A DNA stretch of 64,000 bases from Clostridia bacterium (GTDB lineage: Bacteria > Bacillota > Clostridia > Oscillospirales > CAG-382). Below are positions 1 through 64,000 of this stretch, in pieces. A model generated the notes under the pieces. That model was not told the origin of the DNA, searched no databases, and worked only from the letters and a program-made list of their open reading frames with translations. Each line of letters opens with the position of its first letter. Positions within the stretch are counted from its first letter, which is position 1. Where the stretch lies: positions 1 to 64,000 of the forward strand of contig JAFSCS010000032.1 of the NCBI GenBank assembly GCA_017436675.1, given 5' to 3'. A program made the position numbers and the translations under genes.

Positions 1-35
1 CCTACCCCACAATTTGAGCTTTTTGGGGGAGTTTG

Positions 36-65
36 AGGGGGACTTTTTCGAAAAAAAGTCCCCCT
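36..65. terminator. hairpin near the left window edge
   Basis: A perfect inverted repeat, AGGGGGACTTTTT facing AAAAAGTCCCCCT, with a very short loop. The T-rich inner stem makes it terminator-like, possibly for a gene lying left of the window. No gene is visible before it, so its owner is unknown. Confidence 0.45.
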
Positions 66-80
66 CACTCCACGCCCGCC

Positions 81-355
81 CCACTCACTCCCGCCTCACT
101 CCGCCTACTCCCGCCTCGCTCCGCCCACTCCCGCCTCGCTCCGCCCACTCCCGCCTCGCTCCGCCCACTCCCGCTTCGCTCCGCCTACTCCCGCCTCGCT
201 CTGCCTACTCCCGCCTCGCTCCACTCACTCACGCATCGCTCACTCCCGCCTCGCTCCGCCTACTCCCGCATCGCTCACTCCCGCATCGCTCACTCCCGCC
301 TCGCTCCGCCCACTCCCGCCTCGCTCCACTCACTCCCGCCTCGCTCCACTCACCC
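81..355. repeat. GC-rich tandem repeat (20-bp units with 15-bp variants)
   Basis: Fourteen consecutive units are visible. Eleven are 20 bp (consensus CCGCCCACTCCCGCCTCGCT) at 81-240, 256-275 and 306-345. Three are 15-bp versions at 241, 276 and 291 that lack the first five bases. A partial unit follows to 355. The tract is far more GC-rich than the rest of the window. It is open in several frames only because the repeat lacks stop codons; the predicted peptides are pure Pro/Ser/Arg/Leu repeats without a ribosome binding site. I read it as a non-coding minisatellite. Confidence 0.9.
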
Positions 356-376
356 AATTCTACCGCAAAAAAAAGG

Positions 377-405
377 ACTCTACCACCGGTAGAGTTGCAT
401 TTTTT
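377..405 (+). terminator. rho-independent terminator-like hairpin
   Basis: The 8-bp stem ACTCTACC/GGTAGAGT has a 3-nt loop and is followed by TGCATTTTTT. It follows the tandem repeat tract, and no plus-strand gene is visible upstream of it in the window. Confidence 0.55.
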
Positions 406-429
406 CTCGAAAAATATAAAAATCACAAC

Positions 430-474
430 AAAAAAAGCGAACGCCTAAGCCTAAGCTAAGCTGTCCGCTTTTTT
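430..474 (-). terminator. terminator of the M29 aminopeptidase gene
   Basis: Read on the minus strand, AAAAAAGCGGAC pairs with GTTCGCTTTTTT around a loop rich in TTAGC repeats. It lies about 15 bp downstream of the aminopeptidase stop codon. Confidence 0.75.
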
Positions 475-488
475 ATATAATTTTGTTT

Positions 489-1712
489 TTATGCCCAGTT
501 GCCGTTTACGAATACAGGTGTAGCAACGCCATCCTTATATCCGGTGATAGTGAGATCGGGCGCACCGATCATAAAGTCAACGTGGATCATACTGTCGTTG
601 ATGCCGAGTGCATAGCATTCCTCGAGCGATTTGTCAGCGAATCCCTTGATAGTTTCGGTAAATCCGCGTCCCATAGCAACGTGACAGCTTGCGTTCTCGT
701 CGAACAAAGTGTTGTAATAAAGAATACCGCTGTTGGAGATCGGGCTGTTGTCGGGTATGAGCGCGAGCTCGCCGAGATATTTCGCACCCTCGTCCATAGT
801 GAGCATCTTGTCGAGAAGCGGCTTGCCTACCTCAGCATCCCATTCGACCGCCTTGCCGTCCTTGAACGTGATATAGAATTTGTCAATAATCTGTCCGTCA
901 TAAGAAAGCGGCTTCGTTGAAACGAGCTTACCTTCGGCAAATCCCTTCTTCGGGCTTGTGAATACCTCTTCTGTCGGCATATTCGGGTTGAAAAAGTTGC
1001 CGCCGATAGTGGTGTCTCCGCCGGCGTGCCATTCAGCCTCGGGAATAAGCGAAGCACGGAAATCCGTTCCGTTGCTGCTCTTGTATTCGAGATAATCGAA
1101 GCCTTGCTCGTTGAGCCAGGTAGCGCGAGTCTTGAGGTTAGCGTTGTGCTTTTCCCATTCAGCAATAGGATCGTTGTCGTCGGTGACACGAACGGTTGCT
1201 AAAATAGCCTCCCAAAGCATCTCATAAGCGCGATGCTTCTTTTCGTTCGGGAATACCTTCTTCGCCCAAGCATAAGAGGGAACGGCAGCAATAGTCCATT
1301 GATATTTTCCGTCCATAGCATCACGGTACGGCTTAATGATCGGGTAACGTGCGATAGAAGCCTTTTGCATCTTTTCAATATTGATGCCCTTGAGTCCGTC
1401 AGGATCGCTGCTCTCAATGTAAATGCTGCAGGGAAGTGTCTCAACAGTGTGCTTGAGCTTTTCCTCTTGCCATTTCTCAACCTTTGAAAGTGTCTTGAGT
1501 GAGCAGTGGCGGTAATTGAGCTTCGTGATCGGATCGTGGTTCCATTCGAGCGATACCTTCGAAGCACCCGCCTTGTAGCATTCGTCAACGAGTATCGTTA
1601 CGAATTCATATTGATCAACGTCAGCATAAAGTCTGACGGGTTGACCCTTTTTAATGTTTGCACCAACACGAGCGATAAGTCTCGCGTATTTTCTGATAGT
1701 AGTCTTTTTCAT
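489..1712 (-). CDS. aminopeptidase, M29 family
   Basis: A 407-residue cytosolic metallo-aminopeptidase of the M29 (thermophilic aminopeptidase, AmpS/PepS) family, which removes N-terminal residues from peptides using two metal ions. The length is typical. Conserved family stretches are present: NPNMPTEEVFTSP with its Glu ligand in the middle, YLGELALIP, and a His-rich C-terminal part ending in IHVDFMIG. There is no signal peptide. The start has an AAGGACGG ribosome binding site and lies 30 bp after the stop of the upstream CotH-like gene, so the two are probably co-transcribed. Likely role is peptide turnover. Confidence 0.9.
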   Translation of the reverse strand: MKKTTIRKYARLIARVGANIKKGQPVRLYADVDQYEFVTILVDECYKAGASKVSLEWNHDPITKLNYRHCSLKTLSKVEKWQEEKLKHTVETLPCSIYIESSDPDGLKGINIEKMQKASIARYPIIKPYRDAMDGKYQWTIAAVPSYAWAKKVFPNEKKHRAYEMLWEAILATVRVTDDNDPIAEWEKHNANLKTRATWLNEQGFDYLEYKSSNGTDFRASLIPEAEWHAGGDTTIGGNFFNPNMPTEEVFTSPKKGFAEGKLVSTKPLSYDGQIIDKFYITFKDGKAVEWDAEVGKPLLDKMLTMDEGAKYLGELALIPDNSPISNSGILYYNTLFDENASCHVAMGRGFTETIKGFADKSLEECYALGINDSMIHVDFMIGAPDLTITGYKDGVATPVFVNGNWA

Positions 1713-1742
1713 CTTGAAAATAAACCGTCCTTATATATTATT

Positions 1743-3152
1743 TTAATTTTCTATCTCAATTTCCCATTTTTCGAAGAGCCATTTGTGTCGCCCTTCGAAC
1801 CATTCGCGTAAGTATTCAACATTTTCTTCATAAGTGCTGTCGGGAATACGCTCAAGCTCCGAAACCTTTTCGCTAACGTCCCAACCGGCTGTGCTGAAAT
1901 TGCGTTCGAAGCTCTCGCCATGTTGTGCGATAAGTACGTCGATGCGACTGTTTCCAAGTTCATTTTCAGCATAAATATTCACGAAATAATCGTTCATCTC
2001 AACAAATCTTGCTTTCACAAGCTTCATAAATTCTTCATCTTTAGTGAACCATTTATACCATTGACCGTTTTTGGCGTGAAGATTTGATGTGCTGTATATA
2101 GCGCCGTAATAATCCTTGTCAGCATTACCGCTCGAAAGATCAAGGTCCCAAACAGGACCGGCATAAAGCTTTCCATCCTTGAGATAGTAACGAGTCGAGC
2201 TCGTACCAATGTCAACGTTTTTGAAAAATTCGTTGAGCAAATAGTGGTTAACAAAAGAGTCAACGTCAAAATATCTCTGAATATTATCCCAATCACCGTC
2301 TAACAACGCGCGTTCCGCCTTCGTGAAGAACTCCTTGAGGTATTCTTTTTGCTGACGCGTAGCATCCTCTCTGTCGTTGTAACCGAGAAGCACACCGCAA
2401 AGCGGCGTGTGATATGCCGCAGGGTTGCTGTATCCGATCCAAGGCTCATATTCAAATAAAAAGTCATTGTTGTCAATGTTGAGGTCAACTCTGTCTTCGC
2501 CGATGCCGATCGATTCGCAAAGTAAATAGTTTCCTAAAAATACACCGTTGAGATAAAGGTCAACGTATGTGCACCTCGAGGTGTTGGAAAGCCCGAGTAT
2601 TTGCGCAAGATCATAAGCGAGCTTGTTTCTCATCAAGGTCTTGTCATAAAAGTTAGCGAGAAGATACCATTTTTTTGATTCACCTAACCCAAGAAGATTT
2701 TCCGCTTCGGAAAACTTTATGTTGTAAGGCTTCTTTGCACCGCTCGACGTCGAGTTTCCGCGGATCTTTATCTCGCCCTTCGCGTCATAGACCGTATCGA
2801 ATCTTCTGGACGGATCCTTGAGCTGAATGGTAGCACCAACGTAGTAGCTTTTATGAACCCTGTCGTCTTGATCGTGAAGCGTGACGGACAGAACGGGTGT
2901 CTTTACCTCAGCCATCTCATCAATGCTTTCGTCAATAGATACTTCGTCGGATACCTCGACAGATATATCTTCGCTAATTTCCTGTGATGCCTCCGTGCTC
3001 TCCTCGTGAGAAATTTCAGCACTTTCGTCGACAGAAGCTCCGCCGCCGACGGATGAAGTGTCATTAGGCTCGCATCCAAAAAGCATAAATGAAGCAAAAA
3101 TAACGCCAATGATCAATAAAAACGTAATAATAGTGTTTTTTCTGTTTCTCAT
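1743..3152 (-). CDS. CotH-like kinase lipoprotein (copy 1)
   Basis: A 469-residue predicted lipoprotein. The signal peptide ends in the lipobox LFGC at about residue 27. A Ser/Glu/Asp-rich linker (to about residue 85) follows, then a CotH kinase-like domain of about 380 residues. CotH proteins in Bacillus are atypical kinases that phosphorylate spore-coat proteins. Family motifs visible are KIRGNST, YNIKF, KWYLLANFYDKTLMRNKL, and the conserved Asp pair in GPVWDLDL. It is paralogous to the gene at 4749-6107. In a spore former a coat role is possible, but the lipobox points to surface attachment, so substrate and place of action are uncertain. Confidence 0.85.
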   Translation of the reverse strand: MRNRKNTIITFLLIIGVIFASFMLFGCEPNDTSSVGGGASVDESAEISHEESTEASQEISEDISVEVSDEVSIDESIDEMAEVKTPVLSVTLHDQDDRVHKSYYVGATIQLKDPSRRFDTVYDAKGEIKIRGNSTSSGAKKPYNIKFSEAENLLGLGESKKWYLLANFYDKTLMRNKLAYDLAQILGLSNTSRCTYVDLYLNGVFLGNYLLCESIGIGEDRVDLNIDNNDFLFEYEPWIGYSNPAAYHTPLCGVLLGYNDREDATRQQKEYLKEFFTKAERALLDGDWDNIQRYFDVDSFVNHYLLNEFFKNVDIGTSSTRYYLKDGKLYAGPVWDLDLSSGNADKDYYGAIYSTSNLHAKNGQWYKWFTKDEEFMKLVKARFVEMNDYFVNIYAENELGNSRIDVLIAQHGESFERNFSTAGWDVSEKVSELERIPDSTYEENVEYLREWFEGRHKWLFEKWEIEIEN

Positions 3153-3170
3153 TAATTGATACCTGAATAT

Positions 3171-4100
3171 TTATTTTCTTTGTTGCGACTCGTAAAATTT
3201 TTCAAATTCATCTCCGTCGAAGAATCTCTCGCTTCTGATGTCGGAGATAGCCGTCTCAATACCGCCGTCAAGCTTCGATTGCTTTCCTGCAAGCATGATC
3301 TTCGTCGCCTCTGTCAATTCGTAGATCGTAGCAACGTTGTTTTCCTTGCCCTCCATAAAGTCGAGCACCTCATTAAGCATCGCCTCATAAACCTTGCCGG
3401 AATCGATCTTGAACGCATAAGTCGTCTTTGTGGTAACAACAGTCAGCGTGCTCGGTTGCCAAGCCTTCGTGCAAATGTGGTACGTTGCGGTAACACCGTT
3501 TTCAAACTTAACGAAGAACGTGTCGCATTCACTTCCGCCGACAACGGCAGTGCCGATAAACGTAGTCGAAATAGCCTTGATGCCTCTGAAGAACCCGAGA
3601 AGCGATTCGACAGCGTGAATGGCGTAGTTGAACTCGTCAACGCCGACCGTAGCCGAAAGATGAACTATCTCGCCTCTTTGTGCAACATCCATAGAAAGAA
3701 TGCCCTTGTGCTCAAAGGTGTAACGCATCGCAGACGAGCCGATAATGACCGCACCGTCTTCAACGAGCTTTTCGACCGTCTTGCAGTCGTCTATGCTTCC
3801 GACGAGTGGCTTGTCAACGAAAACGGGAACTCCCGCCTCAATAAACGGCATCATAAGCTCAATGTGTCTGTCCCAGTTGCAGCTTTGTATAAAAACGATG
3901 TCAATGTTTTTCGCCATCTCGGAGAGGTCGTAAAATCTCTCCTCGACGCCAAACTTGTCCATAAAATTTTTAACCTCGTCATCAGTGCGAAAGCCATCGT
4001 TGTAAACGGCAGTATATTTAGCTCTGCCGCTCTTCAAAAAAAGCTCAGCAAACGCAATAGGATGCGATGTGTCAATGTTTACAGTACCAACACGTATCAT
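3171..4100 (-). CDS. Gfo/Idh/MocA family oxidoreductase
   Basis: A 309-residue NAD(P)-dependent oxidoreductase-like protein. The N-terminal Rossmann-type region begins MIRVGTVNIDTSH, and EAGVPVFVDKP carries the family's EKP-like Lys motif near residue 105. These enzymes oxidise or reduce sugars, inositols and related polyols; the substrate cannot be read here. The glycine-rich loop is non-canonical (GTVNIDTS rather than GxGxxG), as in some divergent members, so cofactor binding should not be assumed. It has an AAAGGATC ribosome binding site and lies 18 bp upstream of CotH-like copy 1, in the same direction. Confidence 0.8.
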   Translation of the reverse strand: MIRVGTVNIDTSHPIAFAELFLKSGRAKYTAVYNDGFRTDDEVKNFMDKFGVEERFYDLSEMAKNIDIVFIQSCNWDRHIELMMPFIEAGVPVFVDKPLVGSIDDCKTVEKLVEDGAVIIGSSAMRYTFEHKGILSMDVAQRGEIVHLSATVGVDEFNYAIHAVESLLGFFRGIKAISTTFIGTAVVGGSECDTFFVKFENGVTATYHICTKAWQPSTLTVVTTKTTYAFKIDSGKVYEAMLNEVLDFMEGKENNVATIYELTEATKIMLAGKQSKLDGGIETAISDIRSERFFDGDEFEKFYESQQRK

Positions 4101-4127
4101 AATAATGATCCTTTCAAGTCGTATAAT

Positions 4128-4622
4128 TTATTTATGTGGAAATTCTTCAATAAACCTTGAAAAATTCGGAATTCCGTAAATAGCGAATCTCGTTTTCGGC
4201 TTGATCCTCTCCTCGTACCTTTTGGCTTCGAAATAAACAGCTCCGCTAAACGTGATGTGCCCAACGTCGAAATACTTTTCTATTCTGTTTTGCGAGAATT
4301 CAACGTCTTTCAACCCAACAATGTCATAATCTACCCTGACAAGTCTGTTGTTTTTGAATACTCTGACACTTTGATAAACAGAAAAACGAACTCCTTTTTC
4401 GTCATACATCAGTTTTTTCGGAGCGCATAACGACAACATAGCCAAAAAGAACGGAAACATAACAATTAAAAATAAACCGAACCTCAAAACCGTATGATCT
4501 ACGTCAGCAATGCCGATAAAATACAAAAACGCTAAAAGTATAGTGCAAAAACAATAAATTGTCCCTATTTCTTTCCATACGATAGGATTGAATAAATTAA
4601 AAATACGCCTTAATTTAACCAA
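4128..4622 (-). CDS. small membrane protein with two TM helices and a C-terminal soluble domain
   Basis: A 164-residue protein of unknown function. Two hydrophobic helices occupy roughly residues 14-36 and 44-66. About 95 soluble residues rich in beta-strand-type sequence follow, resembling the bacterial PH-like layout seen also at 20662-21093 and 25917-26354. I chose the TTG start at 4622 because GAGGTG stands six bases before it; a GTG at 4631 is possible. It heads the minus-strand group leading to the oxidoreductase and CotH-like copy 1. No catalytic motif is visible. Confidence 0.65.
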   Translation of the reverse strand: MVKLRRIFNLFNPIVWKEIGTIYCFCTILLAFLYFIGIADVDHTVLRFGLFLIVMFPFFLAMLSLCAPKKLMYDEKGVRFSVYQSVRVFKNNRLVRVDYDIVGLKDVEFSQNRIEKYFDVGHITFSGAVYFEAKRYEERIKPKTRFAIYGIPNFSRFIEEFPHK

Positions 4623-4673
4623 ATTTCCCACCTCACAAAAATACTATGTAATTTTGCATATTTCCTTAATTAT

Positions 4674-4702
4674 ATTTTATCATTCTTTGCCCCGCTTGTC
4701 AA
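4674..4702 (-). promoter_or_regulatory. sigma-A promoter for the 4128-4622 group
   Basis: On the minus strand: TTGACA, 17 bp, TAAAAT, about 50 bp upstream of the TTG start. Confidence 0.75.
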
Positions 4703-4704
4703 TA

Positions 4705-4741
4705 ATAAAAACAGTCTTAATATATAATAAGACTGTTTTTG
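4705..4741 (-). terminator. terminator after CotH-like copy 2
   Basis: The 12-bp stem AAAACAGTCTTA/TAAGACTGTTTT has an AT loop and T-runs on both sides. It lies just after the stop codon of the gene at 4749-6107. Confidence 0.85.
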
Positions 4742-4748
4742 TTTCAAT

Positions 4749-6107
4749 TTATTTAATTGTAACACCCAGTTCGTCGTTTAACCATTCGTGACGCTTTTCG
4801 AGCCAAGAACGTAAATATTCAACGTTTTTTTCGAAGGTCTCATCGGGATCACGCTCGAGGTTCGAATATTTGTAGTCGATCCTCCAATTCGCTTCCTCAT
4901 AGTTTCTCAAAAAGCTATCGCCGTATTGCGCCAACAAAACGTCGATACGGCTCTCGCCAAGCTCGTTTTTCTTGTAAAGGTTTTCAAGATAAAGCTCCAT
5001 CTCCTCCATCCGCTCTCGCAAAAGCCCGCGAAACTCATCGATCTTCATCAAATGACTGAAGCATTGGCTCGGCACCTGTGTCAAATACAGCCCCTCCGTG
5101 CTGTCGCCGCTTCCACCCACGTTGTTGTATACCTTGTAAAAATCAGTGTCGCAGTTACCCATCGAAAGATCAATATCCCAAACGGGACCCGCATAAAGCT
5201 TTCCGCCCTTGATATAGTAACGAACGGAGCTCTCCGTGTCAACGCTTTTTAAATACTCCTTCAATAAATAATAGTTCACGAACGAATCAACGTCAAAATA
5301 TCTCGTTATCTCATCCCAATCCTTGTTTTTGACCGCAGTTTCCGCCTTTCTGAAAAATTCAATGGCGAATTCCTCTTGCTCGGGTGTTGGCTTTTCTCTG
5401 TCGTTATAGCCGAGTATGTAATTGAAAACAGGCGTCCTGAAGCACGAAGGATTGCTGTATCGTTCGAACGGCTCTACCTCAAAAAGAAACTCGTTGTTGT
5501 CAATGTTGAGGTCAACTCTGTCGTCACCTATCCCGATCGATTCACAAAGCAGGTAATTACCCAAAAGCTTCCCGTCTAAATATACGTCAACGTATCTGCA
5601 AAGCGGACTGTTGCTCAGCCCCAATACCTGCGCAAGATCAAGAGATAGCTTGTTTCTCATCAAGGTCTTGTCGTAATGATTGGCGAGAAGATACCACTTT
5701 TTCGCCTCTCCGAGCCCGAGCACGTTTCGCTTGCTTGAAAGCTTGATGTTGTACGGCTTCTTCGGTGCTCCGGCGGTAGAATTTCCGCGGATCTTGATCT
5801 GCGCGTCAGTATCATATATCATCTCGAACTCCATCGACGGATCTCTGAGTTGAATGGTAACGTCGACGTATTGCTCCTTGCCGATCCCCTTGCCGCCGGT
5901 AACTATCGACAAAACGGGGATCTCCTTTTTTTCCATCTCGTCAACACTCTCGTCAGCCTCGCTCGTTTCAACCTCGCTTTCTTCAAAAAAGCTCACGTCC
6001 GACTCGCTTTCCTCGAAAGCCGTGTCGGTCTTTGATACCTCTTTCTCGGAAACACAAGAAGTAAATAAAAACAAAATCAAAAAAAGAAAAAATAACTTTT
6101 TTATCAT
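4749..6107 (-). CDS. CotH-like kinase lipoprotein (copy 2)
   Basis: A 452-residue paralogue of the protein at 1743-3152 with the same plan: lipoprotein signal (LFLFTSC lipobox near residue 18), an acidic Ser/Glu linker, then a CotH kinase-like domain with KIRGNST, KWYLLANHYDKTLMRNKL and GPVWDIDLSMGN. The start at 6107 is set by a GAGGT sequence eight bases upstream; an in-frame ATG at 6146 lies inside the promoter and cannot be used from it. It has its own promoter and terminator, so it is a single-gene unit divergent from the hydrogenase-maturation operon. Function is inferred from family only. Confidence 0.85.
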   Translation of the reverse strand: MIKKLFFLFLILFLFTSCVSEKEVSKTDTAFEESESDVSFFEESEVETSEADESVDEMEKKEIPVLSIVTGGKGIGKEQYVDVTIQLRDPSMEFEMIYDTDAQIKIRGNSTAGAPKKPYNIKLSSKRNVLGLGEAKKWYLLANHYDKTLMRNKLSLDLAQVLGLSNSPLCRYVDVYLDGKLLGNYLLCESIGIGDDRVDLNIDNNEFLFEVEPFERYSNPSCFRTPVFNYILGYNDREKPTPEQEEFAIEFFRKAETAVKNKDWDEITRYFDVDSFVNYYLLKEYLKSVDTESSVRYYIKGGKLYAGPVWDIDLSMGNCDTDFYKVYNNVGGSGDSTEGLYLTQVPSQCFSHLMKIDEFRGLLRERMEEMELYLENLYKKNELGESRIDVLLAQYGDSFLRNYEEANWRIDYKYSNLERDPDETFEKNVEYLRSWLEKRHEWLNDELGVTIK

Positions 6108-6136
6108 ATCGCAGACCTCAAATAAAGTATAGGAGG

Positions 6137-6165
6137 ATTTTACCACCTTTTGAGTGATCTGTCAA
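6137..6165 (-). promoter_or_regulatory. sigma-A promoter of CotH-like copy 2
   Basis: On the minus strand: TTGACA, 17 bp, TAAAAT with TGG just before the -10. It lies back to back with the hydrogenase-maturation promoter at 6187. Confidence 0.8.
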
Positions 6166-6186
6166 TGAAAAATATCGCTTTCCTAC

Positions 6187-6215
6187 TTGACAAAATCTGC
6201 GATATAGTGTAACAT
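6187..6215 (+). promoter_or_regulatory. sigma-A promoter of the hydrogenase-maturation operon
   Basis: TTGACA at 6187, a 17-bp spacer, and TAACAT at 6210. Transcription would start near 6222 and cross the terminator-containing leader before reaching the first gene at 6346. Confidence 0.75.
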
Positions 6216-6221
6216 AAACTA

Positions 6222-6330
6222 AAAGTTACCTAACGTCAAAGAATGCTCTGAGATGAAAGGCGGCAATAAAGAAACGTAATAAAACTATCTCTTTTGCCAT
6301 ACCTGTCTCGAGGTATGGCTATTTTTTTGT
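6222..6330 (+). promoter_or_regulatory. untranslated leader with terminator (attenuator or riboswitch candidate)
   Basis: About 75 nt of leader is followed by a strong intrinsic terminator: GCCATACCT/AGGTATGGC at 6296-6319, then a run of T. This lies between the promoter and the first gene, so transcription should stop unless something prevents the hairpin. A competing helix is visible: GAGAT (6250-6254) with ATCTC (6287-6291), and GGCAA (6262-6266) with TTGCC at the base of the terminator. I do not recognise a known riboswitch class. A short independent RNA is the alternative. Confidence 0.6.
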
Positions 6331-6345
6331 ATAAGGAGAAAAAAG

Positions 6346-6603
6346 TTGGAAACAAGAGTCGCAGTAATGGGAATAATCATCGAAAATTACTCGTCCGCAG
6401 AAAAACTCAATTCGCTCCTCCACGACTATGGCGAATATATAATCGGACGAATGGGATTACCCTATAAAAAACGTAATATAAATATAATCAGCGTCGCAAT
6501 AGATGCTCCCCAGGACGTCATCTCCGCGCTCAGCGGAAAAATAGGGAAGCTCGACGGAATAAGCGTTAAGACCGCCTATTCGGGAGTGATAAGTCATGAA
6601 TGA
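6346..6603 (+). CDS. TM1266-type iron-only hydrogenase system regulator
   Basis: An 85-residue ACT-like small protein that matches the TM1266 family of putative regulators found next to [FeFe]-hydrogenase maturation genes. It opens with the typical RVAVMGIIIEN strand and continues with an ACT-like alpha/beta pattern through VIGRMG-like and ISVAIDAP-like segments. The start is TTG, fixed by AAGGAG seven bases upstream. It overlaps hydE by 8 bp. The ligand and mode of regulation are not established from sequence. It acts in the cytoplasm as first gene of the operon, just after the attenuator-like leader. Confidence 0.85.
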   Translation: METRVAVMGIIIENYSSAEKLNSLLHDYGEYIIGRMGLPYKKRNINIISVAIDAPQDVISALSGKIGKLDGISVKTAYSGVISHE

Positions 6604-7642
6604 ATTGGTCAAAAAATTGATCACCACCCGTTCGCTCACTCTTGACGAATACGAGCGCCTTATCATCGAGCGTACCGACGAGATCGCAAACGAACTGAAA
6701 ATCGAAGCCGTAAGAGTGCGAAAAGAGATCTACGGAAACGAGGTGTTCCTTCGCGGACTCATCGAGATAAGTAACTATTGCAAAAACGATTGCTACTATT
6801 GCGGAATACGCCGAAGCAACCGCAATTGCGAAAGATACCGCCTTCAAAAAAGCGAAATACTTGAGTGCTGCGCCGAGGGATATGAGCTTGGATTGAGAAC
6901 GTTCGTCTTACAAGGCGGCGAGGATATCTACTATACCGACGAGGTGATGTCGGATATCGTGTCATCAATAAAGGAAAAGTACCCCGATAATGCCGTGACG
7001 CTGTCGCTCGGCGAAAGGTCGAGAGAAAGCTATGAGATCTTGAAAAAGGCAGGTGCGGACAGATACCTTCTGCGCCACGAAACCGCCGATAAGTGTCACT
7101 ACGAGACCTTGCACCCGCGAGAAATGTCCTTCGAAAACAGATTCCGTTGTCTGAAGGATCTCCGAGAGCTCGGCTATGCCGTCGGATGCGGCTTTATGGT
7201 CGGCTCACCGAACCAAACACCGAGCACCATAGCGAAGGACCTGAAATTTATCGAAACGTTTTCGCCGGAAATGTGTGGCATCGGACCGTTCATCCCCCAC
7301 GAAAAAACACCCTTTGGCACTCACGAAACGGGAAGCACAGAGCTGACCTGCTTCTTGCTTTCGGTCGTGCGGATCATATGCCCGTCAGTCCTTCTTCCCG
7401 CAACGACCGCGCTCGGAACGGCAGATACCGACGGAAGAGAAAAGGGTATCCTTTGCGGTGCCAACGTCGTGATGCCGAACCTTTCGCCCTACAGCGCAAG
7501 AAAAAAATATACACTCTATAATAAAAAGCTGATAAGCGGTGCCGAAAGCGCCCAAGAAATAGAATTGCTCAAAAGCAAATTGAAAAAAATCGGATATAAC
7601 GCAGTCGTCAGCCGTGGCGACAATAGAAAAAAGGAGAATTAA
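6596..7642 (+). CDS. hydE: [FeFe]-hydrogenase H-cluster maturase HydE (radical SAM)
   Basis: A 348-residue radical SAM enzyme, one of the three maturases needed to build the 2Fe subcluster of [FeFe]-hydrogenase. It acts on the organometallic precursor made by HydG. The CX3CX2C cluster motif is at Cys62, Cys66 and Cys69 (NYCKNDCYYCG), followed by the GGED-like stretch LQGGEDIYYTDE. The length is usual for the family. It overlaps the regulator gene by 8 bp and is followed closely by hydG, so translation is coupled. No hydrogenase structural gene is in the window. Confidence 0.93.
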   Translation: MNELVKKLITTRSLTLDEYERLIIERTDEIANELKIEAVRVRKEIYGNEVFLRGLIEISNYCKNDCYYCGIRRSNRNCERYRLQKSEILECCAEGYELGLRTFVLQGGEDIYYTDEVMSDIVSSIKEKYPDNAVTLSLGERSRESYEILKKAGADRYLLRHETADKCHYETLHPREMSFENRFRCLKDLRELGYAVGCGFMVGSPNQTPSTIAKDLKFIETFSPEMCGIGPFIPHEKTPFGTHETGSTELTCFLLSVVRIICPSVLLPATTALGTADTDGREKGILCGANVVMPNLSPYSARKKYTLYNKKLISGAESAQEIELLKSKLKKIGYNAVVSRGDNRKKEN

Positions 7643-7643
7643 A

Positions 7644-9092
7644 ATGGCAATCTATAACCCCAAATCAAAAAAAGCAGAGGAATTCATCAACCACGAGGAG
7701 ATACTCGAAACACTCGAATATGCCGAGAAAAATAAGAATAACGTCGAGCTCATCGACGCAATATTGGAAAAGGCTCGTCCGAAAAAGACGGAGCATAGCT
7801 TTACCTGTGGCGGACTTAGCCACCGCGAAGCATCCGTGCTCCTCGCCTGCGAGATCCCCGAGAAGATCGAGGAGATGTATAAGATCGCTGAACAGATAAA
7901 GCTCGAGTTTTACGGTAACAGAATAGTAATGTTCGCACCGCTCTATCTGTCGAACTATTGTGTCAACGGATGTGTATATTGCCCCTACCACGCGAAAAAC
8001 AAAAGGATCCCCCGCAAAAAGCTCACCCAAGAGGAAGTGAAAAACGAGGTCATCGCGCTTCAGGATATGGGACATAAGCGACTCGCAATAGAAGCGGGCG
8101 AGGATCCGATCAATAACCCGATCGAATATATCCTCGAGTGTATAAAAACCATATATAGCGTAAATCACAAAAACGGAGCGATAAGACGCGTCAACGTAAA
8201 TATCGCCGCAACTACCGTCGAAAACTACAGAAAGCTCAAGGAAGCGGGAATAGGTACCTATATCCTCTTCCAAGAAACGTACCACAAGGAAAGCTATCTC
8301 CAGCTCCACCCAACAGGTCCGAAGCACGACTATGATTATCATACCGAAGCGATGGACAGAGCAATGGAGGGCGGTATCGATGACGTCGGACTCGGAGTGC
8401 TTTTCGGACTTGAGCTCTATAAATATGAATTTGCGGGCTTGCTTATGCACGCCGAGCACCTTGAAGCCGTCCACGGCGTAGGACCGCATACGATCAGCGT
8501 TCCTCGTATAAAACGCGCCGATGATATCGATCCTAATGTGTTCGATAACTCGATAAGCGACGAGATCTTCCAAAAGATAATCGCTTGTATCCGCCTCGCC
8601 GTGCCGTATACGGGAATGATAATCTCAACTCGCGAATCCGAATCGGTAAGAGCAAAGTCGCTTCACCTCGGAATATCTCAGGTAAGCGGCGCATCGCGCA
8701 CCTCCGTCGGCGGATATACAGAGACCGACCGTCCCCACGATACAGAGCAGTTCGACGTCAGCGACCAACGTACACTTGACGAGGTCGTTCGTTGGCTTAT
8801 GGAAACGGGACATATCCCGTCCTTCTGTACCGCTTGTTACCGAGAGGGAAGAACGGGCGACAGATTTATGAGCCTCTGCAAGAGCGGTCAAATACTAAAC
8901 TGCTGCCACCCGAACGCATTGATGACCTTGACGGAGTTCCTCGTCGACTACGCCTCCGACGAAACGAAAAAGGTAGGCTACGCGCTCATCGAGAAGGAGC
9001 TTGAAAAAATACCGAACGAAAAGGTAAAGAAGATCGCAACACAAAATATCGAGGATATAAAGAACTCAAACAGAAGAGACTTCAGATTCTGA
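7644..9092 (+). CDS. hydG: [FeFe]-hydrogenase maturase HydG (radical SAM tyrosine lyase)
   Basis: A 482-residue radical SAM enzyme that cleaves tyrosine to p-cresol, CO and cyanide and assembles an Fe(CO)2(CN) synthon for the H-cluster. The SAM-cluster Cys are 106, 110 and 113 (NYCVNGCVYC). The second, C-terminal cluster motif CX2CX22C is intact at Cys395, Cys398 and Cys421; this separates HydG from the related ThiH. I chose the ATG at 7644 because AAGGAG lies eight bases before it, which puts the start directly after the hydE stop. It is followed by hydF after an 18-bp gap. Confidence 0.95.
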   Translation: MAIYNPKSKKAEEFINHEEILETLEYAEKNKNNVELIDAILEKARPKKTEHSFTCGGLSHREASVLLACEIPEKIEEMYKIAEQIKLEFYGNRIVMFAPLYLSNYCVNGCVYCPYHAKNKRIPRKKLTQEEVKNEVIALQDMGHKRLAIEAGEDPINNPIEYILECIKTIYSVNHKNGAIRRVNVNIAATTVENYRKLKEAGIGTYILFQETYHKESYLQLHPTGPKHDYDYHTEAMDRAMEGGIDDVGLGVLFGLELYKYEFAGLLMHAEHLEAVHGVGPHTISVPRIKRADDIDPNVFDNSISDEIFQKIIACIRLAVPYTGMIISTRESESVRAKSLHLGISQVSGASRTSVGGYTETDRPHDTEQFDVSDQRTLDEVVRWLMETGHIPSFCTACYREGRTGDRFMSLCKSGQILNCCHPNALMTLTEFLVDYASDETKKVGYALIEKELEKIPNEKVKKIATQNIEDIKNSNRRDFRF

Positions 9093-9110
9093 TCGAAGGA
9101 GGAAAAGAAC

Positions 9111-10310
9111 TTGTCACTAAACTCGACTCAAAACGCCGAGCGGCTCCACATCGGTTTTTTCGGTGTTCGTAACGCGGGAAAATCCTCCCTCGTCAACGCC
9201 GTTACCGGTCAAGACCTCGCTGTTGTCTCCGACTATGCGGGAACGACGACCGACCCCGTCAAAAAGGCAATGGAGCTGCTCCCACTCGGACCGGTCGTCA
9301 TCATAGATACCGCAGGCATCGATGATGAGGGTGAGCTTGGCGAAATGCGCGTCAAAAAAACGAAAAACGCACTCAACCTCACCGACGTCGCCGTCCTCGT
9401 GTGCGATGCGACGAAGGGGCTGACAACGTATGACGATGAATTGATCTCAATATTCGAGAATAAACGCATCCCCTACGTTATCGCATATAATAAATCAGAC
9501 CTGAAAAGATCTGTCGACAATAGACCGAATACGATCAACGTCAGCGCGGCAACAGGCGAAAATATTAATGAACTGAAGGAGCTGATCGCCTCACTTCTGA
9601 AGACCGAGGAGGATAAAAAAACGATTCTCGGTGACCTCGTCGAAAAAGGCGACCGAGTAGTCCTCGTAACTCCGATCGACGCCTCCGCGCCGAAGGGACG
9701 CCTGATCCTTCCGCAAGTGCAAACACTCCGTGAGCTACTTGATATCGGAGCGGTCACAACGGTCGTTCAGATCGACGAGCTGAGCTCGGCTCTCGAGCAA
9801 CACCCAAAGCTTGTGATAACCGATTCCCAAGCCTTCGGAAAGGTCTCGAGGCTCGTCCCGAAAACAATAATGCTCACCTCGTTTTCGATCCTTTTCGCTC
9901 GGTATAAGGGCGACCTTGAGGAGACGGTAAAGGGCGTGACAAAATTGAAGTCCCTCAACGACGGCGATACCGTCCTCATCAGCGAGGGCTGTACCCACCA
10001 TCGTCAATGCGGTGATATCGGAACGGTAAAGCTCCCGAAATGGATCGAGGACTTCACAGGTAAAAGGTTGAATTTCCGCTTCACCTCGGGAACGGAGTTT
10101 CCCGAAACACTCGACGGAATAAGCCTCGTCGTGCATTGCGGAGCTTGTATGCTCAACAAACGCGAAATGCAATACAGAACACGCCACACAGTCGATAGCG
10201 GCGTCCCGATAACAAACTACGGAATAACGATAGCATATACCCACGGGATCTTGGAGCGTAGCCTCGAGGTGTTCCCGAATATAAAGAAATATCTTGAAGA
10301 TCAGAGGTAA
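9111..10310 (+). CDS. hydF: [FeFe]-hydrogenase maturation GTPase HydF
   Basis: A 399-residue GTPase and scaffold that receives the 2Fe subcluster and hands it to apo-hydrogenase. The G1 loop is GVRNAGKS (18-25), G3 is DTAG (66-69) and G4 is NKSD (127-130). The C-terminal cluster-binding motif is present as Cys294-x-His296 with His-Cys343-x-x-Cys346. The TTG start has a good AAGGAGG eight bases upstream. The order TM1266 regulator-hydE-hydG-hydF in one operon supports the call for all of them. Confidence 0.94.
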   Translation: MSLNSTQNAERLHIGFFGVRNAGKSSLVNAVTGQDLAVVSDYAGTTTDPVKKAMELLPLGPVVIIDTAGIDDEGELGEMRVKKTKNALNLTDVAVLVCDATKGLTTYDDELISIFENKRIPYVIAYNKSDLKRSVDNRPNTINVSAATGENINELKELIASLLKTEEDKKTILGDLVEKGDRVVLVTPIDASAPKGRLILPQVQTLRELLDIGAVTTVVQIDELSSALEQHPKLVITDSQAFGKVSRLVPKTIMLTSFSILFARYKGDLEETVKGVTKLKSLNDGDTVLISEGCTHHRQCGDIGTVKLPKWIEDFTGKRLNFRFTSGTEFPETLDGISLVVHCGACMLNKREMQYRTRHTVDSGVPITNYGITIAYTHGILERSLEVFPNIKKYLEDQR

Positions 10311-10313
10311 AAT

Positions 10314-11339
10314 ATGAAGACCGTAACTCTCGGAAAAACAGGAATAACCTCCCCAAAAAACGCATTCGGTGCGTTACCTATCCAAAGAATAACCCAAAGT
10401 GAAGCCGCAAAGCTTCTACAAAAAGCATACCAAAATGGAATGACCTTCTTCGATACGGCAAGAATGTATACCGATAGCGAGGAAAAAATAGGAATAGCAC
10501 TTTCCTCCGTCCGAAAAAATATAACTATCGCGACGAAAACGGGTGCAACCACGACCGACGGCTTCTGGCGTGACCTCGAAACGAGCTTGAAAATGCTGAA
10601 GTGCGACTACGTCGATATCTATCAGTTCCATAATATCGCATTTTGCCCACGCCCCGATGACAAAACGGGACTCTACGAGGCAATGGAAAGCGCAAAAAAG
10701 CAGGGTATGATCAAGCATATCGGTCTGACAAACCATCGTCCGAAGGTTGCCCTCGAGGCAGTCGAAAGCGGTCTCTATGAAACTCTCCAATTTCCGTTCT
10801 GTTACCTTGCGACCGAGACCGATATTAATATCGTCAATAAATGTAAGGAAAATAATGTCGGCTTTATCGCAATGAAAGGTCTTTCGGGCGGACTCATAAC
10901 GAATTCCGCCGCCGCATACGCTTGGATGGAGCAGTTTGATAACGTCCTTCCGATCTGGGGCGTGCAACGCGAATGGGAGCTTGATGAATTCCTCTCATAT
11001 ATGGATAAAGAAAGCGTGATGACCGACGAGATACAGACTCTCATCGAAAAGGACAGACGTGAGCTTCTCGGAAACTTCTGCCGTGCTTGCGGCTATTGTA
11101 TGCCGTGCCCGAAGGGTATCGAGATCAATAACTGTGCAAGAATGTCACAGCTGATCAGACGCAGCCCGTCAGCACAGTGGCTGACCGATGAGTATAAGGC
11201 AAAAATGATGAAGATCGAAGAGTGTATCGATTGCGGAAGCTGTAGATCAAAATGCCCCTACGGACTCGACACCCCAAATCTCCTGCGCCTCAACCTCGAG
11301 GACTATAAAAAAATCGCAAGTGGCGAAATAAAGGTGTAA
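10314..11339 (+). CDS. aldo/keto reductase with C-terminal ferredoxin domain
   Basis: A 341-residue protein with an aldo/keto reductase barrel and a C-terminal 2x[4Fe-4S] ferredoxin-like segment. The AKR tetrad is visible as Asp47, Tyr52, Lys74 and His105. The two clusters are CRACGYCMPC and CIDCGSCRSKCP near residues 252-310. It starts only 4 bp after hydF, with no promoter or terminator between, so it is the last gene of the hydrogenase-maturation operon. The ferredoxin tail suggests electron exchange with the redox pool that hydrogenase serves. The substrate is unknown. Confidence 0.85.
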   Translation: MKTVTLGKTGITSPKNAFGALPIQRITQSEAAKLLQKAYQNGMTFFDTARMYTDSEEKIGIALSSVRKNITIATKTGATTTDGFWRDLETSLKMLKCDYVDIYQFHNIAFCPRPDDKTGLYEAMESAKKQGMIKHIGLTNHRPKVALEAVESGLYETLQFPFCYLATETDINIVNKCKENNVGFIAMKGLSGGLITNSAAAYAWMEQFDNVLPIWGVQREWELDEFLSYMDKESVMTDEIQTLIEKDRRELLGNFCRACGYCMPCPKGIEINNCARMSQLIRRSPSAQWLTDEYKAKMMKIEECIDCGSCRSKCPYGLDTPNLLRLNLEDYKKIASGEIKV

Positions 11340-11346
11340 AACCCTG

Positions 11347-12038
<692 letters not shown>

Positions 12039-12039
<1 letters not shown>

Positions 12040-12719
12040 TGATCGAGCTTGCACCGACTTGGCAGAAGCTGTTAAAAGGCGAGTTTGAAAAGGACTATTA
12101 TTTAAAACTACGTGAAATATTAAAATCGGAATATCTCGGTAAGCATCCTTACCGAGTTTTTCCGCCTATGAACGATATATTCAACGCGTTGCGCTACACC
12201 GACTATGACGACGTAAAGGTCGTAATAATCGGTCAGGACCCCTACCACGAGTACGGGCAAGCGCACGGCCTCTCGTTTTCGGTCCCAAACGGAGTGGATA
12301 TCCCTCCATCGCTGAGAAACATATATAAAGAGCTCGAAAGCGACCTCGGAATAAACCCGCGCAAAAGCGGGAATCTCGAGGATTGGGCGCGCGGCGGCGT
12401 GTTGCTTCTCAACGACGTACTGACCGTGCGAGAGGGCGCGGCAGGAAGCCATGATAATATCGGATGGCAAAACTTGACTGATCGTATCGTGACGTTGCTC
12501 AACGAACGAAAAAAGCCAATGGTGTTTATGCTTTGGGGCAACTATGCAAAACGTCGCCTCCCACTGATCACGAACGAGCAACACCTCGTCTTGACGTCAG
12601 TGCATCCGAGCCCGCTTTCCGCAACGAGAGGCTTTTTCGGATGTAAACACTTCTCAAAAGCAAATAAATTTCTAAAAGACCATAATATCGAGCCTGTTGA
12701 TTGGCAGGGCTCAAACTGA
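12039..12719 (+). CDS. ung: uracil-DNA glycosylase
   Basis: A 226-residue base-excision repair enzyme that removes uracil from DNA. The catalytic water-activating loop GQDPYH is at residues 65-70 (Asp67), and the C-terminal leucine/minor-groove loop HPSPLSA is present with its catalytic His. Family A (Ung) length and order. It overlaps upp by one base. Pairing with upp makes a small uracil-handling operon. Confidence 0.95.
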
Positions 12720-12734
12720 TGAATGGAGATCAAT

Positions 12735-13694
12735 ATGAAAAGCTATCCCTACGTAACAGGAACGTTTCTTCAACCCGGTGCTTTCGTGAAATACGACGAA
12801 GCAAAATGGACCGAGCATTTCGGCTATCTCAAGGAGGTCGGAATAGATACGGTAATAATCCAATGGACCTCGGAAACACCCTATGGTGAATTTATCTCAG
12901 CATATTATCCCGAGGAGTTCAAGCTCGGACAAAAATCGGAAAAATGTCATTATTTTCCTGATTTTACCGAAGCTCTGTTGAATGCCGCACAAAAATGTAA
13001 CGTAAAGGTGTTCGTCGGACTCAACCTCTCTGATGAGTGGTGGAAAGGCGCACAAAGTGATAGATCTTGGAGAGAAAACCAATCATCACTCGGTGAGGAA
13101 AGCGCAAAAAGACTGTATTCTCTCTATAAAGAAAAATATCCCGATGCATTCTACGGCTGGTACTTCGGTTGGGAGTGCTATAACGGAATGCCCGAATCGT
13201 TCGAAACCGCTGATTTTCTCAACAGCTACCTCGATCCATTGACGAAATTGGATCCGACAATGCCGCTTCTTCTTTCACCCTTCGTAAGAAGAGTGACTAC
13301 CCCCGAGGAGACGGAAAAGGAGTGGGCGGGAATATTTAAAAATACCCGCTTCAGAAAAGGTGATATCTTTTGTTGCCAAGATGCCGTCGGCGCAGGACAT
13401 ATCGATATCGAAATGATGGACTCCTATTTCAATGCGCTTAAAAACGCTTGTGACGTGAACGAAAATATAATCTTCTGGGCGAATAACGAAAACTTCAACC
13501 TTGAGGAGAATAACGGACATTATAAGATCTATGCAGGTGAAGTAAGTAGATTTGTAAGACAAATGAATATCGCCTCGAAGTACGTGAAGGGCTACGTCAC
13601 CTTTGCCTATAGCCACTACTATTCTCCTGATAAAGGAAACTCGGAATACCACGAAGCATATAAAAAGTATTACTTAACGGGAGCAATATCTTGA
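12735..13694 (+). CDS. DUF4434-type TIM-barrel protein
   Basis: A 319-residue protein resembling DUF4434 proteins, predicted glycosidase-like TIM barrels. Visible features are an N-terminal GTFLQPG segment, HFGYLKEVGIDTVIIQWT, FVGLNLSDEWW and WYFGWECYN with a candidate acidic residue. There is no signal peptide, so it is probably cytosolic. I chose the ATG at 12735 because GGAG stands six bases upstream; the ATG at 12723 has no such site. The stop overlaps the TTG start of the next gene. Enzyme activity is unproven and the substrate unknown. Confidence 0.65.
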   Translation: MKSYPYVTGTFLQPGAFVKYDEAKWTEHFGYLKEVGIDTVIIQWTSETPYGEFISAYYPEEFKLGQKSEKCHYFPDFTEALLNAAQKCNVKVFVGLNLSDEWWKGAQSDRSWRENQSSLGEESAKRLYSLYKEKYPDAFYGWYFGWECYNGMPESFETADFLNSYLDPLTKLDPTMPLLLSPFVRRVTTPEETEKEWAGIFKNTRFRKGDIFCCQDAVGAGHIDIEMMDSYFNALKNACDVNENIIFWANNENFNLEENNGHYKIYAGEVSRFVRQMNIASKYVKGYVTFAYSHYYSPDKGNSEYHEAYKKYYLTGAIS

Positions 13695-14449
13695 CAAATA
13701 CCTCTTGGGAAAATAAAAATAACGAGCTCGTTGACGTGGCAATGCTGATCGCCTCGACCGTGCTGAAAAGCGGCGGCGAGACCTATCGTGCCGACGAGTG
13801 CGTTGAAAAAATATTGTCCGCAAACGGAGCCCACGACGTCCAAGTCTTCTCGACTCCGACAGGCATCTGCGTCAGCGCGTATTTCGATGAGGTAGTCGTC
13901 TCAAGGACCGCCTCAGTCTCGGAGCGCGGAGTCGACCTTTCTTGCCTCGATGAATGCCTCGCCGTCTCGAGATTGTTGACCGAAGGAAAAATATCTCTCG
14001 GCGAAGCAAAAAAAAGAGTCTTAAACGAGCGAAATAAAAAAGTAAATATCCTCTATACAGCCACCATGGCTTGTATATGCGGTGCATTCTTCTCGCTGAT
14101 CGTCGGCGGCGGATGGCTTGAATTTTTGTGTTCGCTGCTCTCGGGCTTTTTCGGAATGATCCTCTATTATTGGCTCGGAAAACGAAATATCTCGTTTTTT
14201 ATAACAAACCTTTCGGCAACGCTTGTGTTCGGCTTGATCGCACGTCTGTTTTGCTCTGCATTGCCGAGCTGTGACGTCCATTTGTCAATAATAGGCTGCA
14301 TCTTTCCGCTCGTGCCCGGCTTGACGACGCTCAATGCGATCCGCGATAGCTTCAACGGTGATATCGTCTCAACGGGTGCGCGTGCGATAGAAGCCGTGAT
14401 CACCGCAGTAGCGATCGCCTGCGGAGTCACGATAGCATTAATGGTGTGA
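13691..14449 (+). CDS. threonine/serine exporter, ThrE N-terminal type subunit
   Basis: A 252-residue membrane protein of the DUF1212/ThrE family. The soluble N-terminal part has the typical MLIASTVLKSGGETYRAD start and a VSRTASVSERGVDL-like stretch. About five hydrophobic helices follow from residue 118. In actinobacteria ThrE is one long protein; in Firmicutes it is split into this half and a DUF3815 half, as here with the next gene. The TTG start overlaps the preceding stop by 4 bp. The exported substrate is inferred only from family. Confidence 0.85.
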   Translation: MTNTSWENKNNELVDVAMLIASTVLKSGGETYRADECVEKILSANGAHDVQVFSTPTGICVSAYFDEVVVSRTASVSERGVDLSCLDECLAVSRLLTEGKISLGEAKKRVLNERNKKVNILYTATMACICGAFFSLIVGGGWLEFLCSLLSGFFGMILYYWLGKRNISFFITNLSATLVFGLIARLFCSALPSCDVHLSIIGCIFPLVPGLTTLNAIRDSFNGDIVSTGARAIEAVITAVAIACGVTIALMV

Positions 14450-14459
14450 GGTGAACGAA

Positions 14460-14912
14460 ATGATCTGGATAATAAATTTTGTCGGCTCCTACCTTGCCTC
14501 GTTCTTCTTTGGACTTAGCACCTTCGTGTCGAAAAAGATACGCTATATCGCTCCTCTTGTCGGCGCAGTCGGCTTTTCCCTCTATCGTCTTGTCGAGCCA
14601 TATTCCGTCAATATGGCGGCGTTTGTGTCAACGCTCCTTTGCTGTGTAGCCGCAGAAATGCTCGCAAGATCGTTGAAGACCTCCTCAACGGGCGTCACCA
14701 TCGTGGCATTGATACCTCTCGTCCCCGGCGTGATGCTCTATAAAACGATGCTCCGCTTCGGAGAGGGTAATACACTCGAAGCGATCGAAGCACTCTCAAA
14801 CACGCTTATGTACGCGGGAATGATGGCGATCGGCGTAACACTCTCAACTCTGCTCGGCAGATTCGTGATAACACCGCTCTATAATAGTGTTAAAAAGCGA
14901 AAAGACAAGTGA
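14460..14912 (+). CDS. threonine/serine exporter, ThrE_2 (DUF3815) subunit
   Basis: A membrane protein of 150 residues with about four helices, matching the second half of the split ThrE exporter (LVPGVMLYKTMLRF and a Gly/Thr-rich final helix are typical). It follows the ThrE N-terminal subunit directly and presumably forms one exporter with it in the cytoplasmic membrane. I chose the ATG at 14460, six bases after GAGGTG; a GTG at 14451 is in frame but lacks a ribosome binding site. Confidence 0.85.
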   Translation: MIWIINFVGSYLASFFFGLSTFVSKKIRYIAPLVGAVGFSLYRLVEPYSVNMAAFVSTLLCCVAAEMLARSLKTSSTGVTIVALIPLVPGVMLYKTMLRFGEGNTLEAIEALSNTLMYAGMMAIGVTLSTLLGRFVITPLYNSVKKRKDK

Positions 14913-14940
14913 TGAAATAATAAAAAACACGTAATAACTG

Positions 14941-14969
14941 TTGACATATTTGGAGTTTTAGTTTATAAT
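14941..14969 (+). promoter_or_regulatory. consensus sigma-A promoter of pgi
   Basis: TTGACA at 14941, 17-bp spacer, TATAAT at 14964. This is a perfect match to both hexamers, fitting a housekeeping gene. Confidence 0.9.
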
Positions 14970-14999
14970 GATAACAGAAACCCAAAGGATGTGAATAAA

Positions 15000-16343
15000 T
15001 TGAAACTCAAATTAAATCTTGATTATATAGAGAATTTTGTCTCGCCATCCGATCTCGCTTCTTTCGATGACCGACTCAATGCGGCGTATACCGCCTTGCT
15101 TGACGGCTCGGGAAAAGGAAACGATTTTATCGGATGGCGAGATTTGCTTATAAACTACGATAAAGACGAGTTTGCGAGAATAAAGCTCGCGGCGGAGAAG
15201 ATAAAAAAGAATTCCGAAGTCCTTCTCGTCATCGGTATCGGCGGCTCGTACCTCGGCGCAAGAGCAGCGATCGAGTTTTTGAAGTCCCCGTTCTATAATA
15301 ATATGAAAAAGGATACCCCCGACGTCTATTTCTTGGGTTGCTCGATCTCGTCCGACGAGTTGTATGAGGTAATGCAGCTGTGCGAGGGAAGAGACGTCAG
15401 CGTCAATGTCATCTCGAAATCGGGAACGACTACCGAGCCCGCCATCGCGTTCAGAATAATTCGCGGAATGATGGAAAAGAAATATTCGAAGGATGAATTG
15501 AAGGAAAGAATTTTCATCACCACCGATAAATGCCGCGGAACTCTCAAATCCTTTGCCGACAGAGAAGGCTATGAGACCTTCGTAGTGCCGGATGACGACG
15601 GCGGAAGATTTTCCGTCTTGACAGCAGTAGGTCTTTTGCCGATAGCAGTCTGCGGAATAGATATCGATAAAATAATGCTCGGTGCCCAAAACGCAAGAGC
15701 TAACTATCTCGAAAAGGGAACAGAGTCCGACGCTTGTAAATATGCGGCTGTCAGAAACGCACTTTACCAAAGCGGAAAGAAAATAGAGCTTCTCTGTAGC
15801 TACGAAAGCGCATTCAGATATATGACAGAGTGGTGGAAGCAGCTCTATGGCGAAAGCGAAGGAAAGGACGGACTCGGAATATTCCCCGCATCCGTCGTCT
15901 TCACCACCGACCTTCACTCAATGGGACAATATATCCAAGACGGTGAAAGAACTCTCTTTGAAACGGTAGTGATGCAAAACGGAGCGAAAAACATAGTAAA
16001 CGTCCCCTACGACGAGGAAAACCTCGACGGACTAAACTTTATCGCAGAAATGCCCGTAACGGAGGTCAATAAAAAAGCCTTCCTCGGAACGCTCCTCGCC
16101 CATAACGACGGCGGCGTACCGAATATCGTCATCGAGTATGAAACGAGAGACGAGGAGACCTTCGGCGAAATGGTATATTTCTTCGAGTTTGCTTGCGGTA
16201 TCAGCGCATATATCTTGGACGTCAACCCGTTCAACCAACCGGGAGTCGAAGCATATAAGAAAAATATGTTCGCACTTCTCGGAAAGCCCGGCTACGAAGA
16301 GCTCGGAAAAGAATTAAGATCAAGAATAGAAAACATAAAATAA
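15000..16343 (+). CDS. pgi: glucose-6-phosphate isomerase
   Basis: A 447-residue cytosolic enzyme that interconverts glucose-6-phosphate and fructose-6-phosphate in glycolysis. Motifs visible are the phosphosugar loop [10 protein letters not shown], the [11 protein letters not shown] loop, and the C-terminal [16 protein letters not shown] with its catalytic Lys. Length fits the Firmicutes type. The TTG at 15000 is preferred because AAAGGATGTG lies at a workable distance; the GTG at 14991 would sit almost on top of that site. The gene has a perfect promoter. Confidence 0.93.
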
Positions 16344-16368
16344 ATCGAAAAGATCAGGAGGAAAAGCC

Positions 16369-16779
16369 ATGATGAACTTAATAATCGGATTAAAAGGAAC
16401 CGGAAAAACAAAAATGCTTATCGACGAGGTCAATAAAGCAGTTTCAGTTTCCAAAGGAGCAGTTATCTGTATCGAATGGGGCAAAAAACTCACCTACGAC
16501 GTAAAGCACCAAGTAAGACTCATCGATGCGAAGGATTATTCGATCGACGACGCAGAATACCTCTACGGCTTCGTAACAGGTATCCTTGCCGGTAACTATG
16601 ACGTTACCGAGCTCTTTATCGATTCCGCATTAAAGATCTGCGGCGATGATATGGAAGCCTTCAAAAAGTTTATGCTTATGCTTGCTCCCATCGTAGAGAA
16701 GTATAACGTACATTGTGTGATCACCTCTTCAATGGCAGTTGAAGATTGCCCCGAAGAATTGAAACAATTTATCGCGTAA
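16369..16779 (+). CDS. small P-loop ATP-binding protein
   Basis: A 136-residue protein with a Walker A motif, GLKGTGKT, at residues 7-14, and a hydrophobic strand ending in ELFIDSALKI that could act as Walker B. It resembles short conserved clostridial P-loop proteins of unknown role. AGGAGG lies seven bases before the ATG. It lies 25 bp after pgi and ends at a strong terminator, so it is probably transcribed with pgi. There is no basis for a specific function. Confidence 0.7.
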   Translation: MMNLIIGLKGTGKTKMLIDEVNKAVSVSKGAVICIEWGKKLTYDVKHQVRLIDAKDYSIDDAEYLYGFVTGILAGNYDVTELFIDSALKICGDDMEAFKKFMLMLAPIVEKYNVHCVITSSMAVEDCPEELKQFIA

Positions 16780-16789
16780 GAGTCGAAAA

Positions 16790-16829
16790 ATTTCTTCCTG
16801 TGAGCTACGTCACAGGAAGAAATATTTTG
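16790..16829 (+). terminator. terminator of the pgi unit
   Basis: The 14-bp stem ATTTCTTCCTGTGA/TCACAGGAAGAAAT has a 6-nt loop and is followed by ATTTT. Confidence 0.85.
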
Positions 16830-16848
16830 AAAAATGAAAGGATAGAAG

Positions 16849-17250
16849 ATGAAAAAGAATACGCTTCAAAGAAGCCTCGCAATATCATTCGGAACGTATA
16901 CGTTCATAACAATATTGATGTCAACGATGTTCTTCCTTTCGGATGGCTTTAGCACCAACTACGCACCGACGCTCGACGCACTTTTCGAGTTCTTGCTGTT
17001 TTCAATGGTCTACGGCTTTTCGTTCTATATCTTCAATATCGAAAAGCTTACCGACTCGTCGAAACGCATCATCCATTTTTGCTTGAACCTCGTCGTGTTC
17101 GTGCTCTGCTTCGTAATATTGCGCGGAACGTTCTCGAAGCTTTCGTTCATCCTCGCGTCCGTCTTTATGTTCGCCGCGTTCTATCTTATCGCAGCACTCT
17201 TGGGCTCACTCATCCGAAAACTCAACTATCTCTATTTTGAGAAGAAATAA
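16849..17250 (+). CDS. four-helix membrane protein, DUF3021-like
   Basis: A 133-residue integral membrane protein with four hydrophobic segments (about residues 8-30, 40-62, 72-92 and 98-122) and a positively charged C-terminus. The layout recalls DUF3021 proteins, but the match is weak. AAAGGAT precedes the start. It lies between two terminators, so any transcript must start in the short gap or arise by read-through. Function unknown. Confidence 0.6.
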   Translation: MKKNTLQRSLAISFGTYTFITILMSTMFFLSDGFSTNYAPTLDALFEFLLFSMVYGFSFYIFNIEKLTDSSKRIIHFCLNLVVFVLCFVILRGTFSKLSFILASVFMFAAFYLIAALLGSLIRKLNYLYFEKK

Positions 17251-17265
17251 CGTAACCAATAATAA

Positions 17266-17299
17266 AGGACAGAGAAAAATCTCTGTCCTGATTTTTTAT
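17266..17299 (+). terminator. terminator after the four-helix membrane protein
   Basis: The 9-bp stem AGGACAGAG/CTCTGTCCT has a 6-nt A-rich loop and is followed by GATTTTTTATTT. Confidence 0.85.
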
Positions 17300-17321
17300 T
17301 TGCCTTTTATCAACTCATATC

Positions 17322-17978
17322 CTATGATATGATATACGGTGTGTCCGATATTAGCGCGGCAATATGCTGATACGCTTCATTAGCCGTTTCCGTGTTGGAA
17401 AGTAATTGTGAGAGCCTGTCTTCGCCTATAACGACGATTTTGATCTCCGTATCACCAAAAAGCATTTTTATACTGTTTAATAAGCCTTCATTATAAATGT
17501 ATTGAATGTTGCCTCTGACTATCGCACCGCTTAATTGTTCGTCGAGTGAAGTCATATCACCTTCCTTTTCAATTTCCAAACGCGGCTTCTTGTCCCATTC
17601 ACAAATTTTCCCGTGCCTTATTTCCACAAAATTCTTATCGAAAAAATAATAATAGTAACGATAATCACCAAAATTACCGTAAGGAGCTACAAATTTCTTA
17701 AATCGATATCCATATTCGTGAAAAACCTCCGCACTAACAAATTGAGGTAGTAATTTCGTATTTTTTATAAAAATATTATAATCAAATTTTCTGTTTATTT
17801 CTAATGTCGGACCGGGCGGAACATAATAAATATATAGGCCTTCCTTTTGATCTCCCAAGGTGTCACATGAATTATAACCTTCATACCAATCACAGAATTC
17901 CGGCTTCAAGCTTGAACAAGATGTTAAAAAGAGAAGTATGCTTAGTAAGATCAATAAAAATATCGTTTTAGCTTTCAT
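17322..17978 (-). CDS. lipoprotein of unknown function (AT-rich patch)
   Basis: A 218-residue predicted lipoprotein: signal peptide of about 20 residues ending in the lipobox FLTSC. The mature part has Tyr/Phe-rich sequence and no motif I know. AAAGGAGG overlaps the stop codon of the small in-frame tail at 17994-18203, so the two look translationally coupled. Codon use is clearly more AT-rich than neighbouring genes, which suggests recent transfer. By position it could be an immunity-type partner of the tail, but nothing in the protein proves this. Confidence 0.7.
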   Translation of the reverse strand: MKAKTIFLLILLSILLFLTSCSSLKPEFCDWYEGYNSCDTLGDQKEGLYIYYVPPGPTLEINRKFDYNIFIKNTKLLPQFVSAEVFHEYGYRFKKFVAPYGNFGDYRYYYYFFDKNFVEIRHGKICEWDKKPRLEIEKEGDMTSLDEQLSGAIVRGNIQYIYNEGLLNSIKMLFGDTEIKIVVIGEDRLSQLLSNTETANEAYQHIAALISDTPYIIS

Positions 17979-17993
17979 TACATATAACCTCCT

Positions 17994-18203
17994 TTATCCA
18001 AATAATAAATCGATTTCTCTTTGAATTATTTCTTTACATCCTTCGCAAATAATAGCATAGGTTTGGACATTTTGATCTGTTTTATTGGCTCCATATATGC
18101 AGTTATTATTGAAGGCTTCTACTCCGTATTCACTAGCTAACTCGGTTAATAAAGGATAATATTCACCTGTTTCTTCGTTATAATTATCTATTTCTTGCTT
18201 TTG
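17994..18203 (-). pseudogene. CxxC tail fragment (69 codons, no start codon)
   Basis: Read on the minus strand, 69 open codons follow the stop of the lipoprotein gene at 18204 in the same frame and end in TAA at 17994. No ATG, GTG or TTG is available. The last 35 residues carry TYAIICEGCKEII and resemble the fragment at 18931-19014. This is most simply the surviving 3' end of a lost gene. TGA read-through from the lipoprotein is formally possible but unsupported. Confidence 0.55.
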
Positions 18204-18929
18204 TCAATCGGAAGAAGGCTCGAAATATTCAAAAGTAAGCCCATTTAAAAGTGTTTCCAGTATTTCAATATACTCTTCATACTCAAGATAAGTACGCACA
18301 AGAATATTTTCATAGAATATGAGTATTTCTCCCGGGGTATGCATTTTTTCTGCAACGTCTTTGTCGTAATATGCATATAAACATTCGACCTCTTTGCCTC
18401 CTAAATTAATTGTTGATTTCTTAATTGACCTATAATCAGAGAATAAAGTACACTTTTGAAGACCTTTATACACTTCAGCGGCAACAGCTTTAACCCCCTT
18501 TTCTTTGCCTATCGAAGCCTTTGTTTCATCAAGATAAGTTACTTGTAATACACTTACAAACTCCTTGTTTTGAGTGTCAGAAAAAGATATAACATCATAA
18601 AAGATCAATGATCCACGTGGATATAACGTAATGCTGTCATATAAAGTTGCAGGTTCGCCTTTGAAAAAAGGAATTAAAATTTTCCCGTTATTTTTTAGTG
18701 TGTGATACATAGTGGAGAATTCATCAGTTTCCACTCCGATCGCCTCAAGATGTTTTGATACATCATCTTCAGGTACTCCGTCGATAAAATATTTATATAG
18801 ATCTTCATAAGTATCAAAGTCGATTGTGTTATAAATCGGAGCATCACTGCCACTACCAACAGATGTTGAACATGATGCAAGAATAAGGAAAAGAAACAAG
18901 ATACCAACCAAAACAACAATTCTCTTCAT
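18204..18929 (-). CDS. lipoprotein of unknown function (AT-rich patch)
   Basis: A 241-residue predicted lipoprotein. The signal peptide begins MKRIVVLVG and ends in the lipobox LILASC. The mature domain is unrecognised, with alternating acidic and aromatic stretches. The start at 18929 is preferred because AAGGGGG lies eight bases before it; the ATG at 18947 lacks a site. The promoter is at 19027-19055. The gene shares low GC with the lipoprotein at 17322-17978, though the two proteins are not evidently alike. Each is preceded by a related CxxC tail fragment. Confidence 0.7.
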   Translation of the reverse strand: MKRIVVLVGILFLFLILASCSTSVGSGSDAPIYNTIDFDTYEDLYKYFIDGVPEDDVSKHLEAIGVETDEFSTMYHTLKNNGKILIPFFKGEPATLYDSITLYPRGSLIFYDVISFSDTQNKEFVSVLQVTYLDETKASIGKEKGVKAVAAEVYKGLQKCTLFSDYRSIKKSTINLGGKEVECLYAYYDKDVAEKMHTPGEILIFYENILVRTYLEYEEYIEILETLLNGLTFEYFEPSSD

Positions 18930-18930
18930 T

Positions 18931-19014
18931 TTAATATCCCCCTTCATCTAAATAATTGCGTATCTCTGAACTGCATTCATAGCAATACACCTCAGTTGGA
19001 CAAAGCTTAGTGCC
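18931..19014 (-). pseudogene. short CxxC tail fragment upstream of a lipoprotein gene
   Basis: On the minus strand 27 codons lie between a TAA and a TAA, ending in TEVYCYECSSEI and LDEGGY. They align by eye with the end of the 69-codon fragment at 17994-18203 (shared T, CxxC, EI and a D in the tail). There is no start codon. It lies in the untranslated leader of the 18204-18929 lipoprotein and overlaps its ribosome binding region. It is probably the decayed 3' end of a related gene. Confidence 0.45.
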
Positions 19015-19026
19015 TTACCTAATTTC

Positions 19027-19055
19027 ATTTTATCAAACGGAAAATATTATGTCAA
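19027..19055 (-). promoter_or_regulatory. sigma-A promoter of the lipoprotein at 18204-18929
   Basis: On the minus strand: TTGACA, 17 bp, TAAAAT. Confidence 0.75.
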
Positions 19056-19127
19056 CATAAAAAATTCGGGGGGGTAAAAATCTCTTTTTTTAACAAAATA
19101 AGAATTTTATTTTTGTGTACTATGCAT

Positions 19128-19165
19128 AAAAAAAGACAGAGAAATCCCATCCTCTGCCTTTTTTT
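19128..19165 (-). terminator. terminator of spoVAD-spoVAE
   Basis: On the minus strand GGCAGAG pairs with CTCTGTC (one wobble pair), flanked by A7 and T7 runs. It lies just after the spoVAE stop. Confidence 0.8.
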
Positions 19166-19169
19166 CGTT

Positions 19170-19538
19170 TTATCTCTTTGATTTTGAACGGAATATCAAC
19201 GCCCAAATTAACCCGAAAACAATAGCCGCAGTGATCCCTCCCGCCGTCGCCTTCAAGCCGCCCGTCAGTATCCCGATAGCACCGACTTCATCAATTGCTT
19301 CCTTTACACCATCCGCGAGTAAATACCCGAACCCCGTCAACGGAACGGTCGCGCCCGCACCTGCAAGCTCCACGAGCGGCTCATATACCCCGATAGCACC
19401 GAGAAAAACACCAATGCATACGTACCCAACGAGTATCTTTGCAGGCGTCAGCCTCGTCTTGTCAATGAGTATCTGTGCGATAAGACAAAATGCCCCGCCA
19501 ACCAAAAACACAATAACGTATCTCCAAAAAGTATCCAC
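19170..19538 (-). CDS. spoVAE: stage V sporulation protein AE
   Basis: A 122-residue membrane protein of the SpoVA channel, which moves dipicolinic acid into the forespore and releases it at germination. It has about four helices with the typical Gly/Ala-rich ELAGAGATVPLTGFG stretch and GGLKATAGGITAAIVFG near the end. The GTG start at 19538 is set by GGGAGG eight bases upstream and overlaps the spoVAD stop (TAGTG). The open frame runs further upstream inside spoVAD, but family length favours this start. Confidence 0.93.
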   Translation of the reverse strand: MDTFWRYVIVFLVGGAFCLIAQILIDKTRLTPAKILVGYVCIGVFLGAIGVYEPLVELAGAGATVPLTGFGYLLADGVKEAIDEVGAIGILTGGLKATAGGITAAIVFGLIWALIFRSKSKR

Positions 19539-20542
19539 TATCTTTTCCTCCCGCTTGAAATGTGAACGAGATGCGCAATAGACGGAATAGACCGCCCCTG
19601 CAATATCGCCAGCGGCGACATCATCGCCCCCGTACCAACGAAAAGCACGTCGTCCGCACCGTTTTCCAGCTCGTGAAGTATATACGATGCAACCACCGAC
19701 GCCGAGCAACCGCACCCCGAACCGCCCGAGTGTACGTCCTGCCGCGACCTGTCAAATATCATCATTCCGCAATCATATATCCGATCAAAATGCTCGAATT
19801 TCTCAAAGTGTAATAGCTCCTTCAATATCTCCGTCCCCTCAAAAGCAAGATCCCCCGTGACGATCATATCGAACTCCCTCGCGTCTCTCCCACTCTCGCG
19901 AAAGTAACGCAATATCGTGTCAGCCGCCGCAGGAGCCATCGCAGCGCCCATGTTGTTCGCGTCGGTGATCCCCTTGTCAACGACCTTCCCGATGACCGCC
20001 TCAGTAATGTACGGACCTCCGCCTCCACGCTCAAGCAAAAACGCACCGCACCCCGTAACAGTCTGTTGCGACGTCGGTGTCCGCTGTCCCGCATATTCAA
20101 CAGGATACCGAAATTGCCGCTCGCTCGAGCTGAAATGCGACGATGCCACAGTTATCACTCTGTCCGAATACCCGCCGCCGCATATGAGCGAGCCGAGTAC
20201 TAACCCCTCCGCCGCCGTACTGCACGCTCCGTATAGCCCAAAATAGGGAATATCAAACCCCGAAAAGCAATATCCCGTCGCAACGCATTGGTTCAAAAGG
20301 TCGCCCCCAAGCGCACATCCCACGTCCGAAATATCAAGCTCGGCTTTGCCGAGAAGAATACCGACAGTCCGCCTGACCATCTCGCTCTCCGCCTTCTCCC
20401 ACGTCTCCTGCCCGAAATAAGCGTCCTTCTCGCAAATGTCAAAATATCGTGACAGCGGACCCTCGCTCTCGTCAGCACCGACGATCGATGCCCCGCACCT
20501 GATAGAAACGTCCGAATTTATTTTTATTATCTCGTTATTCAT
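19538..20542 (-). CDS. spoVAD: stage V sporulation protein AD
   Basis: A 334-residue thiolase-fold protein. In Bacillus SpoVAD binds dipicolinic acid directly and sits at the spore inner membrane with the SpoVA channel. The family pattern is clear: an N-terminal GASIVGADESEGPL, the GACSTAAEGL loop, TGCGAFLLE-like and HSGGSGCGCSA segments. The ATG at 20542 is preferred by alignment with family starts; a longer frame reaching 20671 runs through AT-rich intergenic DNA. spoVAE overlaps its end. spoVAC, normally just upstream, is found only at 26395. Confidence 0.94.
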   Translation of the reverse strand: MNNEIIKINSDVSIRCGASIVGADESEGPLSRYFDICEKDAYFGQETWEKAESEMVRRTVGILLGKAELDISDVGCALGGDLLNQCVATGYCFSGFDIPYFGLYGACSTAAEGLVLGSLICGGGYSDRVITVASSHFSSSERQFRYPVEYAGQRTPTSQQTVTGCGAFLLERGGGGPYITEAVIGKVVDKGITDANNMGAAMAPAAADTILRYFRESGRDAREFDMIVTGDLAFEGTEILKELLHFEKFEHFDRIYDCGMMIFDRSRQDVHSGGSGCGCSASVVASYILHELENGADDVLFVGTGAMMSPLAILQGRSIPSIAHLVHISSGRKR

Positions 20543-20661
20543 ATTCCAATATCCCTCGCTTTTGCCTTTATTATCCTCAAAAAGCGAAAAAATAATACCA
20601 CCCCCCTTGAAAAAATATAATAATGTAATATAATAAAAGAAAAAAATAAAGAGGTACACTA

Positions 20662-21093
20662 ATGAGAGCAAAAATTATATTGGATCTGGTCGAAAAACTG
20701 ATCGGAAAACGTGAAAACGATGCCGATATGTATATGCCCGAGCGTATGCTTGCGATGGCTTTGGTAATGCTTGTCTTCGGTATTGGTGCGACCGTGTTCG
20801 CTTTTGTAAGCAATATTTATCTGCTTATTGCGGCGGCGTTCGGTTATCTTATGTTCGTCTTTGCGCTGTTGTGTTGGAAGAATTGGAAAATAATCATCAC
20901 CTCCGATGACACCTTTGAATATACGACCTTCCTCGGCAATACCCGAAAATATAACTTTTCCGACATCACCACCCTTCGTAAAAACGGCGATTCAATGACT
21001 CTTTACGTCGGCGACAAAAAAATACATATCGAATCGATGGCAGTGCTCAGTGACCGATTGATCGAAAAGGTAAACGAAGCGTTGTCGAAATAA
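20662..21093 (+). CDS. membrane protein with two TM helices and PH-like C-terminal domain
   Basis: A 143-residue protein. Two adjacent hydrophobic helices lie at about residues 29-51 and 53-72. A soluble domain of about 65 residues (IIITSDDTFEYTT, YNFSDITTLRK, IHIESMA) resembles bacterial PH-like membrane proteins. GAGG stands before the ATG. It is divergent from spoVAD and flanked by a terminator. The same architecture appears in the proteins at 4128-4622 and 25917-26354. Function unknown. Confidence 0.7.
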   Translation: MRAKIILDLVEKLIGKRENDADMYMPERMLAMALVMLVFGIGATVFAFVSNIYLLIAAAFGYLMFVFALLCWKNWKIIITSDDTFEYTTFLGNTRKYNFSDITTLRKNGDSMTLYVGDKKIHIESMAVLSDRLIEKVNEALSK

Positions 21094-21101
21094 TACAGTC
21101 T

Positions 21102-21130
21102 AAAAAGCGAGTTTTATCTCGCTTTTTTAT
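21102..21130 (+). terminator. terminator after the 20662-21093 gene
   Basis: The stem AAAAAGCGAG/CTCGCTTTTT has a 6-nt loop and a T-run. Confidence 0.85.
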
Positions 21131-21137
21131 TTTTGGA

Positions 21138-21170
21138 AATAAAAAGCCGAGCACAAAAGTGCTCGGCAAT
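21138..21170 (-). terminator. terminator of the glycosyltransferase gene
   Basis: The stem GCCGAGCAC/GTGCTCGGC has a 4-nt loop and is followed on the minus strand by TTTTTATTT, just downstream of the stop at 21179. Confidence 0.85.
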
Positions 21171-21178
21171 AATAATTA

Positions 21179-22444
21179 TCATTCAAGCTCCGCGATCTTA
21201 ACGTTAGATTTGTGCGGAATAGGATCCCACTTGATCTTGTTGAATAATGCGACCCAAGTCGAAAGATCGCCAATAAGCCCAAAAAGCGGGAAGGTCAGCG
21301 AGTAAAGTATGACCTTGTGAAGCTTTATTCTTGCAATATGCTTGTATTCGAAAAGGAAGACCAATAAAGCCATCGGAATAACACCGAAATGTTCAAAAAT
21401 GAGTATCTCGAACAGATCGACTATCATCTCGACGATCTCCTCGTCAGCAACACCGTATTTAATCGTTTCGCTGCAAACAGCAACGTAATTCACGATCTTT
21501 ATCGGTATCAAAAATATCACAAGCGGAAAGGTCGTCATAAACGCATCAAAGCAGTCGATCTTTCTTCGAACGTCTTTCATCCGGATAACGCCGACCAAAA
21601 GCTTTTTCCAATAATCGCGGAACGCCTCAAGATGCCCCTTCGCCCACCGCTTCCGTTGTCTGAGCGCGATCTTCAAGTCAGTCGGCTGCTCGTCATAAAA
21701 CTCAGCCTCGTGTTGATATCCGACACAGATCCCTTCGGAAATAACGTCAATGGTAAACGCCCTGTCCTCAGCAAGAGTGGTGTATTTCCACCCGTCCTTG
21801 ACAAGCTCGCTTGAGAATAAAAATCCGCATCCCTGAATACGTGTCGAAAGCCCAAAATACGACCTCGCCTTGTTTTCGCAAAGCGCAGTTCGAAGCCAAT
21901 GGATGGCATACCCCGCAGAAATAATGTTGTCATCAAAATTTTTCGTGTTTCTGTATGAAGTAACGACCTTCTCACCGCTGTCGAACGCATCGTTCATCTT
22001 AGATATGTAATTTTTCTTCAAAAGATTGTCCGCATCAAAAACAAAATACCCGTCAAACGAACCTATCCCAAGATCACGATCGATCCGCTCGAAAAGAAAC
22101 TGTAGCGCAAACCCCTTCGTCTGTTTCCTTTTGTCGTGCCTTTCGTAGCAGTGCGCACCGTATTCCTTCGCTATCCTCGCCGTGCCGTCAGTACAGTTGT
22201 CAGCAACAACAAACACCTCAATAAGCTCACTCGGATAATCTTGCCTCGAAATGCTGTCGAGCAGATTTCCGATAACAGTCTCCTCGTTCCTCGCAGGAAT
22301 AAGAATAGCATACCTGTGTTTCTTCTTTGCAGGCTTGAATTTCTTCGTCTTGAAAAGCCCAACGATAACGTATATCGCACGATATGAGTACAATGCTCCG
22401 ATAATAGCAATAAGTATCCCGCATAAATAACTTATCTCTTCCAC
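21179..22444 (-). CDS. membrane glycosyltransferase, family 2
   Basis: A 421-residue GT2 protein of the processive-synthase type. An N-terminal helix (residues 1-24) is followed by the GT-A domain: ILIPARNEE for nucleotide binding, FDADN as the DxD-like metal site, and the acceptor motif QRKRW near residue 260. Three or four C-terminal helices follow. Such enzymes build cell-surface polysaccharides or glycolipids. The GTG at 22444 is preferred, with GGGAGGGG upstream; the longer open frame to 22774 crosses the divergent promoter and rhaM. It is a single-gene unit. Confidence 0.85.
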   Translation of the reverse strand: MEEISYLCGILIAIIGALYSYRAIYVIVGLFKTKKFKPAKKKHRYAILIPARNEETVIGNLLDSISRQDYPSELIEVFVVADNCTDGTARIAKEYGAHCYERHDKRKQTKGFALQFLFERIDRDLGIGSFDGYFVFDADNLLKKNYISKMNDAFDSGEKVVTSYRNTKNFDDNIISAGYAIHWLRTALCENKARSYFGLSTRIQGCGFLFSSELVKDGWKYTTLAEDRAFTIDVISEGICVGYQHEAEFYDEQPTDLKIALRQRKRWAKGHLEAFRDYWKKLLVGVIRMKDVRRKIDCFDAFMTTFPLVIFLIPIKIVNYVAVCSETIKYGVADEEIVEMIVDLFEILIFEHFGVIPMALLVFLFEYKHIARIKLHKVILYSLTFPLFGLIGDLSTWVALFNKIKWDPIPHKSNVKIAELE

Positions 22445-22466
22445 ATTACCCCTCCCTTTAGAAACT

Positions 22467-22495
22467 ATATTACCACATAATGTCGAATTTTGCAA
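22467..22495 (-). promoter_or_regulatory. sigma-A promoter of the glycosyltransferase gene
   Basis: On the minus strand: TTGCAA, 17 bp, TAATAT with TGG before the -10. Confidence 0.65.
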
Positions 22496-22516
22496 GTTAG
22501 AAAAAGATAAATTGTC

Positions 22517-22545
22517 TTTACAATGAATATAATATGTGTTAAAAT
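22517..22545 (+). promoter_or_regulatory. sigma-A promoter of rhaM-GH127
   Basis: TTTACA, 17-bp spacer, TAAAAT with TGTG before the -10. Confidence 0.75.
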
Positions 22546-22573
22546 AAAAAGAAATAAATAACGGAGCGAAAAA

Positions 22574-22891
22574 ATGGAAAAATATGCTTGGAAAGCAACG
22601 ATAAAAGAGGGATGCATCGACGAGTATATCCGCCGTCACGATAATCTTCCCGAGGATATGCAAAAGGTCCTTCGTGACGCAGGAATATGTAACTATACGA
22701 TCTGGAACGTCGGCAACGAGCTTTTCGGATACTATGAGTGTAAAAACGGCGTCGATTTCGCCGCAAAAACACAAAACGAAAGCGAAGCAGTAAAACGTTG
22801 GGACGAATATATGAGCGATATTCTCATAATGGAAAAGGACCCCGTAACGGGCGCACAGCCGCTATTGAGAAAAGTGTTTGATTTTGAATAA
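22574..22891 (+). CDS. rhaM: L-rhamnose mutarotase
   Basis: A 105-residue protein of the RhaM family (dimeric ferredoxin-like fold), which interconverts alpha and beta anomers of L-rhamnose. Typical features are the early Lys/Glu region ATIKEGCIDEYIRRHDN, the GICNYTIWN strand and YMSDILIMEKDP with its C-terminal Trp/Asp surroundings. Full family length. It is 10 bp ahead of the GH127 gene and shares its promoter, so both belong to a plant-glycan or pectin-side-chain unit. Confidence 0.88.
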   Translation: MEKYAWKATIKEGCIDEYIRRHDNLPEDMQKVLRDAGICNYTIWNVGNELFGYYECKNGVDFAAKTQNESEAVKRWDEYMSDILIMEKDPVTGAQPLLRKVFDFE

Positions 22892-22901
22892 AGGTGATAT
22901 A

Positions 22902-24827
22902 ATGAAAGATCTATATAACCCCAATACAGCCAATTACCCGAGACTGAAAACAGACGTCTGCTTTGCAGATTATGATAATGAGTATACCTATACCTCAACG
23001 CTCGGCGATGCATTTCGATTCGTTCGACTAAATCAGCTCACCTCGAGAGCACATTGGAAACGCTTTTGCGATCAGTTCAGATATAATACCGATAACGACA
23101 CAGGCTGGCGCGGAGAGTTCTGGGGTAAAATGATGCGCGGCGCGTGCTTCTGCTATTCCTATTTCAAGGATAAGGAGCTCTATGACGTCCTCACCGAAAC
23201 GGTAAAGGATATGATGACAACAGCAGATAGCTTCGGAAGAATATCCTCCTACCCTCGCGATAGGGAATTCAATGCTTGGGATCTCTGGTGCAGAAAATAC
23301 GTCCTCCTCGGAATGCAGTATTACCTCGAAATATGTGAGGATGACTCCCTCAAAGAAGAGATCATCGCCTCAATGTGCCGCCAACTCGACTATATAATGA
23401 CATATATCGGTCAAGGAAAAAAGGAAATAACGAAAGCCAGCTGCCATTGGCGCGGTCTCAACTCCGCCTCGATCCTCGAACCGACCGTCCGCCTCTATAC
23501 GCTGACGAAAAACGAAAGCTACCTTTCGTTCGCAAAATATATCGTCGATAAAGGCTTTACCGACGTCCAAAACCTCATCGACCTCGCGTTCGAGGACGGA
23601 CTTTCCCCCTATCAGTACCCCGTGACGAAGGCGTATGAAATGACCTCCTGCTTCGAAGGACTTTTGGAGTATTACAGAATAACGGGCGAGGAAAAATATA
23701 AAAAAGCAATAATCAGATTTGCCGATAAGGTGCTCGAGACCGACTTCACCGTAATAGGATGCTCGGGATGTACCCACGAGCTGTTCGACCATTCAACAGT
23801 AAGACAAGCGAATACCACCAACGGCGCAAAAATGCAGGAGACCTGTGTAACGGTAACGCTGATGAAATTTTTCTACCAAGTCCATCTCTTGACAGGCGAC
23901 GTAAAATATGCCGACGCGTTCGAAACATCGCTCTATAACGCCTACCTCGGCTCGTTTAATACAGAAAAGGTCATCGAGCCCCAAATAACCAATACCCACC
24001 CAACGTGGACAATGGAAGCGCTCCCGTTCGATAGCTATAGCCCATTGACCTCGGGTACACGCGGAAACGGTGTCGGCGGACTTCAGTATATGCCCGATAA
24101 CCATTACTACGGCTGTTGCGCTTGTATCGCATCAGCGGGCATCGGCCTTGCTCCGAAAATGCAGTTTCTTACCACCCACGACGGCTATACCTTGAATATC
24201 TATGAAAACGGAACGATAAAGACCGATTTCGGAAAAATCGAAATTAACGGAAACTACCTGATAGACGGAAAAGTCAGCGTGACCGTAAACGTAAACGAAC
24301 CGAAAAAGTTCAGCTTGAAGCTCCGTAACCCGAGCTGGAGTAAAAAGACAGCTCTAAAACTCAACGGCTCACCGCTCACGATAAACGACGGCTATATGAC
24401 CGTCACGAAAGAGTGGCAAAACGGCGATAAGCTCGAGCTTGAATTCGATATGACAATAAGAGTCACCCGCCCGATCCCATACGGTGAGCAAGTCTTGATG
24501 AACGAGGTAGTCTGGAGCGAGAACTATATCGTCCCCGTCTATGATAAAGAGGACGAGAACGCAAAATATCACCTCGCATTGAGAAGAGGCGCATTAATGC
24601 TCGGACTCGATGATAGAACGGGAAAAAGCCCCGATACCGCCGTCTCCCTCAAATTAGAAAAAGAAACGGTAACGGAATATAGCCTCACCACCGCACCCTA
24701 TCCCCATATCCTCGCGCTCGAGCTGACGCAAACAGACGGAACTAAGCTCACACTAACCGACTATGCCTCAACAGGAAAACGCTGGGATATCGGCAATAAA
24801 ACAGCCGTCTGGCTAAAAACTAAATAA
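22902..24827 (+). CDS. glycoside hydrolase family 127 (beta-L-arabinofuranosidase type)
   Basis: A 641-residue protein. In GH127, exemplified by HypBA1 of Bifidobacterium, a zinc-bound Cys is the nucleophile, with one Glu and three Cys coordinating zinc. Here QETCVTV (Glu-x-Cys, about residue 315) and YGCCACIA (Cys-Cys, about residue 404) preserve these ligands. An alpha-barrel region and two C-terminal beta domains follow family order. There is no signal peptide, so it would act on imported oligosaccharides. The start at 22902 has AAAGGTGAT upstream. It is coupled to rhaM. Confidence 0.88.
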   Translation: MKDLYNPNTANYPRLKTDVCFADYDNEYTYTSTLGDAFRFVRLNQLTSRAHWKRFCDQFRYNTDNDTGWRGEFWGKMMRGACFCYSYFKDKELYDVLTETVKDMMTTADSFGRISSYPRDREFNAWDLWCRKYVLLGMQYYLEICEDDSLKEEIIASMCRQLDYIMTYIGQGKKEITKASCHWRGLNSASILEPTVRLYTLTKNESYLSFAKYIVDKGFTDVQNLIDLAFEDGLSPYQYPVTKAYEMTSCFEGLLEYYRITGEEKYKKAIIRFADKVLETDFTVIGCSGCTHELFDHSTVRQANTTNGAKMQETCVTVTLMKFFYQVHLLTGDVKYADAFETSLYNAYLGSFNTEKVIEPQITNTHPTWTMEALPFDSYSPLTSGTRGNGVGGLQYMPDNHYYGCCACIASAGIGLAPKMQFLTTHDGYTLNIYENGTIKTDFGKIEINGNYLIDGKVSVTVNVNEPKKFSLKLRNPSWSKKTALKLNGSPLTINDGYMTVTKEWQNGDKLELEFDMTIRVTRPIPYGEQVLMNEVVWSENYIVPVYDKEDENAKYHLALRRGALMLGLDDRTGKSPDTAVSLKLEKETVTEYSLTTAPYPHILALELTQTDGTKLTLTDYASTGKRWDIGNKTAVWLKTK

Positions 24828-24852
24828 TTTCCCGAAAAAAACAAAAAATCAC

Positions 24853-24883
24853 TTGACTGTAAACCTTGTTTATAGTGTATAAG
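24853..24883 (+). promoter_or_regulatory. MerR-type promoter and operator
   Basis: TTGACT and TATAAG are separated by 19 bp, the long spacer typical of MerR-activated promoters. Inside lies a near-perfect dyad, ACTGTAAAC-CTT-GTTTATAGT (24856-24876), with eight of nine pairs. It stands directly before a MerR-family gene, so autoregulation is likely. Confidence 0.85.
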
Positions 24884-24902
24884 TAACACAGAGGTGATGA
24901 TT

Positions 24903-25670
24903 TTGAAAATAAAAGAATTAGAAAACCTATTATCTATTTCTCGTTCTAATATTCGTTTCTATGAAAAACAAGGCTTGTTTTCTCCCGAACGCAAAGATAA
25001 TAATTACAGAGAATATACCGAACAAGATATCGAGGTTCTCAAGAAAATCATTGTTTTTAGAAAAATGGGATTTACTGTTGAGGAAATCAAACTTATTCAA
25101 AACGATGAATTGCCGTTTACTGAAGCAATAGCAAATGCGCAACAACGAATCGAAGATGAAATTGAACAATTAAATGGTTCTTTAAAGCTTATTAAACAAG
25201 TAGCACAAGAAAACTCGTCGTTTAATGAAATTGACATTAACGAACATTGGAGAACAATAAGTGAATCCGAAAAATCAGGCGAAAAGTTTGTTGATATTTG
25301 CAAAGATTTTTTGGATTTGGAACTCAACTTGTTCGACTATATGTGGAAGTATGCATTTTTTCACGATTTCAAAAAATCGAGAGCTAAACACGGTACAGCA
25401 AATGCTTGCGGTATATTGTTACTATTATGTATTTTACGAGGTATTGGTAGAGTTCTTATTTGGAAAGAATCTTTTTGGTCGGGATTTTTATATCCGTTTG
25501 CCGTTGCATTAGGGGCAACAATCATTGTCTTACCACTCTTTTTATTAAACAAAAAGTTTCCAAAAGTTGCATCCGTTATTGCGACTATTCTTTTGGGGCT
25601 AATAATCTTGCTTTTTGTAGGTATCTTTTTGTTCATTCTCTATGGGATTATTAACTCTATAATATCATAA
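24903..25670 (+). CDS. MerR-family regulator with membrane-spanning C-terminus
   Basis: A 255-residue protein. Residues 1-70 are a winged-helix MerR DNA-binding domain (KIKELENLL, SNIRFYEKQGLF, YREYTEQDIEVL). A coiled coil follows, then an effector region, and then three hydrophobic helices in about the last 100 residues. This suggests a membrane-tethered sensor or regulator. AGAGGTGAT precedes the TTG start. The gene is AT-rich compared with neighbours, suggesting transfer. Its operator is just upstream, and no other target gene is evident. The effector is unknown. Confidence 0.82.
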   Translation: MKIKELENLLSISRSNIRFYEKQGLFSPERKDNNYREYTEQDIEVLKKIIVFRKMGFTVEEIKLIQNDELPFTEAIANAQQRIEDEIEQLNGSLKLIKQVAQENSSFNEIDINEHWRTISESEKSGEKFVDICKDFLDLELNLFDYMWKYAFFHDFKKSRAKHGTANACGILLLLCILRGIGRVLIWKESFWSGFLYPFAVALGATIIVLPLFLLNKKFPKVASVIATILLGLIILLFVGIFLFILYGIINSIIS

Positions 25671-25672
25671 GT

Positions 25673-25825
25673 AAAAGGCTTGACCGTTTGGTCAAGCCTT
25701 TTGTGTTAGAATAACGTCGTTATCCAATATATTATACCATACACCACACTCGCCGCAGTGCCGTAAACAATAACAGGCCCCGCAATAATAAAAATCTTCG
25801 TGCCAAGCCCCGTGATGAACCCCTC
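25673..25825 (-). pseudogene. duplicated 3' end of spoVAC with its terminator
   Basis: These 153 bp match 26362-26514 without gaps and with only six mismatches. On the minus strand they encode the last 38 residues of SpoVAC (GFITGLGTKIFIIAGP onward) in frame to the stop, differing only in GVVYW changed to GIIYW. The terminator hairpin (25673-25702) is also copied. Upstream of 25825 similarity ends abruptly. It is a partial gene copy without a start. Confidence 0.9.
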
Positions 25826-25865
25826 TGCTTGTGTCAATATAGACCCCATTAATTTTGCAAAAATA

Positions 25866-25894
25866 TTTACATTAAATCAGTAGTGTGGTATAAT
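25866..25894 (+). promoter_or_regulatory. sigma-A promoter of the 25917-26354 gene
   Basis: TTTACA, 17-bp spacer, TATAAT with TGTGG before the -10. Confidence 0.8.
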
Positions 25895-25916
25895 AAAATA
25901 AAGTGAGGTGGAATAT

Positions 25917-26354
25917 ATGAAAAAACAATTTGAAGCTTATTATTCTGAATACTGGGCTTGGCTTTGGTTCTCTCTAGCTATTGTTTTTTGCGTTAATATT
26001 GCTGTCTTTTCTGTCCGGTGGTTAGGAACGATTTCGCTGACTTTTATTATCGTTTTCTCAATCTGTGCAATTGTTTTCTTTCTTATGTTTGTAAAAACCA
26101 AAAGAGAAACCGGTATTGCTGTTGAGATTATTGACGATATTTTAATTCTACACAAGAAAGAAATTATTTCTATTCCAATAGAGGAGGTTCAAAGAATTGA
26201 TATTCATAATGCGGACGGATCATTTGATATCCTCGTTAAAACCGCAAATAATAAATATTCAATGCATTGCTTTATTAAAGAACAACGCCAAAAGAAAACT
26301 CTATTTATAGACTACCTAAAAAGCAAAAGTATCAAACTCAAAACATATGATTAG
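25917..26354 (+). CDS. membrane protein with two TM helices and PH-like C-terminal domain
   Basis: A 145-residue protein: two helices at about residues 15-37 and 42-63, then a soluble domain (AVEIIDDILILHKKEI, VQRIDIHN) like bacterial PH-type membrane proteins. The ATG at 25917 follows GAGGTGG by five bases. It lies between the two copies of the spoVAC 3' end and has its own promoter, so it looks like cargo of the rearrangement there. It is AT-rich. Function unknown. Confidence 0.68.
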   Translation: MKKQFEAYYSEYWAWLWFSLAIVFCVNIAVFSVRWLGTISLTFIIVFSICAIVFFLMFVKTKRETGIAVEIIDDILILHKKEIISIPIEEVQRIDIHNADGSFDILVKTANNKYSMHCFIKEQRQKKTLFIDYLKSKSIKLKTYD

Positions 26355-26361
26355 TTATAAG

Positions 26362-26391
26362 AAAAGGCTTGACCGTTTGGTCAAGCCTTTT
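26362..26391. terminator. terminator of spoVAC (bidirectional)
   Basis: The 13-bp stem AAAAGGCTTGACC/GGTCAAGCCTTTT has a GTTT loop. It serves spoVAC on the minus strand and possibly the preceding plus-strand gene. An identical hairpin is at 25673-25702. Confidence 0.85.
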
Positions 26392-26394
26392 GTG

Positions 26395-26862
26395 TTAGAA
26401 TAACGTCGTTATCCAATAAACCACACCATACACCACACTCGCCGCAGTACCATAAACAATAACAGGCCCCGCAATAATAAAAATCTTCGTGCCAAGCCCC
26501 GTGATGAACCCCTCGCTCTTGTTGTCGATCGCCGCCGCGGCAATAGAGTTCGCAAACCCCGTGATCGGAACGAGCAGTCCCGCACCGCAAAACCGCGCAA
26601 TCGTGTCAAACCGCCCAAATGCAGTAAGTAGCCCCGCAAGAAAAATAAGACTGCAAGAGCCGAGAAAAGATGCGTCCTTTTCCGCAACGCCGAGATATTT
26701 GTAAATATCAATAAAAGTCTGCCCCAAACAGCAAACTATCCCACCCGAAACGAACGCCAAAAAGCAGTTTCGAGTTGATTTCGTCCGCTTCGCCCGTGAC
26801 TCCGTGTAATTAACATATTCCTTTTTCTTCATAAACCCCATACCGCTTTTTTTATTTATCAT
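26395..26862 (-). CDS. spoVAC: stage V sporulation protein AC
   Basis: A membrane protein of 155 residues with about five helices, a core part of the SpoVA dipicolinic acid channel and reported in Bacillus to be mechanosensitive. Family stretches GGIVCCLGQTFIDIY, GAGLLVPITGFANS and TKIFIIAGPVIVYG are clear. The exact start is uncertain: ATGs at 26862, 26841 and 26832 are in frame. It is normally followed directly by spoVAD; here spoVAD is about 5.9 kb further on in the same orientation. Confidence 0.92.
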   Translation of the reverse strand: MINKKSGMGFMKKKEYVNYTESRAKRTKSTRNCFLAFVSGGIVCCLGQTFIDIYKYLGVAEKDASFLGSCSLIFLAGLLTAFGRFDTIARFCGAGLLVPITGFANSIAAAAIDNKSEGFITGLGTKIFIIAGPVIVYGTAASVVYGVVYWITTLF

Positions 26863-26891
26863 CTCCGAATACGAAAAAAATATTCATCCTG

Positions 26892-26920
26892 TTGACAAAA
26901 ATATCACTATAGTATAAAAT
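26892..26920 (+). promoter_or_regulatory. sigma-A promoter of the aldolase group
   Basis: TTGACA, 17 bp to TAAAAT (an overlapping TATAAA is at 15 bp), divergent from spoVAC. Confidence 0.75.
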
Positions 26921-26952
26921 AAAAAGGATAAAAAGAAAACGGAGATAAGAAA

Positions 26953-27990
26953 ATGTTGTCCTTTGAAAGCGATTATACAACAGGTTGCCACCAAAAAATA
27001 CTTGAAGCATTGATGAAAACGAATTCTGTAAGCCAAACGGGTTATGGCTTTGACGAGTATTGCATCAGCGCAAAAGATAAAATAAGAAAAGAAATAGGAC
27101 GTGAGAATGCGGAGATATTTTTCCTCGTCGGCGGAACGCAAACGAACAAGCTGACGATAAGCGCACTCCTGCATAACTATGAAGGTGTAATAAGCGCAGC
27201 TACAGGCCATATCAACGCCCACGAAGCCGGTGCAATAGAAGCGAGCGGTCATAAGGTGCTCTCGCTCCCGAGCCATAACGGAAAACTCGATGCGGGTGAG
27301 GTAAGGGATTATTTAAAAACCTTCTATGCCGACGAGACCTATACCCATATGGTCTTTCCGGGAATGGTCTATATCTCCCACCCGACCGAATACGGCACTC
27401 TCTATACAAAAAAAGAGCTCACAGACCTGAAAGCCGTCTGCGACGACTATAATATCCCCCTCTACCTCGACGGCGCAAGACTTGGCTATGCACTCGCATC
27501 AAAGCAGACCGACGTCACCTATGAAACACTCTGCCAAACCTGCCACGCCTTCTATATCGGCGGCACAAAGGTCGGCGCACTCTGTGGTGAAGCACTCGTG
27601 TTCCCGAACGGTAACGCACCGAAAAACCTCTTCACAACGATAAAGCAAAACGGCGCTCTCCTCGCAAAAGGCAGACTCCTTGGAGTACAGTTCGACACAC
27701 TTTTCACCGACGGACTCTATAACGAGCTCGGCAATAACGCAATAGAAAAAGCCGAACGACTCAAAAAAATGCTCGACGAGAACGGATATCGCTTCTTCTT
27801 GAAAACGGAAACGAACCAACAGTTCGTCATCCTCGAGAATGAACAGCTGAAAAAGCTTCGCCAAAAGGTCTCGTTCAGCTTTTGGGAAAAATATGACGAT
27901 ACCCATACAGTAGTGAGATTTGCAACCTCTTGGTCAACACCCGACAGCGACCTTGATGCGCTTGAAAAAATATTGAAGGACCAAAACTAA
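26953..27990 (+). CDS. low-specificity L-threonine aldolase family, PLP enzyme
   Basis: A 345-residue fold-type I PLP enzyme of the threonine aldolase/beta-eliminating lyase family, which cleaves L-threonine or allo-threonine to glycine and acetaldehyde. Visible sites are the cofactor-stacking His in HINAHEAGA, the Asp in YLDGARLGYAL and the Schiff-base Lys in GGTKVGALCGE. Length fits the family. Cytosolic. It is followed after one base by a Nudix gene and then by three more close or overlapping genes, forming an operon to about 29789. Confidence 0.88.
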   Translation: MLSFESDYTTGCHQKILEALMKTNSVSQTGYGFDEYCISAKDKIRKEIGRENAEIFFLVGGTQTNKLTISALLHNYEGVISAATGHINAHEAGAIEASGHKVLSLPSHNGKLDAGEVRDYLKTFYADETYTHMVFPGMVYISHPTEYGTLYTKKELTDLKAVCDDYNIPLYLDGARLGYALASKQTDVTYETLCQTCHAFYIGGTKVGALCGEALVFPNGNAPKNLFTTIKQNGALLAKGRLLGVQFDTLFTDGLYNELGNNAIEKAERLKKMLDENGYRFFLKTETNQQFVILENEQLKKLRQKVSFSFWEKYDDTHTVVRFATSWSTPDSDLDALEKILKDQN

Positions 27991-27991
27991 A

Positions 27992-28432
27992 ATGCAAGAA
28001 GTCATCGTAACGAAAATGAAAAAAGATGATGTTGCGGACGAATTGATAAAATTTGCCGTCATCAGCGCAAAATATGACGGAAAATGGGTGTTCGTACGCG
28101 ATAAAGAGCGCACCACCCTCGAAATAACGGGCGGTCACCGTGAAGACGGCGAGACCGTGCTCGAGAGCGCTCACCGTGAGCTCTACGAGGAAACGGGAGC
28201 AGTCGATTATACTCTTGACGAGGTCTGTACCTATAGAGTCACCATCGACGGCGTCGCGTCCTACGGAACTCTCTTTTTCGCCAACGTAAAAGAGTTCGGC
28301 GATATCCCCGAGGAGTTCGAAACCGCAGAGCGAATATATCTCGATACACTCCCGAAAAACCTCACCTATCCCCGGATCCAACCGTACCTGCATATATACG
28401 CGGAAGAATGGTTGAGCGAGAAAAGAAAATGA
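27992..28432 (+). CDS. Nudix hydrolase
   Basis: A 146-residue protein with an intact Nudix box around residues 47-70 (GGHREDGE...RELYEETGA), which binds a divalent metal to hydrolyse nucleoside diphosphate derivatives. The layout recalls MutT-like housecleaning enzymes; the substrate is not predictable. It overlaps the next gene in ATGA and begins one base after the aldolase gene, so it is co-translated within the operon. Confidence 0.87.
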   Translation: MQEVIVTKMKKDDVADELIKFAVISAKYDGKWVFVRDKERTTLEITGGHREDGETVLESAHRELYEETGAVDYTLDEVCTYRVTIDGVASYGTLFFANVKEFGDIPEEFETAERIYLDTLPKNLTYPRIQPYLHIYAEEWLSEKRK

Positions 28433-29328
28433 AGACCTACGCACCCGATTATTATAACGACTTCAAATGTATCGCCGATAAATGTAAAAACAGCTGCTGT
28501 ATCGGCTGGGAGATCGATATCGACGACGAAACGTATGATAAATATATGTCGCTTCGCTCACCTATCGGTGAAAAGCTGAGAAATAATATCACCACAGATA
28601 TCCCCCATAGCTTCAAGCTCCGAGAAAACGAAAAATGTCCTTTTTTGAATGAAAACGGACTTTGCGAGCTGATACTCACTCTCGGCGAGGATCAGCTTTG
28701 CGATATCTGTGCGCTACACCCGAGATACCGTAATTTCTATAATACAAGAACGGAAATAGGGCTCGGGCTCTGTTGCGAGGCAGTAGGCGATATCGTGCTT
28801 AATAAAAAAACACCGACGCGCCTCATCGTGATCGACGATGACGGTGAAACGGATGTGCCCGATGAAGCGGAAGAAGAGATAATTAAGCTCCGCGATAATA
28901 TTCTCTCCCTCCTTAGTGATAGAACGTGCTCATTGGATGAGCGTGTAATGAACTTGCTTGAAAGCTTCGCCTTGCCCGATGCCGTGCTAAAATTGTCGGA
29001 ATTTCGACTCGTGTTCAGTTCGCTCGAATATATGTCCCCGAAATCGTTGTCGCTCTTCTCGTCAGTCACCGACGAAAAAACACTCACCGAGATCGAATAC
29101 GAACAGATACTAAACTATTTCGTCTGCCGATATCTTGCGAATTCAATCGACGAAACGGAAATAAGAGTATACCTTGCGTTCGCACTTCTTTCAACTAACT
29201 TCATCTCCGCACTCGCGAAAAATATTCCGAAAACGGAAGCCTGCCGTCTCTATTCGTCCGAGATCGAGTATAACGAGGAAAACGTCGAAATAATAATAGA
29301 GAAAATTTGTGAACTAATAGGTGAATAA
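28429..29328 (+). CDS. FliB-like (flagellin lysine-N-methylase-type) Cys-rich protein
   Basis: A 299-residue protein resembling the FliB/YkgJ group. The N-terminal half holds the conserved Cys pattern: FKCIADKCKNSCCIGW, KCPFLNENGLC and LCDICALHPR, likely binding an Fe-S cluster or metal. FliB methylates lysines of flagellin in Salmonella, but this window has no flagellar gene and the family is wide in non-motile Clostridia. The start at 28429 overlaps the Nudix stop. A general protein-modifying role is only a guess. Confidence 0.7.
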   Translation: MKTYAPDYYNDFKCIADKCKNSCCIGWEIDIDDETYDKYMSLRSPIGEKLRNNITTDIPHSFKLRENEKCPFLNENGLCELILTLGEDQLCDICALHPRYRNFYNTRTEIGLGLCCEAVGDIVLNKKTPTRLIVIDDDGETDVPDEAEEEIIKLRDNILSLLSDRTCSLDERVMNLLESFALPDAVLKLSEFRLVFSSLEYMSPKSLSLFSSVTDEKTLTEIEYEQILNYFVCRYLANSIDETEIRVYLAFALLSTNFISALAKNIPKTEACRLYSSEIEYNEENVEIIIEKICELIGE

Positions 29329-29789
29329 TGATAAAAATAATGTTCGTCTGCCACGGCAATATCTGCCGTAGCCCAATGGCAGAGTTTATAATGAAAGATA
29401 TGCTGAAAAAAGCCAATATCCCCTCGGTCGTCCAATCGTCGGCAACGAGCACCGAGGAGATATGGAATGGTGTCGGAAACCCCGTCTACCCACCCGCAAA
29501 AGCGGAGCTGTTGCGCCACGGAATAAAATGTGACGGAAAACGCGCAGTACAGCTCAAAAGGGAAGACTATGAAAAATATGACCTCTTTGTCGGTATGGAT
29601 AGCGCAAATATAAGAAATATGCACCGCATCCTCGACGGTGATAAGGACGGAAAGATAAGAAAGCTGATGGACTATACAAGCCGTGGCGGAGACGTCGCAG
29701 ACCCGTGGTACAGCGACCGCTTCGACGTCGCGTATCGCGATATATACGACGGCTGTAAAGCACTTCTCGAAATAATAAAAAACAGTTGA
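29328..29789 (+). CDS. low-molecular-weight protein-tyrosine phosphatase
   Basis: A 153-residue cytosolic phosphatase. The catalytic P-loop CHGNICRS begins at Cys8 with Arg14, and the general-acid Asp lies in DPWY near residue 125. Typical family length. It overlaps the preceding stop by one base, ending the five-gene run that starts with the aldolase. In Firmicutes such enzymes act on tyrosine kinases or on small phosphoesters; the partner is not visible here. Confidence 0.93.
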   Translation: MIKIMFVCHGNICRSPMAEFIMKDMLKKANIPSVVQSSATSTEEIWNGVGNPVYPPAKAELLRHGIKCDGKRAVQLKREDYEKYDLFVGMDSANIRNMHRILDGDKDGKIRKLMDYTSRGGDVADPWYSDRFDVAYRDIYDGCKALLEIIKNS

Positions 29790-29814
29790 AAAAAAGATAA
29801 ATTTGTGTTATAAT
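29786..29814 (+). promoter_or_regulatory. sigma-A promoter of the 29847 membrane protein
   Basis: TTGAAA, 17-bp spacer, TATAAT. The -35 overlaps the last codons of the phosphatase gene. Confidence 0.8.
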
Positions 29815-29846
29815 ATATCGGATAACGAAACATAAATGGAGTCCGA

Positions 29847-30593
29847 ATGAAAACGAAAAAGATAAAGCTTTCACCAACCTCGACTCTCCACTATTTGAAG
29901 CTTGTGTATCGAACGATGTTGTTTTTGATCGCCGCAGTAATATATATCTACGGAAGAGTGAAAAACAATAACGTCTTCGACGAGCTCGACTCGCTCCCGT
30001 GGATAATGGGTGTGATCTGGGTGATCTATGCAGTAGAGATCGCGTTGCGCTTCTTCCCCTCGAAGCTTGAGAGTATGGGTTGCCAAAAGCAGTTCACAAA
30101 AAACTATATCCCAACAGGTGAAACCACCCCGATCATCCAATCGTGGAAGCGTACCGTCGCTGTTGCGGCAGTATGGCTCGCGCTCAACGGAGCTATCGGA
30201 GTATTATACTATACAAAAGTGATCGATGCGGGAATATTGATATTGATCAGCCTTGCATATGCAGTCTGTGATATGATATGCATCCTCTTTTTCTGCCCGT
30301 TCCAAACGTGGATAATGAAGAATAAATGCTGTACAGTCTGCCGCATCTATAATTGGGATTTCCCGATGATGTTCACGCCTCTCGTGTTTATCCCGAGCCT
30401 CTATACGTGGAGCCTGCTTTTTCTCTCGCTCGTGCTTCTCGTTCGCTGGGAGCTCTCCGTTCATTTCCACCCCGAACGCTTCTCCGAAAAAACGAATGCG
30501 TGTCTGAATTGTAAGAATTGTACCGAAAAGCTTTGTCACCACAAAAAACAACTCAAATCGTTTATAAAAAATAATCGCTTCCATAGAAGATAA
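29847..30593 (+). CDS. conserved membrane protein with Cys-rich ends
   Basis: A 248-residue protein with about six hydrophobic helices. Two Cys clusters stand out: NKCCTVCRIYNWD around residue 160 and CLNCKNCTEKLC near 225, with adjacent His, which could bind metal or an Fe-S cluster. I do not recognise a named family. It has its own promoter and terminator. The combination of helices and cytosolic-type Cys clusters would fit a membrane redox protein, but that is speculative. Confidence 0.65.
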   Translation: MKTKKIKLSPTSTLHYLKLVYRTMLFLIAAVIYIYGRVKNNNVFDELDSLPWIMGVIWVIYAVEIALRFFPSKLESMGCQKQFTKNYIPTGETTPIIQSWKRTVAVAAVWLALNGAIGVLYYTKVIDAGILILISLAYAVCDMICILFFCPFQTWIMKNKCCTVCRIYNWDFPMMFTPLVFIPSLYTWSLLFLSLVLLVRWELSVHFHPERFSEKTNACLNCKNCTEKLCHHKKQLKSFIKNNRFHRR

Positions 30594-30595
30594 CG

Positions 30596-30625
30596 AAAAA
30601 GGAACCTGACATACGGTTCCTTTTT
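30596..30625 (+). terminator. terminator of the 29847 gene
   Basis: The stem AAAAAGGAACC/GGTTCCTTTTT has an 8-nt loop. Confidence 0.85.
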
Positions 30626-30665
30626 GGCATAATTAAGAAAAGAAGTTGAAAAGAAGGAAATAATA

Positions 30666-32009
30666 ATGAACGTAATTATTCTCAACGGTAGTCCGAAGGG
30701 CGAATACAGTATTACCCTCCAAACCCTGAAATACCTCGCTCTCCGCTTTCCCGAGCATACCTTTGAAACAGTACACGTAGGACAAAAAATACGTGCTATC
30801 GAGAAAAATATAGCTGAGGTAGTTGAAAAAATACAAAAAAGTGACCTCGTTATCTTTTCCTATCCCGTCTATACGTTTATCGCACCCTATCAGCTCCATC
30901 GCTTCATCGAGCTGTTGAAGGAGTCGGGCGCATCTCTTGACGGGAAATGTGTGACGCAAATAACAACGTCAAAGCATTTCTATGATATAACGGCACATCG
31001 CTATATCGAGGATAACGTGCAAGACCTCAATATGAACTATATCCGAGGACTCAGCGCAGATATGGATGACCTTCTTACCGAAAAGGGAAGAGCTGAAGCA
31101 GAAAAATTCTTCTCATTCGTGATGTGGTCAATGAAGGAAAGGATATTCGAGTCGAAAAAAACATTTTCAACAACACCGAAAAGCCTCCCCGTGACCATCC
31201 CCGAGCCAACGACGGATAAGCTCGGCGACGTCGTCATCGTGACCAATTGCGAGGAAAACGACGAAAAGCTTCGTTCGATGATCGAGAGATTTCAAAACGT
31301 GTCAAAAAGAAATACCCGTGTCGTAAATATCCGTGAATTCGGAATAAAGGGCGGATGCCTCGGTTGCTTCAATTGCGCCGTTTCGGGAAAATGTGTCTAC
31401 AAGGACGGCTTTGACGATTTCTTGCGCGGAAATATCCAGACCGCAGAGGCGATGATATACGCCTTCACGATCAAGGATCATTCTATGGGTGCATCCTTCA
31501 AGCTTTTTGACGACCGCCAATTCTGTAACGGCCACCGCACCGTAACGATGGGAATGCCCGTCGGTTATATCGTAAGCGGTAACTATAGCGAGGAATATAA
31601 CCTCCAAACGATCGTCGAGGGACGCGCAGAGGTCGGTGGAAACTACCTCCTCGGAGTAGCAACAGACGAGTTCTCGCCGAACGAAAAGCTCGATGAGCTC
31701 GCAAAAGCTCTTGACTATGCCCTTGAAAATAAATATACAAAGCCCCAAAACTTCCTCGGAGTCGGCGGAATGAAAATATTCCGTGACCTGATCTGGCTGA
31801 TGCAGGGAATGATGAAGGCAGACCACAAATTCTATAAAAAGCACGGTCAGTACGATTTCCCCCAAAAGAAGCGCGGCACGATGTTGAAAATGTACCTCGT
31901 CGGTGCGCTCATATCGTCGCCGAAGCTAAAAGCCAAAATGGGTAATAAAATGAACGAAGGAATGCTTCTCCCCTATAAAAAGCTTTTCGACACACTTGAG
32001 AAAAAATAA
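30666..32009 (+). CDS. two-domain flavodoxin-fold NAD(P)H oxidoreductase with Cys motif
   Basis: A 447-residue protein with two flavodoxin-like halves. The N-terminal half begins ILNGSPKGE, the FMN phosphate loop, and contains SYPVYTF. The C-terminal half (from about residue 190) has GGCLGCFNCAVSGKCVY, the Cys spacing of iron-sulfur flavoproteins. Such proteins pass electrons from NAD(P)H or ferredoxin to small acceptors. The fusion of a plain flavodoxin-like half with a Cys-bearing half is seen in some anaerobes. Single-gene unit ending at a strong terminator. Acceptor unknown. Confidence 0.78.
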   Translation: MNVIILNGSPKGEYSITLQTLKYLALRFPEHTFETVHVGQKIRAIEKNIAEVVEKIQKSDLVIFSYPVYTFIAPYQLHRFIELLKESGASLDGKCVTQITTSKHFYDITAHRYIEDNVQDLNMNYIRGLSADMDDLLTEKGRAEAEKFFSFVMWSMKERIFESKKTFSTTPKSLPVTIPEPTTDKLGDVVIVTNCEENDEKLRSMIERFQNVSKRNTRVVNIREFGIKGGCLGCFNCAVSGKCVYKDGFDDFLRGNIQTAEAMIYAFTIKDHSMGASFKLFDDRQFCNGHRTVTMGMPVGYIVSGNYSEEYNLQTIVEGRAEVGGNYLLGVATDEFSPNEKLDELAKALDYALENKYTKPQNFLGVGGMKIFRDLIWLMQGMMKADHKFYKKHGQYDFPQKKRGTMLKMYLVGALISSPKLKAKMGNKMNEGMLLPYKKLFDTLEKK

Positions 32010-32010
32010 A

Positions 32011-32047
32011 AATATCCGAAACGGAATTTCCGTTTCGGATATTTTTT
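32011..32047. terminator. bidirectional terminator
   Basis: The 16-bp perfect stem AATATCCGAAACGGAA/TTCCGTTTCGGATATT with T-rich flanks separates convergent genes (flavoprotein and symporter). Confidence 0.9.
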
Positions 32048-32058
32048 AATATTCTTTT

Positions 32059-33450
32059 TTAATCTTCTTTTTTGATCTTCTTTTTGAATAAGAATGACCT
32101 GAATAAAAATACGTTCAGTACCGCAAAGAATAAAACGAAAATAATAAGTGTCAAATAAGGCCTCGTCGGTGCGAGCGTCGCCAAAAACATCATCGGGAAC
32201 CCGAGCACGATAGCAGGGAAGTTCTGATAAACGAGGTTGTCAGACGCAGGTGTCTTGAAATCACCATCGATCTCACGAAGCAAAATTACTCCGGTGCTTG
32301 CCGTACCCGTAAGCATTCCATACATCATCAAGAACTGCTCTTGAACGTAGTCCTTGAAAAGAAGCTTCGCAACGAGAAGGTTGTAAACGTATGTGAACAC
32401 AAGTCCCACAACACCAAGAATAAGCATAATTCCCCAATAGTTTTCCAAAACGTCGAGCCTGATCGCCGCAATGCCGGAAACTACCATAATGTCGAAGAAA
32501 AAGTTGCTCGCTCTCGTCATAAGAAAGTTGTTGGTGACCTTCTTCTTCATGATCTTCTTTTTCAAAAGGAAATTGATAATAAGCTTTATAAGTGTCGCAA
32601 AAATAACGCCAAGCAAGAAATTGAACCCAAAAATAACGCTTCTCATACCGGGAAGAAGATTACCAAGTCCACTCATCGCCAAAAAAGTAATAGCATAAGC
32701 AACGATAATGAGAGCTATTTGAATAGTCATCTTGTCAATACTCTCTTGCATCGGTATCTCGGCATCGGAATCGATCTGCTCCGTGTAAAGACTTCCGTCG
32801 CTCCTTGTGGAGTGAACGATCCTGCCTTTCTTTTTCATAATGTTAAGGTGGATAACACCGCCAAGTGATGCGGAAAGAAATCCGAGTGCCGCAATGGTGA
32901 GTCCAAAGCTCTTGCCGCCGTCAAACCCAAATTGCGTCTCGTAAATATTGCCGTAGTTGAGAGCTTGACCTGTTCCTTGACCGTAACCGAACGGCAAAAG
33001 GACACCTGCCGCACTGAAAAATCCGTCGATGACGAACGCCGCAATAATCGTTATCCCAAGACCCAAAATGCCTTGCAATAAATAAGTCGAAACCGTGGTA
33101 ACACCGGTGTTGATTATCTCGCCCATCCTTTTTTTGTTGAGCGCACCGCCGTTGGTCTTGAACGATGATGCAATAAACCCGAGTGCAAGCGTGTGATATG
33201 TAATGATCTCGAGCGTTTCCATACCGTGTCCCTCAAATACAGGCGCGTTGAAAAGAACCTCGCCCGTGATCGCATTGTATATCGCAGATATTATCAAAAG
33301 AAGCAATCCACCGATAACCGAGGTCGGAACGAGTGAGTTCTTCAAAAAAGGAAGCGATTTCTTCAAAATATTACCAACGATCAAGCTGCCAAAAAGAACA
33401 GCAAAAAGAAGCATCCAGCTCCAAACACTATAATCCCAAAAATTGTTCAT
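32059..33450 (-). CDS. GltS-like sodium/glutamate symporter family protein
   Basis: A 463-residue membrane protein with about twelve helices. The conserved central loop LPFGYGQGTGQALNYGN and the later YGMLTGTASTGVILLREID, both Gly-rich pore-loop-type segments, match the GltS (ESS) family of Na+-coupled glutamate carriers. Family members can carry other anions, so the substrate is tentative. AAAGGAG precedes the ATG. Its start overlaps the end of the acyltransferase gene by 23 bp, so the two are co-transcribed. Confidence 0.82.
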   Translation of the reverse strand: MNNFWDYSVWSWMLLFAVLFGSLIVGNILKKSLPFLKNSLVPTSVIGGLLLLIISAIYNAITGEVLFNAPVFEGHGMETLEIITYHTLALGFIASSFKTNGGALNKKRMGEIINTGVTTVSTYLLQGILGLGITIIAAFVIDGFFSAAGVLLPFGYGQGTGQALNYGNIYETQFGFDGGKSFGLTIAALGFLSASLGGVIHLNIMKKKGRIVHSTRSDGSLYTEQIDSDAEIPMQESIDKMTIQIALIIVAYAITFLAMSGLGNLLPGMRSVIFGFNFLLGVIFATLIKLIINFLLKKKIMKKKVTNNFLMTRASNFFFDIMVVSGIAAIRLDVLENYWGIMLILGVVGLVFTYVYNLLVAKLLFKDYVQEQFLMMYGMLTGTASTGVILLREIDGDFKTPASDNLVYQNFPAIVLGFPMMFLATLAPTRPYLTLIIFVLFFAVLNVFLFRSFLFKKKIKKED

Positions 33451-34642
33451 GTTCTTCTCCTTTAGTGATGTTTTTGTATCTGTTGAAAATATGAACGTAT
33501 TTCAACGCGTTAAAGCTCTTTTCTCCCTTTAATTGATATATCTTCCCATCAAAATAAATATTAGCCTTGTTCCTTCCGAGCACGGTAACAGCATTGACCT
33601 CATCAAAACGGAACAGTTGCGAAAATCCGTCGCTCCTCGCATCTATCCTGTCTCCGAAAAGCTCGAAATTGACGTTGTCGGAGATCAGCACCTTGTTCTT
33701 GTACGGAATGACCTCAAATATCGAAGCAACGTCGCTAAAGATCGGCTTTTCGATCATTTCGGTGACGTCAATTCCGTTGACGAATTCCTTCTGCCAATCA
33801 TACCAATCAGCAACAAAACGGAATACTGCATCGCAACCAACTCCCTCGAATTCCTTCGTCGGCAAATACCTGACCGTTCTGCCGCATTTAAGGCATCTCA
33901 GCTCGTCACCCTCGCTCTTGTGGTGGGCAAACCCACATTCGGGACAAATATAAATACATCTTTCCAAATATTCTGCAAGATGCTTCGACTCAAACCTCGC
34001 ATCAGCGACCGCCTCGTCAACGAATAACCCTTCCTTGATTACCGCAAAAAGCTCGTCGTCGCTCATCTTCGCGTATTCCTCGGGCATGATCACCTTCGAA
34101 ACGTAACCGCGCATCTTTCCCTTGCGAACGTCGTCGCTCCAACGCGGATTGGCACCGTATCCACCCTCGAGCCTGTAAAGCGCGATCGGTGTGCGAAGCT
34201 TCTTTGCAAGCTGTGAGATCGACGGACTCATATATTCCGTCCTGCCGCTGTAGGTTCGGTTACCCTCGGGCGCAATACAGATCGTGCCGCCCTCACGAGC
34301 AACTCGCATACAGTCGAGTATCGCCTGAACGTCAGTCGTCTGCTTCTTTATCGGGATCGGTGCAACGAGATATCGGATCGCCGAGGATACCCACCCCTTC
34401 GAAAAAATATCTTCACTTGCAAGATAATAAATAGGACCGCGGAACGCCATACCTACAAAAAATTGATCGAATGGTGTCTGATGGTTGAGCAGTATCAAAT
34501 ACGGTCTGTCCTCCTGCTCACGAAACTTTTCGACCGTAACACCATATTTGATCCGCGAATAAGGATATAAAATGGCATAAGCAATGTTTCTGACAACTCT
34601 GTGCCGAAATTTGAGCCACTTTTTCTTTTTTTTCTTTCCCAT
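33428..34642 (-). CDS. PlsC-like 1-acyl-glycerol-3-phosphate acyltransferase with zinc-ribbon extension
   Basis: A 404-residue protein. The N-terminal 200 residues are a PlsC-type acyltransferase with NHQTPFD (the NHx4D catalytic motif) and EGNRTYSG. Such enzymes make phosphatidic acid at the membrane. After it comes CPECGFAHHKSEGDELRCLKCG, a four-Cys zinc ribbon around residues 232-255, then about 150 residues without known domain. This extension is not part of the standard PlsC. The ATG at 34642 is preferred over TTG at 34648, with AGGT upstream. Confidence 0.8.
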   Translation of the reverse strand: MGKKKKKKWLKFRHRVVRNIAYAILYPYSRIKYGVTVEKFREQEDRPYLILLNHQTPFDQFFVGMAFRGPIYYLASEDIFSKGWVSSAIRYLVAPIPIKKQTTDVQAILDCMRVAREGGTICIAPEGNRTYSGRTEYMSPSISQLAKKLRTPIALYRLEGGYGANPRWSDDVRKGKMRGYVSKVIMPEEYAKMSDDELFAVIKEGLFVDEAVADARFESKHLAEYLERCIYICPECGFAHHKSEGDELRCLKCGRTVRYLPTKEFEGVGCDAVFRFVADWYDWQKEFVNGIDVTEMIEKPIFSDVASIFEVIPYKNKVLISDNVNFELFGDRIDARSDGFSQLFRFDEVNAVTVLGRNKANIYFDGKIYQLKGEKSFNALKYVHIFNRYKNITKGEEHEQFLGL

Positions 34643-34817
34643 GTCCAACTACCTGCCTCAGCATTATTTGGAGATCATTAATTGATTAATTATACCATAT
34701 TTTCGGAACGTTCGTCAACCTTTTTCAAAAATAAAATCACTATTCTCGGCAAATGCAGAGCAAAAATTATATTTAATGCTTATGTAATAGTAACCATAAA
34801 AATCACCGCTGAAACAA
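34643..34817. other. intergenic DNA without recognised feature
   Basis: AT-rich stretch between the acyltransferase start and the structured repeat block. I see no gene, no clear promoter hexamer pair and no hairpin. Confidence 0.5.
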
Positions 34818-34821
34818 AAAT

Positions 34822-34987
34822 GCTACCCACTTTAAAATGAGTAGCATTTCAATTTTATTTTTTTCAAACGCGTAATTTACACCTTTAGAATAAGAGAATT
34901 GAACGCATTAAATGTAGGAAATTTTGAAGAAAACCGAGCGTCGCCAAAATTTGTAAGGCAGTCGAGAGTTTTCTTCAAAGCGTTTGA
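34822..34987 (-). repeat. structured repeat unit A (terminator hairpin plus 124-bp element)
   Basis: The unit consists of a 10-bp terminator-type hairpin at 34822-34845 (on the minus strand GCTACTCATT/AGTGGGTAGC with a 4-nt loop) and a 124-bp element at 34864-34987. The element is bounded by inverted ends TCAAACGC and GCGTTTGA and contains a long hairpin, GAAGAAAAC facing GTTTTCTTC. Units D and E have exactly the same element length. On the minus strand it lies downstream of the solute-binding gene at 35102. Confidence 0.85.
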
Positions 34988-35021
34988 GAATAAAATAAAA
35001 CTAAAAGTACCTATAAAAAAT

Positions 35022-35100
35022 GCTACCCACTTTAGAATGAGTAGCATTTCACTTTTATTTTTTTTCAAACGCGTAATTTACACCTTTAATGCGTTCAAAG
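35022..35100 (-). repeat. structured repeat unit B, left end only, as 3' UTR of SBP gene 2
   Basis: The hairpin at 35022-35045 has the same stem as unit A and is followed by a T-run on the minus strand. The left end of the element (TCAAACGCGTAATTTACACC, 35065 onward) runs straight to the stop codon of the solute-binding gene at 35102. The hairpin is therefore the likely terminator of that gene. Confidence 0.85.
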
Positions 35101-35101
35101 A

Positions 35102-36625
35102 TTATTTCATGTTTTCTATAGCAGTGATTATATCTTGAATGTCACTGTTTGCTTTTTCCATCGCAGCATCAACCTTGGATTGAACGTTGGTGTCATTGGT
35201 TGAAAGAAGCGTGTGGAGAAGCGCAGGGAATCCACCGATAGCGTGGATCATACCGAGCTCACAACCGGAGTTCGTGAAGATGATGTCGAGCATATCCTTG
35301 CTGCGCTCGTCGGTCGTCTTTTGAAGCTTGCAAAGCTTTTCAATGTAAGCAGGTGTGAGAAGATTTTTGCCTTGAACAGCCATCTCTTCCATAACAGCGG
35401 AAACGAATCCTTCTTCAGCAGTGTCAATGATGTAGGGAACACCAACACCGAGACCGCCCCACGGGGAGATAAGTGCATAGTAGTCTTCTTGGTTCTCGTC
35501 GTATTTCGGGTGCGGCAAGAATCCGAAGTCGCCCGTCATCTGACCGATAACCTTCGCAATGTTACCCGTGTGGTCGGGCATAAAGAGTGTTCTGTTTTCG
35601 ATAAAAGTGTCAAAACCTTCTTGAATTTGAACAGTCTTTTCATTAACTGTTAAATAGTTGCCTTCTTGTGTGAGATATTCGAGCGCCTTTTGGATCTTAG
35701 TGATGCTCGTCTCGGAGTTGAGGTTAACAACAGGAAGTCCATTGGCATCCTTCTTAACAGTAGGCTCACCGCAAGCATACGCGATCGCCCACATAATAGA
35801 AGCCTGACCAACAAGTCCATATTGATCTCTTGCAGTCCAAGCAGGATCGCCATCGAGGTCTTTTTTGAGGTCTTTTGTGATCTCAAACATCTTGTCATAC
35901 GTCCATTTGTTTGTATCAACTAATTCATAAAGATCCGGAACACCGTTGTTGGCTTGAACGGTTTTGTTGAAATAGAGCAGATAAATGCAGTTGATGTGAG
36001 CAAAGCTGATGTCACCAACGGCATAGTATATGCTGTCCTTGATAGAGGTGTCATTAATGAACGTCTGGCTCCACCATTCACCTTGAAGCCCGTTGAGATG
36101 CTCAAGGTTTGTAAGATCGGTCAAACAGCCCGCCGTAGTCAAAAACGCCATATTGTAAAGTGAACCCTCAGCCATATGGAACGAGGCAGTTCCGCTGTTG
36201 TTGGCATCAACAACGTGATTGTAGAACGAAGAACCTGCACCGCCGCCGGGATAGGAGTCTCTGTGTACCTCCTCCTTGATGTCAACGTCAAGACGCTCTT
36301 CAACTCGGTTGATCCTCTCGATAGAAGCATCGTTAACAACGTTGCTCTCAAATTCATATTCATCAGATCCACCGAAATACATCATCGTCGCAGGAGTGAT
36401 GTCAAACGCATATCCGGAAAAAATAATGAACTCATCACCGTTAAATTTGAGATCCTCGGGAAGCCCCGAAACATATTCGGTCTCAGATGTAGTGCCCGAG
36501 GTGTTTTCTTCGACAGAAACGTCGTTTACCGAAACATCCTTAGAGCCTTCGTCAGCGGGTTGACAAGAGCAAAGAAGTGCCAACACCATAACGAAAACAA
36601 GACCAAAGCTAAGTACCTTTTTCAT
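35102..36625 (-). CDS. extracellular solute-binding lipoprotein (copy 2)
   Basis: A 507-residue predicted lipoprotein: signal peptide with lipobox ALLCSC at about residue 20, a Ser/Thr/Val/Asp-rich linker to about 45, then a bilobal substrate-binding protein of the family 1 (sugar ABC transporter) kind. The C-terminal part has FLPHPKYDENQEDYYALISPWGG. It is clearly paralogous to the gene at 37272-38798. No permease or ATPase gene is near, so its transporter must be elsewhere. The start at 36625 is chosen because the signal peptide begins there. It has its own promoter and structured 3' UTR. Confidence 0.88.
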   Translation of the reverse strand: MKKVLSFGLVFVMVLALLCSCQPADEGSKDVSVNDVSVEENTSGTTSETEYVSGLPEDLKFNGDEFIIFSGYAFDITPATMMYFGGSDEYEFESNVVNDASIERINRVEERLDVDIKEEVHRDSYPGGGAGSSFYNHVVDANNSGTASFHMAEGSLYNMAFLTTAGCLTDLTNLEHLNGLQGEWWSQTFINDTSIKDSIYYAVGDISFAHINCIYLLYFNKTVQANNGVPDLYELVDTNKWTYDKMFEITKDLKKDLDGDPAWTARDQYGLVGQASIMWAIAYACGEPTVKKDANGLPVVNLNSETSITKIQKALEYLTQEGNYLTVNEKTVQIQEGFDTFIENRTLFMPDHTGNIAKVIGQMTGDFGFLPHPKYDENQEDYYALISPWGGLGVGVPYIIDTAEEGFVSAVMEEMAVQGKNLLTPAYIEKLCKLQKTTDERSKDMLDIIFTNSGCELGMIHAIGGFPALLHTLLSTNDTNVQSKVDAAMEKANSDIQDIITAIENMK

Positions 36626-36681
36626 AGTAATTTCATACCTTTCAAAGTATATTGATTGCGCACATATGTGCATTTGTAACA

Positions 36682-36710
36682 ATTATAACAAACATCCCCA
36701 AATATGTCAA
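36682..36710 (-). promoter_or_regulatory. sigma-A promoter of solute-binding gene 2
   Basis: On the minus strand: TTGACA, 17 bp, TATAAT. Confidence 0.85.
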
Positions 36711-36724
36711 TCCCCTAAGCTATA

Positions 36725-36753
36725 CAGTCGAGAGTTTTCTTCAAAGCGTTTGA
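36725..36753 (-). repeat. structured repeat C, right end only
   Basis: CAGTCGAGAG, then TTTTCTTCAAAGCGTTTGA, is the right end of the 124-bp element, cut off just upstream of the solute-binding gene 2 promoter. Together with the left end at 35065 it frames that gene. Confidence 0.85.
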
Positions 36754-36794
36754 AAAATAAAATAAAACTAAAAGTACCTTTAAAACGAAGAAAA

Positions 36795-36967
36795 GCTACC
36801 TATTTTGCAATAGGTAGCAGATCATAGAAATAATTAAATTATTTCAAACGCGTAATTTACACCTTTAGAATAAGAGAGTTGAACGCATTAAAGGTAGGAA
36901 ATTTTGAAGAAAACCGAGCGTCGCCTTACTTTGTAAGGCAGTCGAGAGTTTTCTTCAAAGCGTTTGA
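36795..36967 (-). repeat. structured repeat unit D
   Basis: The hairpin at 36795-36818 (minus strand GCTACCTATT/AATAGGTAGC) and the 124-bp element at 36844-36967. Its inner stem GCCTTAC/GTAAGGC is perfect. The hairpin differs from units A, B and F by changes on both arms that keep pairing. Confidence 0.88.
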
Positions 36968-36999
36968 AATATAATAAAATTAAGTACCGCTAAAAAAAT

Positions 37000-37164
37000 G
37001 CTACCCATTTTGTAATAGGTAGCATTTAATCTAATTTTTTTCAAACGCGTAATTTACACCTTTAGAATGAGAGAGTTGAACGCATTAAAGGTAAGAAATT
37101 TTGAAGAAAACCGAGCGTCGCCTTACTGCGTAAGTCAGTCGAGAGTTTTCTTCAAAGCGTTTGA
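37000..37164 (-). repeat. structured repeat unit E
   Basis: The hairpin at 37000-37023 (minus strand GCTACCTATT/AATGGGTAGC, with one G-U pair) and the 124-bp element at 37041-37164, with the inner stem GACTTAC/GTAAGGC carrying one mismatch. Confidence 0.88.
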
Positions 37165-37193
37165 TAATAAAACTAAAAGTACCTATAAAAAAT

Positions 37194-37270
37194 GCTACCC
37201 ACTTTAGAATGAGTAGCATTTCAATTATGTTTTTTCAAACGCGTAATTTACACCTTTAATGCGTTCAAAG
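37194..37270 (-). repeat. structured repeat unit F, left end only, as 3' UTR of SBP gene 1
   Basis: The hairpin at 37194-37217 and the element left end from 37235 adjoin the stop codon of the solute-binding gene at 37272. The arrangement equals unit B. It is the likely terminator of that gene. Confidence 0.85.
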
Positions 37271-37271
37271 A

Positions 37272-38798
37272 TTATTGCATGTTTTGAACTGCATTGATAA
37301 GTGCTTGAATGTCGCTTTCAGCTTGAGAAACCTTACCGTCGATGGTAGATTTAACGTTGGTGTTCTTGGAAGAAAGCATAACTTGGATGTCAGATTGCAA
37401 GTTACCGAACTTGTGGATCATACCGAGCTCACAACCGGAGTTTGTAAATACGATGTCGAGCATGTCTTTACTTCTCTCGTCAGTTGTCTTTTGAAGCTTA
37501 CAAAGTTTTTCGATGTAAGCGCCCGTAAGAACGTTCTTACCTTGAACAGCCATTTCTTCCATAACAGCAGAAACGAAATCTTCTTGGTCAGTGTCGAGTG
37601 TGTAAGGAACAGTAATACCCATACCGCCCCACGGGGAGATGAGAGAGTAGTAATCTTCTTGGTTTTCGTCGTATTTCGGGTGCGGCAAGAAGCCGAAGTC
37701 ACCTGTCATTTGACCGATAACTCTTGCAATGTTACCTGTGTGGTCAGGCATAAAGAGTGTTCTGTCTTCCCAGAATGTTGCAAATCCTTGATCAACAGTT
37801 GTTGTGGAACCGTCAACGATGAGGTAGTTGCCGTCTTGTGTGAGGTACTCAAGAACGGATTGAAGCTTAGTAACGCTCGTGTCGGAGTTGATGTTAAGAG
37901 CGGGAAGTCCGTCAGCGTCCTTTTTAGCAATGTTAGCATCGGTAGCATAGGAGATAGCCCACATAATAGAAGTTTGACCAACGAGACCATACGCGTCAGC
38001 ATATGTGAATTTACCGTCGTTATCAAGGTCTTCCTTGAGGTCTTTTGTGATCTCGAACATCTTGTCATATGTCCATTGGTTGTTGTCAACGAGTGTGTAG
38101 AGATCAGGAATGTCATTGTCCTTTTGAACGTTCTTGTTGTAGAAGAGCAAATAGATGCAGTTGATGTGACCGAAGGAGATGTCACCAACAGCGTAGTAGT
38201 TGCTGCCTTCGATGGAAACGTCTTCGTTGAACTTTTGGCTCCACCATTCACCTTCGAGATTGTTGAGGTATTTGAGAGTCATAAGGTCGGTGAGACAACC
38301 TGCGGTTGTCAAATAACCCATGTTGTAAAGCGAACCGGTCGTCATGTGGAATTCGCTTGTACCGGCGTTGTTAGCATCGAGAACTTCATTGTAGTAAGAG
38401 GAGGAAGCACCGCCGCCTGCTTGGCTGTCTTTTGTCATTCTTTCGATGATATCAACGTCAAGCTTTTCTTCAACGATGTTGATTCTTTCGATGGAAGCGT
38501 CGTTTACAACGTTGCTTTCGAGCTCGTATTCGTCAGAGCCACCGAAGAAAGCCATAGTAGCGCTTGTGATTTCGAACGTGTAACCGGAAAGAATAACGAA
38601 TTCTTCGCCGTCAAACTTAAGATCTGCGGGAAGTCCGGAAACGTATTCGTTTGATGAAGTAGTACCGCTTGTGTTGGTGTCGGTAGAAGCATCAACGTTT
38701 GTCGATACGTCTTTTGATGTCTCGCCGTCAGGTCCGCAAGCACAAAGGAGCGCCAAAACCATAAGACCAACGAGCATCACGCTGAGGATTCTTTTCAT
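37272..38798 (-). CDS. extracellular solute-binding lipoprotein (copy 1)
   Basis: A 508-residue paralogue of the lipoprotein at 35102-36625, with the same order: lipobox ALLCAC near residue 20, a Ser/Thr/Asp-rich linker, then a bilobal family 1-type solute-binding domain. Long identical stretches such as FLPHPKYDENQEDYY and LCKLQKTTDERSKDMLDI show recent duplication. The start at 38798 has AAAGGG nine bases upstream. It has its own promoter, and no transporter subunits are nearby. The likely ligand is an oligosaccharide, by family only. Confidence 0.88.
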   Translation of the reverse strand: MKRILSVMLVGLMVLALLCACGPDGETSKDVSTNVDASTDTNTSGTTSSNEYVSGLPADLKFDGEEFVILSGYTFEITSATMAFFGGSDEYELESNVVNDASIERINIVEEKLDVDIIERMTKDSQAGGGASSSYYNEVLDANNAGTSEFHMTTGSLYNMGYLTTAGCLTDLMTLKYLNNLEGEWWSQKFNEDVSIEGSNYYAVGDISFGHINCIYLLFYNKNVQKDNDIPDLYTLVDNNQWTYDKMFEITKDLKEDLDNDGKFTYADAYGLVGQTSIMWAISYATDANIAKKDADGLPALNINSDTSVTKLQSVLEYLTQDGNYLIVDGSTTTVDQGFATFWEDRTLFMPDHTGNIARVIGQMTGDFGFLPHPKYDENQEDYYSLISPWGGMGITVPYTLDTDQEDFVSAVMEEMAVQGKNVLTGAYIEKLCKLQKTTDERSKDMLDIVFTNSGCELGMIHKFGNLQSDIQVMLSSKNTNVKSTIDGKVSQAESDIQALINAVQNMQ

Positions 38799-38851
38799 TG
38801 GATTTAACCCTTTCATAATAATTTTTAGCATTTCTATGCCATTATGGAGAT

Positions 38852-38880
38852 ATTTTACCAAAAATATCGCATCGTGTCAA
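38852..38880 (-). promoter_or_regulatory. sigma-A promoter of solute-binding gene 1
   Basis: On the minus strand: TTGACA, 17 bp, TAAAAT with TGG before the -10. Confidence 0.85.
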
Positions 38881-38994
38881 TACCCTTTTCCCGTTAATTG
38901 TATATTCTGGTTGCTTTTTTTGTTGTCCGATTTTGTTATAAATAATAAAGATACTCACGAAAAATGCCGTGAGTGCCCAAAAACTAAATATATA

Positions 38995-39057
38995 TTTCAT
39001 ATTTTTGGTAGCAGAGCTGAGTGCTTGAATGTCAGCTTCAGCTTGAGAGACCTCGGA
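38995..39057 (-). pseudogene. relic of a third solute-binding gene (3' end only)
   Basis: On the minus strand this stretch encodes VSQAEADIQALSSATKNM, matching the last residues VSQAESDIQALINAVQNM of the copy 1 protein. The stop codon is lost and similarity ends on both sides. A hairpin, ACTCACG/CGTGAGT (38953-38974), lies just downstream on the same strand and may be the old terminator. The rest of 38881-39146 is AT-rich and shows no gene. Confidence 0.85.
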
Positions 39058-39146
39058 ATTAATATATAAAAAGTAAAATAAAAATGAATAAAATGAAAAA
39101 ATATGAATAAAATAATGAAAAACGTTAATAAAATATTAAAAAATCG

Positions 39147-39175
39147 TTGACAATATGAGAAAAAAGTGGTATGAT
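39147..39175 (+). promoter_or_regulatory. sigma-A promoter of LamG surface protein 1
   Basis: TTGACA, 17-bp spacer, TATGAT with TGG before the -10. Confidence 0.75.
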
Positions 39176-39215
39176 TTTATCATAAATAATTATATTTAAA
39201 GAAAGGGCAAACATA

Positions 39216-40070
39216 ATGAAAAAACTTCTTTGTTTCGCTTTAGTATCCGTAATGATGCTCGCTTGCGTGCTCAGCGCGTCCGCAGCAGCAACCGACGGCT
39301 ACGTTACAGACGGACTCGAGGCTTTCTATGATGCAGCGGAAAATAACGAAGCAACAACGTGGAAAGACCTTAGCGGAAAGGGCAACGATATCGTTGATCT
39401 CCCCAACACAGACACATGTAAATTTGTTGACGGTGCATACCTCAATACCGCAACAAAAGTCTATTTCCCTTCCGGAATTCCCGCTATCATCAATGAGAAA
39501 GATGCTTGGACAACGGAATTCGTGTTCGGTAACGTTGACGTAACAGGCGTAATGTGGGGAACACTCGCTAACTGTAATAACGACGCATATTCTTTGTTCT
39601 ACCTCGTAAGCGGTGGAAACCTCGTTTTGAAGAACAACGGATCAACAGCTAACCCCCGTCCGACATACACATTGCCCGGCGGATTTGCTGATCTCTCCAA
39701 TAAAACTGTATCCGTAACGTTCGAAAACGGCGTTGCATCAAAGATCTATATCGACGGTGTAGAAGTAGCTTCCGCAGTTCCTGCTGCAGCTCTCACGATC
39801 GGTGATAACTTCTTCTTCGGTCACGACGATGCTAATAAATCTCACACAACAGAGTATAAAGCAATGAGATTCTACAGCCGTGCACTCACAGCTGATGAGA
39901 TCGCTAAAAACGTAGCAGCAGATAAAGCAGTTGACGCTCCCGAAACAAGCGAACCCGCAACCACTCCCGAGGTAGATCCTCCCGCAACAGGCGACGGCGC
40001 AATGGTATTCGCACTCATCGCTCTCGTAGCAATGGCAGGCGTAGTTGTTGTTAAAAAGAACGCAAGATAA
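39216..40070 (+). CDS. LamG-domain surface protein with sortase-type tail (copy 1)
   Basis: A 284-residue exported protein. The signal peptide (residues 1-24) ends in ASA. A LamG/concanavalin-like domain (about 28-230) begins DGLEAFYDAAEN and WKDLSGKGND. A Pro/Thr/Glu-rich stalk (EPATTPEVDPP) leads to a C-terminal sorting region: PATGD, a hydrophobic helix and the charged end KKNAR. PATGD stands where LPxTG would be, so anchoring to the wall by a sortase is likely but uses a non-standard motif. The next gene encodes a near twin. Confidence 0.85.
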   Translation: MKKLLCFALVSVMMLACVLSASAAATDGYVTDGLEAFYDAAENNEATTWKDLSGKGNDIVDLPNTDTCKFVDGAYLNTATKVYFPSGIPAIINEKDAWTTEFVFGNVDVTGVMWGTLANCNNDAYSLFYLVSGGNLVLKNNGSTANPRPTYTLPGGFADLSNKTVSVTFENGVASKIYIDGVEVASAVPAAALTIGDNFFFGHDDANKSHTTEYKAMRFYSRALTADEIAKNVAADKAVDAPETSEPATTPEVDPPATGDGAMVFALIALVAMAGVVVVKKNAR

Positions 40071-40090
40071 CTATCAGTAATTGATCATAA

Positions 40091-40125
40091 AAAGATTCTT
40101 CTCTTTTGAGAGGAATCTTTTTTTT
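40091..40125 (+). terminator. terminator of LamG protein 1
   Basis: The stem AAAGATTCTTCTC/GAGAGGAATCTTT with one wobble pair is followed by T8. Confidence 0.88.
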
Positions 40126-40197
40126 GTTTCCGTGTTGTCTCTATCTGCTTTGTTGCTTTATAAATGGCGAAATATAATAAATAGCATAAATAGAATG

Positions 40198-40226
40198 TTG
40201 ACAACACCGTGCAATAATGGTAAAAT
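40198..40226 (+). promoter_or_regulatory. sigma-A promoter of LamG surface protein 2
   Basis: TTGACA, 17-bp spacer, TAAAAT with TGG before the -10. The promoter differs in sequence from that of copy 1 although the coding starts are nearly identical. Confidence 0.8.
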
Positions 40227-40264
40227 GTTTATATAAAATAATAAATAAAGAAAGGGCAAACATA

Positions 40265-41110
40265 ATGAAAAAACTTCTTTGTTTCGCTTTAGTATCCGTA
40301 ATGATGCTCGCTTGCGTGCTCAGCGCGTCCGCAGCAGCAACCGATGGCTACGTTACAGACGGACTCGAGGCTTTCTATGATGCAGCGGAAAATACCGAAG
40401 CAACAACTTGGAAAGACCTTAGCGGTAAGGGCAACGATATCGTTGATCTTCCCAACACAGACACATGTAAATTTGTTGACGGTGCATACCTCAATACCGC
40501 AACAAAAGTTTATTTCCCCTCCGGAATTCCCGCTATCATCAACGAGAAAGATGCTTGGACAACGGAATTCGTGTTCGGTTCGATCGAATTGACAGGAACA
40601 ACATGGGGCACACTCGCTAACTGTAACAACGACTATTACTCCTTGTTCTACGGCGTTGGACTCAATAGCATCATCTTGAAGAACCAAAGTAACGCACGTC
40701 CTACCTTCGCATTGGAGGGCGGAATCCAAGACCTCGCAAATAAAACAGTCTCCGTAACGTTTGAAAAAGGCGTAGCATCCAAGATCTATATCGACGGTGT
40801 AGAGGTTGCTTCCGCAGTTCCTGAGATCGCACTTGCAATCGGCGATAACTTCTTCTTCGGACATAGCGATGCCGCTAAATCTCATACAACAGAGTATAAA
40901 GCAATGAGATTCTACAGCCGTGCACTCACAGCTGACGAGATCGCTAAAAACGTAGCAGCAGATAAAGCAGTTGACGCTCCCGAAACAAGCGAGCCCGCAA
41001 CTACTCCCGAGGTAGATCCTCCCGCAACAGGCGACGGCGCAATGGTATTCGCATTCATCGCTCTCGTAGCAATGGCAGGCGTAGTTGTTGTTAAAAAGAA
41101 CGCAAGATAA
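40265..41110 (+). CDS. LamG-domain surface protein with sortase-type tail (copy 2)
   Basis: A 281-residue near twin of the preceding protein. The first 100 and last 90 residues are almost identical, including the signal peptide, the PATGD motif and the tail. The difference is concentrated in the middle of the LamG domain (for example VFGSIELTGTTWG against VFGNVDVTGVMWG, and IILKNQSNARPT against LVLKNNGSTANPRPT). That pattern suggests the pair diverges at its binding face while gene conversion keeps the ends alike. The start at 40265 follows AAAGGG. Confidence 0.85.
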   Translation: MKKLLCFALVSVMMLACVLSASAAATDGYVTDGLEAFYDAAENTEATTWKDLSGKGNDIVDLPNTDTCKFVDGAYLNTATKVYFPSGIPAIINEKDAWTTEFVFGSIELTGTTWGTLANCNNDYYSLFYGVGLNSIILKNQSNARPTFALEGGIQDLANKTVSVTFEKGVASKIYIDGVEVASAVPEIALAIGDNFFFGHSDAAKSHTTEYKAMRFYSRALTADEIAKNVAADKAVDAPETSEPATTPEVDPPATGDGAMVFAFIALVAMAGVVVVKKNAR

Positions 41111-41116
41111 CATATC

Positions 41117-41150
41117 AAAAAATTCTTCCCGATCGGGAAGAATTTTTTTT
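41117..41150 (+). terminator. terminator of LamG protein 2
   Basis: The perfect stem AAAAAATTCTTCCC/GGGAAGAATTTTTT has a GATC loop. Confidence 0.9.
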
Positions 41151-41179
41151 GATAAATATATTAATATATTAAAAAGCTA

Positions 41180-41208
41180 TTGAAAGAAAAAAAGAAATGT
41201 GATACAAT
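41180..41208 (+). promoter_or_regulatory. sigma-A promoter of the MarR-nitroreductase operon
   Basis: TTGAAA, 17-bp spacer, TACAAT with TGTG before the -10. Confidence 0.7.
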
Positions 41209-41240
41209 AAAGGCAACAAATAAAGGAGAGTGAGCAAAAA

Positions 41241-41675
41241 ATGGACGAAAATAATGTATTGTTACAAAAAGAAATGAAAATAGGATTCCCGCTCTACGTT
41301 GCATCAAGAGAGCTTGCGAGATTATATCGTGATCTTCTGTTGGATTTCGATTTGACCTATACGCAGTATCTGACAATGGTAATGCTCTTTGATATCGACG
41401 TGGTGAACGTAAAAGAGCTTGGGAAAATGCTCTATCTTGATTCGGGAACGTTGACTCCGCTTTTGATAAAGCTTGAAAAAAAGGGATATCTGACAAGGAC
41501 TCGCCTCGCCGACGATAACAGATACTTGAATATCAGCTTGACTGAAAAGGGAAAAGCATTGAAGCCCGAGCTTGAAAAGGTCGGCGATAAGATCTTGAAA
41601 ATGCTCGACGTAACTGACACAGAATCACAATGCCTCGAATCATTACTCCAAAAAATAATGAAATGCAAAGAATAA
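41241..41675 (+). CDS. MarR-family regulator, OhrR-like but without the redox Cys
   Basis: A 144-residue winged-helix repressor-type protein. The DNA-binding part is in VKELGKMLYLDSGTLTPLLIKLEKKGYLTRTR and the wing in DDNRYLNISLT, as in the OhrR branch. OhrR senses organic peroxides through a Cys near residue 15 before a F-L-Y stretch; here the place reads IGFPLYVASRE and has no Cys. So peroxide sensing by that Cys is not possible. It probably regulates its own operon with the nitroreductase, which starts one base after its stop. Confidence 0.85.
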   Translation: MDENNVLLQKEMKIGFPLYVASRELARLYRDLLLDFDLTYTQYLTMVMLFDIDVVNVKELGKMLYLDSGTLTPLLIKLEKKGYLTRTRLADDNRYLNISLTEKGKALKPELEKVGDKILKMLDVTDTESQCLESLLQKIMKCKE

Positions 41676-41676
41676 T

Positions 41677-42384
41677 ATGATCTACCAAAGAAAATCAATA
41701 AGAAGCTATAAACCCGAGCCGGTCAGCGACGAAATGAACGAAAAAATAAGACAGTTCGCTGACTATATAGTACCGCTCTTTCCGAACCTGAAAATGAGAT
41801 ACGAGATAGTAGACCGAAAGTCAGTCCATTCACTTCTGCCGTGGCTACCGCCGCAGCTGATCGCTGTCTATGCCCAAGAAGGCGACGATTCGTTGATGAA
41901 CGTGGGCTTTATGATCCAACAGCTCGAGCTGTTTCTCGAAAGCGACGGGCTCGGAACGTGTTGGATAGGGCTCGGCAGACCGAATAAAGAAACGAAAACT
42001 CTCGACGGTCTCCGCTTTGTGATCTACCTCGCCTACGGTTACCCGAATTGCGAGCTGTATAGAAAAAGCTTGAGCGAATTCAACCGTCGCCCGATGAACG
42101 AGATCAGCGACGTTGATGATAAACGACTCGAGTGCGCCCGCCTTGCCCCGAGCGCGTGTAATAGCCAACCGTGGTATTTTATCCACAGCGATGAAAAGAT
42201 ATGCGTGTATCGTAGCTCGAATATAATAATAGGAAAAACACCGATCGCATATTTTAATAATATCGATATCGGAATAGCTCTCGCCCATATCTATCTTTCA
42301 TATGAGGGAGTGAAGTTTTCCATCGACGCATTGCCCCCTAAAAAGCAAGGCTATAAATATATGATATCAATAACGATGCCCTGA
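41677..42384 (+). CDS. nitroreductase family protein
   Basis: A 235-residue flavin-dependent protein of the nitroreductase fold. The N-terminal FMN-binding start YQRKSIRSYKPEPV, the middle GLGTCWIGLG, and the later RLAPSACNSQPW are typical. The order of segments (RRS-type start and a second APSACNSQPW element) fits the tandem-motif clostridial type. It follows the MarR gene by one base, suggesting a small redox or drug-response operon. Substrate unknown. Confidence 0.85.
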   Translation: MIYQRKSIRSYKPEPVSDEMNEKIRQFADYIVPLFPNLKMRYEIVDRKSVHSLLPWLPPQLIAVYAQEGDDSLMNVGFMIQQLELFLESDGLGTCWIGLGRPNKETKTLDGLRFVIYLAYGYPNCELYRKSLSEFNRRPMNEISDVDDKRLECARLAPSACNSQPWYFIHSDEKICVYRSSNIIIGKTPIAYFNNIDIGIALAHIYLSYEGVKFSIDALPPKKQGYKYMISITMP

Positions 42385-42388
42385 ATAA

Positions 42389-42423
42389 TATGGGACTTGC
42401 AAAGTTTTTTTGCAAGTCCCATA
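42389..42423. terminator. hairpin after the nitroreductase gene
   Basis: The 14-bp perfect stem TATGGGACTTGCAA/TTGCAAGTCCCATA has an AGTTTTT loop. It lacks a clear T-run after the stem, so termination strength is uncertain. Confidence 0.65.
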
Positions 42424-42430
42424 ATCAGTA

Positions 42431-42458
42431 TTGAAAAAAATTAATTTTATGCTAAAAT
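42431..42458 (+). promoter_or_regulatory. promoter of the 42552 gene
   Basis: TTGAAA, 16-bp spacer, TAAAAT. About 50 bp further on lies a GAAC-ATTT-GTTC palindrome (42506-42517) that resembles a Gram-positive LexA box but does not match the consensus centre. Confidence 0.6.
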
Positions 42459-42551
42459 ATAATCGAACGAAGCGAACACGCCGTTCTTTTTTAACCGCCC
42501 GAAAAGAACATTTGTTCGATAGTTTGAATTTATATATAGAAAGGAACGAAA

Positions 42552-42986
42552 TTGGATTATACTGTATTTGCAAAAGACCTACTAAAAAGAAAATTGACTC
42601 TTGAAAGCGCATATGAAGCGATGTCGGAGGAGCTATGTGAGCTCGAGGCAGAGAAGACCTCAACGAGATCGAATAAGGAACTCAATATCTCCGCAAAAGG
42701 AACGAATGGCTCAGAGGATAAATTGATTAATTTGATTTATCGAATAGATGATGTAAAATTCCGCCGCGGAGTAGTCGAGCGTGACCTGAAGCTCATCAAC
42801 AGAGGAATGAGCGTGCTCACTGACTATGAAAAAGCAATAATAAACGGTTTCTTCATCACCGAAACGAAATATGCGGCAGATAAGCTGATGGAAAAATTCT
42901 ATAAAGAGCGAACGATGATATATAACGATCGCTCGAAAGCACTCGAAAAATTCACTCGTGCCATCTATGGCATGCTTGCTATATAA
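42552..42986 (+). CDS. small unrecognised protein with C-terminal helix-turn-helix-like region
   Basis: A 144-residue protein. The first 60 residues are helical and charged (LTLESAYEAMSEELCELEAEK). The last 60 (LTDYEKAIINGFFITETKYAADKLMEKFYKERTMIYNDRSKALEKF) recall the sigma region 4-like helix-turn-helix of small phage-type regulators. TTG start with AAGGAACG. No phage genes are nearby. It could be a stray regulator of mobile origin. I do not assign a name. Confidence 0.55.
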   Translation: MDYTVFAKDLLKRKLTLESAYEAMSEELCELEAEKTSTRSNKELNISAKGTNGSEDKLINLIYRIDDVKFRRGVVERDLKLINRGMSVLTDYEKAIINGFFITETKYAADKLMEKFYKERTMIYNDRSKALEKFTRAIYGMLAI

Positions 42987-42992
42987 AAATAA

Positions 42993-43023
42993 GAAAGCAT
43001 CTTGGATAACCCAAGATGCTTTT
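42993..43023. terminator. bidirectional terminator
   Basis: The stem AAGCATCTTGG/CCAAGATGCTT with A- and T-rich flanks separates convergent genes. Confidence 0.85.
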
Positions 43024-43026
43024 AAA

Positions 43027-44985
43027 CTATCTCTTCTTCGACTTGCCAATAGGCTTTGCCTTTTGCTTGGTATTTGCTTGAGGCTTCGCCGCCTTTGATG
43101 AGACTGACTTCTGCTTTTTCTCATAGCCTTTGGCATATCCGCCCTTCGCCCTGTTTCCGTAATATATCGGACGAATAAGACATTCAGGACCGTTACCGAT
43201 AAGATCCTCGCGCCCGAGCTTCTTGAGTGCCTTCTCAACAAGCTCCCTGTTTTTCGGATCGCCGTATTGTAAAAGTGCCCTCTGCATCAGCTTTTCCTCG
43301 TAATCACGCGGAACGTATACCTTCTTCTTCGTGAACGGATCATACCCCGTATAAAACATCGTTGTCGATGCAGTTGCGGGCGTCGGATAAAAGTCCTGTA
43401 CCTGCTCGGGATGAAGCCCCTCTTTTTTGAGATATAACGCCAATTCGAGCGCATCCTTCAAAGTCGAGCCGGGATGTGATGACATAAGATACGGAACAAG
43501 ATATTGCTCCAAATTTTCTTTTTTGCAAAGTGTATAATACTTCTCGCAAAATGCGTTGTACGTCGCAACGTTCGGCTTGCCCATATACTTGAGTACGTTT
43601 GCCGAAACGTGCTCGGGTGCAACCTTAAGCTGACCGCTGACGTGATGCTTAACAAGCTCGCGGAAAAACTCGTCGTTCTTGTCCGCCATAAGATAGTCGA
43701 ACCGAATACCCGAGCGAATAAATACCTTTTTAATTCCGTCAACAGCCCTGACCTTGCGAAGAAGCTCAACGTATTCGCTGTGATCGGCAATAAGGTTCTT
43801 GCAGGGTGTAGGTGAAAGACATCTTCTGTTCGTACAAACACCGCGCTTTCCGTCGCGAACGTCTCTGCAAGCGGAATAACGGAAATTTGCCGTCGGACCG
43901 CCAACGTCGTGAATGTACCCCTTGAATCCCTTCAGCGTAGTCAAAAGCTTCGCTTCCTTGACGACAGACTCAATGCTCCTGCTCGTCACACATCGCCCTT
44001 GATGGTATGCGAGCGCACAAAAGGCACAAGCACCAAAGCAGCCTCTGTTGTGCGTGATCGAGAATTCGACCTCGCTGATCGCAGGTACACCGCCGACAGA
44101 GTCATAAATAGGATGCCACCTTCTCGTGAAGGAAAGCTCATATACAGCATCCAGCTCCTCGCGGCTCAGCGGCGGCTGAGGCGGGTTTTGAACGACTACC
44201 TTGTTGTCGTAAAACTCAATAACAGCCTTTCCGCTGACGTGGTCGGTGTTGTTGTATTGTATCATAAACGCGTCGCGGTATTTTTCCTTGTCCTCCTTCA
44301 GCTCATCATAAGAGAACGTCTCAATATATTCACCCTTCGGTCTGTAATCACTCGGCGCACAAATGCATGTACCGAGCACGTCGCGTATCTTTTTGATCGG
44401 AACACCCTTGTCGAGCAGCTTCGCGATCTGTACGATCGACCTCTCGCCCATACCATAGCTGAGAATGTCAGCCCTTGAGTCGATAAGAATACTTCTCCTG
44501 ACCTTGTCGTCCCAGTAATCATAGTGCGCAAACCGCCTGAGCGATGCCTCAAGACCGCCAATAACGATCGGAACGTCACCGTAAGCCTCGCGAATTCTGT
44601 TGCAGTAAACGATGACAGCTCTGTCAGGACGCTTTCCCATCACACCGCCGGGAGAATAGTAGTCATAATTTCTTCGTTTTTTTGATGCCGTGTAGTGCGC
44701 TACCATCGAGTCGATGTTACCCGCGTTAACGAGAAACGCAAGCCTCGGTCTCGAGAAACGGCAAACACCCATCCCGCTTCCGTCCTTGAAGCCTTCTTTG
44801 TATTCGGGTTGCGGAATAACGGCAACGCTGAACCCCGCCGCCTCAAGACAACGACCGATAATGGCAGTCCCGAACGACGGATGGTCAACGTAAGCGTCAC
44901 CCGTAACGATTATAAAATCAACTTCCTTACCACCGAGCTCCTCGGGAGTAACGGGAAGCGGTTTTTTTTCAAATGTATCTGCCAT
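43027..44985 (-). CDS. YgiQ-family radical SAM protein
   Basis: A 652-residue protein of the YgiQ (UPF0313) family. The N-terminal B12-binding-like region contains [15 protein letters not shown], and the radical SAM cluster motif is in [16 protein letters not shown] near residue 320. Later Cys ([12 protein letters not shown]) fit the family's extra conserved Cys. The last 40 residues are a Lys-rich tail. Function is unknown across the family despite wide conservation. It is single-gene, ends at the bidirectional terminator, and has no clear consensus promoter. Confidence 0.9.
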
Positions 44986-45055
44986 ATCAAAACCTCGTCA
45001 TCATAAACTAAAAGTGATTATACAATAAACCACTCCGAAAAGTCAATCAAAAAAT

Positions 45056-47083
45056 CTAAAACTCAAACCATTTCAGCGAAAGCGGCTCAAATCTCACCGT
45101 CACCTTACCGTTTTTGAAACGAAACTCGCCATAAACACCGTCGGGAACATCAGCGCGGATCGTCGCGTTGCCGCCCTTCGTCGAAGCGTTAACAAAAAGT
45201 GCCAAACGCCCTCCGTCCGCCTTTTTGCGAATACATCCCATGACCGCACACTCGTCAACGATGCCGTGAATAGCTTGATTGCATTTCTCCGTGCGAAGCC
45301 TCGGGATCCTCGTCTCGATCGTCGGCGGACGTAAATGCTCCGTGCCAACGATAAAATAATCCAAAAGCTCGTCGCGAACGCGAACACAGTTAACGTAAAA
45401 ATCTCTGTATTTAAGCGACATAAAGTATTTCGGACCTATCCATCCGAGCTGCTCGCCATATACTAAGCTCTGCGCGATAAATATCCGCATACCTGTGAAG
45501 TCCTCGTCCTTGTCCGATTGATAAGCACGACCGAACAACGTAATGTGCTTCGAGTAAACAACGGGGAACGCAGGCACCTGCTCGTTTCTGATCCAAAGCC
45601 AAGATAAATAACCGCCCATGTGCGAAATAAACGGGTCAGCAGTACATTCCGTCGTCAACATAGCATCCTCGGGAAGCTTCAAATATACCTTGTCGAGCAG
45701 CGCACGATACGACCTGCACCACCAATCACCACCGCCTACCGCGTGCGGATGCGTCTCGTCACAGCAAGCATACGGCTGTGCAGCGGCGATCTGATCCATA
45801 TAAACTCCGTCGAAGCCTTCGTCATTGATAAGTCGACCGACAGTATACGCCATCTTGTCCTGCCAAAGCGACGTTGACGGACACATTATCGAAAGACATA
45901 CCTTGCTTCCGTCCTCCTCCTTCGAGGAGTACGTTTCGGTGAAGCAGACCCCGTGCCTGTCCTTCGTCGTAAACGGCTTCGCAACAGATGTAAATTGATG
46001 ATCCTCAGCCCCCTTGTCTCGCGTATCCCAAAGCCGTCCGTTGATGTATGGCATCACCTTGAAGCCCGCCTTATGAAGCTTTTCTACCCCCTCCTTCGCG
46101 TGCTGACGAACGGGGAAGTAGTGAGGATAATCGTTGTCAAAAGGTGCACTGTGCCATAAATATAAATGTATCGGACTCTTTTGAGCTTCAAGCCCAAGCG
46201 TTTTCGTCGCCTCGATTATGTCGTCGGCGAACGAAGCGTCTTCACCAATGTGAACGAGCCACCAATGCGGCGCCTTCAAGAACCACTCGGGCTCTTTTCT
46301 CGACGATTTGAGAAACTCCGCGTTAGCTTCCGCCCATCCTCTGTAAATAATAGCTGCATCATACCAGTCACCGTCAAAAAGCCTCCAAACGCACCTTCCA
46401 AAAAGCGTCTGTGAGTTGCAGCCCTTGTTGATGCCGCAAAGCGTCTGCCTCGCAACCATCAGCATATGCTCCTCGCCCGCGTTCTTCTTGATCGAAAATC
46501 GCTTGTAAGCAGGTGCAGGATCGTGAATGCCGTAATATATACCTCTTTTCGTGCGTTCGTTGTAAAACGCCATATATTGCATCGAGATCCCATACGACGG
46601 ATAGTTCTGCCCGTTGTGAATATCTCTCTCTTTTTCGGTAGTGTATACCTCGCCCGATCCATATGGATAGAAGATGCGAACGTCCTTCCCCGTGTCGAAC
46701 GTCAAAACGGGATGGTCGAGCGAAATAATGGTGTATTCCTCGTTCACCGAGCTGAGCTGTGTCTGCCATTCAATAGAGCTTCCGACACAAACGGCAGTCA
46801 ACGTGACCGTGACGCCGGGGATGACCTTGTTCCCCGAAAGAACGATAACAGCCCCCTCGTCCGTCTTGAGCGTGGAAACCGAGCTCCACCCCTTGTCCGA
46901 GCTGACAATTACCTTTTCGGAGTCGGAAAGCCGTTCTCCCATAAACGTAAATATAGCACCGTCCGCAGAAAGAAGCCTCTTTCCCTTCGCCTTGTCTCGT
47001 AAGGAATGAAGCGAAATACCCTCGCTCGTCTTCAAAAAGCTGACCGTCAGCTCACCCGCCGAAAACCTGAAAATACCATTCAT
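45056..47083 (-). CDS. DUF6259-type TIM-barrel protein, probable glycoside hydrolase
   Basis: A 675-residue protein with no signal peptide. An N-terminal beta-sandwich of about 220 residues precedes a TIM barrel containing PHWWLVHIGED, VMPYINGRLWDTRD and EGFDGVYMDQIAA, the last with an Asp in the usual nucleophile place of clan D-like enzymes. A C-terminal beta domain follows. The similarity is to proteins annotated DUF6259. The start at 47083 has GAAGGAG nine bases before. The long leader upstream carries a terminator hairpin. The substrate is probably a plant or mucin glycan. Confidence 0.65.
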   Translation of the reverse strand: MNGIFRFSAGELTVSFLKTSEGISLHSLRDKAKGKRLLSADGAIFTFMGERLSDSEKVIVSSDKGWSSVSTLKTDEGAVIVLSGNKVIPGVTVTLTAVCVGSSIEWQTQLSSVNEEYTIISLDHPVLTFDTGKDVRIFYPYGSGEVYTTEKERDIHNGQNYPSYGISMQYMAFYNERTKRGIYYGIHDPAPAYKRFSIKKNAGEEHMLMVARQTLCGINKGCNSQTLFGRCVWRLFDGDWYDAAIIYRGWAEANAEFLKSSRKEPEWFLKAPHWWLVHIGEDASFADDIIEATKTLGLEAQKSPIHLYLWHSAPFDNDYPHYFPVRQHAKEGVEKLHKAGFKVMPYINGRLWDTRDKGAEDHQFTSVAKPFTTKDRHGVCFTETYSSKEEDGSKVCLSIMCPSTSLWQDKMAYTVGRLINDEGFDGVYMDQIAAAQPYACCDETHPHAVGGGDWWCRSYRALLDKVYLKLPEDAMLTTECTADPFISHMGGYLSWLWIRNEQVPAFPVVYSKHITLFGRAYQSDKDEDFTGMRIFIAQSLVYGEQLGWIGPKYFMSLKYRDFYVNCVRVRDELLDYFIVGTEHLRPPTIETRIPRLRTEKCNQAIHGIVDECAVMGCIRKKADGGRLALFVNASTKGGNATIRADVPDGVYGEFRFKNGKVTVRFEPLSLKWFEF

Positions 47084-47101
47084 AATATAATTCTCCTTCA
47101 A

Positions 47102-47139
47102 CAAAAAAAGCACAAACCTCCCCCAAAGAAGTTCGTGCT
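47102..47139 (-). terminator. terminator in the leader of the DUF6259 gene (attenuator candidate)
   Basis: On the minus strand AGCACGAAC pairs with GTTTGTGCT (one G-U) and is followed by TTTTTTG. It lies between the promoter at 47206-47234 and the start codon at 47083, so read-through control is likely. The 65-nt leader before it matches no riboswitch I know. Confidence 0.6.
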
Positions 47140-47205
47140 AAATAATAAATTTATAAACCGAATACAAAATCTCCATATTTGCCACCACGACAAAAGTTTT
47201 TCTTT

Positions 47206-47234
47206 ATTATACAATATCCACCACCCATTGTCAA
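47206..47234 (-). promoter_or_regulatory. sigma-A promoter of the DUF6259 gene
   Basis: On the minus strand: TTGACA, 17 bp, TATAAT. Confidence 0.82.
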
Positions 47235-47239
47235 TAAAA

Positions 47240-47390
47240 ATTCTCCATAAGCGCGAACAATAAAATAAAAAACCGCAAGGGTAGTGATATTCACGTTTTC
47301 AATATCTAACGCTCCCAATGACCCGTACCTCGCTTTCTTTTTCTTATAATATATGTTTAATTGTCAATGCCTTTTAAAAAGAAATAATCA
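47240..47390. other. intergenic DNA between divergent carbohydrate genes
   Basis: There is no open frame. The stretch holds a possible stem pairing GGGTAGTGATATT with the far AATATC...ACCC side (about 47278-47332) and a T-rich flank on the minus strand. This may be a small structured RNA or just chance pairing. Confidence 0.3.
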
Positions 47391-47419
47391 TTGACAATAA
47401 TATGGCGATATGTTAAAAT
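47391..47419 (+). promoter_or_regulatory. sigma-A promoter of the discoidin-DUF4855 lipoprotein
   Basis: TTGACA, 17-bp spacer, TAAAAT. Confidence 0.85.
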
Positions 47420-47456
47420 AAACTATCTTTATAATTATATTAAAGGAGATCAGAAA

Positions 47457-50400
47457 ATGAGAAAATTATCCTTGCTTTTGGCATTGATAACGCTTCTCTC
47501 CGTTTTCCTCGCCGCGTGTGATAATACACCCGCCGACGTTTCGGGCGCAGCTTCCGACGTTAATTCGGAAACATCGAGCAAAAACGAAACGTCAAGCGAA
47601 GAATCAAAGGAAGAAGAAGTAAAAGATCCTGTCCGTGAAGATGCCCAAAAGACCGTTATCTCCAACGGCGCATCATATACGAAATCCGAACAAGCGGGAG
47701 AAGCATATCCCGACTCCTACGGCACCGAGCTCACCGACGGAATACGTTGTATGTCGAATAGCTATAGCGACGAAGCAACGAGCGGATATACTATCAACGG
47801 TAAGACGTTGAACGTGATCGTCGACCTCGGCTACGTTGAAGCGAAGCTCCATTCCTTCAAGGTGTCGTATCTCTCGACAACACAAGCGGGTATCAACGCC
47901 CCGTCAAGACTCATCGTCGCCGTTTCTAAAAACGGTAAAAATTGGACGACAGTCGGAACGATGCAAAAGCCCACCTTCGAGGAGGGAACGATGCAGGAAG
48001 CAACTCTCGACCTCGAAAATTACGAAGCAGCAAGATATGTAAAGTTTATGATATCAGGCTCGTCCGCTTGGGTGTTCCTCGATGAAGTCCAAGTCATCGC
48101 AGACGTCGAAAAGACCGATACGGGAAAAGCATATCAAGATGCAATAAATGAAGCATACCTTTCTCTCGGAACGATCAACGCACCTCAAACAGGCGTAAAG
48201 ATCGACCGTGACCTTGTGAAGACACTCATCTCTGCTGGAAAAGGCTACAAAATTGTCGGCGAAACGTCGAAAACCTTCCCCGATAACGGAAAAATGCTCA
48301 CCGACGGTAACCTCAGCGGCTACTACGAGGGCGGCACTTGGGTAGGCTTCAACACCGATAAGGACGTATTGGTAACGATCGACCTTGGAACAAAGGTCAG
48401 CGATATCTCGTCCGTTGAAGCGGCATTCTATACAAACACCTCCGTTGGTCAATACCTTCCCGTTGCGGTAAAGGTCGTTGCGATCTCCGATAAAGATGAG
48501 CGCACCGATCTTGGAATCGTCTATGCAAGCTCGACAAGAGTCAGCGGAAACTATACCTTCGCGCTTCAATTTGAAGAAGCAGTCAGTGCAAAGAAGATCG
48601 AATTTACCTTCATCGCGACCGATAGCACCGTCTTCCTCGTGGAAGAGCTCGCTGTCTATGCATACCGCGAGGCAGAGTCTGTAGAAACACTCTACCCGAT
48701 GGTCAGCATCGATTCAGGCGCAACACCTTGGGATAAATCAAGCGAAGGCTATAACGATCATCTCAACCTCATCCTCGGAAAAACACAACAGATCGTCGTT
48801 GGTCAAGAGCCCGACTCATCAGTATATAAGGATAATACTCCGATAACGTCAAAGCTTATGACAGACGGAAAATTCGCAACGACAACGAATATCCATAACG
48901 GCTTTTTCTTCAAATTCTGTCGCGGCGGCTCACGTCTTGTCATCTATGACCTTGAGCACATCAGCGCGGTTGATAAATTCACCGCAAGCTTCACCCACCA
49001 AAGCGATTGGGCAGTGCTCTCACCGTCAAACGTGACAGTCCTCGTTTCACCCGATGGCGAAAAATGGTATGAAGCGGGTAGCTTTGCAGTAACCGGAAAC
49101 GCCGATCCATCGATCTATAAAGGCTCGCTCACCCTCGTTAAAGCAGTAAAAGCAAAATACGTTGCCTTCTCCTTCGCTGTAAATACATGGGTAGGCTGTG
49201 ACGAGCTTGAGGTATACGGAAAGAAGAATTCCTCGGGAGCGGAAGATCCCAAAAAGCTCGATATGAAATCCGTCAACCTCTTCGCAAATAAACGTAAAGA
49301 GCCCTCCGATGACCTTCTCGGCGGCTCGAAGGACCTCTGCTTGCTCTACCACGGCACAACCGCAAGCTATAGCGTTGAGGACCTCATCCCATATCTCGCA
49401 TACCTTGACAGAAACGGCGAGATGAAGGACACAATGTTCGACAGCTTCCTCTTCTTGATGACAGGCGCGTTCCCGAGCGGTGCGAAGCCCTATGACGACG
49501 GAAAGCTTTCCGATTGGAAATGGGTTATCGACGACCTCTTCGTAAAAGGTGAAAACCTCCTCGCACTCGAGGAAGCGGCAGGAAAAGTCAAGAATGAGCT
49601 CGGACTTGACAGCGATTATAAATATAAAGTAACGATGTCGATCTACTACCCGTCCGTTAAGCATACAAACTTCGGCGATATCGACGGTGACGGCAAAAAC
49701 GAAAACTTCTCGCTCCTTGCCGACAGAATAAAGGGTGTAGAAACGTATATCGATATGTTTGAGAAGAAATTCAACGAAGCAGGCTTTAAAAACATCGAGC
49801 TCGTCGGCTACTATTGGTACCACGAGGCGATCAATTCGGGCGATACCGAAAGTATGGACCTCCTTAATGCGACATCTGAGAAGGTGCACGAGGTCGGAAA
49901 AGATTTCTTCTGGATACCCTACTTCCAATCCAACGGCTATGAATCTTGGGATAAATACGGCTTCGACGTCGCTTGTATGCAGCCCAACTACGTGTTCAAG
50001 CTCCAAACCCCCTATTCCAATATCCCGATCTGCGCCGACCTCACGAAGCTCTACGGTATGGGCGTCGAAATGGAGATCTGCGGCGACTCGCTCGTTGATA
50101 AAAGATTCTTCAAAAAATATATGGAATATATCGAGGGCGGAATAAAATACGGCTATATGAGCGATTGCGTAATAATGTATTACCAAGAGGTCTATGCATT
50201 CAAAAACGCATGCTACAGTAAGACCGAAATGGGAAGAATGATATATGAATATACCTACGGATTTATTAAGGATTCGTTAAAGGGCTCACCGGATAAGCTC
50301 GAAGCTCAAAAATATGAGACGACAGTCAACACTCCGATCCAAGGAAAGATCGAAACGAACAGCACCTACCTCAACGAGCTGAGAGTTGCGATCTCGCCGA

Positions 50401-50546
50401 AGAACGGAACGGTAACGCTCAACGATGACGGAACGTTCATCTTCTATCCCGAAAAGGATTTCAAGGGTGATGTTACCTTCGCGATCGAATACAGCGAATA
50501 CCTCGGCTTCTCCGAGCCTTGTGAGATCACAGTAACAGTAAAATAA
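47457..50546 (+). CDS. large lipoprotein with discoidin-like domains and DUF4855 domain
   Basis: A 1029-residue predicted lipoprotein (lipobox FLAAC, Cys21) with a Ser/Glu linker to about residue 60. Three F5/8 type C (discoidin-like) carbohydrate-binding domains follow (about 70-220, 245-400, 410-600; each has a TDG and a VxxDLG or YDLEH segment). Then comes a DUF4855-like region (about 610-945), with KDLCLLYHG and YYWYHEAIN, and a C-terminal Ig-like domain. It probably binds or processes glycans at the cell surface. AAAGGAG lies nine bases before the ATG. Transcription ends at the 50551 hairpin. Confidence 0.78.
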   Translation: MRKLSLLLALITLLSVFLAACDNTPADVSGAASDVNSETSSKNETSSEESKEEEVKDPVREDAQKTVISNGASYTKSEQAGEAYPDSYGTELTDGIRCMSNSYSDEATSGYTINGKTLNVIVDLGYVEAKLHSFKVSYLSTTQAGINAPSRLIVAVSKNGKNWTTVGTMQKPTFEEGTMQEATLDLENYEAARYVKFMISGSSAWVFLDEVQVIADVEKTDTGKAYQDAINEAYLSLGTINAPQTGVKIDRDLVKTLISAGKGYKIVGETSKTFPDNGKMLTDGNLSGYYEGGTWVGFNTDKDVLVTIDLGTKVSDISSVEAAFYTNTSVGQYLPVAVKVVAISDKDERTDLGIVYASSTRVSGNYTFALQFEEAVSAKKIEFTFIATDSTVFLVEELAVYAYREAESVETLYPMVSIDSGATPWDKSSEGYNDHLNLILGKTQQIVVGQEPDSSVYKDNTPITSKLMTDGKFATTTNIHNGFFFKFCRGGSRLVIYDLEHISAVDKFTASFTHQSDWAVLSPSNVTVLVSPDGEKWYEAGSFAVTGNADPSIYKGSLTLVKAVKAKYVAFSFAVNTWVGCDELEVYGKKNSSGAEDPKKLDMKSVNLFANKRKEPSDDLLGGSKDLCLLYHGTTASYSVEDLIPYLAYLDRNGEMKDTMFDSFLFLMTGAFPSGAKPYDDGKLSDWKWVIDDLFVKGENLLALEEAAGKVKNELGLDSDYKYKVTMSIYYPSVKHTNFGDIDGDGKNENFSLLADRIKGVETYIDMFEKKFNEAGFKNIELVGYYWYHEAINSGDTESMDLLNATSEKVHEVGKDFFWIPYFQSNGYESWDKYGFDVACMQPNYVFKLQTPYSNIPICADLTKLYGMGVEMEICGDSLVDKRFFKKYMEYIEGGIKYGYMSDCVIMYYQEVYAFKNACYSKTEMGRMIYEYTYGFIKDSLKGSPDKLEAQKYETTVNTPIQGKIETNSTYLNELRVAISPKNGTVTLNDDGTFIFYPEKDFKGDVTFAIEYSEYLGFSEPCEITVTVK

Positions 50547-50550
50547 AACA

Positions 50551-50585
50551 AAAAATTGGCATTCGAATGAATGCCAATTTTTTTA
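50551..50585. terminator. bidirectional terminator
   Basis: The stem AAATTGGCATT/AATGCCAATTT has a 6-nt loop and T-run. It separates the large lipoprotein gene from the convergent uracil permease gene. Confidence 0.88.
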
Positions 50586-50609
50586 TGAAAATTTATCTGC
50601 TAAAATGAA

Positions 50610-51956
50610 TTATTCAGCCTTGTCGTCCTTTTTCTTGGAGTTAAGAATAAGGTTAACGATGATACCGAGAATAAGTGCTGTAGCAATAGACGTGATCTGA
50701 ATAGCACCGAAGTTAAGTGTAAGACCGCCGATACCGGTAACGAGGATCGAGCTTACAACGAAGAGATTCTTTTCTTCGCCGAGGTTTACACCTTGAAGCA
50801 TCTTGAGACCGCTGACAGCGATAAATCCGTAAAGTGCGATACAAATACCGCCGATGATACAAGAGGGAATAGTGTTGATAAATTGAACAAACGGGTTGAA
50901 GAACGCGAGTATCATACACATGATAGCAGCAACGAAAATGGTGATAATGGAAGCGTTACCTGTGATAGCGATACAACCAACGCTTTCGCCGTATGTTGTG
51001 TTCGGGCATCCACCGAAGATAGAACCAACGATAGAACCAACACCGTCACCCATAACAGTTTTGTCAAGACCGGGATCCTTGATAAGATCTCTGTCAATGA
51101 TAGAGCTGAGGTTTTTGTGGTCAGCAATGTGCTCGGCAAGAACAACGAAAGCAACGGGAGCGAAGAGAAGCGCAACGCTTGCAACACCCGAACCGCCGCC
51201 GAGAGGCTCGAAGCCTTGATTGATAGCTTCAACGATCGTGAAGTTGGGAACTCTGAAAATGCTGTCCATAGAGGTCAAAGGTGTGAAATCAACGAGCTTG
51301 AGATAATCGATACCGCAAACGTTTCCGATGACCGTGAAAATAGAAGCAACCGCATATCCGGAAAGGATACCGATGATAAACGGAATGAGCTTTAGCCCTT
51401 TAGAACCCTTAACGGAACAAAGGATAGTTACGATAAATGTGATAATACCGCAAAGAATAGCAACGAGATTGTAATTATCAACGCTGACAGCAGTATTGTT
51501 GAGGTTGTTGATAGCCGAACCGCAAAGCGAAAGACCGATGAGCGCAACCGTCGGACCAATGATAACGGGAGGAAGAAGCTTGTCTACCCAATTAATTCCG
51601 ATAAGCTTGATGATTATCGAAATAATAACGTAAACACCGCCCGCAAAAACAGCACCGAGCATAATTCCAAAGTAACCGAAAACAGCAGCACCTGCCAACG
51701 GCGCGATGAATGCGAATGAGCTACCGAGGAAAACGGGGCTTCTGAATTTGGTGATAAGCAAATAAACGATAGTACCTGCACCTGCACCAAAGAGAGCAGC
51801 AGCTTGGTCCATTACAACAACGTCAGTACCCGAGTTGGCATTGACGAGCAACGGAACGAGAATAGTGGCCGCAATAATAGCGAGCAACTGTTGGAATGCA
51901 AACACGATAAGCGATAAAGGCTTCGGCTTGTCGTGAATGTCATAGATCAATTTCAT
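50610..51956 (-). CDS. uraA: uracil permease (UraA/NCS2 family)
   Basis: A 448-residue carrier with about fourteen helices that imports uracil with protons. NCS2 features include LGSSFAFIAP near residue 77, the TM8 region LFAPVAFVVLAEHIADH with its Glu, and GGCPNTTYGESVG. The leader carries a PyrR-type site and a terminator, favouring uracil over purines as substrate. It complements upp at 11410. AGGAGG stands before the ATG. Confidence 0.9.
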   Translation of the reverse strand: MKLIYDIHDKPKPLSLIVFAFQQLLAIIAATILVPLLVNANSGTDVVVMDQAAALFGAGAGTIVYLLITKFRSPVFLGSSFAFIAPLAGAAVFGYFGIMLGAVFAGGVYVIISIIIKLIGINWVDKLLPPVIIGPTVALIGLSLCGSAINNLNNTAVSVDNYNLVAILCGIITFIVTILCSVKGSKGLKLIPFIIGILSGYAVASIFTVIGNVCGIDYLKLVDFTPLTSMDSIFRVPNFTIVEAINQGFEPLGGGSGVASVALLFAPVAFVVLAEHIADHKNLSSIIDRDLIKDPGLDKTVMGDGVGSIVGSIFGGCPNTTYGESVGCIAITGNASIITIFVAAIMCMILAFFNPFVQFINTIPSCIIGGICIALYGFIAVSGLKMLQGVNLGEEKNLFVVSSILVTGIGGLTLNFGAIQITSIATALILGIIVNLILNSKKKDDKAE

Positions 51957-51996
51957 AAAAATGACCTCCTAAAAAATTTTAAACGTCCCAAATCAC

Positions 51997-52100
51997 AAAA
52001 AAATATTCCGCAAAGCGCGGAATAAAATATGGCAAAAACGAAAAAATATGGTTTGCTCGAATTGCCGATATAACCTTCGCACCTCTGAGACCTTAAATAG
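51997..52100 (-). promoter_or_regulatory. PyrR-type attenuator leader of uraA
   Basis: On the minus strand, TCTCAGAGGTGCGAAGG (about 52070-52092) resembles the PyrR-binding anti-antiterminator loop of pyr genes (CAGAGAGG followed by AAGG). It is followed by a terminator, ATTCCGC/GCGGAAT plus T7 (52023-51997), just before the ribosome binding site. With high UMP, PyrR would stabilise the loop and permit termination. No pyrR gene is in the window. Confidence 0.65.
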
Positions 52101-52128
52101 ATTTTACCATATTTTTTCGTTTTGTCAA
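52101..52128 (-). promoter_or_regulatory. sigma-A promoter of uraA
   Basis: On the minus strand: TTGACA, 16 bp, TAAAAT. Its spacer forms one arm of an 18-bp inverted repeat; the other arm is at 52035-52052. Confidence 0.75.
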
Positions 52129-52155
52129 CAAAATATTGCAAAATAATAATAATTT

Positions 52156-52932
52156 TTACGAGCCCGTCGACTTATAGTGACGAACTCCGATCCGCCAAAT
52201 AAAATAACAGGGGATAAGGAACAAAAAAGCAAAGATCGGTGAAAGCTTGTGTAAGAGGAGATCACTCCGCCCGAGTAAATACAGAAGCGGATAGTATTGA
52301 AATAGCGCAAGCGGAACGCAAAACGTCAAGAACCTCAATATATCTTCTCCGTAAATACCGAACGGATAACGTCCGAACTCTCTTCCGCCGTCAGTGAATA
52401 TGTTCATAAATTCGAGCGACTCCGTCGTGAAAAAGCAAAGCGCCGCATAGATAACAAAGAGTCCTGCGAAGACCGCCGTCCCCGAAAGGATCATCAACAC
52501 GAGAACGATCACCTTTTCAAGCTCCCAAGCTATCTCGCAGGTGTATAACGCATAAACGAATACCGCAATAGCCTGAAATAACCGTCCGAGCCGAGTAAGA
52601 TCGATCTTCGAGCCGATAACCTGGAAAATGAGTCCCCTCGGACGAACCATGATCCTGTCGAACTCACCGCCGCCGAGCATCCCCGCGAACGCATCAAAGC
52701 CTCGAAAAAAGCATTCTGCGAGCGAGATAGACATCAATACTACCGAATAGCAGATCAAGACCTCCGAAAAGGAAAACCCGTTAACCGAGTTGATGATCGA
52801 CATCAAAAAATAAATGCTCAAAAAAGCGGAGAACGAGGTCAAAAACTGTCCCGCCAAGGACATCCAAAACGAAGCCTTGTGCTGCATCTGACATCGAAGC
52901 GCGATCGAAAAATATTTAAAATATAGCTTCAT
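52156..52932 (-). CDS. ABC-2 type permease (DUF990-like), second subunit
   Basis: A 258-residue membrane protein with six predicted helices. The conserved GGGEFDRIMVRPR and FFTTESLEFMNIFTDGGREFGRYPFGIY are typical of the ABC2_membrane_6/DUF990 exporter subunits. It pairs with the permease at 53112-53915 and the ATPase at 53912-54886 to make an exporter. A 180-bp insertion-like spacer with inverted repeats separates it from its partner. The exported substrate is unknown. Confidence 0.85.
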   Translation of the reverse strand: MKLYFKYFSIALRCQMQHKASFWMSLAGQFLTSFSAFLSIYFLMSIINSVNGFSFSEVLICYSVVLMSISLAECFFRGFDAFAGMLGGGEFDRIMVRPRGLIFQVIGSKIDLTRLGRLFQAIAVFVYALYTCEIAWELEKVIVLVLMILSGTAVFAGLFVIYAALCFFTTESLEFMNIFTDGGREFGRYPFGIYGEDILRFLTFCVPLALFQYYPLLYLLGRSDLLLHKLSPIFAFLFLIPCYFIWRIGVRHYKSTGS

Positions 52933-52979
52933 ATCATTTCTCCAATAATATAAAAGGGATTTAACGATCTAAATCTCAT

Positions 52980-53113
52980 AAGGTTTTAAATTAAATAAAG
53001 AAAAAGCTTGAAGGATAGTAATTCAAATGAGTTTGCGAAGCAAACAAAAATGGGTCGGGTCCCATTTTTAATTTGAATTTCGTAGGTTTTAAATTTGAAA
53101 AATTTAAAACCTT
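52980..53113. repeat. palindromic miniature element inside the ABC operon
   Basis: The ends are perfect 13-bp inverted repeats, AAGGTTTTAAATT (52980-52992) and AATTTAAAACCTT (53101-53113). Inside are nested hairpins: ATTCAAAT with ATTTGAAT, GTTTGC/GCAAAC, and AAAAATGGG/CCCATTTTT. The right end overlaps the stop codon of the upstream permease. There is no open frame. The size and symmetry are MITE-like. It may reduce expression of the last gene. Confidence 0.65.
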
Positions 53114-53915
53114 ACCCGCCTTGAATAACGACCCGCTTCAGCGCACGCTTCATCCAAAGCTTTCCGAATCCAATCAGAATAAATACCCAAATCAGTTGTA
53201 AAACGATTGCCAAAGCTGCCTCCGTCCCCCAAATATCCTCGCTGTAAATGCGATACGGAAGATTTTGCATCGAGTAAAAGGGAGTGAAGCGTAATATCTC
53301 TTGCATCCAATCGGGCAAAAAGGGAATAGGGATCAACGCACCCGTCAAAAGCTCTGTGACCGACGTCACGATTATCCGCACACCGTAGGGCGAAAGCGTG
53401 TAAAAGGTCGTGATGTAAACAAGCATGCAAAACGCAAGCACCGTCAAAAAAGCTAAAAACAGCGATACCAAAAACACTAAAAATGAACCGACCGAGCTCG
53501 GTGCCAAAAGTCCGTATGGCTCGGGAAGCAGCGATGCAACCAATAAAACGGGGAAACAGCGAAGCGTCGCCTTCGCCATCCTCTGCGCCGCATTACCCGC
53601 AAACCACATATCATAAAGCTCAAGCGGTCGTGCAAGCTCATAACCGATCCCGCCGTCTTGGATCTGCTTGAATATCTTCAAGTCAAAAAACCAGATCATA
53701 AACAACGTCAAAAAAGCCTGCTGCAGCCAAATGTAGGAGCAAAGGGCAGAGAACTCCATCGGGAACGCAGAGCTGTCCGCTTCATAGAATGCACGAAACA
53801 GCATTATCTCCATAAAGCCCCAAAACAGCTGTGTAATAATCCCCGCAACAGCAGCACCGCGATATTGTATCGTGCCCGAAAACGAGATCTTGAAAAACGA
53901 AACGTATTTCTTCAT
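53112..53915 (-). CDS. ABC-2 type permease, first subunit
   Basis: A 267-residue membrane protein with six predicted helices and the family stretch QDGGIGYELARPLELY (a GxxxxxLxRP-like loop). It overlaps the ATPase gene by 4 bp (ATGA), so translation is coupled. Together the three genes encode an exporter of the DUF990 kind. Its stop codon TAA is part of the inserted palindromic element, so the original 3' end may have been slightly altered. Confidence 0.85.
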   Translation of the reverse strand: MKKYVSFFKISFSGTIQYRGAAVAGIITQLFWGFMEIMLFRAFYEADSSAFPMEFSALCSYIWLQQAFLTLFMIWFFDLKIFKQIQDGGIGYELARPLELYDMWFAGNAAQRMAKATLRCFPVLLVASLLPEPYGLLAPSSVGSFLVFLVSLFLAFLTVLAFCMLVYITTFYTLSPYGVRIIVTSVTELLTGALIPIPFLPDWMQEILRFTPFYSMQNLPYRIYSEDIWGTEAALAIVLQLIWVFILIGFGKLWMKRALKRVVIQGG

Positions 53916-54886
53916 ATCCCAAAATCCCGATAAAGCGAAACAACGAGCTCCTCTGCCGTCGAGCCCATCACCTCAAGGTCGGTGATCTCAGCTTTTTTTG
54001 TGACTTGCTCAATAGCCCTCGAAACAGAGATGATCTCCGTGTCAACGCCAAACACAGCTTCGCCCTCCGACCTCTTTAAAAGCGTAATACCACCGCAAAG
54101 CTCAAACTCACCGACCGAAAATCTGACGTTGAGCTTCTTTTGAGCGTTGCCCTTCAGCTTCAACTCATCAAGCGATCCGTCAAGAAGTATCTTGCCCTTG
54201 CCGATGAGCAGTATCCGCTCCGTCAGCGCCTCAATATCCTGCATATCGTGAGTAGTGAGTATCATCGTCGTCTTTTTTTCTTGGTTTATCTCTTTTAAAA
54301 ATTGACGAACGGCGATCTTCGATACCGCGTCAAGCCCTATCGTCGGCTCGTCGAGAAAAAGTATCCTCGGCTCGTGAATGAGCGACGCAGCGATCTCACA
54401 CCGCATCCTTTGCCCGAGACTGAGCTGACGCGCAGGCGTCTTGATTATCTCTTGAAGTGAAAGCCGTTCAATAAGCTCGTCATATACTCTCTTGTAATCG
54501 CGGTCGGAAACCGAGTAGATGTCCTTCAAAAGCTCGAACGAGTCACAAACGGGTACGTCCCACCAAAGCTGCGATCGTTGCCCGAAAACAACGCCAATGT
54601 TCTTGACGTGCTCCTTTCGTTGCTTCCACGGCGTAAGCCCGTCGATCTCACAGCTTCCCGAATCGGGAGTGAGTATACCGCTCATGATCTTGACAGTGCT
54701 GCTTTTTCCCGCACCGTTCGGACCGATATAACCAACCATCTCGCCGTCGTTAACAGTGAAGGAAACGTCGTCAAGCGCACGTAAAAGCTCGTACTTGTGA
54801 CTAAAAAAGGACTTGAGAGCGTTCTTTATTCCGGTCTCGCGCCTCCGAATGCGATATGTTTTAGAAATATTATTTAATTTGATCAT
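53912..54886 (-). CDS. ABC transporter ATP-binding protein
   Basis: A 324-residue ATPase. Walker A is GPNGAGKS (55-62), the signature is LSLGQRMR, Walker B is ILFLDEPTIGLD, and the switch His is in TTHDMQDI. The C-terminal extra domain of about 90 residues is usual for the exporter subgroup paired with DUF990-type permeases. It heads the three-gene operon with the two ABC-2 permeases. No regulator is adjacent. Confidence 0.93.
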   Translation of the reverse strand: MIKLNNISKTYRIRRRETGIKNALKSFFSHKYELLRALDDVSFTVNDGEMVGYIGPNGAGKSSTVKIMSGILTPDSGSCEIDGLTPWKQRKEHVKNIGVVFGQRSQLWWDVPVCDSFELLKDIYSVSDRDYKRVYDELIERLSLQEIIKTPARQLSLGQRMRCEIAASLIHEPRILFLDEPTIGLDAVSKIAVRQFLKEINQEKKTTMILTTHDMQDIEALTERILLIGKGKILLDGSLDELKLKGNAQKKLNVRFSVGEFELCGGITLLKRSEGEAVFGVDTEIISVSRAIEQVTKKAEITDLEVMGSTAEELVVSLYRDFGI

Positions 54887-54911
54887 TGTAAAACTCCAAA
54901 AATAATAGGAA

Positions 54912-54943
54912 AATTTGCCTCACCGAAAGGGGTGAGGCAAAAG
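54912..54943 (-). terminator. terminator of queT-MATE
   Basis: The stem TTGCCTCACC/GGTGAGGCAA (minus strand) is followed by ATTTTCC. It lies between the MATE gene and the ABC operon. Confidence 0.8.
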
Positions 54944-54954
54944 CTTAAATATCA

Positions 54955-56313
54955 TTAGAACTGTGTGTTTCTTTTGATAAGATTTCTCTTGATAATAAGG
55001 TAGCAGATCAAGTGAGCTACCGAGGTGATGATCCAAGATATCGGATATGACCAATAAAGACTTTCAATCGTTCCAATGTGCGCAAAGATGGTCTCGATCC
55101 AAAGAATACGAATACCGCAAGCACCGAGCGTAGAAACGATCATCGGGATCATCGACGCACCCATACCGCGCAGCGAACCGACGAATACCTCCATCATTCC
55201 GCAAAGGAAATACGTCACAGCGATGATACCCAAACGCTTCATACCCCATTCGATAACCTCGGGGGCATTCGGCTTGTAAATACTGATCAACTCAGGTCCA
55301 AACAAAAATGCAAGGTTTCCGAGCACCAATCCGATAACGATAACATAAAGCATACAAGATAAAAATACCTTGCTAATGCGGTGATATTTCTTTGCTCCGA
55401 CGTTTTGACCGGTGAAGGTCAACGATGCGTGATAAAGCGAGTTCATCGCAATATAAATGAAGCCCTCAATATTCGAAGCAGCAGTGTTTGCAGACATAAC
55501 AACGTCTCCAAACGAGTTTACCGACGATTGAATAAGTACGTTTGAGAGACTGAACACCGTTCCCTGAAGTCCGGCAGGAATACCGATGCGCAAGATCCTC
55601 AAAAGCTTGTCCTTGTGTATCTTCATCGAGCGAATAACGAGCTTGCAGCAGTCATCTCTGAAAATAAGACAACGAACGACCAAAACAGCAGACACAAGCT
55701 GGCTGACAACGGTCGCAATAGCAACACCCGCAACGTCCATATTGAAAAAGTAAACGAGAATGAAATTCAAAACAACGTTGATGATACCGGCAACGGTAAG
55801 ATATACGAGCGGACGCTTCGTGTCACCGACCGCTCTGAGAATAGCGGCACAAAAGTTGTAGACCATAGAAGCGGGAAGCCCGAGAAAATATATCTTCATA
55901 TAAAGCGAGGCTTGCTCAATAACGTTTTCGGGAGTATCCATCCACCCAAGAAACGTGTTGGAGAAGAACACTCCGATAAGCCCGAATATGATACCACCCA
56001 AAAGGCTGATAACGACAGACGTGTGTATCGTTTCCGAAACGTCTTTTTCTCTGTTAGCACCGAAAAAATATGCCGTGGAAACAGAAGTACCAACCGAAAG
56101 ACCGATCAGCATATTGACGATCAGGTTGATAAGCGATCCCGTTGAACCAACTGCCGCCAAAGCGGTCTCGGTTCCCCAACGACCAACAACTACCGTGTCG
56201 GCAGCATTGAACAAAAGCTGCAAAACACCCGATAACATCAACGGTAATGAGAACGCCACTATCTTTCGAAACAGAGGTCCTTCCGTCATATCGATCTCAT
56301 TTGTTTTTTTCAT
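54955..56313 (-). CDS. MATE family efflux transporter
   Basis: A 452-residue protein with twelve predicted helices in two repeats. The start MTEGPLFRKIVAFSLPLMLSG is characteristic, and the corresponding second half begins near residue 235. MATE proteins export cationic drugs and metabolites with Na+ or H+. It lies 29 bp after queT in the same direction and ends at its own terminator, so it is under the same riboswitch-bearing transcript. Confidence 0.92.
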   Translation of the reverse strand: MKKTNEIDMTEGPLFRKIVAFSLPLMLSGVLQLLFNAADTVVVGRWGTETALAAVGSTGSLINLIVNMLIGLSVGTSVSTAYFFGANREKDVSETIHTSVVISLLGGIIFGLIGVFFSNTFLGWMDTPENVIEQASLYMKIYFLGLPASMVYNFCAAILRAVGDTKRPLVYLTVAGIINVVLNFILVYFFNMDVAGVAIATVVSQLVSAVLVVRCLIFRDDCCKLVIRSMKIHKDKLLRILRIGIPAGLQGTVFSLSNVLIQSSVNSFGDVVMSANTAASNIEGFIYIAMNSLYHASLTFTGQNVGAKKYHRISKVFLSCMLYVIVIGLVLGNLAFLFGPELISIYKPNAPEVIEWGMKRLGIIAVTYFLCGMMEVFVGSLRGMGASMIPMIVSTLGACGIRILWIETIFAHIGTIESLYWSYPISWIITSVAHLICYLIIKRNLIKRNTQF

Positions 56314-56342
56314 TTGAATTATTCATCCCTTTCGATCATCTA

Positions 56343-56840
56343 TCAAAGAGAAAACAGCTTTTTAACACTATCGTATCTTTCAATAACGAGGATCAGCGCA
56401 GTTCCGAAAAGACCGCACGAGATGACCTCGCCGATACAGACCGTCAACATCGTCATCGGTAACGTCGAGAAGGGTAACCCGGTTGATAAAACGATAACCA
56501 ACGCAACGATGACCGTGTTTGAAATAACAGTCGGCAACGAAACGAGCCACTTGTGCTTGCGAAGTGCTCTCGCACCGAGCACACCCAAAAGCGTCGCCAA
56601 GCTTCCAAAAACGATGTCCCAAACATTCGCACCGATAAGAATGTTGGTCAAAAAGCAACCAACGAACAGACCGGGTACAGCCGCAGGCGAATAGAGAGGA
56701 AGAATGCAAAGCATCTCGGAAAACCGACATTGAACAGCTCCGTCGGCAAGACCGACCATCTTCGAAAGCAGTGTAAGGGCATAATAAAGTGCCGCGATCA
56801 CCGCACTGTGAGTGATAAAAAGAATCTTTCTGTTTTTCAT
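56343..56840 (-). CDS. queT: QueT family queuosine-precursor transporter
   Basis: A 165-residue integral membrane protein with about five helices, matching the QueT family, the S-component of an ECF-type importer for queuosine precursors (preQ1). The early QCRFSEMLCILPLYSP segment is characteristic. The preQ1-I riboswitch in its leader strongly supports the identity. No ECF energising module genes are in the window. Confidence 0.92.
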   Translation of the reverse strand: MKNRKILFITHSAVIAALYYALTLLSKMVGLADGAVQCRFSEMLCILPLYSPAAVPGLFVGCFLTNILIGANVWDIVFGSLATLLGVLGARALRKHKWLVSLPTVISNTVIVALVIVLSTGLPFSTLPMTMLTVCIGEVISCGLFGTALILVIERYDSVKKLFSL

Positions 56841-56847
56841 AAAATTG

Positions 56848-56893
56848 TTTCCTTTAGTTTTATTTTAAGTGAGGAAGGTCTCGAACTCACTAT
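56848..56893 (-). promoter_or_regulatory. preQ1-I riboswitch
   Basis: On the minus strand: stem AGTGAG/CTCACT enclosing TTCGAGACCTTC, then the A-rich tail TTAAAATAAAACTAAAGGA. The loop CCTT can pair with AAGG in the tail to form the class I pseudoknot. That AAAGGA is also the queT ribosome binding site, so preQ1 binding would block translation. Confidence 0.85.
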
Positions 56894-56899
56894 AATTGA

Positions 56900-58081
56900 T
56901 CAGTTGTAGGAATAGAGAAGCTCGTTAAGAAGCCTTCTCGTTTCCTCAAAATCATAAACAACGACCGAAATGTATTTTCCTGTGTTGCCATAGGGTACCT
57001 TTCCGTATTTCCAAGTACCCTCAAACGGGATCCTTCCCGAATGAATGTCAACTCCGCCGCTTGATATAACGTTTGTCGCAAGCGAGATGCATTCACCGAG
57101 CGGAATGTTCGTCTTAACGTATTGCATCGCCGTCGTTATAGCGCTGATGCCATCGGTAATTCCAAGCTTCATAACCTTGTTGTATGCGGAAATGATGATC
57201 TTTCTCTGCCTTTCGGAACGATTGAAATCACTGTCGAGCTTTCTCGCTCTCATATATTCAAGCGCAGGGTAACCCTTAAGGGTGTTAACACCGACTTTAA
57301 AATTGGGATATCCTTGCTCGCGTAAATATTGGACCTCTTCCTCAGAAAGATCGATATCAATACCGCCGATAGCATCGATTATTTTTATAGTCATCTGGAA
57401 ATCAACGAGCATATAGTGTTGGATGTCGAGTCCGTATACCGCATTGACAGTGTTGATGAGATATCCGACACCGCCGTAAGCGTTTGTGTTGGTGATCTTC
57501 GTCCAACCGATCGATTCCGTCGGAACGTAGCTGTCACGTTGAATGGAAAGAAGCTCGGCTTCGCCCGTCTTCTTGTTGTAGGAAACTACCATAATGGAGT
57601 CGGCATTACCGAAATAAGTACCCTCGTCACGTCCCACCAAAAGTACGTTGAGAACGTTCGGGTCCTTTTGCTTTACCTTATATATCGGATATTTTTTGCT
57701 TTCGTAGTTTTCAGCCTTGCTGACGTTAACGGGAGGCTTAGATACCTTGCTCTCCTCCTTCGGAGAAGAAACCGCCTTGCTTTCCTCTGATCCTTCCTCG
57801 GAAAAGTCGTCCGATTCGTCCTCCGACTCATCAACGCTAACAAAAATACTCTCGTCAAAACCGCTCTCGTCAATGATATCGCTCATATCCGAGTCATCAA
57901 CGATAACGTGATCGGGAATGCTGAGATCGAGCGAAAGATCCTCGCTCCTTTCAACCGTCGAAACGTCACCGCCGATAGTCGACATAACGTGGTTAACAAG
58001 AATTGCTATTCCAATGATAGAGGCGACCAATAATACACCAATAACGATGAGCGCGATCCTCCACCAATTTCTTTTTTTCAT
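56900..58081 (-). CDS. LytR-CpsA-Psr (LCP) family protein
   Basis: A 393-residue membrane-anchored enzyme: N-terminal helix (residues 9-30), then an unusually Ser/Asp/Glu-rich linker (about 40-115), then the LCP domain. That domain shows NVLLVGRDEG, SIMVVSYNKKTGEAELLSIQRDSYV and the RARKLDSDFNRSERQRKII arginine motif. LCP proteins transfer teichoic acids or other glycopolymers to peptidoglycan. The ATG at 58081 precedes the typical KKRNWW start. The acidic linker is like those of the lipoproteins in this window. Confidence 0.9.
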   Translation of the reverse strand: MKKRNWWRIALIVIGVLLVASIIGIAILVNHVMSTIGGDVSTVERSEDLSLDLSIPDHVIVDDSDMSDIIDESGFDESIFVSVDESEDESDDFSEEGSEESKAVSSPKEESKVSKPPVNVSKAENYESKKYPIYKVKQKDPNVLNVLLVGRDEGTYFGNADSIMVVSYNKKTGEAELLSIQRDSYVPTESIGWTKITNTNAYGGVGYLINTVNAVYGLDIQHYMLVDFQMTIKIIDAIGGIDIDLSEEEVQYLREQGYPNFKVGVNTLKGYPALEYMRARKLDSDFNRSERQRKIIISAYNKVMKLGITDGISAITTAMQYVKTNIPLGECISLATNVISSGGVDIHSGRIPFEGTWKYGKVPYGNTGKYISVVVYDFEETRRLLNELLYSYN

Positions 58082-58134
58082 AAAAGGAACCCCCAAAAAA
58101 GATCTATGCTTTCGAAGAATCAAAAGCATAGAAC

Positions 58135-58163
58135 ATTTTACCACAAATGATTGTATTTTTCAA
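58135..58163 (-). promoter_or_regulatory. sigma-A promoter of the LCP gene
   Basis: On the minus strand: TTGAAA, 17 bp, TAAAAT with TGG before the -10. Confidence 0.75.
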
Positions 58164-58229
58164 TAATAGCAGCTAAAAAATAATGATATTTTCAAATGAA
58201 AAATAAGGAACCAAAAACGAAGAATATGT

Positions 58230-60230
58230 CTATTCTGCAAAAAGAACGACCGCTTCCTTGCCTTTCAATAAATATTTTTTGCCGCATTCCGCTTTTTCGC
58301 TCGTTTTTTCGAAAATGCGGAACAGCTCAAGTTCACCCGAAAGCTCAAAGCTGATAAACGAATCCTCCTTTGAAAAGTTGTGGATGAGAAATACCCTTCC
58401 GCCGTCGTATTCGTGACAGTTGTACCAAACCGTACCACCCTCGTATTTCAGCTCAATAGGTCTGACGACCTCTTGCGAGAGGGAAGACGTGAGCGTGTCG
58501 ACAGTAGTGTATATAACACCGTCGATCTTGGGAGCATCCTCGTTTTCAAACCTTACCGCGATCACCTTTGCGCCGTGTTTCAGGAGCACCTTTACCTCGT
58601 CCTCAAGCTCGCGCCCGTCGTCAAACACAACGATCGCTTGGAAGCTTTCGTGCTCACTTTTCAAAATTCCGCCCTCGACCGCTATCCTCGGCAGTGCCTC
58701 CTCATCAATAAGGTCAAAATCAAATCCGTCGTTGAGCATATGCTTCAACGCGTGAGCATAGGCAAGTCCCAATCGAGTTTGCTCCTCATTCATCTTGAAT
58801 TCGACCTCCCAAGTGAGAACTCCATCCCAATACTTGCTGCTTGACGGAACGTATCGCTCATATCCCTTCCTTTGCGGAATGCAAACGAGAAGCGGACAAC
58901 AGTGCTTGCCGATGGAGATCATCGCCGAGGCGGCACCAACGACGTCGGTCCAAAGTCTTTCCTCGGGAATGGGCTGATAGGAGTGGTACGACGCAGTGCT
59001 GTCAAGCCCCATAACGTATTGATATAAGGTCGAGTTGATCATATCCGTAACGTCATAGCTCGAGTTCCACCAGCAGTCCTCAAAGTGGGACGAGCTTTCG
59101 CTCATAATGTGCGCCCTTCCGTTGAGATGAGCCGCACCTACAGCCGTCTTTTCGGGAATGATGTTTACAGGATCCGTGCAATAGAGTCTGTCAACTCCCG
59201 GAAACGTCATCTTGTCCTCCATCCGAAACAAAGATCCGTTAAGTCCGATCTGCATCGCGAGGTTCTCCTCGCCGTAAAGATGCCCCGTGGAAAGCATACC
59301 TACCTTGTCACAGTAGCTCGATATCTTTTCAAAATAGTTTTTTGCCAATCTGTCGCTTAATTTCGTCCAATAATCACGTCTGACGCTTCTGTAATCGCCA
59401 TCCGTTGCAAAAAACAGTCCAAGCGGTCTTTCGGGTACACCGAGCGACGGTGACCACCCAATAAGCTGGTCTGATTCGTAGAATTTTCCGCTTGCACCGT
59501 GAACGGAAATACTCGGCTCATCCGTGAAGATAGCCTCTACCTTGCTCATAAGCTCGCATCCGAGATGCTTCAAATAGTTTTCGTGCGTATGCTCGATAAA
59601 ATGATCTGTCACCTGATCGTCCATAATATCAACAAAATGAACGTCGTGCATCGTATAATATTCAATTTGATCAGTATATATGTATACGGCAAGGTATTCC
59701 TTGTCTGTCGGTACGTCAAATATCAGCTTGTCAGCCTCACGCTTCGGTGCAATACCGTTTTCTGAAAGAGTATATTGCTTCTCGTTTTCGGGAATGACCG
59801 TCTCCGCAATGATCGGGAACGCCCCCGCCATCAACTCGTTACCTCTCGCCATAAGCTCCGCGTGTCCGTCAACGCATCTTTCACTGCGGCAAAGCATCGC
59901 CTTTACACGCCGTGAGCGATCTCTCTCCAAAACGCTTTTTCCTGCCGCACCCGACGGAAATCCAAGCTCGTCATAAAGCCAAAGCCTGAAGTTATGAGCA
60001 ACAACGTCCTCCGCCTTCTCCTTAAAAAGAGCCCATTCCGCCTCGTCGAACGGATAATTGTCCTTGTCACCGCCAACGTTGATCACAAAACCGCCGAGCC
60101 CCATCGCCTCGGCATTTTTAAAATAAGCCTCTCTTTCCTCCTTCGTGTTCGGGAGAAAGGTATGAACTATCTGAACGGGACGAAATTCCTTGTCGGCGTT
60201 CATCATCTGTTTTCTGAAAAATTCCTTCAT
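58230..60230 (-). CDS. GH106-like glycoside hydrolase family protein
   Basis: A 666-residue cytosolic protein. The N-terminal barrel contains FRLWLYDELGFPSGAAG, a stretch typical of GH106-like (alpha-L-rhamnosidase-type) enzymes, and later VEAIFTDEPS with a candidate catalytic Glu. The protein is shorter than many GH106 members and has no signal peptide. The rhamnose mutarotase gene elsewhere in the window supports rhamnose use, but activity is not certain. It ends 17 bp before the LD-carboxypeptidase gene, which lies upstream on the same strand. A short hairpin (AGAATA/TATTCT) overlaps the stop. Confidence 0.6.
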   Translation of the reverse strand: MKEFFRKQMMNADKEFRPVQIVHTFLPNTKEEREAYFKNAEAMGLGGFVINVGGDKDNYPFDEAEWALFKEKAEDVVAHNFRLWLYDELGFPSGAAGKSVLERDRSRRVKAMLCRSERCVDGHAELMARGNELMAGAFPIIAETVIPENEKQYTLSENGIAPKREADKLIFDVPTDKEYLAVYIYTDQIEYYTMHDVHFVDIMDDQVTDHFIEHTHENYLKHLGCELMSKVEAIFTDEPSISVHGASGKFYESDQLIGWSPSLGVPERPLGLFFATDGDYRSVRRDYWTKLSDRLAKNYFEKISSYCDKVGMLSTGHLYGEENLAMQIGLNGSLFRMEDKMTFPGVDRLYCTDPVNIIPEKTAVGAAHLNGRAHIMSESSSHFEDCWWNSSYDVTDMINSTLYQYVMGLDSTASYHSYQPIPEERLWTDVVGAASAMISIGKHCCPLLVCIPQRKGYERYVPSSSKYWDGVLTWEVEFKMNEEQTRLGLAYAHALKHMLNDGFDFDLIDEEALPRIAVEGGILKSEHESFQAIVVFDDGRELEDEVKVLLKHGAKVIAVRFENEDAPKIDGVIYTTVDTLTSSLSQEVVRPIELKYEGGTVWYNCHEYDGGRVFLIHNFSKEDSFISFELSGELELFRIFEKTSEKAECGKKYLLKGKEAVVLFAE

Positions 60231-60247
60231 AAAAGTAGCTCCTTAGT

Positions 60248-61132
60248 CTAAATCTCAAATCTGAGCGATGCCTTTTCGCAATCAAGCTCTGCCATCGCGC
60301 CAATGGGAAAGATGGCGTTATTTGTCCCATGCCCGAAATCGTTGCATTTAACGAACGGAATACCGATGCTTTCGGCTTTGCGGCGCAAGAACTGCGTCAC
60401 AACGTCGTCGCCTTCTCCGTATCCGCCGAAAATAACTCCGCATACGTTTTTGAAAAACTCCGACTGAATAATATGCTCAACGTACCTCGCAACTATCGCA
60501 GGCTCGGAAAACCAAAAATAATCCTCCAAAAAAAGTATGTATTTTTCATCAGTATATGAAAAATACGGACTCGAAAGCATAAGACATACGTTTTGGGTGT
60601 ACCCGCCAATAAGTCTGCCTCGACAAGCACCGCCGTGAAGCACCGTCCAATCCGACGCCCTTTTGTGTATGCCGTCGCGCTCGATGATAACGCTCTTAAA
60701 CCGCTCGACGTTATAATCGTTAAGATCTTCAAAAGTCCTCGGTGTTTGCCCGTGGAACGTAACGAGCCCCGTAAGAGACGTGATAGCATTCAAGATAGAT
60801 GTGGAATCGCTGTAGCTGCAATACGCCTTCCTTGATCTCTTGATAGCGTCATAATCAAGCAACGGCAACACCTCGCATCCGACGTCACCTCCGCCGAAAA
60901 ACACCAAACTCACCTCGTCGTCACTCGCCATCGCGTTGAAATCGTCCGCACGTTCCTTCGCACTTGCGGCATATCCCCAAGTGTCCTTGAACGTGTTTTC
61001 TCCGTATTTCACCTTGAACCCCATCGAGCGAAGAAGCTCCTCGGGCTTTATCAGCTTTTCATAATTTTTAACGTCACACGGCGAAACGATCCCGACAGTA
61101 TCACCGATGCTGACCTTTTTTGGTAATATCAT
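60248..61132 (-). CDS. LD-carboxypeptidase (S66 family)
   Basis: A 294-residue serine peptidase of the S66 (LdcA/MccF) family, which removes the terminal D-Ala from murein tetrapeptides or inactivates related peptides. The nucleophile Ser is in CSYSDSTSI (about residue 110). The Glu is in FLEDYFW (about residue 205) and the His in GHGTNNA (about residue 275). Length fits. It starts the two-gene minus unit with the GH106-like gene. Confidence 0.88.
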   Translation of the reverse strand: MILPKKVSIGDTVGIVSPCDVKNYEKLIKPEELLRSMGFKVKYGENTFKDTWGYAASAKERADDFNAMASDDEVSLVFFGGGDVGCEVLPLLDYDAIKRSRKAYCSYSDSTSILNAITSLTGLVTFHGQTPRTFEDLNDYNVERFKSVIIERDGIHKRASDWTVLHGGACRGRLIGGYTQNVCLMLSSPYFSYTDEKYILFLEDYFWFSEPAIVARYVEHIIQSEFFKNVCGVIFGGYGEGDDVVTQFLRRKAESIGIPFVKCNDFGHGTNNAIFPIGAMAELDCEKASLRFEI

Positions 61133-61162
61133 AAAAATACCTCTAAAAATAAACTAAAACTG

Positions 61163-61191
61163 TTGAATTATTCAGAGCGTTGTGCTAAAAT
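61163..61191 (+). promoter_or_regulatory. sigma-A promoter of ligA
   Basis: TTGAAT, 17-bp spacer, TAAAAT with TGTG before the -10. Confidence 0.7.
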
Positions 61192-61210
61192 AACCTTGAT
61201 AATATTTTAA

Positions 61211-64000
<2,790 letters not shown>

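What the first reader, a model, noticed from the sequence alone, without database searches (positions are those of the whole stretch)
34818..37270. A family of covarying, 124-bp structured repeats downstream of solute-binding genes
Three full elements (34864-34987, 36844-36967, 37041-37164) have exactly the same length and share inverted ends, TCAAACGC and GCGTTTGA, plus an internal hairpin (GAAGAAAAC/GTTTTCTTC). Each is followed on the minus strand by a 10-bp terminator hairpin. Comparing copies, stem positions change on both arms: C-G in A, B and F becomes U-A in D and E, with U-G, C-G and U-A exchanges elsewhere. This is the mark of selected RNA structure. I know no named element of this form. 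It could be a small RNA family, a 3'-end stabiliser or a mobile palindromic element.
Basis: seen in the sequence. Interest (0 to 1): 0.65.

Follow-up and report, generated by a model that had tools for sequence, protein, structure and literature searches.

The report
Terminator-targeting miniature mobile DNA element
The repeats are copies of a small gene-less mobile DNA element that jumps into the stop signals (transcription terminators) at the ends of genes in gut Clostridia, copies the whole stop-signal hairpin as it lands, and carries a spare stop signal of its own.

Summary
The true unit is ~193-225 bp: an outer stem (P1) closing a three-way junction of an inner stem holding a terminator hairpin (P2) and a long hairpin (H1) with a nearly invariant core (CGACTG...CGACGCTCG). 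The window holds two tandem arrays of it. A covariance model finds dispersed copies in 20 of 63 genomes of the same family (up to 29 per genome; five more in this genome) and weaker relatives in two other families of the class. Elsewhere most copies sit in intrinsic terminators: a perfect hairpin abuts the element in 42 of 75 copies (background 1 of 75), and 31 of 70 testable copies are flanked by a direct duplication of the whole hairpin. Three orthologous sites in related genomes are empty, with one hairpin. So this is a non-autonomous, MITE-like mobile element that targets terminators, duplicates the hairpin and carries its own terminator. Stems show no G-U excess, arguing for DNA-level pairing rather than a conserved RNA. 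No autonomous partner was found; IS1182, Y1 and reverse-transcriptase genes do not track the element. New element family of a known kind, with an unusual target duplication.

The parts
37076..37268 (-). Array A, unit 1: the complete element (193 bp), starting a few bp after the stop codon of the gene at 37272-38861
   Evidence: CM match 37071-37275, 160.8 bits; fold -69 kcal/mol, z -10.3
37252..37268 (-). P1 outer stem, 5' arm TTGAACGCATTAAAGGT
   Evidence: perfect 17-nt complement of 37076-37092 (I13)
37076..37092 (-). P1 outer stem, 3' arm ACCTTTAATGCGTTCAA
   Evidence: I13; P1 covaries in 23 copies
37235..37242 (-). P2 inner stem, 5' arm GCGTTTGA
   Evidence: P2 92% paired, 9/9 pairs with double changes
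37190..37221 (-). Internal terminator-like hairpin with T-tract, enclosed by P2
   Evidence: sequence, repeat family D5
37157..37164 (-). P2 inner stem, 3' arm TCAAACGC
37100..37156 (-). H1 hairpin with the conserved core CTCGACTG...CGACGCTCG
   Evidence: arms 96% paired in 23 copies
36879..37064 (-). Array A, unit 2 (outer 10 nt of P1 5' arm missing, replaced by CTCTCTCATTC at 37065-37075)
   Evidence: CM match 36874-37087
36725..36867 (-). Array A, unit 3, cut off inside H1, just upstream of the promoter of the next gene
   Evidence: BLAST match; sequence; promoter-like site
34899..35098 (-). Array B, unit 1: complete element after the gene at 35102-36682 (apical stem of H1 disrupted in this copy)
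   Evidence: CM match 34894-35105, 158.3 bits
34818..34887 (-). Array B, unit 2: partial copy (P1 inner part, P2 5' arm, terminator hairpin 34818-34849)
   Evidence: D2, D5
37272..38861 (-). Upstream gene, lipoprotein-like; 70% identical to the next gene
   Evidence: identity; no family match
35102..36682 (-). Upstream gene of array B, paralogue of the above

Best explanation
A non-autonomous, MITE-like mobile DNA element with no gene of its own. Shown by sequence comparison: (1) its typical (class A) copies begin (T)CAGA..GAAGACAAA and end with an extra hairpin such as CAGTTTGCAGACTTTGTCTGCAAACTG; (2) they lie in intrinsic terminators, mostly between convergent genes, and the whole palindromic hairpin (about 21-34 bp) is present as a direct repeat on both sides; (3) related genomes have the same terminator once and no element; (4) the element carries a terminator-like hairpin of its own. 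Inferred: an enzyme acting in trans recognises the folded or palindromic ends, cuts the target at both feet of the terminator palindrome (probably as an extruded cruciform or hairpin), and fill-in duplicates the hairpin. Landing behind genes, leaving an intact hairpin copy next to the T-tract and bringing a spare terminator make insertions nearly harmless. The window copies are a local form: tandem arrays starting right after a stop codon, without target repeats, in which the element now seems to serve as the gene's terminator.
For: Dispersed copies: 20 of 63 genomes of the family, up to 29 matches per genome; five further copies in this genome. Identity within a genome up to 98-99%. Direct repeats: 33 of 70 copies exceed a cross-copy control threshold passed by 0.7% of controls, 31 after removing two caused by another repeat or an insertion; the borders are constant and nearly all repeats are palindromic. 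A perfect hairpin with arms of 7 bp or more abuts the left end in 42 of 75 copies against 1 of 75 in background. Empty sites: G058 against G050 (L293/L137), G005 against G017 (L289/L201), G039 against G017 (L292/L202). Gene ends: 64 of 75 have a same-strand reading frame ending within 160 nt upstream, 45 of 75 lie between convergent frames. Folding and covariation. A related form with the same end layout lies in terminators in another family (G571).
Against: No autonomous partner found: every right-end hairpin hit checked belongs to a short element and extra left-end hits are truncated, deleted or chance copies. About half of the copies, including all in the window, show no target repeat. Terminal repeats are imperfect and differ among subfamilies. 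The enzyme, the strand used and the cutting model are inference. The genomes are MAGs; repeats sit at contig ends, so copy counts are lower bounds and an autonomous copy could be missing.
Confidence: 0.75

Rival explanations
1. A conserved regulatory or small RNA (3'-UTR element or terminator-generated sRNA) kept by selection on RNA structure and spread by duplication.
For: All four helices covary far above shuffled and slid controls; the H1 core is nearly invariant across genera and is recognisable in other families; most copies are read in sense with an upstream gene.
Against: G-T pairs are no commoner than A-C in P1, P2 and H1 (19 vs 28), unlike in the internal terminator (62 vs 30); the internal terminator should stop transcripts before H1 is made; no regulon (many unrelated genes); target duplications and empty sites show movement; no Rfam match.
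Confidence: 0.12
2. A retro-mobilised structured RNA (group IIC-like or SINE-like): the RNA is copied into DNA at terminator hairpins by a reverse transcriptase.
For: Terminators are the known target of group IIC introns (own knowledge); variable-length target repeats occur in target-primed reverse transcription (own knowledge); RNA-foldable covarying structure.
Against: RVT_1 is found in only 6 of 20 element-bearing genomes and not in G020 (97% complete, 15 matches) or G051 (29 matches); no group II intron match; no G-U excess.
Confidence: 0.06
3. The element moves as a folded single DNA strand by a Y1/HUH or tyrosine-recombinase system, so covariation is required for recognition.
For: Covariation without G-U excess fits ssDNA; REP/IS200 and attC systems work on folded strands (own knowledge).
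Against: Y1_Tnp is present in 1 of 20 element-bearing genomes; those systems are not known to duplicate a 21-34 bp target (own knowledge). Other HUH or tyrosine enzymes were not searched.
Confidence: 0.12
4. A host terminator module: bidirectional terminators amplified by recombination and template switching, the covariation arising from palindrome correction during replication rather than selection.
For: The element contains a terminator; tandem arrays exist (window, L184, L190, L204); target hairpin copies also change in compensated fashion (L171).
Against: Does not predict constant element ends next to unrelated duplicated hairpins, nor empty sites.
Confidence: 0.06

Closest known systems
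SPRITE, RUP and BOX repeats of Streptococcus pneumoniae (PMC3049150)
   Same: Short gene-less AT-rich repeats with strong stem-loops, enriched between convergent genes; SPRITE resembles a terminator and lies near 3' ends of genes
   Different: SPRITE is a single long stem with a U-rich tract, ends AAAA/TTTT, and no target duplication could be shown; here a three-way junction, a conserved H1 core and duplication of the whole target hairpin
IS1272 / TnSha1, IS1182 family (PMC4923244)
   Same: Inserts into terminator hairpins recognised by structure, not sequence
   Different: IS1272/TnSha1 encodes a transposase and deletes part of the hairpin without duplication; here the hairpin is duplicated, there is no gene, and the IS1182 DDE domain was not found in any of the 20 element-bearing genomes
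MITEs in general (review PMC10969869)
   Same: Short, non-autonomous, multi-copy, intergenic, terminal inverted repeats, target repeats
   Different: No parent IS identified; terminal repeats covary rather than being fixed; the target repeat is a palindromic terminator of variable length
Group IIC introns (own knowledge)
   Same: Target intrinsic terminators
   Different: They are ribozymes moved by a reverse transcriptase, without target duplication; no intron match
REP/BIME elements with RAYT, IS200/IS605 family (own knowledge)
   Same: Small folded repeats behind genes
   Different: Mobilised by Y1 transposases, absent in 19 of 20 element-bearing genomes; no target duplication

Membership tests
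MITE | Short, without transposase gene | tested here: met
   units of 193-225 bp; no room for a transposase gene
MITE | Many dispersed copies in one genome | tested here: met
   up to 29 CM matches per genome
MITE | Terminal inverted repeats | tested here: met
   P1 joins the ends; AGACAAA at the left and TTTGTCT at the right end in 21 of 31 copies scored; the repeats are imperfect and vary between subfamilies
MITE | Target-site duplication with empty sites | tested here: met
   31 of 70 copies; three empty sites
MITE | A parent IS with the same ends | tested here: not met
   none found with the same ends; assemblies are fragmented, so not conclusive
IS1182 family (IS1272-like) | DDE transposase of that family in the genome | tested here: not met
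   PF13751 in 0 of 20 element-bearing genomes
IS1182 family (IS1272-like) | Insertion into palindromes or terminators | tested here: met
IS200/IS605 / REP-RAYT | Y1 transposase in the genome | tested here: not met
   PF01797 in 1 of 20
Group II intron | Intron domains or reverse transcriptase | tested here: not met
   no Rfam match; RVT_1 in 6 of 20
SPRITE | Single 18-bp stem, U-rich tract, AAAA/TTTT ends | tested here: not met
   three-way junction, ends CAG...CTG
Known Rfam RNA families | Score above the family's gathering cut-off | tested here: not met
Integron attC | R/L boxes and IntI | not tested
   boxes judged absent by eye only; integrase not searched

The most novel reading that the evidence does not exclude
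A transposition system of a new type: the enzyme recognises the target as an extruded terminator hairpin, cuts at both feet so that the entire hairpin is duplicated, and acts on an element recognised by its folded three-way-junction shape (hence covarying stems and a fixed H1 core) rather than by the sequence of its ends.
Probability: 0.25. Interest if true: 0.85.

Novelty: new variant of a known kind. Interest (0 to 1): 0.6.

Why it matters
In the held papers no element was found that duplicates a complete transcription terminator on insertion and carries a spare terminator; if confirmed, it shows how a parasite can settle behind essential genes (for example groEL in two species, judged from the protein's C-terminus) at little cost. 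It also warns that covariation in intergenic repeats is not by itself proof of functional RNA: comparing G-U with A-C can separate RNA-level from DNA-level pairing. The conserved H1 core, shared across families of Clostridia, is a concrete handle for finding the unknown mobilising enzyme.

Tried and rejected
Plain DNA search of the own genome found only the window locus, which would wrongly have suggested a local repeat; the covariance model corrected this. Search for an autonomous copy by right-end hairpin, left end and by the different terminal repeats in about 0.8 Mb of G584: none. IS1182, Y1 and RVT_1 as mobilisers: no co-occurrence. Plasmids, phages, viral contigs: nothing (one trivial 34-nt plasmid match). 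Rfam at relaxed threshold: only sub-threshold hits, not informative. Structure prediction of the window protein: useless, pLDDT 30, so 'solute-binding' remains unverified. Literature searches for MITEs in terminators: no described equivalent among the held papers. Integron attC considered and set aside by eye (no R/L boxes seen, 200-bp three-way junction, target duplication).

Full report
OBSERVATION. The three 124-bp stretches and their inverted ends are present as described. They recur in two tandem arrays behind two paralogous genes on the minus strand (70% identical proteins). Read on the minus strand, a full unit is: outer stem P1 (TTGAACGCATTAAAGGT, 37268->37252), a short GTAAATTAC link, inner stem P2 (GCGTTTGA), a terminator-like hairpin (37221->37190), the other arm of P2 (TCAAACGC), the H1 hairpin (37156->37100) and the other arm of P1 (ACCTTTAATGCGTTCAA, 37092->37076). 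This folds as a three-way junction at -69 kcal/mol (z -10.3) as RNA and -46.1 (z -10.0) as DNA. Array A has one complete, one nearly complete and one truncated unit; array B has one complete and one partial unit.

DISTRIBUTION. A plain DNA search found only this locus in the own genome but related copies in 13 further genomes. An exact scan for the H1 core in named genomes returned only MAGs of Clostridia, mostly from ruminants where the title names a source (goat, yak). From 23 complete copies (alignment A1) a covariance model was built (R1). It finds the element in 20 of 63 genomes of the same family, up to 29 matches per genome, patchily within genera, including five more copies in this genome. 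Among 394 genomes of the order all 12 positive genomes are of this family. Among 291 genomes of the class two genomes of other families carry several weaker matches each. By eye these keep the H1 core; in G571 they also keep the layout with the right-end hairpin and lie in terminators, while G584 has quite different terminal repeats. Viral contigs, phages and plasmids gave nothing of note.

STRUCTURE. On 23 copies, after shifting seven rows by one base where two stems were visibly out of register, P1 is 81% paired with double changes in 10 of 15 pairs, P2 92% with 9 of 9, H1 base 96% with 8 of 13 and H1 tip 94% with 3 of 8; covariation scores lie far above shuffles and above partners slid by 1-3 columns. 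The realignment was guided by the stems, so the figures lean towards the structure; the unedited alignment already gave 13 of 24 predicted pairs with compensatory changes. The H1 internal loop is nearly invariant while its stems vary. In P1+P2+H1 G-T cells (19) are no commoner than A-C cells (28); in the internal terminator G-T outnumbers A-C 62 to 30. These counts are not corrected for shared ancestry, and the terminator was scored by a different method. I infer pairing kept at DNA level (cruciform, single strand, or palindrome correction) rather than clear selection on a sense RNA.

MOBILITY. Around the class A copies lie terminator hairpins. A perfect hairpin with arms of at least 7 bp abuts the left end in 42 of 75 copies, against 1 of 75 in stretches 300 nt upstream. 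A direct repeat between left and right flank exceeds the control in 33 of 70 copies; two are due to another repeat or an insertion, leaving 31. The repeat ends next to the element's first CAG and, in most, starts about 25-31 nt past the model's end, after an extra right-end hairpin (for example CAGTTTGCAGACTTTGTCTGCAAACTG). Nearly all repeats are palindromic terminators (21-34 bp palindromes) with T-rich sequence behind the right copy and often A-rich sequence before the left. Three orthologous sites without the element have one hairpin: G058 (ATACCTCTGTCGTAACGGCAGAGGTAT once; twice around the element in G050), G005 and G039 against G017. Within-genome identity reaches 98-99%. 64 of 75 copies follow a same-strand reading frame and 45 of 75 lie between convergent frames. 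One copy in this genome (L126) sits in the loop of a terminator hairpin without a duplication.

TWO FORMS. Besides these there are copies that begin directly after a stop codon, lack the right-end hairpin and the target repeat and often form tandem arrays (the window; L184, L190, L204). In G010 and G021 the same gene (groEL, judged from its C-terminal GGM repeats) is followed by the element, so this form can be inherited vertically. In such places the element's own terminator seems to be the gene's only one (inference).

MECHANISM. Steps shown: insertion, duplication of the whole hairpin, terminator target, carried terminator-like hairpin. Steps inferred: an enzyme in trans; cuts at both feet of the palindrome; recognition of a folded or palindromic end. 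Tested mobilisers do not co-occur: IS1182 DDE 0 of 20, Y1 1 of 20, RVT_1 6 of 20 element-bearing genomes. Every right-end hairpin hit checked belongs to a short element, and the extra left-end hits show no larger element. MAG fragmentation, with repeats at contig ends, could hide an autonomous copy.

KNOWN RELATIVES. IS1272/TnSha1 enters terminator hairpins but deletes part of them (PMC4923244). SPRITE of pneumococcus is a terminator-like repeat near 3' ends without demonstrated target duplication (PMC3049150). The MITE review (PMC10969869) mentions SPRITE's terminator-like sequence but, in the passages I read, no element of the present kind. No Rfam family fits. I file it as a new MITE-like family with an unusual target mode; the parent transposase is unknown, so membership of any IS family is not claimed.

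Noticed in passing
L160, L161, L138, L139, L176, L258 (related genomes): A second short palindromic repeat (GATACCCCAAAAATGCAAGCATTTTCGGGGACCCC and variants) is nested inside several copies of the element.
   Followed up: no
window 39216-40070 and 40217-41110: Tandem pair of very similar secreted proteins with a laminin-G/concanavalin-like domain (Laminin_G_3) and a C-terminal anchor-like tail.
   Followed up: no
window 39019-39060: A fragment resembling the 3' end of the 37272-38861 gene, apparently the remnant of a third paralogue.
   Followed up: no
window 34899-35098: In this copy the apical stem of H1 is disrupted (CTTACAAATTTTGG), while nearly all other copies keep it.
   Followed up: partly
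G571 (L318-L320) and G584 (L314-L317): Copies in two other families keep the H1 core; those in G584 have quite different terminal repeats (ACTGTGCCAAAAGTGGTTAGA), so the core may be shared among several transposon types.
   Followed up: partly
L126 (G000:C14): A copy sits in the loop of a terminator hairpin without target duplication, unlike the other class A copies.
   Followed up: partly
L152: The two copies of the target hairpin have complementary loops (AAAA and TTTT), as if one hairpin had been inverted.
   Followed up: no
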